Source: Amphiura filiformis (taxonomy: Eukaryota > Echinodermata > Ophiuroidea > Amphilepidida > Amphiuridae). From it: 64,000 nucleotides of DNA. The DNA lies in the NCBI RefSeq assembly GCF_039555335.1, contig NC_092644.1, positions 51,101,281-51,165,280 on the forward strand, in the 5' to 3' direction. Shown in pieces: positions 1 to 64,000 of this stretch. Both the position numbers and the translations under genes were made by a program. The first letter of the stretch is position 1, and each line of letters begins with the position of its first letter. The notes under the pieces are model-generated. The model saw only the letters and a program-made list of their open reading frames with translations. It was not told the DNA's origin and did no database searches.

Positions 1-1
1 A

Positions 2-1580
2 AGAAACCGATGTTTATTGTCATATGAAAATCACAGTTCCGACGAAGCTACCGACGTAATTGAGGCTACGAATCCTATATTTCCATGGGCAATTTTACAA
101 CATACGCTTTATATTTCCTTATTGAATTACCTTACCTGTGGCTTTCGCTTTGATCTGTTCTTCGCGTTTTGTCAAAATGCAATCCTACTGTCCTTTGAAA
201 CCTCTGGGTTTTTATACTTGCCATTGGTACCAGGAGAGTTGGAATCCCTCCAATCTCTCCTCATAGATGCATCTTATTCCCACATAAATAACAACTTCAT
301 GTTTTTGAAAGCAGCCTTCCGAGCGGAAGTTGTCATCAACTTCATCTTACCACACAACCAAGCAATCCAGTTGTATCACTACTGCATCCAGCTGGCCAAG
401 GATATCGGTGATGAACTGGCGGAGGCTCGGATGCTGATCGTGTATGGGCAGTTACTTGGGCAGAACAAGGAGCATCTCAATGAAGCATATCGACAGTTTC
501 GTCGAGCGTTGGTGTTGCTGGAGCCAAGAGGCAAATGTAGAGAATTGGCTTGGTTGTTGACGGCGACAGGATGGAACCTGTTCTCAAGAGGACTGGGCAT
601 CTGCGGAAAACAGTAAGTAGGTTTTTATCCAGGAGCAGAGTGCAGATTCTCAGGTAGTACATCTGAACGAAAAAAGGACGAACTTTTCATGCAGTTAATT
701 TTTAAGTTAATGAGCTGCTTTTGGGCTCACTACCCTACTGTAAAACAACAACAAAATTTAAATATCTTTTTTCCTTATACATTAACATGAGTTAAATCAA
801 GCCTGTGCAGCCTGTAAAGCGGAATTACATATAGCGGCGCTCGATTTTAAGGGGTATGTTATTATTGAAATAATTAGTTAACTTCTTAAACTTAAGAGGC
901 GAAACCCAACGTAGCTCCACACGTTACGATGGTAAAATAATTCATCATTCGTCGTTTTGCACCTTTGCATTTCCAGATACCTTATTCAAGCGCTTGAAAT
1001 GTTCCAAGATCTTTTGGACTGCTCCATCAACACCTTTCGCAAGTCTTCATTGTTTTCATTGGGATATTCTTTGCTTGAAGAAGAAGAAAAATGTCTTGAA
1101 CAGAGGTTAGCTGCCACTTCATCGAGTCTTGGACTTGTGCTTCTTCACTTGAGTAAGTTGCCTATATATGATTAAAGACATTTCAGTTTCAGACTCCAAA
1201 TTGAAATGTACATTTTAATTTCATCGCCCGATGCTGCGATGTTTTAAAAGCATGTGGGGTCTGCATCTCCTTTTATGGTCATTCTGTCTTTCTCATAATT
1301 TTCAAACATAATTTGGTAAATATTTTTAAAGCGACATACCGTATTATTGCAGTTTCGTGAAAAAAAACCTGCCTGTCTTACATTTTGTTGGAAACAGCAA
1401 TTCAGTTGAGCAATGATAAAGCATTTCAAAATAGAAAACTATACAAAAGAAACAGGAAGTCACTATAACAGGAACCTCGCTCTATGCATGTGGTAACCCT
1501 ATAACCTATATTTTGTGTCAGTGTGACCACTATTTTAATAACGATTCAAGAATTGTGATTCGTAACTATGTATCCTTTTC

Positions 1581-1669
<89 letters not shown>

Positions 1670-3739
1670 GACGATCCTCAAGAATCACTGCAATACCTTC
1701 AACAAAGTCTGAACCTTCGTCTTGGCCTATGGGAACACCACCCAAGCATAGGTAACACATACAACAACATCAGCTTATGCCATCAAAGGCTAGGTGACAA
1801 GGAGAAGGCTCTAGAGAGCTCTCGCAAGGGACTCGCAATTAAACGACAATATCATGGTAATAGTAAAGAACTGGTGAATTCCCTCAACAATGTGGCCATT
1901 AATTGTAGTTTAGTTTCAGGTAATCACACAGAAGCCATAGAGCTCTTAGAAGAAGCATTGATTTTACAAGAGCAGTTTGGTCTTGATACTTCAGACGCAG
2001 CAACCCTCTACACAAGCATGTCATTTGTTCTCCAGCGAATGGGACAATTTGAGGAAGCACTCTCCAGGTATCGCAAAGCTGTGGCTCTTAGACGTGAGAT
2101 CAATGGAAACACACACCTGACAACTATACGATTAATCAATCGTCTCGCAAACATCCTAGTCCACTTGAGGCAATATGCAGAAGCACGAGATATACTGGAA
2201 AAGCAACTAGAAGATAACAAAGGCAATTCTGGAGACGATTTAGACAAGACGGCAAAATTGTTTACAGAGGTGAACTTGAAGGCTGGCGATCAGGATAAAG
2301 CAATAGAAATTCCACAGAGCTTGGTATCAGATCCTGTGACACTTCTGAATGACAGAAAAGCAGATGATATCAAGGATATTGATTTGGGATACTTACAAGA
2401 AAGCAAAGGTGTAAGAGGAACCATGGTCGAAAATGTAAATGAAGACAAAGAGAACGAATCTCAACATGTCGAACTTGAAGATGCAGTTTCAGTTGATAAA
2501 GGGGCAATCAAGTCTACATTAATGTGCTATGTGTCCTACAATGGAACCAGTGGTGCTGATGATGACGGTATCAACTCGGATGATGATCTTTATGGCCCTA
2601 AAGATACATCTGTGCATGCATCACTACCACATGGCAATATTTCACACAATCAAATGCAAACAAATGATGAGGGTTGCAAATTGGATAGACAAGGGTCTGC
2701 GTCGGAGATGGGTAAAGATGAAGAAGAGGATTTGTATGGATGCAACAAAGTTTACGATGATGACGGTGATTATATATCAGCGTGTTCTTCACCAGACACA
2801 GTCTGCAGTGATAATGAATTTACCACTTGTATTGAAATGAGGAGTGAGATTAGTACTACAAACCAAGTTCAACAACCTTTGGCGGAAATGAAATCACCAA
2901 CTCTTCATCAAACGGAACCAAGTCAGCGAAAGCTTCACCGTCCGCGTCCGCTTCACGTATCTCCACAATCTGCCTTTGCACCTGTCAGAAAGGTAACAAA
3001 GAACCCCCTTAACAATAACTTACCAAGAGAAGCGGTTCCAAAACAGACGCATTACCATTCTCTGTCACTGCAGCCAGTGGTCCAACCTTCTGATGACGTA
3101 TATGACAAGAATTTCCAAACTTTCAATGGTTCAGGTAATATCGTCACTAAGCAGCCACCAAACAACGGGGCCTCTAGCTTGAATTACCGTGGAAACCAGT
3201 CTCAAGTTATAGTCCACCAATCTTACAATCTTAGAAGGGAGCCGCGTTCTGGAACATGCAACAGTCATGACAACATTAATCAGGCATCAACAGGTATCTT
3301 GAATGCCATCACGAAACAACCGAATAAAAGTGTGCATAATCTGAACCAGCAAAGAAGTCCAGAGAGAAATCATCCACCAGTTTTCCTCCGTCAATCTGGT
3401 GACCCATTCCACTCATGTCAGATAGGCTATCATCAATATCGGCCTCAACCAACAAACAGTCTTCCTTACATACGACCGACAGAAACTCTTGAACCTTTAC
3501 GCGTCAGCAATGAGAGTTCAAAGACAAACCAATGGTTAGAGGTATCAAATGGCAACCAGAAGGCGACCTTAAAAGACGATACCAATCTATTGCTTTCAGC
3601 TAAGCAAATTGAAGGAAGCAACAATGTGTTACGATTGGTCTTCGGACATTTGGATGACGATGATCCTCACGATGTTTTACCATACCAACCCTCTTACCAT
3701 GACCATGATCACGATGGTGATAAATATCATAACGTATGA
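2..3739 (+). CDS. TPR-repeat protein, 3' part of gene (5' end off window)
   Basis: Three exons can be joined: 2..612 (open to the window edge, so the true start lies to the left), 977..1152 and 1671..3739. Donors and acceptors are GT/AG and the phases agree, giving 951 residues with a TGA stop at 3737. The middle of the protein has helical TPR-type repeats: the end of exon 1 (AIQLYHYC, EAYRQFRRAL), exon 2 (YLIQALEMF), and five or so clear 42-residue kinesin-light-chain-like units at the start of exon 3 (SLQYLQQSLNLR, KALESSRKGLAIKR, AIELLEEALILQ, ALSRYRKAVALRR, ARDILEKQLE). About 480 residues of acidic, then Asn/Gln/Pro/His-rich, probably disordered sequence follow. TPR arrays of this sort act as protein-binding scaffolds. 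In marine invertebrates they are often the C-terminal part of NACHT or NB-ARC proteins, but no nucleotide-binding domain is visible here, so that origin is only a possibility. The first in-window ATG is not the start. Confidence 0.75.
1584..1667. repeat. (ATT)n microsatellite abutting a 3' splice site
   Basis: About 27 copies of the trinucleotide ATT run directly into the acceptor ATTATAG of the last TPR-gene exon (exon starts at 1671). The repeat therefore replaces the usual polypyrimidine stretch. Reading it as coding gives runs of Ile or Tyr, which are artefacts. Confidence 0.95.
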
Positions 3740-3930
3740 GTAACATATCATAACATATTTTTCAAACGCAATTGAAGGTAACGACCATTTTACATGAAAC
3801 GGTCAGATAAACTTCAGTTACATTCAGGAGTCTGGCATGGGTGACTGATTGTCGTAACTATAAACTTACAGCAGCGAGAATGAGAGTAAGGGGAACCAAT
3901 TGTAGTTTAGGAGAATCATTTGGGAGAATT

Positions 3931-3936
3931 AATAAA
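3931..3936 (+). promoter_or_regulatory. Candidate poly(A) signal of the TPR gene
   Basis: AATAAA lies 192 bases after the stop codon, on the right strand. Its position suits a short 3' UTR; use of the signal is inferred. Confidence 0.45.
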
Positions 3937-3939
3937 GTT

Positions 3940-6128
3940 GATTGTCGCCTAATTGAAAAGCAACAAAGAATGTCCATAGAGGAGATCCCTTGAAACGAAT
4001 ATCACCTCTACAGTTATAAAACAACATAATTAGTTGGTTTGCAGTAACTTGGACTAAATAAGTAACAACTAAAAAAACATAAGGAATTACATAAAAATTG
4101 GCATTAAAGTAATTGTTTACATAACACATAAGAAAATAACACATTAGACTTATAAAATCAATCAGATTTAAGAATATTTATATATTTACTTGCATGAACT
4201 TCTCATAGAATCTCTCAAACGTAAAGATTCTTCTATTGTTCGAGTCTCAGTTGAGACAAATTTCCCACCGATTCTCATACATATGAATACTGTTTTCGTG
4301 TGTTATTATGATAATGTACGTGTTGGCAAATTAGTCAAGTGGTTGTGGCACCGCAAAGGTTGAGGCAGGCAGGCACTTTTAAACCTGATCAATATATTTG
4401 TGTGCTTATTTGTACCCGTTTTTGGGAGGAAATTATTAGGGATGTTTTAATATGGGCACGTATGGGGTGTGCTCATTAGCGTGAAATATGAGAACGCCCA
4501 TGTAAGAAGGCATTTAAAGAAATTAGTACTTGGAGAATGCCCCTTTAACTGTATTTATATAAGTACCAACCATAACGGAAGAAGTGAAAATTGAGGCGAT
4601 TATTTTTGCATGCCATGCAAGTACTCTATTTAAAGTGGAGGCTAATAAAACCTATTGCTCTCACAAAACATTGTGATCCTAACAATCACGCATCCAAATA
4701 ACAGGATATTCTATGTAATTTAGCCACAGAATTCTGTGAATTTAGCACACTTGAATTTCAATTAATAATAATACACTACATGGAAACCATTCAACGATAG
4801 GCCTGACTTGCTGGGAATTTATCCCACATGTACCAGTCCCTATACTTTGTAGCATGATTATAATGTGTTGTACATTGGATCTGATCACAAATTCTGAGAG
4901 AAATTTCTCCCCAGGATCTGAGATCAGATCATGCAGAGTCTCTGGTTAGATCTCTATTATTGGTTGAAAAGTTGTACAGTATTGCGCAATAGCTGCTTAG
5001 TCAGACCAAAATGTATACAAAAAGTTTGCTCAGTAAGCAAGTTAAAAGGGCATTTCGTGATCCACAGCCTCCCCCCTCCCCCCCCCCACTTTTTTCAAAA
5101 AAAGTTGAAATTTTTATACCACTGGAAACCTCTGGCTACAGTACTACAATTATTGTAAACTTCTGTTTAGTGTACATTCGCGTGAAACCTAATTATATTG
5201 ACATTTACACACACAGACAATGACATGTTCCTGTGTTGAGTTCGTATTACGCGGGCTTTGGATGTCGACATTTTCCCATGATGCACTGTGTATTTCGGCC
5301 TTTCCGTACCGCTGGAGGCGCATCGTATTGTGAATCGACCCAGGGAATCGACCGAATTCATTGATGTGAAAATCAATTAGTGAAGATAAACAAGTCACAT
5401 ATATCAAATTTGAATCTCAATTGTATGTGTATTGTATTGCGTTTTAAGGAGATTGTCATTTTCTAGTTCTTTGGAAGGGGTGTCAGTGACCATCGAGTAC
5501 CAGAGTCAATTTTTTATGATCTCCATCTGGGGTTTGATTTTTTTTTGATCCTCTGTCTGGGGTTTAAAAATTTGTATGACTCGGATCTTCCTTCCGCACG
5601 GCGCACACACAGACCCAAAACATATTGTTCCAAAAAGGTAAAGAAATGTGTTTGTATTTGTTCCCTATTTACTTGGAAAAGAATGCGCGAGTATTTCGAT
5701 TGTAGCTGCAATATTAATATTTAGCTAACTTTTTTTAAATGATTTTTTAATATTCATAGGCCCTTGATAATAATTTTATGGTGTAAAACAATTTTCCAAA
5801 GAAAATGACCGCCCCTTAAAATAGAACTATTATTATCATTATTATTGTAAAAATTATTTATCTTGTAGTTGGTATAGATTTTATCTTTCATTTGACACGG
5901 ATTCGAGAAAAATTGTGATTAGAATAAAGCGAATTACAAATGTGTCAATTTAGACATTTATTCTGAGAATGTATTTAAATTTAAAGGGGAAATGGTGAGA
6001 TTCCCCACAGCTGTTTGTTTTATATTATATCTTTTCAATATTGACTCTTTAATATATTATATATATTATATTAATTATTTCAAAGTTCCTCTTACGTTAA
6101 TGATTATTGATATGCGCTATTGATAAAA
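3940..6128. other. Intergenic, no gene seen
   Basis: No ORF resembles a protein. The only recognisable repeat is at 5045-5130 (listed separately). The rest is AT-rich unique-looking DNA, with a short poly-C run near 5070-5090. Confidence 0.6.
5045..5130 (+). repeat. Dispersed repeat, copy 1 (AAAAGGGCATTT type)
   Basis: This stretch (AAAGGGCATTTCGTGATC, a C-rich run, CACTTTTTTC, AAAGTTGAAATTTTTAT) recurs at 59578-59648 in the last part of UBAC1 intron 8. The two copies are clearly homologous but diverged. Family unknown. Confidence 0.6.
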
Positions 6129-6670
6129 CCCGGGGGGGGGGGGGCACTTCCATAACAGATATGCATCATGTGCCTCGGATAGACCCCTTTTTCAAACCGG
6201 CTTGTACCCAATGACCCCTTTTTGTGTTATGGTCCTACCTATTACCCAATGACCCCCTTTTAAAAAATTCATGTACTCAATGACCCCCTTTTTTCTATTT
6301 CCTGCTACCCAATTACCCCCCTTTTTAATTCCCAAATTTAGGTGGTATTTGTGTTCTCCTCCAGAAATAATGAGATTTTTCACATTTCCAAGGTGGCCAA
6401 GTTGATTTTTCGCAGTTTGGCACTTATTTATGTGTACTTAATGATACTCTTTTGGCAATCCTGTACCCAATGACTCCCATTTTACAATTTGTTACCCCAA
6501 TGACCATCCTTTTTGCAAAGTTTCATACCGAATGACCCCATTTTTTTTCAGGTTGTGTACTGAATGACCCCATATTTTTGTAATTGTACATTTGACCTGA
6601 ATGCCCCCTACTTTTAACATGGCCGAGGCACATCCCTGCCATTTCAGATAGGGAATGCCCCTTCGGGGAT
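6129..6670. repeat. G-run element with degenerate ACCCAATGACCCC repeats
   Basis: It begins with a run of 14 G followed by GCACTTCC and ends with a C-rich/G-rich block (GCCCCTTCGGGG). The interior is about 15 degenerate units of roughly 25-35 bases with the core TACCCAATGACCCCTTTTT. The same architecture (GGGG...CACTT at one end, complementary C-run at the other, short degenerate interior repeats) recurs at 17995, 31838 and 47543. Confidence 0.6.
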
Positions 6671-7262
6671 AAAACTACTGATGTATATTGCAATTCCCGA
6701 ATATTTTGCCTGATATTTCCCTTTTGCATGATATATTTTATTACAATAATACGTACGTCGCGCCGATTTCATGCAGTTTCTGGTATCATAAAAGATAAAA
6801 ACTTGATTCAAATGGGACAAATAATTAGTCTACTTTTACAGGCGTGTAATTGGAGGCTGATTCTCAGAATTACGTTGATGGTATATTGTCTGACAAATCA
6901 TGCAAATTTATCAGGTTATCTTTACAAATATATCAAAATTTTATCATTGCCTGGTTTGTGGGAACGCATCACATATTATTGTGTTTAAATAATAGGGACG
7001 AGTTACTCAATTATGCAAAACGATTATTGCGAAATTGTGTGGGAATTCTTATCTATTACCACTGCACTGAAGAGGACTTTCTCACAGGTAAAAACATTGT
7101 TTTTATGCTTTCTATTGCTCAATTTCGATCAATTTAATGTACACGAGGTTTTATGTTGCAATAAAATTGAAGACATAAATTGTTGAGTATTTTGAGCTTC
7201 ATTACAGTCATGGTAGTATTGTAGTCATTATCGTTTACTTTCCCGTAGATTGTCGATCTTTT

Positions 7263-7462
7263 GGGCTATTCCAGTTGAAATCCATACACCCCCATGGAAG
7301 ACATGATCTTAGTCTCCTACACAGGGGGTGTAAAATTCAAATGGAGTCACACATTCAGCCCAGGTAACCCTATTTGAAATTCACACTCCCTGTGTGAAAG
7401 ATTTTAAAAGGTCGTATCTTACATAAGGGGTGTATAAACTCTAAATTTTAAATGGAATGACA
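7263..7462. mobile_element. Foldback MITE, GGCTATTCCAGTTGAAATCC family (copy 1)
   Basis: The element starts GGGCTATTCCAGTTGAAATC and its second half carries partly complementary sequence (GTGTATAAACT...AATGGAATGACA). Related copies are at 20227, 26839 and 54334. It is non-coding and is read as a non-autonomous DNA element. Confidence 0.6.
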
Positions 7463-7982
7463 CACTTTCCTGTTAAATATTATGATCAATATCCTCTTAC
7501 TAAACGGATATTAATTCTTCAGGATTTGATCTCATTTATGACAGTGTCATGCACGACACCACTTATTTTATTAAAATTAACTCAAATATAATTTCTGTTC
7601 TTATATCTCCCCTTATTGTTTTTGACAATGGGGTTTAGTAGTTTATTTTGATCGTAGTAACTTCAAAATAACTATAACTTCCAAGTCCAAAATCATTGCA
7701 GGCCTTGCTGTCTATATTAAAATACAAAGAAAATGAGAAAGGTTTAAAATATTTTGTTATCTACTGATGATAGCATAGATTTAGAATGAACGAAATAAAA
7801 AGTCGTAACACATTTAGAGGAATACATACAAAGAAATTGATAAATTTGTTGAAAATATTTTGTTATCTACTGAAAATAGCATTTGGAACCTAATGAAATA
7901 ATACACACAAAAAAACATAGATTTAGCATGAGACGAGTTAGAAAGGTCATTTAAAAAAATCTTTTTAATATGTCATGTTTTT

Positions 7983-9337
7983 ACCTAGCTGGGGGGTTTA
8001 CACCCCCAGCTAGGTACTTTAATGCTATCCATTCTTTCTTCTGGCAACAAACTGCACATTTTTTGCTCTAGCTCAGACATGCTTTGACCGATTTTGACCT
8101 AACTTTGTCACAACCATCATTGACCACGACCATACCCGTCACCTGACTTTTAGTAGGTTAAAGGTTACAGAGGGGTCAAATAGGCCAAAACTGTAATTTC
8201 AGCTAAAGATGCTTCTTCTGATCCCGTACATGTAACATTCTACAATGACGTCACTTGCACATAAGCATCGGCTATACCCAGTACCCATAGGGTGTAAACA
8301 GAATTGGGATCAAAGGTCATTAAGGGGGCATTTCTGGTTTATAACCAAATACCTTCAAAATGTTTCTTCTGCCACATATTACATAGCACAATGACGTCAC
8401 TTGCACATATGCATCGACTTTACCCAGTGCCTATAACTTGTATACAGAATTGGGGTCAAATGTCATTAAAGGGGCAAAATTTTACAATTGCAAAATCTGG
8501 ACATCTATAAGGGGTATGGGGGTCAAAACCAGTGACAACAAATCTCATGACCAGGGGAACATTTTGCAGGGGTCAAGTCAAAGGTCACGCAGAGGTCAAA
8601 TTTTAGAAATGCATTTTCTAGACATCTGTAAGGGTACGGGGCTCAAACTCGGTGACAAAAACTTAATGACCAGGGGATATTTTGAAACACTTTGCAGGGG
8701 TCAGGTTAAAGGTTACCTGGGTCAAATCTTATAATTTCATTTTCTGGACAACTGTAAGGGATATGGGGCTCAAACTCAGTGACAACAAATCTCATGACCA
8801 GGGGAACATTTTGCAGGGGTCAGGTCAAAGTCATGCACAGGTCAAATTTTAGAAATACAATTACTGGACATCTGTAAGGGGTACGGGTCTCAAACTCGGT
8901 GACAACAAATCTCATGACCAGGGGAACATTTTGCAGGGGTCAAGTCAAAGGTCACGCAGAGGTCAAATTTTAGAAATGCATTTTCTAGACATCTGTAAGG
9001 GGTACGGGGCTCAAACTCGGTGACAAAAAACTTAATGACCAGGGGGATATTTTGAAACACTTTGCAGGGGTCAGGTTAAAGGTTATCTGGGTCAAATCTT
9101 ATAATTTCATTTTCTGGACAACTGTAAGGGATATGGGGCTCAAACTCAGTGACAACAAATCTCATGACCAGGGGAACATTTTGCAGGGGTCAGCTCAAAG
9201 GTCATGCACAGGTCAAATTTTAGAAATACAATTACTGGACATCTGTAAGGGGTACGGGTCTCAAACTCGGTGACAACAAACCTCGTGACCCGGGAAACAT
9301 TAAGGTCAAAGGTCAGGTCAAACACCCCAGCTAGGTT
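7983..9337. mobile_element. Element with CCCCAGCTAGGT ends and a 122-bp internal tandem array
   Basis: The left end is a hairpin (ACCTAGCTGGGGGG, then CACCCCCAGCTAGGT) and the right end is ACACCCCAGCTAGGT. Inside, from about 8500 to 9300, seven units of about 122 bases carry CTCAAACTCGGTGACAACAA, ATGACCAGGGGA and GCAGGGGTCA. Three unit types alternate A-B-C-A-B-C, which makes a higher-order period of about 370. No protein is encoded; the apparent ORFs at 8438-9273 only follow the repeat. Confidence 0.7.
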
Positions 9338-9396
9338 TGTGGTCTATGACCACCATTTGCCACTAGTTTTATTTGTTATACTCAAGATAGATTCTA

Positions 9397-9560
9397 CCAG
9401 TGGCGTAGCGTCATAGGGGCACGGGGGGGGCACGTGCTCCCCAATCGATCTCAAATTTTAAAAAATCCCATAGGAAAATGGCCGAAAAATGGCTTGCCCC
9501 CCAATCCCCTCCAATCATGGTCGGTGCCCCCCAATATGATGACCCACGCTACGCCACTGG
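9397..9560. mobile_element. Small foldback element, CCAGTGGCGTAGCGT ends
   Basis: CCAGTGGCGTAGCGTCAT at the left pairs with ACGCTACGCCACTGG at the right. The interior has a G-run and a complementary GCCCCCC run. Length is 164 bases and it is non-coding. Confidence 0.75.
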
Positions 9561-10592
9561 ATTTTACAGCGCGGTTGCCCAATCATTATAAGCCCGTTGC
9601 GACATGCATCATCTTCTGTGGCCCACTTACGGCCTGCATCATTTTCTCGGAAGGCGCAAACAGCTATATAATACACGTGTTCGGAAAGTATTTTGGCATT
9701 ATGGTTTTTCGCTATCTTCTGAAGATAGCATTGCGGGCCTAATAAAACAATACAGAAAATATTTCACACATTTAGAAGAACGTGTGTTAATAGGAAATTT
9801 TATTTTGATGTGTTTTTGCGCTATCTACTCAAGATAGTATTCATTTATTAAATACAAAGAAATTGAAAAAGGTTGAAAATATTTTGTTATCCACTGATGA
9901 TAGCATTGGGAACATAATAAAATAATACACAAAAAAAATCATAGATTTAGCTTGAGACGAGTTAGAAAGGTCATTTGGTATCTTTTTAATTATTTCATGT
10001 TTGTTATCTACTCAAGATAGAATTGACAGCGCGATTGCCCAATCAGTATAAGCCGGTTGCGACACAGCCCACTTACGGCCTGCATCATTTTCTCGGAAAG
10101 CACAAACGGCTATTTACGCGTGTTCGGAAAGTATTTTGGCATAATGGTTTTTCGCTATCTTCTAAAGATAGCATTGCGGGCCTAATAAAACAATACAGAA
10201 AATATATCACACAATGAGAAGAACGCGTGTTTTGAAAGTTTATTTTGATGTTGTTTTTTTTCGCTATCTACTCAAGATAGTATTTACTTAAAAATAAAAT
10301 ACATAGAAATTTAAAAAGTTTGAAAATATTTTGTTTTCAACTGATGATAGCATTTGGAAATTTGGAACCTAATAAAATAATACAAAAAAAAAATCAATTA
10401 TTTTTTTGAATTTTGACCAACTTTGATAAATTTGCACCAAAAATGATTAAAAAATGCTTAATTTTCAAAAAAATCATAAAAAAGCCTGATTTTCGCACAA
10501 ATTTCAAATACTTTTGTGAAGTTAGTCGAAATTGAAAAACAAGAGCACCACTGGTGCTGTAGCTCATTTGTTATGGGTTATGGTCAGGAATA

Positions 10593-11539
10593 CCATGCGT
10601 AGCTATGTATAGCCATGCATAGATATGTATAGCCATGCATAGCTATGTATAGCCATGCATAGCTATGTATAGCCATGCATAGTATAGCCATGCATAGCTA
10701 TGTATAGCCATGCATAGCTATGTATAGCCATGCATAGCTATGTATAGCCATGCATAGCTATGTATAGCCATGCATAGCTATGTATAGCCATGCATAGCTA
10801 TGTATAGCCATGCATAGCTATGTATAGCCATGGATAGCTATGTATAGCCATGGATAGCTATGTATGGTCATGTATAGCCATGTAACCATGTCATGGCTAT
10901 GTATAGCCATGTATAGCTATGTATACAGGGCTGCCAACTTTGAAAAACACATTTCAGTATTCTCAAAATCACCATAGTGCTGTGATCAAGCACAAATCAG
11001 CATTTTGAAAATATACTTACGGTTCTCAAGATATTTATTTATTCAAGGCATTTATTTATTTGTACCTTTTGCTTGTCGAGTATCCTTTGATTTTATTTTG
11101 TTTAATACAGTTTTGTTTGTATATTTAATGTCTTGGATGCACCATCGGATAGATGAGTGCCACTGATGTAAAAGCAATTTCCAAATAAAAACTTGAAACT
11201 TAAAAACTACAACACTTTCATGGTAAATGGCATGCATAGCTATGTATAGCCATGCATAGTTATGTATAGTCATGCATAGCTATGTATAGCCATGCATAGC
11301 TATGTATAGCCATGCATAGCTATGTATAGCCATGCATAGCTATGTATAGCCATGCATAGCTATGTATAGCCATGCATAGCTATGTATAGCCATGCATAGC
11401 TATGTATAACCATGCATAGTTATGTATAGTCATGCATAGCTATGTATAGCCATGCATAGCCATGTATAGCTATGGATAGCTATGTATGGCCATGTATAGC
11501 CATGCATAGCTATGTATAGCCATGTATAACTATGTATAC
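10593..11539. repeat. 20-bp satellite, AGCCATGCATAGCTATGTAT
   Basis: There are two blocks of near-identical 20-bp units (10593-10923 and 11230-11536), interrupted by a 306-bp non-repetitive segment. The unit is itself partly palindromic (ATAGCTAT, ATGCAT). Divergent units gather at the right ends of both blocks. Confidence 0.95.
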
Positions 11540-11849
11540 AGGGCTGCCAACTTTGAAAAACACATTTCAGTATTCTCAAACCTCAAAATCACCATAGTGC
11601 TGTGATCAAGCACAAATCAGCATTTTGAAAATATACTTATGGTTCTCAAGATATTTATTTATTCAAGGCATTTATTTATTTGTACCTTTTGCTTGTCGAG
11701 TATCCTTTGATTTGATTTTGTTTAATACAGTTTTGTTTGTATATTTAATGTCTTGGATGCACCATCGGATAGATGAGTGCCACTGATGTAAAAGCAATTT
11801 CCAAATAAAAACTTGAAACTTAAAAACTACAACACTTTCATGGTAAATG
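10924..11849. repeat. Duplicated 306/313-bp segment next to the satellite
   Basis: Segment 10924-11229 recurs almost exactly at 11537-11849, the second copy having a 7-base insertion. Each follows a satellite block, so the whole satellite-plus-segment unit was duplicated in tandem. On the minus strand the segment ends in AAATAAATAAATG, which could be the 3' tail of a non-LTR retrotransposon, but no coding part is present. Confidence 0.85.
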
Positions 11850-13430
11850 AAATAAATAAATAAATAAAATTTTGCACACACATCTAATTTTCCTGACTTC
11901 ATATTTCAAACAAGTGCTCCCTTCAATCTTCAGAACAGGGAAAGGCCACTAGCCTAGTGTTTACCCCCAGCACTTCCCTGTTCAGACTTTCTGTTTGTCT
12001 GTTTTGTAATGTCAGAGAGGGGTTGTCATGGTCACATATACTGATATACTAGGCCAGTGCCAGTCAAAAGGACATTTCACCTTGATTAAATGTTTACATA
12101 ACTAATTGGGTCAAGATGTGTGATATAAAGTGTAAATGAGTGAGATGTTTGTTCATAGTCAGGGTTGACAACTAACAATTTGGTAGCCCAATTAGTTCTG
12201 ATTTGGGAGAATTTGAGACACTATTTGCTCATGGCTCTTGCACAGAAGTAAGGGCCTATACACAGCACAAGCCCAATTGTGCTAAAAGCAACACTGAAAA
12301 GCAGACATTGTAGCTGCACTGAAACAGTAAAGTTCAACAATCTCTTTTACAAATTCGCACGATGAAAAGCACCACAAACAGTCTACATAGGAGACTATTC
12401 CATGAAATTTGGTAGAACTTTTCGAAGAAAATGCTCCAAAAATGATACTTTCTGTCCGATTTTTTAGCTAAATAAGTAACAATCATGAACCATCATGCAA
12501 AGATCGCCGCCTCAAATTACCAGATACATTGCTCAAACGATGTAGCAAGAGAAAGAAAAAAACATACAGAAATATGGACTATGTTTATAGTGCATTATGC
12601 GTTTACGCAATGAGCTAATAAAAACGGCTTTCAGATATTTTTATATAGTTGTTAAAAAATTAATAAAAAAAGTTTTTTAGCCGAAGAATTTTTTTGTTAC
12701 GTTTAAAGAAAAAGATTGGACTAAAGAAAACATTTTTTGGGATTTTGGGGCAAAAATGAGCATTTTGGCCCAACTTTGACCTCACAGATTAATTTATCAA
12801 GTCTTTGCCATTCTAAATATGTATACTTTCATATACTTTCGACCAACAATAAGCAGTTATGAGGCCCGAAAGTTTCCATAATGGCAGGGATAAGACCATA
12901 CCACGTTTGAGACTAATTTAACAGTTTTTTGATATTTCCGGAAATACACCGATTTGGAACTCCTAATTTCAATATGTTAATAAGAAAAGTAGGATTTTTC
13001 ATTTGATATCAATTTAACACTGTATGCTACATTATCATGGAATTAGTCCCATTTACAAGAAACATTTACATGTTCTTTTTACATGAACGCTTGAAAGGTA
13101 CGACATTTTATGTTATACGTCAATTTTAAAGAATTCTATTTCCAAATACATGTCACCTTCCTTTATAATTGATTATTTTTCAGACAGAGGGACGGGCGAT
13201 GCGTAAGTAAAAATATTAATACATCACGCATTTAGTAGGCCCTATATGAAGAAATCCGCCTAGGCTGAACTTGAGCTACTTAGGCTATAGACATAATATT
13301 AACAGCGGTCGGACTCGGAGCGAGCGATAGTACTGATTATGATATGGCCCCCAGACGCCCGGATGCGTAAATTGGGCCCTTTGGGCTTTTCTTTTTTTTT
13401 TTTGTCGCCCAAGAGGAGCTCTGCTTGTGC
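11850..13430. other. Intergenic, no gene seen
   Basis: Low-complexity AT-rich DNA. It holds no supported ORF or RNA gene and no clear terminal repeat. Confidence 0.5.
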
Positions 13431-13823
13431 TACTACACCCTTTGTATTTTATTTGAAAATCTACAGTGGTAGGGTATTCTAAAAGAAATCCATTAATTTT
13501 TGACTATTTTTGCATTTTTCTTAAAAACTAATACACTGGTAACAAAAGTTATGTATATTATAGGGGCAAGGAATCCAGTTACTTCACTGGAATTTCAGTG
13601 ACTCAAGACAAGCGATACGATACTTATGATAAGAAAAAGAGGTACCGCTAGAATGTACATTGTAACCCATTTCTTAACATATATTATGAACCACTTGTCT
13701 TGAATCAATGAAATTTCAGTGAATTGGATTCCTTGCCCCTATAATATACGTGACTTTTGTTACCAGTGTGTAGTTATTTTTTGAAAAATGCAAAATTAGT
13801 CATAAAATTTATCAGGTGTAGTA
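13431..13823. mobile_element. Foldback element with TACTACACC ends
   Basis: TACTACACC at 13431 pairs with GGTGTAGTA ending at 13823. Longer inner arms include TATAGGGGCAAGGAATCCA, pairing with GGATTCCTTGCCCCTATA, and sequence on both sides of CACTGGTAACAAAAG. The same ends and the TGCATTTTTCTTAAAA block recur in the larger element at 49103-50510. Confidence 0.8.
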
Positions 13824-14249
13824 CCACCTTTATTCATTTTTGTCAATTTCTTCATAAATATTTGAAACACAGATAAAACGCAAATCAGCAAACAATACAC
13901 AGTTTTACAGGTTTAGATTTTACAAATCCGTAGATTAGACCATTTATTTCCGCTATTTTTTGCATCAATTAGTGCCATGGTATAATCCATCATCTAACAT
14001 GTCTACTGAAACCAATTTTTTTAAATCCCCCTTTTCTCTCTCTCAGGCGTGCAACTTTCCCGGTCGGGATGACAATGGCAAAACAAAATTTTTGTAATTT
14101 TTTGTCCCGATTTTGGTAACATTTTCGCCACGGTTTTGGTAAAATAGGTTATTTTTGTCAACAATTTTAAAATCTGACTGAAAAAGCGGGTCTCTGGGTT
14201 CAATTTTCTTCAAAATTTGTAAAATATAGGTCCGCTTTCAAATTTTGGG

Positions 14250-14410
14250 GCGCACCATAGGTTCTTCTTGAATTGACCATAATTTATAGTTATATGACTG
14301 TTTATGACATAACTCAACAAATTATGTGGATCCTATGTTGATGTGGTAGTCATACCCATATCACTGGAAACTGATGGTACCAATCATTTTGATACAGCCT
14401 ATATAGGTAA
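14250..14410. mobile_element. MITE remnant related to the copy at 17144
   Basis: It shares TTATATGACTGTTTATGACAT and ACCAATCATTTTGATA with the element at 17144-17351, in the same order. The left terminal repeat is not evident. Confidence 0.5.
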
Positions 14411-14792
14411 ATGCACATATTTCAAACTATGCTTACAAGTCTTAAAGGCAAGCAATTTATTTTTATTTAAATAATTAAAATGTTAAAAAGTAATAAAAAA
14501 AGTTATTAAATAGAGGTGGATATAAGTGGTAACTACAAATTAATATTTTAAACTTACCCTGCCTTTAATATATTTTTCTAATTTGAAACATAATTGCTGA
14601 TTTATTTTGAAATGGAAAAGAGCTAGTTCAATGTATCATGTTTTGGGAAATGAACCTCCTGAGCTGATACATAGCATATGTAAACTAAATTTATTTTGCA
14701 TATCTAGTTTCAGTCCAGTGAGTTTAGTCTTGGGAATTACAAGGGCTCTGATGGAATTTGAGTACAAAAGATGGAATATGAATATCAAGTTC

Positions 14793-15056
14793 ATAGGCAT
14801 AGATGGGGGGGGGATAAATCCCCAATATTTTGCCAGGGGGATGGTCCATACAGTCAGCCCCCAATGTTTGACGCGTGTATGCGGGTTTCTGACCAAATTA
14901 ACCTCATATTTGCCCATTTTAGCGCCAAATTTTCACGCTTTACTTTTACACCATATTTCATCACTTTAGCTTCAAAATAGTGGATTGACTATACTTTTGA
15001 ATTGTTTTCCAACTCCACTCCCCCCCCCCCATGTCAAAAAGAAATCTACACCACTG
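14793..15056 (+). repeat. Dispersed repeat, CCCCAATATTTTGCCAGGGG family (copy 1)
   Basis: It holds GGGGGATAAATCCCCAATAT, then TTTGCCAGGGGGATGGTC, a region about 200 long and a terminal ATGTCAAAAAGAAATCTACA-CCACTG. Related copies are at 40376-40639 (+) and 44392-44755 (-). Non-coding; it may be a SINE or MITE. Confidence 0.65.
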
Positions 15057-15129
15057 ATCGAGTTAAAATGTTGAGTCTTGCTTATTCATCTTTGTGAGAC
15101 CAATATGGTAAGCTCTAGGCTCTGCATGC

Positions 15130-15215
15130 TTTTATCGATTGGCTCCAAACAAAGGATTTGAACCAGTGTCCTTCACCATAATCATGGCATAGCGCAGTCC
15201 ATTCAATCAAATGTT
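15130..15215 (-). repeat. Possible tRNA-derived SINE fragment
   Basis: On the minus strand GGTTCAAATCC (plus-strand GGATTTGAACC at 15154-15164) matches the B-box of a tRNA promoter, and tRNA-like sequence lies upstream. The T-stem does not pair well, so this is not an intact tRNA gene. Confidence 0.3.
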
Positions 15216-15897
15216 GTCATCAACCTATTTGATCGTAGTGCATTTGTTACGTGTGAGACGAACTGTCGCGGTAGATTGCAATCATGCTTTTGTTGAATGC
15301 ATTTGAGAATTCCGCCATATTTACAGTATGAGAATTCATATGCACAACCTTTATTCAGATGGCAATAACTACACCTAACTAATTTCAACCCTGACTTACC
15401 CAATGTGGTAAGTGTGCGCAAATTGCTTGCATACTGGCCATTAACACTTATAAATACTCACAATGGAGTTACATGTATTACCGATTGTCAAAACGTCCGG
15501 TTTTACACTGTTTGTAATAATAGCACTGTCAACAATAGATTTTGACAGTTGGCCAAAACGCTGGCTAAAAGTCATGTCAACAGGCACATTCATTGAGAAA
15601 CCTATGTTTTTACCAAAGAAAAATTCCATTTTTCTCCATTTATAGCATTCATTAGTTCCTACAAACTGATGTCCAGGCAATTTCAAATATTTGCATTGTT
15701 CACCAAAACAAAACTAGCATAGAGTCAGCCACATGTTGGTACACTGGTTGAAACTCAACTCTGGCTCCATTTTGTAAATTTCAGTTGGTTGAGTTACGGT
15801 ATTCTACTTCCATGCTGAACAATACATATGAATCTTGTATATAATATGCATCAATTCCTTTACACATTCAATGTTGGAATTATTTCATTATTGTTCA

Positions 15898-18800
15898 TCA
15901 GTATCTTCGTAACTGCTTTCTAAATCGTTCATAATGGAAGTCGTCTGTTGCCTTCTCTGTTTGCAAACCTCTCTTTTGTGCTTGAGGAGCTGGAGCTGCA
16001 AGAAAATACAAATAAAGAGTGAAATAAAAATACACCAGTTACATATTCAGCACAATTCATGATCTTCAATATCTTTGGATGGCATAGATTAATATTAAAT
16101 ATTGTGTAAAACAGCAAAAATAAACAAAAACATTGGCAACATCAACAGAATGATAGATGTTTCTTCAATTCAAATTTGAATCAGTTAGTATGAATTACAA
16201 AACTCAAACTTAACAACTAGATTGACACTCTTTCTTTTCTTCCAACATACAACTCTTTTCTTTCATCTGCTTCCACTAGTCTCAGGGTTGATTTGCTTGA
16301 TTTAGAGTGACCAGTTCAATTGCACAGATGTTACTTTCAATGCCCAAACTTTACTATCACTATACATTTACCGAATAGGGTGCAACTGTACTAGTCTTAC
16401 TACAAGACTGACCTAACCCAACCCTAACCCGAAACTCCATAAATAAGGACTGGACTCAAGTCTAGCAAGGTTGTACCCTATTCGGTAATTGTACCCAATC
16501 AGGCAGGGAACAGTTGCACCTGTGTAACACACTTTCTTCAAATTTGACCCATGTTTTTAACCATTTTCTCTGAATTTACTACTCCTTCTTTTCTTCAAAG
16601 GTACAACTTGTTTTCCTTCATTTGATTTTGCTTTTTTCCTCTAGTTCCAGATTTTTCAATGCTTAAGCCAGGGGTGTGATTCAAAGCTTGCGAAATATCC
16701 AGAAAATAGTAAAAAATTCATAAAACTGTGTGAAATTGGCAAAAATACCATTAAACAGGCTGAAAATCAATAAAATTGCGTAAATTTCTGCTTCAAAAAA
16801 TCCGGATAATCCAGACAAATCACATCCCTGGCTGTTTTCGCTTTTTTCCTCTAGTTCCAGATTTTTCAATGCTTGAGCATATCATAATGTTATTTTCATC
16901 TAAATTCAACTTACCAGGTCCTCCCGGTTTATCTGCATCACCTACTACCAATGGTCTTGGCTTGGGTGCTTCAACTTTTTCTTGTCTATGTTTCGGTGTA
17001 TTATGATCTTCATGCATATCTGTTCACACATTAACAAAATAAATATATCACATTATAGGATAATCTTAAAAGTATCAATCCACTGGAAACGAAGCAAACT
17101 CATTTTTATGACAGTGATATCAAGGTATATATTTGTAGATATATACAGGCTGTATCAAAATGAATGAAGCAATCAGCTTTGATGCTTTTTGAAAGGCCTA
17201 CTTCTGCCAAATAAGATCCTCTTGAAATTACCATAATTTGTTGTTATATGACTGTTTATGACATTAATCTACAAATTCTGCAGATCCTATGTTGCATTTT
17301 GATGTGGGAAATGGAAACTAATGGGTACCAATCATTTTGATATAGCCTGTATCTATAAATAATGTCACCTTATTCGGAAAGGGTAAAAGTATAAAAGTAT
17401 TAACAGTAATCTTTAGCAATCTAAGTATTTTGCCAGGAATTTTTAGTCCAATTGGTACAAAATATGGGGATACAGGATTGACTGCTCTACATCTCTGCAT
17501 GATCTTCTAGTCTTATGCATTTTACCAAAGAGGCAGACATTTGTTACTTTGTCACATTTTATGCAAAATCTGTTTAGGTTTATGCCCATATATTTATGTG
17601 AAAAGTAAAAAACTACATTAATAATATTAAGATCTATTGATATTGATCTGAATTCGGGGTAGTGCTCACTTGCACCATGGGGTCATAGGCACATTCTATT
17701 AGCTTTTTGGGCACAAAATTATCCCTTATATCTTGGTGTAGATTATTCATCCAGTAGTTCAAAACATTATTTTGTAAATTAAATCTAATACTGGAACTAA
17801 AATTTGCAACTCACTTTGCTATGTTGCGTCCGAAAACGTCACAACACCTGACGTCATCACAATATCATCAATCAGATGCCTGACGATGTCCAAAGTTTTC
17901 GGACGCAACGTAGCAAAATTTTAGTTCCAGTATTAGATTTAACTTACAAAATAAAATTACCCCTTGTTTGAAAACCTAGCGCTTACCCCTGACAGGATGC
18001 CCGGGGGGCCACTTACATTACGTGATGGACACCATGCTCGTGTATGGACTCTTGAAACGCACCCTAAACAAGTATTACTCAGCATGTGCAAAACATACCC
18101 TAAACAAGTATTTTGCCATTTTTTTAACACTAAGAAAGTAAAAATTCAGGTTCAGGTTCTTGTTTAATATATGTAGTTTGATGTTTCTTAATGTTTTACC
18201 CTACGATTTGTTCTGATAGAAGCCAAACATAGCCTATTTCACCCTTTTTTATTTTGCCATTAAACTTTGGTACCCTAAGCAAGTATTTTGCTTGGAAAAG
18301 TATACCCTTTTTCCTGATTTTTGGCGTTTTGACACCCTAAACAGGTACAGCGCTGTACTTGCCCAATGCTGAAAAACAACCCTTTTTACTTGTTTTTTTA
18401 AACGAGCATAGTGTCCACCTTGAAATACAAGTGCCCCCCCCCCCCCGGGTCTGGATGAAGCCCACCTTTTAAAGTCTGAACAGACTGTTTTGCAAAACGG
18501 AAAGAGAAACCCAAAGAACCTAAAGGTAACAACAAATAAACAAAATAACAAACACCACTGGAAGGGTGGGAACTTACATCTTTTGTGTTGCACATAGTTG
18601 ACAGCCATATTAGTAGGTACAAACGATGTGGTGTTCTTCTTCTTGTTTCTCCTCTCTTGTATGTGTTTCTGTTTGGCATCTTCCGTTGCCTCTATGTTCT
18701 TAATTTTAGATCTAAATATAAGAAGACAAAAACAATTTATGTTATGGTACATAATTTAATAGTTTCAGGTTGAACTATAGCATTTCTTCATAGTAATAAA

Positions 18801-21800
18801 CATTTTCTGTGATCATGTAGAATTGCCCTAATAAAACAATCACCCTGGAAATTAATTGTGCAAATTTTTGGTTCATAAAAACACTGGATATGATCTTTAA
18901 AATTTTTGGTTTTGCATGTACCTATGGGGCTTTAAAAAAAAACTTCATCAAGGAGTCCTAATAAATAATAGTAAATCTTAGCCACAGGCTTAATTCTTCC
19001 TTCGTTTGTAGCGCATAAATCCAACTCCTTGCTCACTGCGCACCCATTTTTTCACTATCCCATGGATATGCAAGTGATGGAAAACATATACTACAATTAC
19101 TTTTCAAAAGATTATTCTTCATTTCTCATAGACAGTTTTTAAATCCGATTTCACTGCACATCCAAGATGGCCGCTCATATCATGGCAGCCATCTTGGATG
19201 CTAAGGGAAGGGAATAATGCCCATTTAAGGGTTGTACCCAAAAAATGTTAAGATAGCGGAAGCTGTTACTTACTCTATTCCCAGATCCACCTCTGGTATA
19301 CCTGATAACATCTGATTGGATAACATTTCCTCTGAGCTCTTCTGGGATTCTACTTGAAGATGTTCTGGTAATTCATACAGTTTGTCTTCTTCACTCTTGA
19401 ATCTGTTATGAATGTAAAGGAACAAATATTAACATTTCAAGTTAAAATGTATTGACTTGTCTAGATAAACAGTGGTATGATAAATTGACAACATCAAAGA
19501 ATGGACAGGATTCACCAACATACAAGCCAAGCTACTAGCACAGTATACAGTAGCATGGAGAAATGAAGCAATAAGATGTACAGAATCGGTCACCATTCAT
19601 CAGATGTGATGGAGGCACCAAACAAGGCCAGACCTAGATGATATCAAAACCTACACTGTTGGTAAATTTCCTGAACTAAATTGAGACCCACTTTGCTTAT
19701 GCATGTCAAATAGTATACAAATATTACATGCCTATGAGTGTGATAGTACAAAATATATCATGAGGTCAAATTTTGACTTTTCTATTTCACAGAAAATATG
19801 GCTAATGCTGTATTCATTCCATTAAGTACCCAGGGCAATTTTAGTGGGCGTTTATTTTTCATTACAATTATCAAATATACACTATACTATCTGGGCTTTC
19901 AGTTTCGACCCCACCAAGTGTATTGACTGTTTTCCTGCATTAGTTGATACACATATGGCGTCTGCAGCCAAAACGACATACACACAATATGGAGATCAAA
20001 AATGGCATAAGTTTGCATTTTGACTTAAAAACTCATGAATATGAATCCTCTCATAAAGTATGTCGCCACATGCTATAAAATAGCAGTATTATGGATCTTT
20101 GGCAGACAGAATTGGCACACATACTTCCATGGGTGCTTATACATTGTAAATATGATCTGTTTTGCAAGATGAAAAGTCACTGGGAGGGTGCTTAGAGGAA
20201 CATGCATGCAGCTTCTGGCATGTAATGGGCTATTCCAGTTGAAATCCATAGTTCATACACCTCCTATGGAAGATATAACCTTAATCCTCTACACACTGGG
20301 GTGTAGATTTCAATGGAGTCATGCATTCAGGTAATCCCATACAGCTTCTGGCATGTAATGGGCTATTCCAGTTGAAATCCATAGTTCATACACCTCCTAT
20401 GGAAGATATGACCTTAATCCTCTACACACTGGGGTGCAGATTTCAATGGAGTCATCCATTCAGGCAACCCCATTTGACATTCACAGCCCTTGTGTGGTAG
20501 ATTGCAGTCATATCTTCCATAGCAGGTGTATGGATTTCAACTGAAATAGCCCAATATCAGCAACTTGTTAAATAATTGAACTGCTAGATCAGAAAGCACT
20601 GGGGTGAAGTTTACAATGGGTTACTTAGAATTAGATGGGGTCAAGGATTTGGTTCAAGATAAGGTTATGTATAATGTTTAAGGTAATTTTATCATTAAGG
20701 AAAGGTTTAAGAACTACAGGATAAAATAGCATGCTGGGAGATGATGGAATGGCATGCCATTGGGCCAACTTGTTAACGCGGCTGTGTACTCTAGCCATTG
20801 TTTCTTTCTCAAAATTGAGTTTTTATGATATGTTTGTACCTTGTTATGTTTTTTATAAATACAAGGAATGAAAATCCAGATTTGTAAACTCCAACTGCAA
20901 TATTTTAAGGATTTTATTTCACTATTCCACTCGTGTTTGAAATTGAAAAGGAAAGAAAATCTTTGTTGTACCAGCAAGGTACACGCCGTAACAACTCATC
21001 GCTATGCGATCGCGCAATTTGTTAACGACAAATACGCGACGATACGCGACGCTTATCTGCATCTTGGCGCATCTTATGGAAACACCACGGAAGCACTGAT
21101 TTCACAAAACCTAGTGGTCAAATGGCTCCGCTTTTAGCTGATAAAATGTGGGTTTTTCAAGTTCTTTCCCCGATTTAAATATCAAGTTATGAATGGATTT
21201 CGCTCAAACTTCTCAAGGGGCTGTAGATTTACCCGATGTTCACGTAATATAAGTTACAAAAACGAAAACTGTCGCATTCTCCTGTGAGATTCGGTGAAAG
21301 TGCAAAATGTGACCACTTTAAACTTCAACGGCCATTATTTCAATGTTCATTTTCTCGGTAAAATGACGATTTAGGTACTACGATAACTCAATAAATACAG
21401 CATCTATAGGTAAGCAAATATGATCATCGTAAAAAGCATGATCGACTCAAGAAACGTTTTCTCATTTTTTTATATTTTGGTCTATTTCCGATTTTGGGCA
21501 TCATTTTGTGCAAATAGGCGTTTTGAATTTTAGAAAGTTCATTTTGATGCCTTATATGGTCAATATCTCAAAAAATAAGGCCAATATCAAAAAAATAAAA
21601 AAAACGTTTTTGGAATGGAGCCTCAAGATTGAGCTAAAAACAAAATAAAATATTTTGGAAAGAGTGTTTTTTTGTTATGATGTACCTAACAAATATTGCC
21701 AAAAACTCACTTTTTTGTGATTTTCTTCAAAATTGTTGTTTTTACCCCAAATCTGTATTTATATTAAGATTTATTGATGTCTTGCCTTCATAAAATGTAT

Positions 21801-24800
21801 ACTTTTATATGTTTTATGCGAATAATTACAAAGTTATTGCACTTTTACTACATGCATGTCTGAGAGTACACAGCCACCTTAATGATCACATGACAACAAA
21901 GCAGACACAATACTGGTATTTATTTTATGTACAATTTACTTCTACATGTATCAATTTGACAAAGGCAAAGTGTATAAAAGAATACAAACATAACAATTCA
22001 TCGCTACTTGTCATACATTATTACTATGAAAAATGTCAAAACATAAAAACATTGATTTTTATATTCACAGGCACTATAATAATAGATGTATAGATATTTG
22101 AGATATAAAAAACTATTCGATTTTTTTTCAACATGTTTTCTATTTTAGCTATTCATAATTGTGCAAATAACATGACACAGACTATTCAACACAAGAGGGA
22201 AAATATTTTTATCCTTCTCAGTTAACATTCAGTTTATCAGGCAAAATAAGCAAATAAGCTCATTGATACTCTAATATGCAAATAACATTAACCCAAAAAC
22301 TATACAGCACATGAAGTCACCATACTATATCACCATACCAAGTTTAAAGTTGATTGTATTAATGCAATTTCTCAGAACATATGCAAATAAGCTCATTAAT
22401 ATTAATAAATATGCAAATACATGATTTGTATAAAAAGAAATATGTCAACAATGATACAAAACTATACAGCACATGATGTCACATACTCTATTATCCTCCC
22501 AAGTTTGATATAAAATTGGACGGATTGAGTGTGATACCTGAATTTCTCGGTCGAGCTAGAGCTGGCAAATATCATGCGAGACGAGGTCGAGCGTGATATT
22601 TGAAAACTCTAGCGAGACTGATAAATTCAGGTATCATGCTTAAATTATCCGTCAATTTTATCATTATTATGTCTTCAGAATCTTTTTTGGTCAAAAACAT
22701 GATTTTTTTGTCAAAAATGTGATTTTTGGTCAAAAATGTGACTCTTGGTCAAAAAATGATTTTTGATGTGATTTTTGGTCAAAAATTTGATTTTTAGTCA
22801 AAAATGTGATTTTTGGTCAAAATTGTGATTTTTGGTCAAAATATGATTTTTGGTCAAAATGTATTTTTGGTCAAAATGTGTTTTTGGTCAAAAATGTATT
22901 TTTTGGTCCAAAATGTGATTTTTGGTCAAAATGTGATTTTTGGTCAAAAATGTATTTTTGGTCAAAAATGTGATTTTTGGTCAAAAATGATTTTTTTTGG
23001 TCAAAAATGGGTTTTTTTGGTCAAAAATGTGATTTTTGGTCATGGCTTGTCACATTAACAACAAAAAAATCACACCAAAAGACTTTTACACATAAAATAT
23101 ATGAACTATGCACTCTATGAAGAGGCTACAGATATGAAAAAACCCTGTAGCTCCAGGTGACCGATACACAAATTTATCAGACAGCTGGGTTATGTACAAA
23201 GGTATAGGAGGCAAGATTCTGAAGGCATAATAATATAACATATCGGATGAGTCGTAAAAATATCGGATGAGCCAACGGCGAGTTCGATATTTGTGTGACA
23301 AATCCGATATGTTATGGTATCATGCAAAATAAGCCATCCAATATTATACTTTCTTAACTCCTAATAACCCTGAAAACATAATAATGAAGTTGATTGGTTA
23401 TTGTGCTGAAGCTGCAGAGTGGATTAATGATTTTGCTTCTGCCCGGACAGCCAACCGTCTGCAACATTACATAAGCCCCACATAATAGTGTTATGGGCCA
23501 AAAATATATATGATTATATTCATCTTGCAAATGAAATTCAAGCAGCCTTAAAGAAATAATACTTTGAACAAATTACAACCTGGGTAAAATACAAACAAAA
23601 TCTACAAAAGAAGAACCACCCCAACACACAGGACTGTATATCAGGCCAAGAAAAAAATGTTTGATCTTTATCACATTTTTAGGGTAGGGTGGGCCAGCCT
23701 AATTGTTTTTCTTACTGTTTCTTTTACTAGATCATTACCAAAACATACATAGTAATCAAATGTAAAATGACCCAAAAGAATTTATCAATTGGGATATCAC
23801 TCTAGTATCAAAAAAGTATATCTAAATTTTTTTGATGGTGGGGGCCTTTATGGAATTTCCAAAAAATAAAGGTTGGCATTCTTGTGCAGTAAACAGTCTA
23901 TCAAGGAAAGCAACCAAAATGATTTCTTGGCCTCTTTGAATCTTTTGTTTATTGGAACTTTGGAGACAACAACTTTTACCTGACAGAATTATGGAGAGAC
24001 CCCTTTTAGCTGTCTCATGGGAATATCATTCCCCCTATTGTTTTTATTTCGGCACATCCTCACTTTATCCTCTATAACATCCCCCAAAGTATACAGGAAT
24101 GGATTAATAGAGGAATTGATTGGCAGCACAAATGTTGCTATCCATACATAGGCTACTGGGTGAATATTTACAGCCCCAGCCTGTACAAGAATGGATACTA
24201 TCCCCACTGGCACCCAGCACAAAAAATCTGTAAGAACCAGCATGGACAACCTCTTGGCTATACGGATTTCCTTTTTTGAAACTGCAAGTCCAGACTTTCT
24301 TGATGACTTTCTGAGACGTATGAAGATGCATGCATAACAAAGTCCTACTACAGTGAAACAAAGAAGGTTAAGAGCGGTAAAAATGGCAATGGAAAAGTAC
24401 ATGGCTGCTAGACTACTCTCCTCATCATAAGAACTTATATAAGTCGCATTATATGATTTCCATTTACGATATTCTCGATATTGAAGCTCAGCTTCAGTGA
24501 CTGCATATATGTGGTTTCTTGAGATGGGAAGTCCTATGCAAACCTCTGATACTGCATAAATCATCATATTTTGTTTATTTGATAACACAAATGATACTAA
24601 GCTTAAAATACCAGCTATAAGCCACAAAATTGTGAGCACAATACGAGTTAATCTGATAGTTAGTTGGCGCTTCCGTAAAGGGTACTTTACTCTTACAAAT
24701 CTGTCAATGCTGATTAAGGTTATAAAGAAAACCGAAGCCTCACTTGATAATACAGAGATGGCGCCAGCTATCTTGCAGGGAGCACTGTCACGCCATGATT

Positions 24801-27800
24801 CAGAGTGCGAAGGAAAGGAATCACCATAATAAAGATCTGCTGTGAGTAAGATGATCAAGTACACGCCCATAAGGAAATCAGATATTGACAGATTTGTAAT
24901 CAGTAAATACTGTACTTGATTTATTTGCAATCGTTTTCGATACTGAGCACATGTGCCTAATACATTTGCAATGATTGCAAGAATGCTAACTACCCATACG
25001 CCTACTCTGAGTAAATTATACTGTAGCAAAGGTTTACATGTGAGGAATGGAGTTGGTGGCTCTGACGTGCTACAGTTTGAAGAAACGAAACAACAAGATG
25101 TATCTTTATCAACTAGTACCTGTGCTGAATCATCCAATCCATAAAAGGCATCAGGTACAATCCAAGCTAATGGGTTTTGACGGAGGTTTAATATTTCAAG
25201 ACAAGCAAGTTCTGCAAAAGCATCTCCAGCTATATTGTTCACTCTATTGTGGTTTAACTGTAACAAATGCAGTTTGACTAATCCTGCAAACATGCCGGGT
25301 TGAATGTGTACGAGTAAATTATGTGACATCTCCAATGTTTCAAGATTTGCAAGTTCTGCAAAAGCATCCTCAGCTATATTGTTCACTCTATTGTGGTTTA
25401 ACTGTAACAAATGCAGGTTGACTAATCCTGTAAACGTTCGAGGTTGAATATCTATGAGCAAATTATATGATATGTCCAATGTTTCAAGATTTGCAAGTTC
25501 TGCAAATGTGCCAGACTTTATCTTCTTCACTTTGTTGTGGCTCAAAATCAAATGTGAAATGTCCACCATATCATCAAAAGCATCTCGAAGTACCTCTTTC
25601 ACTGTGTTGTTGCTCAGCAATAACTTGTGCACTCCTTCAAACATTCCAGGTTGAATGACCTCCAGTAAATTGTCCCGTAGATCAAGGAAAGTAAGTTCTT
25701 TGAATGTACTTGAGGTAAAGTTGTTCAACCTGTTCCCACGAAGCAATAAAAGCTCAAGGTGTTCCAGATTGCTGAACATGTTCAGGCTGATCTCTTGTAG
25801 CAAGTTGTTGCCCAAATCTACCCACACTACAGGCTCGGCAAACCCATCAAACATACATGGGCTTACTTCCTCCAACCCTCTGTCACTTAAGTCTATACCC
25901 ATACTAACCGAAGTTTCATTACCACATTGGATTAACTGGATGCTTGGATTACTGCTCTCTAAACAGTTGCTACCGCTCAATTCCAATGTTGTGTTAGCAC
26001 TTTGCTGGCATGTTACATTTCCGTGTTCAGTTTTCTTCCTCATTTTGGAGGTGTCATTCATGATGTGATAATGAAGATGGTAACATGACTTGGCACATTT
26101 TGCTCGACCAGAATGTTCACTAAAACATGTACATTCATAGCTGGTCCAATCTTGATGGTCATTTGCTGCCATGCAGACAATACAGCTAACAAGTATTGAC
26201 AAAACAAAGATGACCGATATAGGAAACGCCATGTTACAATTAAAGATGAGAACAAATATGGCGAAGAGGGAATCCTGATTAAGTCCAAGGAGATGAATGA
26301 AGCTCTCAAACTTAAAGTGACGAAAAATGAATTCACTTAACTGCTAAAACCAGAACCAGTACAGTCAAATCCAGGCAGCTTTCTAATCAAGTGTCATATC
26401 ACTGCGATCAAATTTATTTCATATAAGGTAACTCGGTAATACCATATCTATGCAGGGAGGTTTTAGCCTCAATGAATCTACTTTGAGTCAATTATACAAA
26501 CAACTGTGAAACTTGACCACACACATGTGTCAATTTCTATGTCAATGCATCACATCAAATTGAAACTCTTCCCTTTCTGGAAATTTGCCCGATGCCAATA
26601 TTGGTTGTTATAATGTCCCAGCTCAAACTACTCTGTAGCCGATTACATGTAACATGCATTAGCTAATGAATATAATTTCCATGGCAACTGCTTTGAATTA
26701 ATTTCTGAACAATTCAAAAACCAAATCCATAGATGGTAAAAGCTATATTTTGCCATATCACAGAGGTTCACCCTCGATGTTAAATTTCCACTGTAAAAGC
26801 ATATTAAATCTTCACTGTTTGAAACACAACACCAATTCGGCTATTCCAGTTAAAATCCATACACCTAGCTGATGGAAGACATCACCTTAATCTCCCATAC
26901 AGGGGATGTAGATTTCAAACGGAATCACCCATTCAGGTAACCCCATTTGAAATTCACACTCCCTGTGTGAAATAAGGTCATGTCTTCCATATGGGATGTA
27001 TAGCCAATTTCAATTCAAGATAAAAGCTTTGTTTCTCATAACAAGGTTTTATATCAATTTTCAAATTAATTTCCCTCGACACGGCTACACTTAATTTATT
27101 GCAACATAAACATGGACGTTAACGTCATTGCCTAGCATCCGATCTACTTTAATCACTATTAATTGAAAGACAATGCCAATGATGTCAATTTGAAATTGAT
27201 AGCTCTTGTGTGGGAGTGATTTCTAGCGAATTGATTTCAAAGATTAATCATAGGTAAAAAAAGTGCACATTACTTGTCAAGAGAGAAAGTAAACTATCAA
27301 TGCATGCACTTTAATTCGTCTATTGCAACAGGTAATATCAAATTTACCATACATAACAAAGAAATATAATTTTCAAAAAAAAAAATCTACTGCATAATAT
27401 TCGCTAACATTTTTGGTGGAAAATATCAGCAAAATATAGATGCATCTTACTAGAAGGACAATCAATCATTTGAGACAATCGCACATAAGCAAATACTGCA
27501 TGTAGTATTCGAAAATTTCAGTTTATTTTATAAGGGTTTCTTTTTCCAGAAACTTCTATGTGGCTCTATCACATTATAATACTAATAACTGTCACATTAA
27601 AGCCATAATATATTATTTGCATTGATTTTTATAAAATTATTATTATTTGCCAAAAATTTTGAAATAATATTACTAACAACTGTCTGGAAGGCTTGCTAGT
27701 CATTTTAAGCAGAACTTATGAGACAAAATGAAAGGAAACCCACTTTCTATCTTAGCCACTTTTAACTGTGATGTTCTATGGGGGGATTTAATGTCTTATT

Positions 27801-30800
27801 ACGATCTTATTAAGGCATTAATTATTCAAAATTGTCCTGTCGTCCTACATGCACAATGAAGTTGACTGATTCCAATTGAATTACATGTAATTTGAGACAT
27901 GGATGTAAACTTTACAAATATGCCAAAATATCAGATTTGAAAAATTAACAATTTTAAAAGATCACACATTATGTATAAAGGCAATAAAATGCAAATTAAA
28001 TGGATAGACACACACAGGACTGTAACCAGGATTTTTTTTTTTTTTTTTGGGGGGCTGATTTTGAAAAAGTGGACTTTTTTTTCCAAATTTGGGCATTTTT
28101 GGACGGGGGGCAGATTTTGGAAAAAAATTGACTTTTTTCCCAAAAATTTGGACCTTTTTTGACCAAAAGGGCATAACAAATCCCAAATTATGGGCCTGGA
28201 TATATATGTATACACAAATATGTCATGCAATCATGTCAAAAATATACAGGTTAAAAAAATGATAACAAACTCACTTGTCTTCTTTCTTCTTTTTATCCTC
28301 TGAAGCGATGCCCTTTTTCTTCATCATTTCTTCCTCGATATACTTCATCCTGTACACCAATATTTCAACAGAGAGCAAGAGAAAAAGTAAATGAGAATAA
28401 ATCATTCTGGTCATTTATTGATGTATGACCCACTTTCAACCAATAGAGGCCGTCAGTGTGACGTCACAGTGGCCATCTTCTGGGTACTAGTTAACTCTGT
28501 TCAAAGTTTCAGGGCATGAACAACAGGTGAATTAGGTATAGAGCAATACTAGCTGTCAGTCAATCTATGAATCATATCAAGCAAGTGAATGAGGAGCTCA
28601 TGGGTACAAATCATGTTTACAAACACTATTGTTATGAGTCACTCTTGAAAAACGCTGACGGCCTCTATTCATCATGGTTCATACAAAACAAAAACTACCA
28701 TATTCAAATACAGTCCACTCCCATATCTCACAAATGTAAATCCCTTTTAATTAATTAAATGACTGATAAGCCCTGGTTCTTTTTACCAGCCATTTATCTA
28801 ATATATACTAAGATTGATCTTCTGTATCCCTCTTACCACGTACTTGGTGCAATTGGGCCATTTATTCATATACTACTGGCCAGTATTCATGTGCAATAGT
28901 ATTTATTGTTGACTATGTGTATTTATATTTTGTGCTATATTGATATAATATGTTTTATACTAATTGTTGTGAAACTTGTGAATTTAACATGGTGTTTTTT
29001 TATTATACAAACTGTGCAATTCAGCTTTGGTTGTAATGTGAATTTTAATAAAATAAATCAAATTTACAACTAAAATTTGAGTTCAAAATAATTCATCATC
29101 ATGTTGCATATAGATCATCTTACACTGAAACCTATCATGAGTATCAGTAACAACATTAACATGATTGATCATAGGATTAGATTGGTGTCACAACTGAAAG
29201 GGAAATGGTGTCCTTGATAGTCAGTGAAATGAATACGAAAGCAGGGTTGCTTTTACTGGTGTAAATAACGGCTATCTCTCAAAAGCATTTGCCGTGCAAA
29301 ACAAATTTAGCGACCTAGAACCTACTGCATACCTCCGCAAACCGAGGAGGTGCTTTTTTGCAGGCAAGTCCATGGTTGGAATGCGAAAAGTATTGTGTGT
29401 GTCCTCGGTTGCAGGCAAACACCAATGCACACACACAAACATTAACCACCCTGAGCACTACCTGTTGATCTAACATTGCCTCTGATTGGTCAATTACATG
29501 ATATCTTCACTTTAATCACCAATCAGAATGGAACTATCTTACTATAATTCACCAGAATCTGTAATCTGTCCATCTGTCCATCTGTCTGTTTGTTTGTCTG
29601 TCCGCCTCTTTTCTCGGAGACTGGGGTCGCGTACGTTCCTCAAACTTGGTGGGTGGGTGTATCTTGACCCCAGGCAGAACGAGTTTATATTGGTTAGTGG
29701 GTCAAGGTCACCCAAGGTCATCCAGGGGTCAAATTAGTAAAAACTGTTTTTCTCGGAGACTGATGGTCGCACGTTCCTCAAACTTGACGGGTGGGTGCGT
29801 CTTGACCCGGGACATAACAAGTTTGTATTGGTTAGTGGGTCAAGGTCACCAGAGGTCATCTAGGGGTCAAATTAGTAAGAACTGTCATATGGGCATGAAA
29901 CTTGGTGGGTAGGTGCATCTTGACCTAGGACAGAACAAGTTTGTATTGATTAGCGGGTCAAGGTCACCCAGGGGTCATCTGAGGTCAAATTAGTAAAACT
30001 GTTTTCCACCTATTTTCTCGGAGACTAGGGGTCATACGTTCCTCAAACTTGGTGGATGGGTGCATCTGGACCTCAGACAGAATAAGTTTGTTTCAGTTAG
30101 TGGGCCAAGATCACCTGAGGTCATCCAGGGGTCATCTGAGGTCAAATTAGTAAAAACTATCGTATGGGCATGAAACTTGGTGGGTACAGTCAACTTTTAT
30201 AGTCAAATTTTGGAAGGTCATTTTGGGGTCATCCGGGTCACTCAGGGTCATCTGAGGTCAAATTAGTAAAAAATGTCGATATCGCATGAAACTTGGTGGG
30301 TACAGTCACCTTTTAGAGTCAAATTTTTGGAAGGTCATTTTGGGGTCATCCAAGGTCAAATTACTAAAACTGTCATATGGGCATGAAACATGGTAGGTAC
30401 AGTCAACATTTAGAGCCAAATTTTGGAAGGTCATTTCGAGGTCACAAGGGGTCATCTGAGGTCAAATTAGTAAAAACTGTCCTATGGGCATAAAACTTGG
30501 TGAGTACAGAGTCACCATCAGCCAGGTAATCGCGACAGCCGAGAACCGCCAAATACGGGTAACCGCCTAGTGCAAATAATTCACCACAATTTTTTGTGTG
30601 GTGAAATTATTCTAACAATGTTGCTGATTGGTCCAATTGATAACGAAAACTTCTTTTTGGCCAATCGGCATGTAGTTCTCATGGGGTTAACACACCCCAC
30701 CCATAAGTACTTACATTTCAGCATCTTCATCTCTCCTATTTGTCTCAGCAGCAAATGTGCTTCCCATATTAGACACATCTCTTGTGTCTTCATCAGATCT

Positions 30801-33800
30801 AACAAATAAAACATTTGTGATAAATTATACAAAGCTTAGACCACATAAAATTGATGTTTTTTTAATTGTTGTTCCTGCTCGCATAATTTTTGTTCTTTTT
30901 CCAATTTTCAAGTATGATTTATTTAAAAGCTCTTCATTCATTAAAAGGTTAATCAAGAAACATGAATCACATTAAAGATGTTTTTTTTGCACTATTCTAT
31001 CCCTTAGAACCTTTACAGGATTGTGATTCAAAGCTTGTGAAATATTTTGAAAAAGCAAACAAATCCAGAAAAACAGCATGAAATTGGGCAAAAATACCCT
31101 GAAACGGGCTGAAATTAATAAACTTGCCTAAATTTTGGCCACAAAAAATTCGGAAAATCAAGATAAATCATACCCCTGCTTAAAATAGAAAGTACCTCAT
31201 TGTTTTCCAAGAATGTTTTGATAAAGGATTACAACTGCTATTATAGTCTGTATACCTTCCTCTAGTCAGTAAATTAGATATTGTTTTTCCTTGCATCTCT
31301 AAATGTAATGATGAGAAGTATATATTTTCAGAAACAAAACGATGCAAGGAATCCAACTAGCATAACAAATTCCTGCTAAAATTTTTTTGAGAAAATCTAA
31401 AATTTGATTTTACTTTACTGACTCGAAGAAGGAATACGGAAAATATCAACTTTGAATTGAAAAAACAAAACAAAAACGCCTCCCTCCCTCGTCACTTTTC
31501 CAAAAACCTCCGGACGAGAACCAAAACATTAATTTGATATGACCATATTGTAACATTAAGCTGCTATCAAAGGATTGATGATTTAAGCCTTCTGCTTCTG
31601 TGCACTGTAATGAATTTGAATACTATCAACCTATAGTTTATATCTGTCAACCAGGAATTCAGGGGTATATTTAACCTGATTTTTTACTTCTGAACATTAA
31701 TTTTGCCTATTTTGATGAAGGCACCAGATGAATTAACCTTTTACACTCTACTAACCAATCAGGGGTCGTGAGAAGTTTGATTGACAGTGACGTCAGATGC
31801 AAACTAGTCTTTTAAATTCAGTCTCGGATTATAATTGCCTGGGGGTACTTTGTACAAATATGTACAAACATGGGTAGCATTTTCAGCCTTTTGGTATATC
31901 AATGACCCCTTTTTCTAGGCCAATTTTGGTAAATGGATCTGTCCTTTTTTCAAATTTTTCTCAATTTAGCTTCTTTTTTTTTGTTGGAATTTCATCAAAA
32001 TTTGGGGGAAATTTGTCAAAACTAACACAATTGGGGTTAAATTCTGCTGAAAATTTTGACTTTTGGTATATCGATGGGTCTAAATTTCTTCAAAAATTGG
32101 TATATTAATGGGTCCACTTTAAAATTCTCAGTGGTACACCCCTACCAAAATCAAACTTGAGTACCCTTCCCCCCAGAGTTGTCCAAGTGATCTGAGACTG
32201 TCTTACCTATCTCTGTTCCTGTCCTTAATTTCCTTCAAATCAAGTATTCCACCAGTCTTTAACTTAAAAGGGTCATACTGAAATTAAACAAACATTGTGG
32301 TTTATATCATCAATGTATTGGACAGTGGAATAAAAACGGATTCATCAGTTTAAACAAAAGAAAAAATTCTCAGCCACTGCTGAGCTTTAGCAGCTTCACC
32401 AATATGCCAGATTCAAAAGAAATGTCACTGTCAAGCTGGTATTTTGTTTTGTGGGCCTGACCGATCAAAGATTTTCCTTTTTGGGAATTTGATTTTCAGC
32501 TGTCTGCAATTAAAAACAGCTGTTTGCAAAATATGTTTGCAAAAAAATTCAGATTTTCTTCAGAATTTATAGGGTCATTTATCCTTTTCCAGATAAAAAA
32601 GTCCAGATCAACAGATCCTACTTCTTGGCAAGTCTCTCCACTCAAAAATGGTTTGTTAACCATTCAAACATTTGCATTAGCCTGAGCGAGTAATAATAAT
32701 AAATTTTAAGCTTGTCCATCAGCTTTATTTACAATCTTTCATTCTTGTAATAGATCTTGATTTGCTGCAAAGTATGTTTAAAAGTAATTGGTTCTTACAT
32801 GTGTGAATTCATCTGACTTGCTCATCTTCTTTCCCATAGCCAAAGCCACAGCACTGAAAATAAACAATATAAGATAAGTTGTGAACATAGAGCTGTATAT
32901 AGTTATAATAACCTAGAGTGTGCACTCTTTATTCCTCGTACATACATGTAACCGTCTGCACCACTATATACATTAAGAAAAAGAATTAAGGTACCAGTTG
33001 TGTTCACCCCTGTATATCCTAAATAAAGACAAAATGTCAAAATTAAAACAAGCAGCCAATACCTGTTCTCTTTAGCTCTGATTTAAGACCTTATTTGTTA
33101 AAATTGGTTGGGAATTAAAGAAATGGAGATTCAAAACCTAATAAAGAAGCGAAATCAAAAGTTGCACTTTTGTGTTCTAATCAATGAAAGCACGGCACTA
33201 GTTTTAACGTGCTAATCAATGTAAACGCGGCGCTAGTTCTCTTGTTCACAAAAGCATTTATAAAAATGGTAAAAAATGAAAAAAGTTAATTTAAATCATT
33301 GATGATTTAAATTGGTGTGATTTAAATCAAACAACCCTGCCTTTATGGTTGTGAATTCAGTAAATTGACAAACTTTTCTGAAAATGTTAGCATGACCAAG
33401 GCTTCCCAAACTGTTGGGTCACGACCTCAAATTTTTGTAAAAAATTGGTAGAGTCCCTTTTCAGATTCTTGGAAGCACACAAATAAACACATACACATTA
33501 GCTTTAGTAAATGTGACACGATCTGGTCCACGGGGGCCAAAGGCGGCAAATTTGAAATTGAGATAAAGGCAAAAATATGGAGTAAAAACAATAAAATACA
33601 TAAGAAAATAGGCATCACAGAACTTCATAACTTTAGAACCAAGTATGCTAGACCTTTGGTTAATATTTGTACAATTAAAGGTAATGATGTTTAAAGTAAC
33701 TCAATTTTCAAAAATGCCTCCTTTGGCCCCCATGGACCAGATCATGTCACAAATAACATCAATTTGTATTATGTTGTGGGTCGCTCGCTCCATATCTTTC

Positions 33801-36800
33801 TCATGGAATTTGGGTCACAACTCACGACAAACAAATCTGGGATGCTCTGACATAGGCTCTTTGTCACAGTTTCAAACTTACCTCACTCCTCTTGGTCGCT
33901 GCCTGAATTTCTGAGCTTCTTTTGTCTCCTCTAAAACCGTGCTAAACAGAATGAAATGAAGAAGTAAATAAACCTTTATGGTACATACCAAACTATATTA
34001 GTGCAATGTGCACAGGGGTCAGGGTCATCACCATGTGGTGCACGCAACCTTTCACCAGCTTCACATGCACCTAAGTTTTCACCTCAGCTTCACATCCAGA
34101 AGTGGACTTTGCTGAGTATCAGCATAGATGTAGATGTGGTAGGTATGGGGTGTGACTCCCCCATCCCTTACAAAAAAGAAAAAGGAAGGAAGAGAGAGAG
34201 AGGGAAAGAGAGGGGGAAAGGTGAAAGAGGTGAGAGTATGAGATTGTCTCTCACATCATGTGAGAGAGAGGGGGTATAAACTATAATCAACCACAAAATT
34301 TGGTTATTGGCCCTACACAATGTACAATGATTGTGGCCAGGTGTGGGTAAGTGATGTGGTCCATGCTAGGTGCATCCGTTGAAATTCTACTGGACTGTAT
34401 TGTTCAAAATAGGCAAAGAATTGCAAGATTGTCCAAATGTGTATGTCCCATCATCCCTCTGCATCAGCCATCACACCCTGCAACAGTGAGGTGTCGCCCT
34501 TGACTGATTTACAGCCCTTAAATTAAGGATCTGAAGGGGCACGCGTACGGCAACCTAAGAATCTGAAGGGGCACGGCAACTTTTTTTAGGGCAAGTTGAT
34601 ATTTGCCTTGGATTTTCATTGAAAAAAGGCAAGGGTAGCATCACGGCAGTTTGTAATATTTCAAAAGGGCATCATGGCAACTGTTACAAATTTCAGAAGG
34701 GTACCAAGCAGTGTTTACTCAGAGGCCGTATGTCTCAATTTTGGCCCAGTGAAAATTATTTTTGTCTCACAAAATTTGTAATGCTGTATTACAATTAGTG
34801 AATTTGGGGAATTACTGGGCCAAAATTGGGCCAATTTGGGAAGAAAATGTTTCATTTGGCGCACCCAATTTCCAGAGAGAGTAAACACTGGTACCAAGGC
34901 AATTTCTCAAAGTGATCGCATATTTGCGACAATGGCGATGCAAATATTTGACTGAGAAGTAATTCATTGGTGGAGCACCAGCGCAGTCACCTTCAGAGCC
35001 TTATACAGATGAGCTCTCCATTATAATGCCTCTTTGAAGGTATCTTGGGAAGTATTTCTTGAACTGCATATCTCCTTGTCTTTTTCAATTCTCTGAGGTC
35101 TCTGTACTTAGGACCAGATATGGGATAAACCTGTTTTAGGGGGCCCCAACCGTCCCGCTTCCCTCAGAGATAGATTTAATTAAATCATTATCAGAGATTG
35201 GGCACTCCATCTAACTGGGGCCCCAACCGTCCCGCTTCCCTCAGAGATAGATTTAATTAAATCATTATCAGAGATTGGGCATTCCATCTAACTTTCAGGC
35301 CAGGAACAGCTGGTATGAGTGGCGTAAACCAGCATGCTAAGTCAATGCCCCTATATTACCCAGCAGACCCTTGAGCTAGAGTCAGCTGAGCAGAGCTTGC
35401 ACTGCTGGAACTGGGATGTGCAATGTCATTACGGACAATGACTGGTCACAGGAACCTAGTCTTACTATCAGTTGGAGTGGGTAGTTCATTGGTAGATCAC
35501 CAGTGCTGCCATCTTCGGAGCCTAATTTCACCCTCCTTAAGATGAGCACTCCTCGTCAAGCTCTCCTTGGAAGATGCCAAAATTGGAAAAATCACCTTGT
35601 TGCAGTTTTTAAAACTAACAAACGAACAAAATCAGCTTGTTACACTAGCAAGTGCCACACCGTTGCAACGGTCCACCCAGGGTGATGTAAGGCAGCAGGC
35701 AGGACTAGCGTATAGCTATGAAAAGTGTCGCTGAGGAATATTTATAAACTTGTGTCACTTGGCATATGGTCATGAGTCATATGGTGGGACCCCAAAATAG
35801 TGGGAGGTGTTACATTTTTCTCTCCTCTTTCAGATTTAACTTGTTGGTACAGAGCTACATGTATTCTTTGTCCAATTGCATAAAGTTTGGGCTCATTATA
35901 TACAGCTTGATTATTGTACTTTTCAAATATGTTTCACAATTTGAAATTATCATTTGTTTAATTAGTGAAAAATATTAAAATGTTAACGAGGATAAACCCG
36001 GAGGATAAGCGGTAGAGAATAAGTGGTAGAGGAGTATGTGCAATCTCTATGAGAAATGTTGTGGAAACATGATATCTTTTTGAATTTTGAATTTTATCAT
36101 TGCCAAATTCTGTGCTATACATGCAAATAGTATCTCAAATCAAAGCTTGTTGATTCATTATTCATATTCAACTATTAGTTTGATCTATTTCATGTTCACA
36201 AGTACTCACTGAGAACCGCAAGTCACGAGACCCACAATTTTTCCCTATTCACTACACACAAATGCAAAGATTTTCAGTCACAACATGCGTTTTGGCTTTT
36301 TAAAAATACATTGTATCTTGAGAATTATACACCCTAAGATAGGAAAAGTATACATTTTTGGAAATCATTATACCCCAGGAATCCAAATATGCAATTAAAA
36401 TAAATGTAGGATACACTCTAAAGAAAATATTTTCAAAAATGTAATCAACATTTGGTGCATAAAGTTACATACATTTTCACACCCTGTATCACCACTTTGG
36501 TCAATCATAACATAGCAAAAGTATACATTTTATTTAAGCTCATAGTGTGGCCTGCCACAAAGCGAGATTACATTAGAGGTATTCCATATCAGTAGCAAAT
36601 GCAATAAATTATCAATTTTCTAGTAAATTTTTTTTTTCATGATATCACCCTATATATATTTTCTTACACACCCTGTATACCAACATCAATTTTGCATTGC
36701 TGGATTCCTTGGAACATAAGCTTTCCAAAAATGTATAGTTTTGTTGGTGTGAGATGTATAGTTTTAGACATGTATCAATTTAAGTGAAAATGAGGACAAA

Positions 36801-39800
36801 TGATCTATATCAGTGCTTGTACATATGTAACACAAATGTGCCACACCATACATTGTAGGTATATGCTAGGTGAATTCAAATTTGCCATCAAACTGCATCA
36901 TTTTATATATCAAATTAAAGCCCTTGAGTAAACAAAGCCAAACCTGAAAACGTTTTTTTCATAGCACTTTCGGTAGCAAAGTTACATCTTGTCAAAGATT
37001 GACTTTCATCAAAAAGATTCAGCTAGCAAAATTCCCCAAAACGGCATTTCGGGGTGTTTCTAGATCTTAGTCTCATTATGATAGCAGCTTTTTTAATGGA
37101 ACTGCTATCAAAATCCTCTAAAATTCCATGTGCGATTGTCTTATCACCATAAAAAATCATATATTTGGGTCAAGTGAAGTATACAGTACGGGCATAACGG
37201 TGAATTCAACGATCGATGGATCCACCGACATCGGTGGATTCACCGTTCATGATGACATTGAGTCGGGCAACAAAATTCTACAAAATTTCAGAATTAAGTA
37301 CAAAATAAATTTATTTTATTATTTTGGATGTTGGTTTTTGCAAATACTGATTTTAAGTGAAGAAAATTGATCTTAAATGTCGCGATAATTGCTGTGGCAG
37401 AATCGGTGTGCGAATTGCCATTTTGTTTTGTTGTTTTTCATCGCCTCTGCGAATGTGCGGCACTACATTTTAATATTCATGCACGGGTCATCGGCAAAAT
37501 GGCCAATTTCCAAAAGTTCATGACAACTTTTTCCATGATATTTATCCATTTGCATCCGAGTGATGAGGCTAAAAATTAATTAATTTACATATTCATTGCT
37601 TATGGACCTCACATACCTTTGACCCACATTTTTCCAAGATGGAGCCTGAAAATTACGATATAGCAGACAAACAAAATGGTTTTCGCCACCAAATCAAAAT
37701 CATTAATCCCAAGTTTTGCACTTGAAAATCATCATTTTTTTCATCATGCACCATAAAAACGCAACGATAAATATTTTTTTGCATCGATGAAATTTAAGAA
37801 TATTTACTAAGGTACAATTTAATCAAGGACAAAAGTGTGTTGTATAAAAAGCCTTTGTGTAGTCTCAGTTGGAAGCGTGATGCGCCGTAGTATCGGTGTA
37901 TTCACCGACATGGTAATGATGGTATCGTTGCATCCACCGATATCGCTGAATAGACCGACCTCGTTGAATTCACCGTTATGCCCGACAAGTCAAAATTTGA
38001 GAATTTGTGCTTACTGGAGGCATTTCGTGTTAAAAGTGGTTAAACAAGCTTTTTAAGATAATTCGAGGGTGCTGAATTTGAAAATGCTGTTTAACCAGTT
38101 CAGTTTTGGAGTCTTAGCCCTCAAAATTCAAAAAAAACAAAATGGCCGCCATTTTCAACATATTTTTGATAATAACTTGAATTTTAAACAGCATAGGAGG
38201 TTAAAAATGGTGGCAATATTCATGTTTATGATGCAGAGGAACCCAAATTGATTGTTACTGAAGTTTCAAGTGGTATGGTTTTGCCGCCATGTTGAATTCC
38301 AAAATGGCCGCCATTTTCATCAAGTTTATGCATTTCCTGCTATAACTTGGATAGTAGGCAGCATAGAAGTTTTAAAATGATGGCAGTACCCATGTTTTTA
38401 ATACCAAGGATTCTAAATTATCTGTTACCTACTATCTGTTGTAACTAGTCACGGTTGCCACCATCTAGAATTCCAAGATGGCCGCCATTTTCATCAAGTT
38501 TCTGCATTTCATGTTATAACTTGGATAGTAGGCAACATAGAAGTTTAAAAATGATGGCAGTACCCATCATTTTGATACCATGGATTACAAATTATCTGCT
38601 ACCTACTACCTGCTGTAACTAGTTAGGGTTGCCACCATTTAGAATTCCAAGATGGCTGCCGTTCATTTAGCAATTTCTGGGTGTATTTCAAAAAACAAAA
38701 TTGTCATCGTTTTCATATAAAGGGTACATTACGTTCTGTGGCTAAATGCACTTTTAATTTAAATTTAATATTAAATTAGTTTTCCAAGTGCATTTAAAAG
38801 GTTAAAGATTTCCAAATTACCTATTATACTTTACACCGTACAACTCATGAATCTGTCAACATTGGCACTTAATGTTACTTACGGCTAATTGTTCCCGTTA
38901 GGATCTTGTAACTATTTCATTCTTTCTATTTGACCTTTCACTTTGTAGTTCAGTGATTCCTAGCTTTAATTGATGCCTTTTAAGGCAAGAGTGCAGAAAC
39001 AGAAGAGACTTGAAAGTCTCTTCTGTTTCTGCACTCTTGTTGGCTGTTAAATGCACACGTATGCACAACCATCTGTGCATGTTAGCTTAGCTTTCATGCA
39101 GCTGCAATTGTTTATACATCCATTGGTACATTTGCATGTTGGTGGTAGATTCTCCTGTGGACAACCCTTTGAGAATAGTATCACACGTGCCTTATCGCAT
39201 CTGTGCACATCATCTGGCATGCACCTTGCAAATGAATTGTGCTAAGAGCTGTCAACAATTGCTTGAAACACCTGTCTTTTGCAGTAGCCAGCAAGCTGTG
39301 ACACACTGTCACAACCAGTTATGAAATAGAAGCAAAGCTTCCACTTGGCAAGGCAGCAGTTCCTGATGGATTTTGTGGATTTGGATGTATTTGGGCTTCT
39401 TACAAATCCTGCCTTCATCCACAGCTGAGTGCATAGCATCTTGTCAAAATAAGCAGCCAGCAAGAGAAGTATATCAGTATCACATACTGAAACCACTACA
39501 GCTTCAGCATTTGTGTTAATGCAATGAAGTACAAAGTGAGTATCCGCCTCCTCATGGCCTCTAGGGCTGTTGTGTCCATCCCTGAATCTGAAGATCTAAC
39601 TTCTGTTATATGCGGTGCAAATCCTCCAGCCACTACAAGTGTTGTGGGTGCAATTGATACAGCATTTGTCATAAGCTGTTGAGATAGGAGCGGCAAGATT
39701 TGCTTTATTCTCTCCAAGTGAGAGAAAGTTCGGTAGAGGAACGTTGTGGTTTTCTATTACCCGGCATACTACTGGTCGATAGCCCGGGTTCGTTTTGTTC

Positions 39801-42800
39801 TGGTTCCAGTCTTGATGGAATCATGCTGGTATCTGTCAAAGGTTACCTCAATCCTCTGAAACTCAGCCGCCACTGCTTATATGCAGACTCCCATTCGACC
39901 ATGGCAGCAAGTGAAATTTGAACAGGCATAAGTTCATGCTGCAGAATCTGGTCCAAGTTGTACGTCCTGCCTTAGAGGCTGTCACAAATCGCTGTAGAAT
40001 GTTTCTATCTGCCTTAAGTATTAGTGGTGTTGTTTATGCAGGCGCTGAAGATCAGGAGTGCCAAGCACTTTACATTAACCGACCAATCCCTGCAGAGTCG
40101 CATATATCCCAACTTAGACGCGCTAGTTCAAGTGGCAACGATTCAGCAGTCTACAAACATCTTGAGGGCAGCGGTCACAGCTTTGACATTGACAAAGTTG
40201 TCATTTTGGACCGTGAACTATGTTGGTTCAGGGAGCAGGGAGTCAAAGAAGTGTGGGTAGAAGCCGAACAACCGTCCCTCAACAGGAGCGGGGGCTTTAG
40301 AGTGAATATGCCACATGGTTGGGATCAGGTCATCAAGCAACTTCCTCATCGATTGACCTGGGATGACCCTAAATCATCCATGGGGGATAAATTCCCCAAT
40401 ATTTTGCCAGGGGGTGGTCCATACAATCATCCCCTCCCAATGTTGACGCCTGTATATGTGTGTTTCCAGCCAAATTAACATGATATTTGGCCATTTTAGC
40501 CTAAAACTGTAAAAAGTGCAAATTTTTGCGTGCATTTGTACCATCATCTTATTCTGTTGACAAAAGGTGCTGGATTCATTATACTTCAAGAAATTTTTCG
40601 ACCCACCCCCCATGTCGTCAAAAAGACATCTATGCCACTAGCACTGGCCAAATCTTTGGTTGCAATATTCTACAGTACAGGAGATGGTACCCCTTGCTGA
40701 AAACATTGAATCATCCGAACGCTGAGACGGCTTCTCCTCATCGAGGTTGTCACGCTGGATGGTGTAATCTCGTTGTACACATACTAACTTTCCAATTGGG
40801 AGTGTTCCATCATCAGCACTTCCCTATACTTGATATGCAAGTTCTCATGTTATATAAGAGAGTACCCATCTGCCTAATGCAGTGATACTTCTTGTGATAC
40901 CTACAATCCCACCGCTCCTCTTCCCAGTACCATTCCACCAGTCTTGGCTATAATCAGGGGATACTTGGTTGAATTTCCGCCCGGACTCCTTTACAACGAA
41001 ATTCCTGCCTGGAATTCAAGGAGGACTTTTGGTGGACATGGTGGAAGGTAGCTCATTTCTGCCATATAAGTGGTACCCCATTTGGCATAGTGGTATGATC
41101 ATACCTAAAAAAGAAAGTTAGCATTCTACTGAAGGCATACAAGTGGAGATCCCAGACACCATCACGGTGTGCTCTGATGAAAGCAAGAGAATGCTCACCA
41201 TGTCCATATATTGCCAGATGATGTGGACAGATGCGATAAGGCACGGGTGATACTATTTTCAAGGGTTGTCCACAGGAGAATCTACCACCAACATCTGATG
41301 CAGTAAGGCTTCATACAAAGTATGCACATTACCAGGCTTGTATTTGGAAACAAGCAGTCACCATTTCTCCAATTCTCCCCAAAGTAACTGACATGGGATG
41401 GACCTAGATAGATAGAACCTGGCTCCACAACTGATGACACTACCTCCAATTCCCAAAGCATGTCATGAGATAGTTTCATGCATGTATAAATGGCAATTGC
41501 AGTTGCAAAAAGGCTAAGCACATTTAACAGCCAACAAGAGTGCAAAAACAGAAGAGGCTAAAGCCATTAATCAGAGTTTGGAATCACTGTACTACGAAGT
41601 GAAAGGTCAAATAGAAAGAATCAAATAGTTGCAAGATCCTAACGGGAACAATTAGCCGTAAGTAAAATCAAGTGCCAATATGTTACCAGTTTTAGGTATA
41701 AAGTGTAAAGTATAGGCCTAGTAGCTAAAAAGCGGCCATTTTGAAATCTTTAACCTTTTAAAATGCACTTGTTCTAAAGAAATTAAAAGTGCATTTAGCC
41801 AGAGAAAGTAACCTACCCTTATGAAAACGATGACAATTTTGTTTTTATGAAACACACCCCAGAAATTACCTAATGAATGGCGGCCATCTTGGAATTCTAG
41901 ATGGTGGTAACCCTAACTAGTTACAACAGATAGTAGGTAACAGATAATTTGGAATCCTTAGTATTAAAAACATGGGTATTGCCATCATTTATAAACTTCT
42001 ACGTTACCTACTATCCAAGTTATAGCAGAAAATGTAGAAACTTGATGAAAATGGCGGCCATTTTGGAATTTAACATGGCAGCAAAACCATACCAGTTAAA
42101 ACTTCAGTAACAATCAATTTGGGTTCCTCTGTATCATAAACATGGATATTGCCACCATTTTTAACCTCCTATGTTGTTTAAAATTCAAGTTATTATCAAA
42201 AATATGTTGAAAATGGCGGCCATTTTGTTTTTTGAATTTTGAGGGTTAAGACTCCAAAACTGAACCGGTTAAACAGCATTTTCGTATTTAGCACCCTCGA
42301 ATTATCTTAAAAAGCTTGTTTAACCACTTTTAACACGAAATGCCTCCAACCTTTTAATAAAGCACAAATTCTCAAATTTTGACCTGTCTATATAGAAAAC
42401 ATATTTATGTAGGTTTCCTTCTTCGGCCAGTTGTTTTAAATTTCTATGTAAATATGCATTGACATTGTCGGTGAATTTGGCTGACTAGCAAATGTGTTAC
42501 TAAGGTTTGCCTGGGATACCTATACAATACATTGTATGACACAGTACATGACCATAAGCCTAGCCCTAAAATATTTTGTCCTGACCTTGTTTCACTTACC
42601 AGCAACAGCCTTCAAAATTTCTCAAACCTTCAATTCTCATAGTAATATTCTGATTTATTTCCATTTAATTTCTGAATACAGATAAAGAAAATCCCGGCAC
42701 CCAACACTACTATAACCCAAGATTTGTATTATGCATTGCACAGCCACAAGACAACAAGCCCTACGAATTCGACTACCAAACATACAAGAGTCGACACAAC

Positions 42801-42954
42801 CAGCGACTAAAATCAGATCGTTGCAAGTTTATGGACACAGTAAAACTATCATATAAATATACAATTACCTAATATCCTTTCCTGATTGTTCGTCATCCTC
42901 TGATTCAGAAGAAGACTCACGTCTTCGACGAAATTGCTTCACTTTTCTAGACAT
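15898..42954 (-). CDS. TLS1: TLS1/C9orf78 orthologue (Hep_59 family, splicing factor)
   Basis: Ten exons on the minus strand: 42954..42869, 33941..33882, 32853..32799, 32277..32207, 30798..30715, 28349..28275, 19402..19274, 18711..18578, 17019..16915 and 15995..15898 (stop TGA). All introns are GT-AG and the phases close to 298 residues; the human protein is 289. Signatures: basic-acidic N-terminus (RRRRESSSESEDDEQ), AVALAMGKKM near residue 50, DPFKLKTGG near 69, AETNRRDEDAEMMKYIEEE at 108-126, YELPEHLQV, EEMLSNQMLSGIPEVDLG at about 169-186, TSFVPTNMAVNYVQHKR at 215-231, and the C-terminus ATDDFHYERF...LRRY. In human and fission yeast this nuclear protein associates with the spliceosome (BRR2/SNRNP200) and affects splice-site choice; that role is taken from the family. 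Introns 1 and 6 are each 8.9 kb. Intron 6 contains a whole GPCR gene and intron 1 a large transposon. Confidence 0.96.
16368..16488. mobile_element. Small foldback MITE in TLS1 intron 9... 3' side
   Basis: TTACCGAATAGGGTGCAAC at the left pairs with GTTGTACCCTATTCGGTAA at the right. Length is 121 bases, and it sits between TLS1 exons 9 and 10. A short CCTAACCC run inside it resembles telomere repeat but has only two or three units. Confidence 0.8.
17144..17351. mobile_element. MITE with TACAGGCTGTATCAAAATGA ends
   Basis: TACAGGCTGTATCAAAATGA pairs with TCATTTTGATATAGCCTGTA. Length is 208 bases. A related remnant lies at 14250-14410. It is in TLS1 intron 8, starting 125 bases upstream of exon 9. 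Confidence 0.85.
17768..17954. mobile_element. Foldback MITE, ATTTTGTAAATTAAATCTAA ends
   Basis: The left arm (TAATACTGGAACTAAAATTT and GTTGCGTCCGAAAAC) pairs over about 60 bases with the right arm (GTTTTCGGACGCAACGTAGC and TTTTAGTTCCAGTATTAGAT). It is non-coding and sits in TLS1 intron 8. Confidence 0.9.
17995..18455. repeat. G-run element with TACCCTAAGCAAGTATTTT repeats (copy 2)
   Basis: CCGGGGGGCCACTTACAT at the left faces a CAAGTGCCCCCCCCC run with CGGG at the right. Also inverted are GTGATGGACACCATGCTCGT and ACGAGCATAGTGTCCACCTT. The interior has four or five ACCCTAAACAAGTATT units. It belongs to the same class as 6129, 31838 and 47543. Confidence 0.7.
19157..19202. repeat. Short inverted repeat, CATCCAAGATGGC
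   Basis: CATCCAAGATGGC and GCCATCTTGGATG form a hairpin with a 20-base loop, 72 bases past TLS1 exon 8-side of exon 7, in intron 7. It may be a MITE remnant. Confidence 0.55.
20211..20552. mobile_element. GGCTATTCCAGTTGAAATCC MITE, tandemly duplicated left half (copy 2)
   Basis: A 132-bp unit starting GCTTCTGGCATGTAATGGGC is repeated at 20211 and 20343 with few changes. The right end (TATGGATTTCAACTGAAATA-GCCC) is complementary to the left end. The element lies in TLS1 intron 6. Confidence 0.8.
20775..21885. mobile_element. Possible DNA transposon remnant, GGCTGTGTACTCT ends
   Basis: GGCTGTGTACTCTAG near 20776 is mirrored by CTGAGAGTACACAGCC near 21866. The interior has no surviving ORF. 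The terminal repeats are short, so this is tentative. Confidence 0.35.
22685..23045. repeat. Minisatellite, TTTTTGGTCAAAAATGTGA
   Basis: About 20 variable units of 16-20 bases, each with the palindromic core TTTTTGGTCAAAAA. The ORF across it (rich in FGQN and FWSK) follows the repeat and is not a gene. It sits in TLS1 intron 6, downstream of the nested GPCR gene. Confidence 0.9.
23948..23953 (-). promoter_or_regulatory. Candidate poly(A) signal of the LRR-GPCR
   Basis: AATAAA on the minus strand begins 36 bases after the GPCR stop codon. Its presence supports a free-standing gene inside the TLS1 intron; use is inferred. Confidence 0.4.
23989..26232 (-). CDS. Leucine-rich-repeat rhodopsin-family GPCR, intronless
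   Basis: A single 747-residue ORF. Residues 1-23 form a signal peptide (MAFPISVIFVLSILVSCIVC). A Cys-rich N-terminal part follows, then about ten 24-residue leucine-rich repeats from about 111 to 365 (pattern LxxLxLxxNxLxxI). A Cys cluster (CC at 380-381, C387, C399) joins these to the seven-helix part. Helices: 409-430, 442-464, 486-508, 529-550, 609-638, 660-683 and 694-714. Class A marks are C486 (extracellular disulphide), DRF at 510-512 in place of DRY, CWVP at 672-675 and NPFLY at 710-714. The layout fits the LGR/relaxin-receptor/GRL101-like group of plasma-membrane receptors; no LDLa module is obvious. Ligand and G protein cannot be read. It lies wholly inside intron 6 of TLS1 on the same strand. 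Two 48-residue LRR pairs (245-292, 293-340) are a recent duplication. Confidence 0.93.
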   Translation of the reverse strand: MAFPISVIFVLSILVSCIVCMAANDHQDWTSYECTCFSEHSGRAKCAKSCYHLHYHIMNDTSKMRKKTEHGNVTCQQSANTTLELSGSNCLESSNPSIQLIQCGNETSVSMGIDLSDRGLEEVSPCMFDGFAEPVVWVDLGNNLLQEISLNMFSNLEHLELLLLRGNRLNNFTSSTFKELTFLDLRDNLLEVIQPGMFEGVHKLLLSNNTVKEVLRDAFDDMVDISHLILSHNKVKKIKSGTFAELANLETLDISYNLLIDIQPRTFTGLVNLHLLQLNHNRVNNIAEDAFAELANLETLEMSHNLLVHIQPGMFAGLVKLHLLQLNHNRVNNIAGDAFAELACLEILNLRQNPLAWIVPDAFYGLDDSAQVLVDKDTSCCFVSSNCSTSEPPTPFLTCKPLLQYNLLRVGVWVVSILAIIANVLGTCAQYRKRLQINQVQYLLITNLSISDFLMGVYLIILLTADLYYGDSFPSHSESWRDSAPCKIAGAISVLSSEASVFFITLISIDRFVRVKYPLRKRQLTIRLTRIVLTILWLIAGILSLVSFVLSNKQNMMIYAVSEVCIGLPISRNHIYAVTEAELQYREYRKWKSYNATYISSYDEESSLAAMYFSIAIFTALNLLCFTVVGLCYACIFIRLRKSSRKSGLAVSKKEIRIAKRLSMLVLTDFLCWVPVGIVSILVQAGAVNIHPVAYVWIATFVLPINSSINPFLYTLGDVIEDKVRMCRNKNNRGNDIPMRQLKGVSP
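26839..27010. mobile_element. GGCTATTCCAGTTGAAATCC MITE (copy 3)
   Basis: It opens with GGCTATTCCAGTTAAAATCC and carries the family blocks GGAAGACATCACCTTAATCT and CCCATTTGAAATTCACACTC. The right end is truncated near TATAGCC. It lies upstream of the GPCR in TLS1 intron 6. Confidence 0.7.
27011..28274. other. TLS1 intron 6, 5' part, no gene seen
   Basis: AT-rich sequence without a supported ORF. At 28030-28190 a poly-T and poly-G tract starts a degenerate stretch of TTTTTGGAC/CCAAAATTTG words. Confidence 0.5.
28430..29100. other. TLS1 intron 5 segment, possible retrotransposon tail
   Basis: The stretch ends TTTTAATAAAATAAATCAAA near 29060, which resembles the 3' tail of a CR1/L2-type non-LTR element on the plus strand. 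No reverse transcriptase is visible, so the assignment is weak. Confidence 0.25.
29560..30510. repeat. Degenerate tandem repeat, CATGAAACTTGGTGGG / GGTCATCTGAGGTCAAATTAG
   Basis: Eight or so units of 95-140 bases share AAACTTGGTGGGTACAGTCA, GGTCAAGGTCACC, AAGGTCATTTTGGGGTCATC and GTCAAATTAGTAAAAACTGT. Early units add TTCTCGGAGACT and GTACGTTCCTCAAACTTG. The array lies in TLS1 intron 5 and ends about 200 bases before exon 5 (seen on the plus strand). Confidence 0.8.
31838..32176. repeat. G-run element (copy 3) beside TLS1 exon 4
   Basis: CCTGGGGGTAC at the left faces GTACCCTTCCCCCCAG at the right. The interior has TTTGGTATATCAATG/TTGGTATATTAATGG units. Its right end is 30 bases from the exon 4 donor at 32206. 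Confidence 0.6.
33510..33752. mobile_element. Foldback MITE, TGTGACATGATCTGGTCCA ends
   Basis: ATGTGACACGATCTGGTCCA then CGGGGGCCAAAGG at the left pairs with CCTTTGGCCCCCATGG then ACCAGATCATGTCAC at the right. Length is about 243 bases, in TLS1 intron 2, 130 bases downstream of exon 2. Confidence 0.85.
34185..34272. repeat. GA-rich microsatellite region
   Basis: Interrupted (GA)n and GGGGAAAG units with a GAGAGAGAGG end, in TLS1 intron 1. Confidence 0.85.
34960..35570. repeat. Related pair of sequences around a 77-bp tandem duplication
   Basis: TTCATTGGTGGAGCACCAGC (34963) and TTCATTGGTAGATCACCAGT (35486) begin two related stretches of about 80 bases, each followed by CTTC.GAGCCT and GATGAGC.CTCC. 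Between them a 77-bp unit starting GGGGCCCCAACCGTCCCGCT is repeated in tandem at 35139-35292 with one difference. Confidence 0.75.
36241..36790. mobile_element. Imperfect foldback region with ACACCCTGTAT motifs
   Basis: The left half (AAGTATACATTTTTGGAAA, CCAGGAATCCAAATATGCAA) pairs with the right half (TTGCATTGCTGGATTCCTTGG, TTTCCAAAAATGTATAG). ACACCCTGTAT occurs twice in the centre-right. The outer ends are unclear. Confidence 0.55.
37189..37984. mobile_element. 0.8-kb element with 24-bp perfect terminal inverted repeats
   Basis: CGGGCATAACGGTGAATTCA then ACGA at 37189-37212 is perfectly complementary to 37961-37984. Subterminal repeats of the kind ATCCACCGA/TCGGTGGATTCACCG occur at both ends (37215-37245, 37885-37945). 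The interior has no gene. It directly abuts the long inverted-repeat element that starts at 37984. Confidence 0.88.
38986..39039. repeat. Perfect 26-bp hairpin at inner edge of left arm
   Basis: CAAGAGTGCAGAAACAGAAG then AGACTT (38986-39011) and its exact complement (39014-39039) are separated by two bases. The corresponding site in the right arm (41540-41562) has only one arm, so the hairpin arose by a local inverted duplication in the left arm. Confidence 0.9.
39242..39717 (-). pseudogene. Decayed transposon protein, EEADT / DTD / TGCD block
   Basis: Read on the minus strand, the first frame gives AGGFAPHITEVRSSDSGMD and TTALEA. One frameshift near 39563 then restores HEEADTHFVLHCINTNAEA, VVVSVCDTDILLLLAAYFDK, LWMKAGF and ITGCDSVSQLAGY. 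This order (AGGF, EEADT, DTDxLLLL, LWMKAG, TGCDxxS) is one I recognise from multi-copy, transposon-type proteins of cnidarians, echinoderms and fish that look like PIN/XPG-type nucleases. That identity is from memory and unverified. No start or full length remains. Confidence 0.6.
40076..40378 (+). pseudogene. Fragment of Penelope-like element tail (GIY-YIG-type endonuclease)
   Basis: The plus-strand reading contains RRASSSGNDSAVYKHLEGSG, HSFD, VVILDRELCWF, GVKEVWVEAEQPSLNRSGG and WDQVIKQLPHRL. This matches in order the C-terminal part of GIY-YIG endonucleases attached to Penelope-like reverse transcriptases, as I recall the family. The catalytic start (YIGET-like) is degraded to YINRP. Codons upstream (39700-40075) do not look like the reverse transcriptase. 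It is interrupted at 40376 by a dispersed repeat. Confidence 0.5.
40376..40639 (+). repeat. Dispersed repeat, CCCCAATATTTTGCCAGGGG family (copy 2)
   Basis: It starts ATGGGGGATAAATTCCCCAA and ends CAAAAAGACATCTATGCCAC, parallel to the copy at 14793. It is inserted within the long inverted-repeat element. Confidence 0.65.
40900..41262 (-). pseudogene. Decayed transposon protein, RYDHT / GGIVGIT block
   Basis: Minus-strand frames give GEHSLAFIRAHRDGVWDLHL, MLTFFFRYDHT and, after frame changes further downstream (about 40970-40860), a GGIVGITRSITALGRW-like stretch. This resembles the second recurring block (YDHTNYARW ... GGIVGIT) of the same transposon-type protein set as the 39.2-39.7 kb pseudogene. 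It lies upstream of that block on the same strand. Several frameshifts make it non-functional. Family recognition is from memory. Confidence 0.5.
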
Positions 42955-43739
42955 TTTTTAGCGTTCCGTTTTGTTTACGTTTTGGCATTGGGAATTTATA
43001 ATTAGGTCTGGGCGAATCGATACTTTTGGTATCGCGTGTACAAGCCAATCAAATATTTTTGGGCGAGAAGCGTACGTGCTTCTCGCTCTGTTTAAGGATC
43101 ACTTTTGACATCTCCATGTAGTGTATTAAATCACATTTGATTATTAGCGGAAGTTGCAACGAAATTATTATTGACACAAGCAGCCGTTATATTTGCACAG
43201 TGCAAGTTGCAGGTTTGTCGTCCACATTTACTCCCACATACTTTGCCTGCGCGATGCATACTTCATAAGCTAGATTATGGCCATAATTTGTCACCATCCT
43301 TAAGATTGAAACCTATTCAGGGTTCATTAATCGGTATCAGGTCCTAGTCTGGACCTGATATCATACACGATCCCAAGAAAAGACTCTATATAGTTTCTAA
43401 AAAAAGAGACAGAAAAGGTTTTTGAACCGCAGAACTGAACGGCTCTTTTCAGAGCCATCAAACTTTACAAACGACCGATATGATTGGTATAATTTTTAAT
43501 ATTCATAGTTTTGAATATTAGGCCTATAAACCAAAAAGCATGGCTTTGGTTATGTACAAATATTTCTTTTTAGAAACCAAGATAGGGTTTCACTATATAG
43601 GCTGTTTAGTACCGGTATATAATTAAGAATTTCTCAGCAGAAGAATTTCTCATTTTTAAAGCAAGGTTAAAGTTTTATAACGAGGTTATTACTGGAAGCA
43701 GGAACCCTCTGTGCCCTTCGCCTTTTTATAATCCGATTT

Positions 43740-44081
43740 TGGAGTTTTGTGGCGTCCGTAGAACCTCAATTTTTGAGTTTTTGCGTAGCATCCGCAAAAA
43801 CTCCGAAATTAAAGTATAGAAAACATTATTAACAATATACGGGCTCAAATCCTCCAATTTTGAAGTTTTTGCGTAGTGTCCGCAAAAACTCTGAAATTGT
43901 AGAAGAAAACATCATTAACAATATTTAAAACGGGCACAAATCCTCCGATTTTAGAGTTTTTGCAGCGTCCACAGAAACTCCGCTTGGAGTTTTTGCGTAT
44001 ATATAGCGTCCACAAAAACTCCGAAATTGGAGGATTTGTGCCCGTTTTAAATATTGTTAATGATGTTTTCTTCTACAATTT
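43740..44081. mobile_element. Foldback with repeated GGAGTTTTTGCGTAGCGTCC words
   Basis: Arms 43894-43951 and 44024-44081 are 57-58 bases long with one mismatch (AAGAAAACATCATTAACAAT against its complement). Around and between them GAGTTTTTGCG-TAGTGTCCGCAAAAACTC recurs about four times and is itself a short hairpin. Confidence 0.9.
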
Positions 44082-44391
44082 TAGAGTTTTTAAACAAATA
44101 AGGTAAAAAGTGTCCACCAAATGCCTTCATTTGGCGCTCAGGCTCATTTTGTAAAATTTTCTAACGACTGAGGCAGCTCAGACACTCCTGCAAATAACCA
44201 TTTCTTTTTTTATAGCTGCACTACATGTATCACAAGTAGGCTGGTTCTATTTTGGAAATGTGCTTACTTAATTTGCGTAAAAGATGGCAACCAAGTAATT
44301 CGGATATGATGAATTCAAATATTTTGTTTGCCAAGGTATATTGGAATCTCAATCTCACGACCCTAAAAAGACCCCAAGCCCCTATTATCAC

Positions 44392-44755
44392 CAGTGGCGG
44401 CGTATATTTCTTTTAGACATTGGGGATGGAGTTGGGAAAAATTCTTGAAGTACAGTAAAGCAAGCCTTTTGGCGACAGAATAAGTTTTATGGCACAACTG
44501 CTCGCATAGCGTGCGAAAAATTTTGTTATTTTGAAGCTAAAGTGATGAAATGTGGTTTAAAAGTAGAATAAATGCGCGCGAAGCGCGAGAAAATGTCCAC
44601 TTTGGGGGCTAAAATGGGCAAATATGAGGTTTACTAATTTGGTCAGAAACCCATTATCAGGCGTCAACATTAGGTGGATGATTGTATGGACCATCCCCCT
44701 GGCAAAATATTGGGGGGAATGTATCCCCCATCCCCCTGGGATCTAGATCTACGCC
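44392..44755 (-). repeat. Dispersed repeat, CCCCAATATTTTGCCAGGGG family (copy 3)
   Basis: On the minus strand it reads GTAGATCTAGATCCCAGGGG, then the family core, ending GAAATATACGCCGCCACTGG. It is longer than the other copies and has a GCGCGCGAAGCGCGAG insert near 44575. Confidence 0.65.
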
Positions 44756-44955
44756 TATGATTATCATACAGGGTAAAAATTAAAAAGCTCCAAATTGTTC
44801 CTCTGATTTTCGTTAAAATTGGCCCAAACTGTTCCAGTTTAAGGGATTCAGGAAAGGAATTAGTTTTTACTATCAGCGATTTCAAGTTTAGAAATGTTAT
44901 AAATACAAATTCAATTGAATCCTAGGGAATCCTACATATCTTTTGACTCTTTGAT

Positions 44956-45828
44956 GTGTAACATACTAAATGGACATCGATAGTAACTTTCGATGAAGTA
45001 TGAACAGTGATAAATTAATAATTAATACTAAGCATTTCAAGTCGTCGACCGGAGGCTTTTGTTGGGACTTTACAGAATGCCGTGGGAGATTGAGAAACTC
45101 CACATGTGTGTGATGGTCTTCGTGCTTCAAAAAAGAAGTACATTTTAACCAGTTTATATATCCAATAATTGAGCTAATTTTAATACAGCAACGAAGAAGA
45201 CAGCGAGCACACAAAAGTGCTCTTCCTCATCAAAGGATTAAAAGTTCTTCTGTCAAATTGCTGGAGTTTGCTGGGTTTGTGAAGGCCACGCATCTGTCAA
45301 AAACAGCGGATCTGTGTTGAAGAAACCTGTTCCCTGGAAAAAGAGTGATTGGTGAAAGAAACACCATTTTTGGAGAAAGCAGCGCAAGGAGATATATTTG
45401 TGGAGAAAGCATCGCAAGGAGATATATGTGTGGAGATAGCAGCGCAAAGGAGATTGGAGGAAGCATCATCATTTTCGTATGAGGATTTTATACACAAGGA
45501 TTTATAAATGCAAGCCTACTATGGACTTCGCTGATTTTCGCAGGACAAGTGAATAAGGATATATTACATCAGTCGTCCAGAACATTGCAAGAACTCTAGG
45601 ATCACCAACAAGAAGACAGCTGGTTAAGTACTGATATATAGTAAAACTGTCATTGTGTGATTTTATTGTATATGCGATATTGTTATTATATGTACCAATC
45701 ATACTCTGTTTTCAATTAAAGACTTAGATTTTGTTAGCTTAAACAAACAGTGTATTTGTGTTGTGCATTCGTGATGAGTTCGGGAAAAAGGTGATTTTGG
45801 CCTTGAGTCAAGTACGACTCGTAACACA
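44956..45828 (+). mobile_element. Possible solo LTR
   Basis: TGTGTAACA at the left and GACTCGTAACACA at the right give TG...CA ends. AATTAAAG lies about 110 bases from the right end as a possible poly(A) signal, and short AGCGCAAGGAGATATATTTG repeats lie inside. No target-site duplication is clear and no retroelement coding region is attached, so this is tentative. Confidence 0.3.
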
Positions 45829-47542
45829 TGATACAACTGTTACATGATACTGAGCAATATGTCATGAACAGCCTTGTGGATTCTTTGTTATCTTCCGATG
45901 TATTTTTATTATCAAAACAAAGAAATCACAGAAAAATCACAAGAACATTACAACAAGTTAACATGGGCAAGAGGACAAACTATAATTAGCTGATACCCCA
46001 ATGCTTAATTTACATATAGCCAATCAAAGTGCACTGCTGTTTCAGTAGTAATGAATAAACAACAGTTGTTGGTTGAGCTATCACGCATTGACCTGATGTG
46101 ACCCCATGCGAGTCATCAATTTCGTATGTAAATGAGATAGAGAGGATCGCAAAGCGCATGCACATCTATCAGACTGCTGTGGCAACGCACAAGCAAATGA
46201 GGAGAAACTACAATCATTATTTGGGGAGGGGTGATGTAATTCGTGATGCCCTCGTCCCCCGCATGTTATTGCAAAAACGCAAATAAATGGAATATTTTTC
46301 TTCTTTAATATCTGTTCGTAAATTGTAAAGGCCTACGGAAAAGAAAACCAATAAACAGCATTTCCAAAATACAAAAACTAGGCCTATAAAACCCCGGTAT
46401 AAAACATCAAGTCCGGCCATTATTATCGTGTATTTACAGTAAATGAATATTTTATTTAGTTTATATTCACAGATTTTATTTCAACGTAATATTTCCCAAA
46501 TTTTAAAACCTAATTTTGGAATACTGATAATAATTCATTAGTCCTAAAGTAAGTCACGATGCACGGAAAAAGAGAATAAAAACCAGGAACAAATTGCTTT
46601 AAACTATCAGTGAATATTATAGTAATATTAAAAATTGCACGAAAAGCGATATAAAAGAAACCCCAATTGAAAATGCGTTCACCCAGATCCCATTGTGTAT
46701 ATATGACGTCATGCCATTCATAACGTAACTATCACGCCCTGCACGGTGGGTCATTAGCATGTTATTTGATGGAATGTTTGAGATCGAAAGATGCCTATGA
46801 ATATTGGACAGGTACCTATGGTAAAAATATGTCGAATGCCTTGATATTTGGCTCGAATGTGCTTTAGGGTCGACAGGAACTATTGGGCGTGTTACTATGA
46901 CTATAGAGTACATGAGTGACACATAAATCGACTCTGGCCGCTGAGGTCTTGCTTCATCGATGGGTAGTTCTCATAGCATGTGTTTTCAATGGAACTTGAC
47001 CGGAACAGAGGGTGGCGAGTTGTAAAAGTTATAGGTTTCGAAGCAATGGGTACATGCATATTTTTTTCACAAAAGAATACATGTTTGGTATTGATGGTTA
47101 GAGGAAATATTGAATTTACATAGGGAACAGTTACTTTATCAAAAATTTGTTTCTGTTGGGAACAGGAGATTCTCAAAAACGGGGTACATGCATTTAGCCC
47201 ATACCAAGCTATGCATGAAATACGGCGTATTATTGACAATGTGTTTTGCATTGAAGGATGTCCATTTACTTGTTGTAATGAATCACATGAAAAAACAAAA
47301 AAGCAGCATACAAAAGTACAACTAAAACATTGTAGGCCTACATGTTGCACCAATGCCAGATGGTTATGAAAAGACGGCCTGCTGAGCGGTGGTGTGGTGC
47401 GCCTGAAAAGCGGCGGGGCTCCAATGGCAAATAACGAAAGGATAATTTTCTTGGTATTTTTTTAAATTTCCTAAACCAGTCTTCATAATTCATTAATCAT
47501 TATTGAGCCTACTCCCAAGTTTCACGCCGCGTGCCACCCCTC

Positions 47543-48042
47543 TCCCCGGGGGGGGCACTTCAATTTGAAATGGATATAGGACTAGGTGTAGGGCAGGCGT
47601 AGGGTGGCACTTTCGCACCAAGGGGCATTCGGTGAGAGCAAAGTGTAAAAAATATGGGGTCATTTTTGGCATTCGGTGAGAGCAAAATGTATGGGGTCAT
47701 TGGGTGAGAACATTATCTTTTTTAAAATGAAATCTTTGGGTGAGAGCCGAAACAGCGCTACAGAAACCTCGAAAATCGAATTTTTAGTTCTAAATGGCTT
47801 CAAATTTCTTTGTTTTTTCAAAATAAGTAACAAAATCAGTGATAAATGAAAGTTGCTGTTCAAATTGAACTTGTAAGGGTCTTTGGGTGACAGATCAAAT
47901 GGAAAAATATGGGGTCTTTAGGTGACAGAGCATTTGTTCGTAAAAAATTATGGGGTCTTTGGGTGACAGCGATGCTGAAAAAGGGGGTCTTAACAGCCCG
48001 GCTACATACGCGTCACCTCCAAAGTTGGAGTGCCCCCCGGCC
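47543..48042. repeat. G-run element (copy 4) with TGGGGTCATTGGGTGAGAG repeats
   Basis: CCCCGGGGGGGGCACTTCAA at the left is complementary to TTGGAGTGCCCCCCGG at the right. The interior has seven or eight units of the kind TATGGGGTCTTTGGGTGACA. It ends about 220 bases before the UBAC1 start codon. Confidence 0.75.
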
Positions 48043-48265
48043 CTCTCCCTTTTCTAAAACTTAATGATTTGCCCATGCCTAAATTTGAGGACTTTTAAAT
48101 AGCCTCTTACACAGCACACAAAAATCATTGGTACAATCGGAATGCATTGAAATGTAACCTCGACTCTATGTGTGAGGCTGTTAAGGAAATCGATTAAAAT
48201 ACACAGAAAATACACACTTGGTTGCACGATTTCACCGTCCCGTGTTTGCAAGGAATTGAAATAAA

Positions 48266-51200
48266 ATGATGAAATTGGTTGTTAACAACCCCGATGGATC
48301 GGTCGAGACTTTAGAAGTGACCGCTGATGCTACTGGTCAAGAAGTCAAAGAAAAATGCAGTTTTGTAATCAAACAAAATGAACTGGTTTGTCAAACTTCT
48401 GCAACAGCAAGAGCTGCTGACGAAGGTAATGAATTATTGGGACTGATTTGGGAATTTCCCAATCGTAGCAGAGAAGATGTAATGCTTCATGATGTAATGC
48501 TTCATCTTCTCTGATCGTAGCAATCAAATTTAGGGCGATAATAGTACAAGGAACTTATACGATGTCCTCATTCACAAACTGATACTATCTGTCCATCGTA
48601 TAAGCCTCTTACCGTACGATAATGTGGTGAAGGAATATTACACAGTCAAGAATAGGCTATATCATCTTGGTTCTGAACCCTCACAGTCTCCCAAAACATC
48701 AAAATCATTGTACATTTACTTACTTAAGACTGTCCTTTTTCATATAGCGCAGACAAAGTAGGGCCAAGCTAAATGGAAATGGTCAAATTTTGGCAAAAAA
48801 TCTCTGTGTAATCCTATGTAAGTCCCATATCACATCGTTATCGGCGATCGAGGTTTTTTTCCTGAAGTTTGGTTGGTACCCACCAGCGTCATGCATGTGA
48901 CGTGACACAGCGAAAATAAGCGAATCGGGAATCAGGGATCGTTAAAATGTCAACAAATTTCAAAACACAGAAAGCAGTAAACTTATTGGCGAGCGGTCCG
49001 AATTTTGAGCCATAAGTTTACGTGGTGAACTAGGGCGATCTTTTCCTTTAGACCACCCTCAAAATATTACTTTTGCATTGAATCAATGTTTACTTTTGCA
49101 TCACTACTACACCCCTGCCCAATTTTGTGCATATTTTTGCATTTTTCTCAAAAATTATAGCGCATTGGTGACAAGTAAGATATGTATATTAGGCCCTTCG
49201 CACTTGATTATTAGTTTCCTGTTAAAGATTTTGAAAAAGGGATGAGGTGACTTTTAATTATAAATTATTACCGTACTGACGCGAGTATTCTGTCGGTCGA
49301 ACATCCAGGCTATTCTGTCGGTCCGTGTCACGTCACTTCCGGTTGATGATGTTCGAGTGAAAACAAGTCCCTGATTCGATTTTTGTTGATGATTTCTGTC
49401 ATTGGTGTTATGTAAATTTCGATCGCAAATAGTCAGTGGAATCAAACAACCGTCTCTAAGTCTTCAGAGTGAAAGAAACTTACTTGATTTACCGTTTATA
49501 TACTGACAAACTTAAAATTAAATTCCATGGTCGAAGTGTCGTTTTTCCGAAATTGAATGCCACTCCAGCAACATCGCTATGTAGCCTCCTTCACAGCCGG
49601 TTTCTGTTGTTCACAACAAACCGTGAGCCACATCCGGGCTATCTCTAGTCTCGGGCCCAAACTGCATGTGGCGCACGGTTTGTTGTGAACAACAGAAATT
49701 CAAATTCAATGCATTTTGAAATCATTAATAGACTATGACATGAATACAAATTATCAATTTTCATATTAAAAATACAAAATATCTTGAAAGTTTTTTATAT
49801 TTTTTTTTTAAGGTTAACCATGAATGATCCTAGCATTTTTTTTTTTTGTTGTTGAAATTCGAGTATAGTCCCACCCCCCAATTTTGAAAAATGTTCACCC
49901 AAAAACGGGGTGGGACTATACTCACGTCAGTACGGTAATTATCTTTTATTTTCTTTATTTAGTTTGAACTATTACAAGCAACTATTGATTAGCATTAGTT
50001 TTGACTAGTATACCGGTACATGTAAGAGCAGGCATTTAATTATATTTCACAACAATATTTGATTTTATAAATAAGTGAAGGTGGAGTTGTACTCCTTGTT
50101 TATTCATCATTATTGTTGATATTATTAAAGTCAGAAAATGGCAAGTAGAAGTAGTTGAAAGTTATTTTAAAGCAGAAAATTAGAAATAAAAATAAAATAA
50201 TTATTCTGAGATTTTCAATTTTGGACGCGGGCGGTAAACAGGAAACTAATAATCAAGTGCGAAGGGCCTTCCACTGCAAATTTTATTTCAACACAGACAA
50301 CAGTTGTGGAGTTACAGTCAAAAATGAGGGAAAACCAATATTTGATCAATAAATCAATAACTACAATGTACTTGCCTTGAGTTGTTGAATTTTCAGTGCA
50401 GTAGTTGTAGTCCTTGCCCGTATAACATACATATCTTACTTGTCACCACTTCACTATATTTTGAGAAAAATGCAAAAATAGGCACAAAATTGGCCAGGAG
50501 TGTATAGTACCCCCTTAAAACAAAAAGTGCATGGATCAGCAATTCAGCATTGGACATCAGACATTTATTATGCGTAGCATTATCAGCATCAGCTTGCACT
50601 ACTTGATTTTTGTTACATTTGCACACTTCACTGTATAAGTCTATGCCTAAGTCTATGCTATCCCCGTACACATTTCAAAATTGTGTACATAGCAAAGTGA
50701 TCAAAATTGAATAGCTATGGCCACCGTTTGTATGGATGTCCAAAACAGAAGCCAAAGTGGTCAAAGCAAAATCAAACCAGGGTAGCGCTATAGGTTTTAA
50801 AACAAGGGGTCAAAAATTTGAAATATTGTGAAACTATGGATACAAAACAAACAAAGGGTTGGTTCAAATGACCCTTTAGCAACCTCTAAATGGTAATTTG
50901 ATGTGCCAAAAGCTAAAAGAATGCGCCTATGACCCCTTGGTGCAAGTTAATGCTACATGTATGGTGCTACCCCTGGCACTTACTGCAGTCATGCAGGCTA
51001 TCAAATTCTTTTGATTGGATCACACTTGCTGTGTCCTACATTTTATTCACCCAAAGTGCTGACAATAACTCCAATTAGCTCAATTAGTTGTGAGGTGAAG
51101 TGTCATAAAACAACCAGGTGCCCTTGGTGGCTGAATGATTTCTGGCAAATTACATGGTCAGAAGAATCACTGACTATTTGCAAAATATCATGGTGGCACG

Positions 51201-54200
51201 CAGTTAAATACTAAATTGGGTGGCTTATCTGTTTTGAAACTCATTATTAAATTTGATTTTAGATCTCATATTCAACCCCAATTCTAACCAACTTGAGAAG
51301 ATTTATAAAATGAGATTCATTTTTTGTGATGGTTTTACACTCAGTCTAATGTCCAAAAGTCCTCTGTTTGTTGGTGTCAATCAACCTTGAAATGTAGGCC
51401 AGGGGGGAGGGGGCATTCAGCCAGAATTGTCAAAAAGTGGCTTAAAAAGGTTGAGAGACCCATCCCCCTGTCCCCTCCCCAGGATTGACTCCTATGCAAG
51501 TCCTCAAAACATTTGGTAATACCAAGCAAGTCTTGGCAAGGTTAACACTTGGAGGATGTTAGCTATTAGAGAGGATAGTTAAAAGTACAATGTATGTATA
51601 GAACTCTGTTTTCGATATTTGCAGAGGATGTGTGTTCTGAGGATGTGTGTCTTAAGTCGTACACAATGTCCTTGTTCTACCTGCAAGCCTTGAAATAAGC
51701 AGGCGCAGGGAGCAAATTTGCTCTCGTAAAGCCACTAATTGCTCCTGGTCCTTGTAAAATTCACATGAACCAGGATCAATTTTCTAAAATAAATTGCTCC
51801 TGGTTACAGTTTTACACTTGATGCAGTCGTGCTGGTATGCTGTATTGTATATATGCAGAAAAAAATTTAATATTTGAAAATTGCTCCTGTTTCTTCAGAA
51901 ATTGCTCCTGGTTCTTGTAAAATCCCAGTGAACCAGGAGCAATGTTCGAAACAAATTGCTCCTGGTTCCAGTCTGCTTATTTCAAGGCTTGTCTACCTGT
52001 GTGTTGTTCAGTTGGAGTCCTCAACTGAAAAGCAAGGTAAACAATAAACATACACACCCACACACAAGATTTTGCAATAAGATTAGGGCAACACTGAAGA
52101 ACATCAATGCTTGTTTGTTATGAATATTATGAGGTGGTAAAATGTTATGCTTTGGCTTTGTACAAAATCATTCATCCTATTCTAACCTGACATGTATACA
52201 TTTTGATTTTGCAGGTAGCTCAGTTGACCCTCCACCAGTGAGCCTTCAGTACAAGTTGGTGTGTGTAGACTTGGCTAAAGTTGTACAAGATAAATGTAAG
52301 ATAGGAGAACAAGGACTCAAAGATGCAGGTAAAATTATTGAAAAATGCAACTGAAGATGACAATTTGAACAAATCATGCTGTCTTTATAATGTTGATAGA
52401 GCCAATTGTATTGTAAAATAAACTTCCATATAATGATATGATGACCAACTCTGAACTTTTTAGATTTCCCGAGTACTGTGTATGTACATGTATGCACTAT
52501 GGGTGAAAAAAGTCATCATTTCCATCAGGGCTCAAAATGAACACTTCAAAGGCACTCATTTCAAGGCCAGTGAGCAAAGGCTGTTATGTACATGTACTGA
52601 AGGATGCTTTGCAGTTGTTTCGGTCCCAGCCACTTTGTGTTCCTCCGTCACTTAACAAACCGCCTGGCAACAACCCATGAAATGATGATCGCTGATTGGT
52701 TAATGAATTTACAAATTCAATTGTTTTCAATTGGCTATAGGATGTGACTGGTGTAAGTGATGACACTAAACATCATAGGCCGGCCCTCCACTATTTGTAG
52801 ATACAGCAAACACAAAATGTATGCTAGCTTAGCAGCAACTGAGGCGTCAATCGTCTGATATCGCCTTTTTATGTCAGCGACTCTTAGCACATACTCACAT
52901 ACATGGATTTATGTAACCGCATAGCTGTCCATAAAACGCTGCATGCACTGAAGCCCAGCGCTGAGTGACAGCCAAAATTTGACTCAATTTTTCAGTGAGT
53001 TAAAGCCTTAATCAAGTTAATGTACGATCTTTTTAAATTTTTAGATTTTTCTTTTTTTCTTCTAAAATGATAATATACAATCATTATGAAAGTTCCCAAT
53101 ACATTTGGACGCGAAAGACATTGGGAATTTGCAAAGAAACAACATCATAATCTTCACCTCAATCACTCGAAACATCTCGCACTATTTGGATTAGGACAGC
53201 GAGTGTGGCTTCAGAGTTAGTCTCCCTACGCTGCCAGTTTGAGTTACGCTCCCTCCACATGTGGAGGAGCGTAACCAAGCTAGTTTTGTACGAGACTACG
53301 GTTTGCGATCGTGGGCCGACATAAAGTCATAATCTAAAAAATTATGACTTGATGTCGGACCAACAGAAAATCGTCCCGTTTTACTACAAATAGGACGAAT
53401 TTGACAGCTTGCTCATAGATTTAAGTTAGAACATGTGTAAGTATTACAAATATGCCAAAAAATCGGTTTTGAAAAAAATAAAGGTAAATTCTGAAAAAAG
53501 ATCGTACATTATGACTTTAATTTTCAGCCAATCAGAAAAGATATACTATGAGGTTGTCGCCAGACGGTTTGTTTAGTGATGAAGGAGTACAAATCGGCTG
53601 GGACCGAGACTAACTTTACAGATGATGAGGAGCACCAAGGCTAAGTACAAAAGTACCCTGAGTTCCAGTTTAAAACAAAGTAGGATATACAGTATAGGAT
53701 ACAGGGATAAGTAAATTACAACACTGCAATGTAGTAAGCAAAACAAATTGCATATAATATTGAAAAAGGACAAGAAAATAAAAGTGATGCCTGCAATGTC
53801 GTACAAAATTTGTGTCTAATTAAATCGGAATCCTTTGATAATGTTGGTATCAGTTTAATACTCTTTAAGTCTAAAGAAGTTTTAAACACTGACACATTGT
53901 GCTTGTAATATTAATATTTCAGATAAGATACTATTGTTAAAGCAGAGATCAGAACCAGCTCCTAAACCAGAGAAGAAGCCTAAGACTAGTACCATACCTG
54001 GACAACCAGAAGCAACAAAACCTGAGGATCTACAGGTAAGGATCAGGGTTGTAGCACTGCCACCCCACCGTCCACTGTAACAGTGGACGGTGGGGTGGCA
54101 GAGCCCAGTTTTGGAGCCCACCACTCAGAGGAAGGGAAGCAAGGTAACTTTTAAAGGAAAGGGAACAGACTTCTCACAGGGAGGGGGGGAACAGTACTCT

Positions 54201-57200
54201 TTAATTTGCTACACTACTGTAGATGTTAGCATGTCAATTTTGAGATATAATATACTTTCCTCCGAGAGGAGCTGTGAAAAATGTAAGACAAACACTCACA
54301 CTCAATTCAATTGACTGAACAAAATGTGCCATTGGACTATTCCATTTAAAATCCACACTCCCCACTCCCCCCGTGGAAGATTTTGGAAATATCTTCCACA
54401 GGGGGAGTATGCATTCCAAGTGGAATGATCACATTAGGAAGCTCCATTTGAAACCCACTGTGGAAGATTCAGGTTGAATCTTTCTCAGAGGATGTACAAA
54501 ATTCAAATGGAGCTGCCATCCAAAAGATATTTCCAAAATCTTCCACAGGGGGAGTGTGCAATAGCCCATTTTAAGTATGGGTGTATAATTCCACACATAT
54601 GCTAAGTGGCTCTATATGAATACATTGTCATGATTGAATCCTGGAAATACAAGCATCATGACGTTGTATTAGTTCAATTGAATTTCAGAGTACAGTCCTA
54701 CATGTAACTTTTGTTTCAAACACATAAACAAGTGACATTTTCAGCTGATAATTTTTGTTAACAGACGCAAGAAGAATCCGCTCCAACGCTGAAAGAAATT
54801 GAGGAAGCCACAAAGAATGTACCTCGTCTTAACCTGGATAAGAAAGCATGGAAGGAGAAAGGGCCAAGCTCAGGGGTAAAGCTTTTTGTTTTTAAATATG
54901 ATAAAATATCATGATACTTTATAAATTTTTACAAAAAATGTGTCTAAACGTACAGCACGAAGTACACAGCATCTGCATGCGTGTTTGTGCCTTATACATT
55001 TATACACAAGTAGTACATTTAGTAGTCATTTTTCTAATGTTTGCTCTGATTGGTTATCGCTATGTAGAGTGTATGAAAGTTTTTTCTTATGATTGATGCA
55101 CAATAATATATAATATACTGTATGGACTCTTCAATGATAAGCTTTAAAAACTGTTTGTTGATTTCGTCATTTTGAATTTAAATTTTGAAGCTTCAAGGGG
55201 CATAGTCTGATTTTTTCATGTTCTGTTTTTTATCTAGCGTGGATGTGTGATCAAACAAAATGTGTTTGATAGAATTGATCTTTTCATATTTGATTTTTCG
55301 CCTACAGATGACATCGGATCTTGCCGCAATAAAAGGAAGACTAGCATACAGACAGGGCTTTATTACTCTGATAGAAATGGCTCATAAACTCTTATGCACC
55401 GATTCTAAAGCTGCACGAGCTGTTAACGAAGCATTGGGTAAGATCAATTGGTAGCAGAACACTCTATATCATGGTTACAGATTTGTCATGGTTATCGATG
55501 AGTTTAATCATGGTTACCGATTTGTCAACACTAGTTGCTGTTTAGATCACTTTCTTAATTTAAAAGGTGACCACCAGATAAATTGAAAAAGCAAAATTGT
55601 ATTATTTTGGATACTGGACAGGAATTTCCAAAAACGGACGTAAACAGTATCATAATGCTCTTATAAAATGGTTAAATGTTTTGGGAAACAATTTGTTTCT
55701 GAGTATTAAATTGATGGAAATAGTCAGTAGACTTGATCATACCAAGTTGCAGGAAGTCATTGATCACTATGGCCCAAGATGCACCGTATAAACCATTTAG
55801 CATCATTCAGGGATGCAGCTCTATACAGGTGCAGAACCCTAGTCAGCCTACACATATAATAACCATCACAGCCAGAATCAGCTCGAGTTTTGTACGAGTA
55901 GACTGGGACAATTACCAGTAAGTTCCTTGTCCAGGATAATTTCAAGCTAGCTCTATTTTTCCACAAGAAAGGAAATAGACATTGTTTGAACTCAAACTTG
56001 TTAAAACATTTAGTTTGATTACGTTTGTGAAGCTAATATTTGTGAGACTATCCCATATACATTTCCCCCTTAATTAGTTTAAATGTTAAAGCCACACACA
56101 TGCTAATCTTTAATGTATTGCTTTAAATGCCTTACAGAAAATGCAAGGATGGCTGCTAAAGAAAAGGCTCGTATTCCAATGGTAGACCCTGAGGGATTAA
56201 AGCAGCTAAGAGATATGGGCTTCCCTGAAATTGCTGCTAGGAAAGCATTGGCTGCCAATGAGTAAGTATGTTAGTTACTTCATTATGTGTATCTAAAATA
56301 ATCAAAGAGTTTAAACAAAAAGGGTATGTAACCCTGCTATGGTTTTGTGTTCCTCATAAAGTGTTCCCCAGATTATAGTACCATGCACCAAGCAAACTTC
56401 AATTTTTAAGTTCATGCTTGCTTGTGGTCTGTGTGATGCATTTTGGCCATAACATGCACTATACTATTTTGCTGTAAACCTTTAACACAGTGCCTCTGAA
56501 CCACAGTTTGTGTGCTATAGACGTGGTATGCATGTCAATTTCGTCTTCATATGCAACTTTGCCTAAATACGCTGTCATCAAATGTTTACAGCAATTTACT
56601 ATAGCTAAAATAATAGTTTCTCGATCATGAGAGCTCAATAGGCACGCAATGACGATTGCATCGGCGTACAACGCCTACTACACACGCTCATGGTTAGCGC
56701 TGCATTTCCTGTGTGTGCACAATCGATTGCGCTATTGTGTCATTCCACTAAACTTGCGACATTACGCAGTGCACGCAGTACATTCATACTCTCATGATTG
56801 AGAAACTATTATTTTAGCTATATAAGCATTACAGGCATATACTTAAAATTTCCAATGCTTGTGCTTTAAACAGCAATTATTGTACTGTTATTTTACTTTT
56901 TTTAGAGCTAAAGTCCCATAATTTTGGTTTCCTGGAGACAGTATTGTCTGTGTGTGATACATGAGCGATCAAAGGCAGTGGCGTCACACTGCATCTTTGA
57001 TTGTGTGTGTACCAAAAAACATTACACTACACTACTGTTTTGAGAAAACCAAATGAACCATACCAACTAGTTCTGATTTTCAGTATTTTATACTAATGTT
57101 GGTACTTTAGTACATGAAAGTGCAGAAATACTGGTTTACATTGGTTGATTTAGACAGTTGGAAGCTCTGTTTCTAGTTCTACAGTTACCTAGAATTGAAT

Positions 57201-60200
57201 CTGTTGATTCTATTTTTACAATTTATAGAATGAAAGTTGAAGCAGCAATGGAGTGGCTATTACAACATAGCGGTGATGAGGATTACAATGAACCACTGCC
57301 ACTTGATCAAGTAGAAAACAATAACATAACTGGACAATCTCAAAGTATATCATCAACAGCAACAAAGAGTACAGCACAAGACTCTAATGTTACTGCTAGT
57401 GATGAAAGTCGATTACAACCAGAGGGTGCAACAAATAGTACTAATGGTGCTGGTGATGGTGCCACTGCTGGTGCCAGTACTGGTGCAGAAAGCCTAGGTG
57501 CAGCTGCCACAACAAGTGAAGAAGAAAAGAACTATAGTTCAACAGAAGCCTTACAGTTATTTCAAGAATTTAGAAATAGACCTAGAAAGCCACCACCAGA
57601 AACAGTAAGTAGTTGCTTTATGGAAAAAGATCTTTTTGAAAAATATATTGTAAAGATTCGCCTAATTGTGCATATGGGTTCCCTTGATACAACTGGAATT
57701 TTGGGTAGAAATTAAAAGTGCCCTCCTGTAAAAATCCCACCAGGAAATGAGGGCACTGACCTTTAATTCTTGTTGGGACCGGATTTTCAGATGAGGGAGC
57801 TCTCTATTTGTATGTGAAATTTACCTTTAGGCAAAGAAGACCATGTTCACAATTAAGTGAATCTTTACGGTGCAGAGGTACATTTAAGTTCTTAGTGATT
57901 TATATTGTTTTCCCCCTTATTTAGGCTTGTCTCTCAACTAGTAATTTGAGGCATTTCACTGATTGGATCAGGGCACTTACCATGTCTCCTTCTTGCATAT
58001 GTACATTGTACACCAAAGTTGCAGTTGTACTGGGTTGCAGATTTATACAGATAAAAAATATAAGAAAAAAAGATAAAAAAGGATCACTACATGGATGCTT
58101 TTGCAATGACCCCTGAGGTAGGTGCACCTAGCCATTGTGGGGTGATCAGCACTCCACTCCCCCTGCGCCACAGATGGGTTATGTCACACCAGTAGCAAGA
58201 ACATGTACTGAAGCAATATGGCAGAATACAAGTTTTTTATCTGACTGGACTGGAGGTCCTATACATCAGGAGATCCAAAGAAGGTGGAATTTTGAAAAAA
58301 GAACAACAACAAATCAATTATATTTGTTATATGATACAGGTATAATATCTTCAAGATAATACCTTGCAGGGAAAGAGAGACCCCCAGATAACATTTATAT
58401 TAAAGTTCTAATTTTAATATAGATTAAATTCACACCCCAGTCCTCCCCATAGTACAATATGCTTTACATTATATTAAGCACATCAGCGACTTAAAAAACG
58501 CAAACAAAGCCTAAATGCAAAAGATTGTTTTTTTTTGAGAAGCTACATAAATAAATTGTTATTCTGATGACATTGGCACTTAATGCTAATTTATTCTTGT
58601 CTTTATTGTAGGCACTACATTTTCTTCAAAGAATGGGGTTCAGTAAAGAAGAATCAATGGAAGCTTTATCTTGTAATAATAATAACCCTAAAACTGCTGT
58701 AAGTATATAAGCCTACGCATCATTGTCATTTATCTCATATTCTCCGGTTTCCATTATGTCTTATTTGGCTGAGCAAGTAAAATTGAGATGCATGTCAAAT
58801 ACTGTGTGGGAGAGTAACCATACTTCTCAGGAGCCCTCTATTGATAATGACAAAATTAACAGCAATGTTCTATATCTAACTGCACATGGATAGCTGAAAA
58901 TATTGTGATGGCAGTGTTTGCCATTTAAATTTAATATTTTTTTCAGTGAGATAAAAGAGGATCAAATTAAAACTAGAATATTAGTATTAGTATAATGCAT
59001 GACATATGAAGTTCAATTAAGCACAAGTGCATACTATTTTGCTGATTTTTATTTACTTTTTTAACAACTATCTGTGATTATAGAATTCAATTCCAATATT
59101 GGGGACTGAAAGTAATAATATTGTGTTCTGGAACATGGGTTTCTGATGCTATCTCATACATGTCAATGTATATCTAGCCTGTTGCTTCCCTATAATAAAC
59201 ACCAGTACCTATGCACAGAATTCCTGGTAGAGTAATACAATAGTAAAGGGCAACAGACTTGGTGAACAAATATTCAAGTTTTTAAAGTCTGCATGGGTTA
59301 TAATTGACAATATCATGATAAATACTACTTATCATCGTGAAACAACAAATCATGCAGTCATAAATCAAGTGCTTTGTTTTTGCCAGTAAAGGTGGTTGCT
59401 CTGATATTGCTCTAGTCAATCTGTTTACTAATTTTGAATTGTATTGCTCCAGTGCTTTTGATATGAGAAGCAAAATGTAACATATTTTCGGGTTGGGTGT
59501 AAAATTTACTGGGGTAATGAGAAAAGTATGAGCTTTCTCCTGATGAGGAAAAATGGGGATGAGGCTGTTAACACATTTAAAAGGGCATTTTGTGATTTAC
59601 AGCCTCATCCCCCCACTTTTCTCAATAAAAGTTGAGATTTTTATTATATATATACAACTTATGTACAAGAAATTTCTTGCAGATTAATTCATTTTTCACA
59701 AATTTCATGAAATTTGAATTACGTTCTGGTATACCAGAAAGAAGTTACAACAGAGGCCTAAGGAGCAGTGTAATACACATAATCATGCTTAACTCGCAAA
59801 AGCAAAATCAGAATCAACTGAAATTTTGGGAATAAGCTTCTGAAAAATGTCATAAAAAGAGGATGCCAGGATCACAAAATACTCTTTTAAATACAAATCA
59901 ATTACACATTATATGATTGTTATTTTGATTCCTATATAATCAAATGTATTTGTTTTGTCATTTAGTGTGACTGGCTGCTTGGAGGTAAGAAGCCTAAATT
60001 TGAAGAGTTGAATAGGCCGCTGGATGAATCTTCCCATCTCCACCAAGAACTGATCAAGAATCCTGTAATATTAATGGGGCTAACCAAAGTCAGAGTACTA
60101 CTGGGTAAGATATGAACAGTTAAAACTGTTAAAAGTAGCAATTGGACACGCATGACTGTCAAATGTTATTAATCCTCATTCACTACTGATAAATGGGCAT

Positions 60201-60686
60201 AGTTTCCTGAGAAGTAATGAAAAATAATACAAACATGTATTATTAACAAAGTCTTGAATCGTGGTGTCATTTTGCAGATAGCTTTACTTTTGTTTTCAAG
60301 TATAATATCAACTTGTCCCTGGTTTTGGAGCAAGATATAAAATAAAACATGATTCAAACAGTCATTATTAATATGATAAGCTCCATCATCTGTTTATGTC
60401 TTTTCAATATCTGAGTAGGATACCCATAAAATGGGGTTCACACATGCATCGTTACTTTGAACGCCTCATATAGCTTTTTTTTAATTTTTTTTATTTTGCT
60501 ACAGCCTTGGAGCATCTAACACATTCACCAGAAGCCTTAGAATTCTGGCTGAATGACCTGGATGTCGGCCAGGTCCTGAATGAACTCAATCAAATCATAT
60601 CAATGGACTTTGACTTTGAAGATGATCCTGAACTAGAGATGGCACTGGATGCATTGAATGTCCTAGCAGAAGAAGACAGTGATTAA
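48266..60686 (+). CDS. UBAC1: UBAC1 (KPC2) orthologue, ubiquitin ligase cofactor
   Basis: Ten exons: 48266..48425, 52215..52328, 53923..54035, 54765..54875, 55308..55437, 56138..56261, 57229..57604, 58612..58698, 59966..60104 and 60505..60686 (stop TAA). All joins are GT-AG and in phase, giving 511 residues (human 405). Residues 1 to about 97 form a ubiquitin-like region (MMKLVVNNPDGSVETLEV ... DADKILLLKQR). UBA1 is at about 227-270 (LRDMGFPEIAARKALAANE ... AMEWLLQHSGD). A Ser/Thr/Ala-rich linker of roughly 100 residues, longer than in human, precedes UBA2 at 374-413 (LQRMGFSKEESMEALSCNNN ... CDWLLGG). An STI1-like helical tail follows at about 425-480 (LIKNPVILMGLTKVRVLLAL). In mammals UBAC1 with RNF123 forms the KPC ligase that ubiquitinates p27Kip1. 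The exon 1 donor is the least certain junction. Confidence 0.95.
49266..49940. mobile_element. Nested element, ATTACCGTACTGACG ends
   Basis: ATTACCGTACTGACGCGAGT at the left is complementary to ACTCACGTCAGTACGGTAAT at the right. It is inserted inside the 49103-50510 element. Confidence 0.85.
49601..49698. repeat. Innermost foldback, TTTCTGTTGTTCACAACAAA
   Basis: The 25-base arm TTTCTGTTGTTCACAACAAA then CCGTG (49601-49625) is exactly complementary to 49674-49698. The loop is GC-rich compared with its surroundings. Confidence 0.9.
51684..51991. mobile_element. Foldback MITE, CAAGCCTTGAAATAAGCAG ends
   Basis: CAAGCCTTGAAATAAGCAG at the left and CTGCTTATTTCAAGGCTTG at the right are perfect complements. 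The interior has five ATTGCTCCTGGTTC units in direct order. It lies in UBAC1 intron 1. Confidence 0.9.
52617..53613. mobile_element. 1.0-kb element with long imperfect terminal inverted repeats
   Basis: Left arm (TTTCGGTCCCAGCC, TCACTTAACAAACCG, CTGGCAACAACC) and right arm (GGTTGTCGCCAGACGGTTTG, CGGCTGGGACCGAGAC) pair over about 60 bases. Two short internal palindromes lie at 53241-53279 (TTACGCTCCCTCCACATGTG...) and 53312-53366 (GACATAAAGTCATAATCTAA...). It lies in UBAC1 intron 2. Confidence 0.85.
54057..54101. repeat. Perfect 22-bp hairpin just after UBAC1 exon 3
   Basis: CTGCCACCCCACCGTCCACT then GT, one spacer base, and the exact complement. It starts 22 bases after the exon 3 donor at 54035 and is strongly GC-rich against an AT-rich intron. 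Confidence 0.95.
54334..54572. mobile_element. GGCTATTCCAGTTGAAATCC MITE (copy 4)
   Basis: It begins GGACTATTCCATTTAAAATC and ends GGGGGAGTGTGCAATAGCCC. GGAAGATTTTGGAAATATCT and its complement also occur inside. It lies in UBAC1 intron 3. Confidence 0.8.
56600..56822. mobile_element. Foldback MITE in UBAC1 intron 6
   Basis: TATAGCTAAAATAATAGTTT then CTCGATCATGAG (left) pairs with CTCATGATTGAGAAACTATT then ATTTTAGCTATA (right). The 150-base interior is richer in CG dinucleotides than its surroundings. Confidence 0.88.
59578..59648 (+). repeat. Dispersed repeat, copy 2 (AAAAGGGCATTT type)
   Basis: AAAAGGGCATTTTGTGATTT, ACAGCCTCATCCCCCCACTT and AAAAGTTGAGATTTTTAT match the copy at 5045-5130. 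It is followed by a short (TA)n run. Confidence 0.6.
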
Positions 60687-61031
60687 ATTATAGATTTGGT
60701 GTCTTTTATGATGAATGTGATCAGATGAAGCAAAATGAGAGTGAGAGGTCAATTCTGAAATCAACAGGTGATTAATATGTGACCAGTTTATACTGCAAAA
60801 ACACATGGTATCATAGTAAAACAATGGAAAATGTTATACAAATATTGAATATTTATTAGTACAACGGTAAGAATATAATGAATATATGGATTGTTCATTC
60901 AACAAGGCTTTGCCAAGTTGAATGGAACAGTTCATATTTCTATGAATGAAAACATTCAATAATTGTTTTATATAACTCGTTTATAAATTTTTTTTTCTTA
61001 CACTTAATTTCATAATCACCAGGACAAGAAA

Positions 61032-61037
61032 AATAAA
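61032..61037 (+). promoter_or_regulatory. Candidate poly(A) signal of UBAC1
   Basis: AATAAA lies 346 bases after the stop codon and is the first clear signal on the strand. Confidence 0.45.
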
Positions 61038-62151
61038 TTTTAAATATTGAAACTAAATTTATTTTAGGAGCAACACCCACACCTGTAATAGGTGAGTCAA
61101 GGTGGACACTGTGCAAGAAACTTAAGGCTATACACACATTTATCACCGTTGTCATGTTGGCCTGCAATGAAACAGAGAAGAATATAGCACTCCCGCAGAG
61201 TGCAATAGTCTTTTGCAGCTGATGCTAAAAATAGCAAGAATAATCAATAGTAATAGGCCAAAAAAAATTCTTTGTAGAAGTTAAATAAATTGGGATATGG
61301 TCATGTAAGAAAAAATTAAAATCAACTTAGTGACCATATTGTATTGTAATTTTGCTTGATCTGGTTACATCAATATAATATATTTGTGACTTGTGTCTCA
61401 CATTTGAAACAATTACTCAGTGATGAATTATCTTTGTTATGTGCTATGGGAATGGGTCAATTAATTTTGCCCATAAAACTCTTTTTGGATTCAAATTGGT
61501 GGAGCACAAGGCAATTTTCTTGCAAATCTTTAGTGGGATTTTCTTTTTATTGTGACTAATCCACCAAGAATAAGGGAAATTGGTCTTGGACATTTATTAT
61601 CCCCCTCCACAGGTCTCTCAGTGGCTGTACCTGTGCACCTTACAACACCTGTTTTGTGCACAGCTTTAATGAATCAAATGATAACCCACCTTCTTTTGTA
61701 ATTATTATAACCCGATTTTCACTAATCCAAGTTCTTGCAATAGTTATGATCAAATGTTTGCATGAGTAATGCTATTCACTCAATATAAGTATCATGAGTT
61801 CACTCATAGTAACTGTATGGTGAATTTCTGTTATAATCCCCACCTTGTGATACCTATTGGTCATAGACAGCATCCCCCAAATATTCAGCTTTCCCTCTGG
61901 TTGCCCCTTCCCCACCTGTCAGAACCAAAAACAAAACAAAAAAAAACCAAGATATTTTGGCCAAAAATACAAAAAATTTCCCTCCCTATATCACTTTGCC
62001 TCCCCACCACCCCTCCCTGAAAAAGTCATTATGGTGCTTCCAGTGATAGCCACTGCCTTCATGAGGTTTTTAAAATGTAATTTGTGCCATTAAATGATGC
62101 TTGGTGCAAATTTGTTAAAACTAGCCAATATATTATGGACATTTCTCTTTA

Positions 62152-62478
62152 CCCAGCAAACACAAAATGTTTTCAAAAGTATTCGCAAAAGGTTAGAAAA
62201 GGTTGCTAGAAAACATTTAAATGTCGGGCCGGCTATACTAAATATATGAAATGTTTTAATAACATTCAAAAACACTTTGAAAACTCACTGCAAAACATTC
62301 TAAAATAAGTGTTGTCAAAATATTTTGCAAAAATATTAGCAAAAAAACCAAAAAGCAAACAAAAAAACAACATTTTGGCAACATGGTGTTGTTGTATTTT
62401 GTCCATACAAAACATTTTGTTTTTAAATGTTTTGACCAAAATCAAAATATTTAAAAACATTTTGGTGTTTGCTGGATA
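62152..62478. mobile_element. Foldback MITE, CCAGCAAACACAAAATGTTT ends
   Basis: ACCCAGCAAACACAAAATGT at the left pairs with ACATTTTGGTGTTTGCTGGA at the right. AAAACATTT-type words repeat throughout the interior in both directions. Confidence 0.85.
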
Positions 62479-64000
62479 GTAACCTTTGATGCAACTCAAG
62501 GACAAATATGACAATGTTGTATACTGTGGAATGAGGTAATCTGTGACTGCTTCACAACTTGCTAATCAATGTATGACGTAAGCATGTTACACTTGACTTT
62601 GAGATTTCAGGAAAAGTATCTGATGTCAGTAATTATGAATTGAGATACATGATATGCTGAAATAAGATAGCAACAACAATACAAAACATGATACATGTAT
62701 ATAAATGAGATACAAAATGACCATGAATGTTGCAGATGGATGCACTATGCAGCACTAGCCTCAATCAAGTTGTCAACATGTCATATTTGTTTTCAGGGCA
62801 TTAAGTTAAAATGCTAATTAACAGGAAACCTCATATTTCAATATTACCTATATTTGACTGACTGGATTTGATTTTGTTAATTGTTATATATGTGACCATC
62901 CACCATGAATGAGATGTAATGTTTTTAGAGCTTGTTTTGAGATATGGACCATTGAACCGCTCCAAAAACAATTGAAAACAAAAGATTTCTTAACTTTTTT
63001 ACCGATTTTTACCAGTGCATTTGCAGAAATTATTGTTCTGTTGTGTCCGATTTGAGTGCTGACATATTGTAAAATGTTGCCAATCAATATTCATGAGAGT
63101 GTACATTCAACGTCCAGATTTCGTAATTGGGTGATTTGTGTTTGGCAGGTGTAAAATACATCTGACTGGGTGTATCAATTACGTAACGCATAAAGGCATT
63201 GACATCATCGAATGGCTGCCTAGTGCTGTTATGTGTTTAGTCTCTACACTCACTGCAAAAACAGTTAAAACGATTTAATAGTGGAAGCCCATTGTCCCGA
63301 ACAAAAGGTGAATAGCATGTCGGTAAACCAAATCAGCACAAAGGAACAATGTATTACATAATCTATTGCCACTCTATGTTTATAAAAGCTCTTTGATTTT
63401 TACTACTTTGCAAACAAGCAACAGGTACAGATAATATATCAATGTAAAGCTTATTTTGAGGGAAAGTTGTCTGTCCTATATCTCAGGAAGTGAAAATACC
63501 AACATTATAGCTCATTTGTGGTGGTCACATACCACAAAGGCTTTTACATCTGTAAATGTAACTAGTTTTGTTTGTGAAGGAGGGGGTTAAAATGTTGATT
63601 ATGTTTCTCCTATGCTCATAACAAACATTGATGTTATGTTGACCCACATCAGGTCTCGTTACAGTGAGTAAGTGGGTGAGCTATGAAATGAAAGTAGTTT
63701 ATAGGATGTTATCGATCTCGCGGTTTATTCCAGTACCACTGTGCTCCAGTGGATTTCTTTTTTAAACAAGCTATGCGTGAAATTGTCAGAGTATCTTGTT
63801 TCATAACTCATTATTGATGTACAACATTGAATATCATGAAGCGATGTTTCCAGACATGTCTATCAACATTGATCATTCTTGTCCTAGGAATATATCGTTG
63901 TGATATTACAAGGACGTCATAAGTGACATTTTCGTCAGTTTACAGAAGCATTTCTCTGTTTCAATTTGTCCATTTATTGTTTTTTTACAATTGAATTATT

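Follow-up and report, generated by a model that had tools for sequence, protein, structure and literature searches.

A probable AcademX-type transposon copy in which an inverted 3' end appears to have taken the place of the 5' half

Transposons of the Academ superfamily encode a DDE-type transposase and a nuclease in one long protein, and in the AcademX lineage the nuclease is of the XPG type. The superfamily consists of two lineages, AcademH with target-site duplications (TSDs) of 9 to 10 bp and AcademX with TSDs of 3 to 4 bp, a difference that has been linked to an encoded helicase and nuclease; the available portion of that source says nuclease only (PMC10045372). In Galileo, inverted TIRs have grown by recruiting internal sequence, a change that the authors attribute to one end having been repaired from the other, and tandem repeats add further TIR length (available sections of PMC3573991). 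Foldback elements have long inverted, internally repetitive arms (accessible part of PMC2775673). None of the papers listed in a literature search on foldback and long-TIR elements mentions Academ, and the word XPG is absent from the accessible parts of PMC12730594 and PMC9587614.

The locus described here lies in a 64,000-nucleotide stretch of Amphiura filiformis DNA (the window) and is probably a dead AcademX-type DNA transposon that has lost its 5' half, including the 5' terminus of the element, and has an inverted duplicate of the 3' end there instead. The preliminary description of the locus had reported complementary arms of over 1 kb, and these were borne out in substance and in coordinates (Table 1). 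Global alignment of the left arm with the reverse-complemented right arm gave 896 matches, 75 mismatches, and 469 gap columns, or 92.3% identity over 971 ungapped aligned sites. The local score of the arm pair was 1222.5, compared to a maximum of 32.0 and a mean of 27.0 for 56 control segments from the same window (60 were drawn, and 4 that overlapped the locus were dropped). Nine indels of at least 4 nt separate the arms, five being stretches absent from the left arm and four being stretches absent from the right. The outer ends of both arms coincide at ACARGTCAAAATTTGAG, and with up to three mismatches allowed, the 22-nt terminus had two occurrences in the window, one per end (0.00 expected). 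From the outer end inward, each arm runs through about 1 kb of noncoding DNA with repeats around AATGGCCGCCATT and then into the 3' end of a gene; the arms are thus more than plain terminal repeats, since each holds the 3' coding end. The hairpin is confined to the left arm, where the arm alignment shows 34 nt extra relative to the right arm, and its perfect stem may represent a small case of similar inverted copying at the same locus.

Table 1. Positions of features at the locus, numbered from the first nucleotide of the window
Feature	Position	Strand	Details
MITE-like short inverted-repeat element	37189-37984		Perfect 24-bp ends; adjoins left arm exactly
Left arm	37985-39219	+	1,235 nt; terminus, ~1 kb noncoding DNA, then 3' end of minus-strand gene
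174-nt tandem repeat	38281-38660	+	2.2 copies in left arm; one unit fewer in right arm
Hairpin	38986-39039	+	Perfect 25-bp stem, 4-nt loop; z = -9.35
Decayed transposase/nuclease gene	39016-41216	-	5'-truncated at arm edge; three frames; tblastn with P0001, P0002, P0087, P0093
TGCD	39319-39308	-	Coding block
DTD	about 39484-39467	-	Coding block
EEADT	39553-39539	-	Coding block
GIY-YIG retroelement fragment	roughly 40019-40636	+	Gap in gene homology 40018/40637; interrupts core gene
GGIVGIT	40913-40893	-	Coding block
RYDHT	41106-41092	-	Coding block
Plus-strand copy of gene 3' end	41202-41555	+	P0001 residues 584-715, three pieces; frameshift and stops
Junction, right arm/truncated core gene	41208-41216		TGGCA probably common to arm edge and gene
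Right arm	41212-42387	-	1,176 nt; reverse complement of left arm

A segmental inversion of host DNA or an assembly artifact, unrelated to transposon biology, would be in keeping with the failure to find a TSD, but we regard such an origin as very unlikely. The two arms share one outer endpoint, and each includes the 3' portion of a gene from a repetitive family; the 8% divergence and nine indels between them argue against a recent duplication in the assembly.

The gene between and within the arms belongs to a large protein family. A search with the joined broken protein recovered 84 relatives at E values of ≤1e-3 among 4,434 candidates, and a profile built from ten relatives found 175 at E values of ≤1e-20 among 7,999 candidates scored. 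The family is evidently repetitive, a single relative (P0110) representing 278 member sequences. Sources among the matches listed include Nymphon, Porites, Nucella, Frankliniella, and Apostichopus, with two of the listed relatives labeled as the gastropod Nucella lapillus; three others (P0009, P0031, and P0085) are labeled as a Sedimenticola MAG, which was taken for host contamination. Lengths of 1,200 to 1,600 amino acids were found for 55 of the 176 relatives retrieved, and each full-length relative is one long protein of about 1,540 residues, some 800 of which, at the N terminus, are absent from the locus. The domain order of the family begins with two N-terminal Cys/His clusters, seen when twelve long relatives were aligned, and continues with a weakly DUF6589-like middle, a nuclease region, and a cysteine-rich C terminus. 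DUF6589 was matched at E values of ≤0.5 by 3 of 10 proteins in one Pfam scan and at ≤0.1 by 4 of 6 in another, with one of those six above the cutoff; no mention of DUF6589 was found in the literature searched. The Pfam family TCR matched the cysteine-rich C terminus in 1 of 10 proteins, a match (E value of 0.059) that falls short of the family cutoff. The joined protein itself matched no Pfam family, and a sequence comparison of part of it with solved structures gave five chance-level matches, the best having an E value of 0.42.

Models of the relatives P0012 and P0110 match FEN1, EXO1, XRN, and XPG, and a FEN1/XPG-fold nuclease is well supported for the family. The EEADT, DTD, and TGCD motifs are the conserved acids of this nuclease, which are retained in 63 to 65 of 65 aligned rows. 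All of these blocks, along with RYDHT and GGIVGIT, had been described earlier as minus-strand remnants, and each was located on that strand. The N-terminal half of the family is a candidate DDE transposase: a DDE-like pattern is formed by D76 (53 of 53 rows), D242 (60 of 60), and E485 (65 of 65), and the strand order around these residues is as in the RNase H fold. No significant fold match was obtained with this part, the nearest transposase-type entries in weak Foldseek rows being RAG1 (E value of 0.45) and Transib (E value of 2.2), neither of which is taken as evidence. In a second structure comparison, no transposase appeared among the 50 matches listed, which are filled by the nuclease domain.

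Homology of the core gene to the 1,539-residue relative P0087 begins only at residue 800 and, by residue mapping, has two larger gaps, at residues 993 to 1056 and 1098 to 1163. The position at which it begins, 41216, is the inner edge of the right arm, and about 800 of some 1,540 codons are absent through this 5' truncation. In their place stands the 3' coding end of the same gene in the opposite orientation: the plus-strand copy identified by tblastn lies almost wholly within the right arm, and the left arm contains the minus-strand 3' end of the core gene, with P0001 residues 676 to 716 aligned by tblastn at 39139 to 39016. The 3' coding end of the same gene is therefore found in both arms, head to head; the 5' half of the gene is gone, and an inverted duplicate of the 3' end occupies that position. 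The preliminary description had placed part of the coding sequence in the right arm and a damaged copy of it in the left. The presence of the gene 3' end in both arms stands, with the amendments that both copies are damaged and that the right one is on the plus strand and the left one on the minus strand.

The same description had offered either a gene-bearing transposon with giant TIRs or a head-to-head fusion of two copies. The head-to-head arrangement was supported, with the same 3' coding end in both arms and the gene cut at the inner edge of the right arm. Giant TIRs alone do not explain the truncation. If native TIRs of the family exceeded 1 kb and extended into the coding sequence, an ordinary decayed copy would show arms about 1.2 kb long that bear tandem subterminal repeats, which are features of long-TIR transposons. 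Such an element is nonetheless highly improbable because the core gene is truncated where the arm begins, leaving no room for the roughly 800 N-terminal residues of full-length relatives. At the junction, the arm reads CATCTGGCA and then ATATATGGACATGG, and the corresponding stretch in the relative P0002 is WWQYM. Judging from the WWQY codons of the relatives, the TGGCA at this point was probably common to both partners.

The gene has decayed further. The window copy has kept FDRY, EEAD, DTD, and TGCD and has lost the IDG stretch; both Asp regions of the DDE candidate are absent, and the Glu position reads Asp. Judged against the relatives, a loss of 143 nt of coding sequence is private to the left arm, and a loss of 30 nt and a 1-nt deletion that shifts the frame are private to the right arm. 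One change is common to both arms. In the interval that separates the cysteine-rich stretch from the last motif, they are +1-shifted relative to P0001 (34 and 4 nt, versus the 30 nt implied), and the same TAA is read in both near the C-terminal end of the gene. From the common frame change it follows that the arms derive from one copy or one subfamily and that later decay was separate.

These observations bear on a second way of reaching the same arrangement, in which two AcademX-type copies inserted near each other in opposite orientations with their 5' ends facing, and a deletion then took out the two 5' ends together with the intervening DNA, fusing a long and a short remnant head to head. 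We consider this possible but doubtful. The arms end in a common 3' terminus, the outcome expected of two complete insertions, several coding disruptions are private to one arm (the 1-nt and 30-nt losses on the right and the 143-nt loss on the left), and the evident repetitiveness of the family is in its favor; the arm divergence of about 8% fits two separate copies as well as it fits one duplicated end. Against this, the account invokes a pair of insertions plus a deletion whose two breakpoints both fall within elements, rather than one event, and the frame change common to both arms requires that the two copies came from one subfamily. Evidence from TSDs does not speak either way. A single repair event, in which the 3' end of one copy was duplicated in inverted orientation, is the most economical account.

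The surroundings of the unit and its core have also been altered. An unrelated insert interrupts the core gene, where about 64 codons are absent, and its 3' part is repeated in the window at 14809 to 14923, 44399 to 44506, and 44607 to 44731, as seen by DNA comparison. It encodes the end of a GIY-YIG nuclease, only the 3' part being present here, and we take it to be a fragment of a Penelope-like retroelement. Two relatives covering about half of the query, P0178 (53% identical) and P0177 (63% identical), scored 23.6 and 20.1 bits, respectively, against Pfam GIY-YIG (PF01541), for which the cutoff is 22.6; the insert open reading frame of the window itself matched no Pfam family, and the GIY-YIG assignment comes from these relatives. 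The left flank of the left arm is not plain host DNA but the separate MITE-like element, for which no TSD of its own was found. With this neighbor kept in place, no TSD was found at the symmetric ends of the unit, and no exact TSD of at least 4 bp was found at the asymmetric ends. Computational removal of the neighbor gave, among many comparisons, a single exact TA and two 6-mers that each had one mismatch, all treated as chance matches. Because the left end adjoins another element and this copy has been rearranged, its original flanks may have been lost. Scans of viral contigs with three protein alignments of the family, and of prokaryote contigs with one, confirmed no relatives, and a search of both sets for the exact 22-nt terminus confirmed nothing.

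The following course of events may be proposed for the replacement of the 5' half. A double-strand break or stalled synthesis would have occurred within the element. Repair would then have copied the other end in inverted orientation, with rejoining at a few shared bases, to yield a foldback-like element with two 3' termini and recombinant arms of about 1.2 kb. Subsequent decay would have involved the gain or loss of a 174-nt repeat unit, as well as frameshifts and deletions in the gene. The Penelope-like fragment would also have inserted in the core, and the MITE-like element would have come to adjoin the left end. We infer this repair route and the order of the events. The striking structure would in this way be explained as a likely known type of transposon with one end doubled.

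With regard to the protein, KDZ, Plavaka, Kolobok, and Helitron were considered as identities. A new superfamily was also considered, given no good Pfam match, and was set aside on the basis of the FEN1/XPG fold matches and the description of AcademX. It is improbable that proteins combining DDE, FEN1/XPG, and cysteine-rich parts form a separate unnamed superfamily, with the present locus a member of a foldback subfamily mobilized in trans via its two identical 3' ends. We infer from published descriptions of Academ that the protein family is AcademX. In the available text of PMC10294476, curated bivalve Academ elements have a mean length of 5,565 bp, which fits an open reading frame of about 1,540 amino acids (4.6 kb) plus the ends. 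The same text has Academ almost confined to bivalves among the molluscs (PMC10294476), and the two relatives labeled as the gastropod N. lapillus sit uneasily with the filing. The suggestion that the locus might be an undescribed element or superfamily was not supported: the protein has a large family in animals and metagenomes, with a FEN1/XPG-fold nuclease behind a DDE-like pattern, and fits AcademX as described in the accessible part of PMC10045372. The locus would be a relic of a rearrangement and not a novel type of element, and the transposon is most likely of a described lineage. The animal proteins with EEADT, DTD, and TGCD motifs, whose Pfam matches were weak at best in those scanned, are thereby tied to a FEN1/XPG-fold nuclease in a likely transposase.

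Comparison with the known systems brings out what is particular to this copy. Like AcademX, its relatives join a DDE-like pattern and an XPG/FEN-fold nuclease in one long protein, whereas in the window copy the first half of the gene is missing, as are the two catalytic Asp residues of the DDE candidate, and the normal ends have given way to recombinant arms. Foldback arms are likewise long, inverted, and internally repetitive (accessible part of PMC2775673), but the window unit still has a coding core of a recognizable protein family, and mobility of the whole unit is putative. In architecture, the unit resembles Galileo, with inverted arms of about 1.2 kb, internal tandem repeats, and extension by internal sequence that was once single copy (available sections of PMC3573991); at the locus, a second, inverted copy of internal sequence lies beside the far TIR, as in the recombinant long TIRs of Galileo. 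The pieces recruited in Galileo are spacer next to the TIR, for example, 121 bp, whereas the stretch in the window includes coding sequence (same sections of PMC3573991). Galileo belongs to the P superfamily, and its transposase is unrelated to the window protein. Pfam scans gave no P-type family, and the core belongs to the FEN/XPG-fold nuclease family, so the locus may work like Galileo but cannot be one. The type of rearrangement seen here is thus already known from another superfamily, and if several copies in the genome shared the junction, it would follow that Academ, like Galileo, can form recombinant long arms and that these can still move.

The left arm of the inverted repeat is directly abutted, without a gap, by a MITE-like element that carries repeats with 18-bp spacing near both of its ends, and no target-site duplication was seen. 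The left-arm hairpin resembles a small inverted duplication of local origin. To the right of the transposon, direct and inverted local repeats cluster at 43767-44091 around GTTTTTGCG...CGCAAAAACTC, with inverted arms of 79 nt showing 95% complementarity.

Other features of the window (window positions)
Feature	Position	Strand	Details
TPR protein	1661-3736	+	animal-type gene
Leucine-rich-repeat rhodopsin-type receptor	23992-26343	-	animal-type gene
UBA-like match	57149-57712	+	score under its cut-off; grouped with animal-type genes
MITE-like element	37189-37984		perfect 24-bp terminal inverted repeats, CGGGCATAACGGTGAATTCAACGA
Hairpin	38986-39039		25-bp perfect stem, 4-nt loop; left arm only
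GIY-YIG insert, 3' part, additional copies	14809-14923; 44399-44506; 44607-44731		

Recurrence of this 3' part at three further places, besides the Penelope-like fragment that interrupts the core gene, indicates that the retroelement is repeated in the Amphiura filiformis genome. Among the matches listed, P0137, P0139, P0141, P0142, and others are animal proteins belonging to the core-gene family, named just hypothetical or Tesmin/TSO1-like CXC domain-containing; these are probably transposon proteins that entered the annotation as genes.
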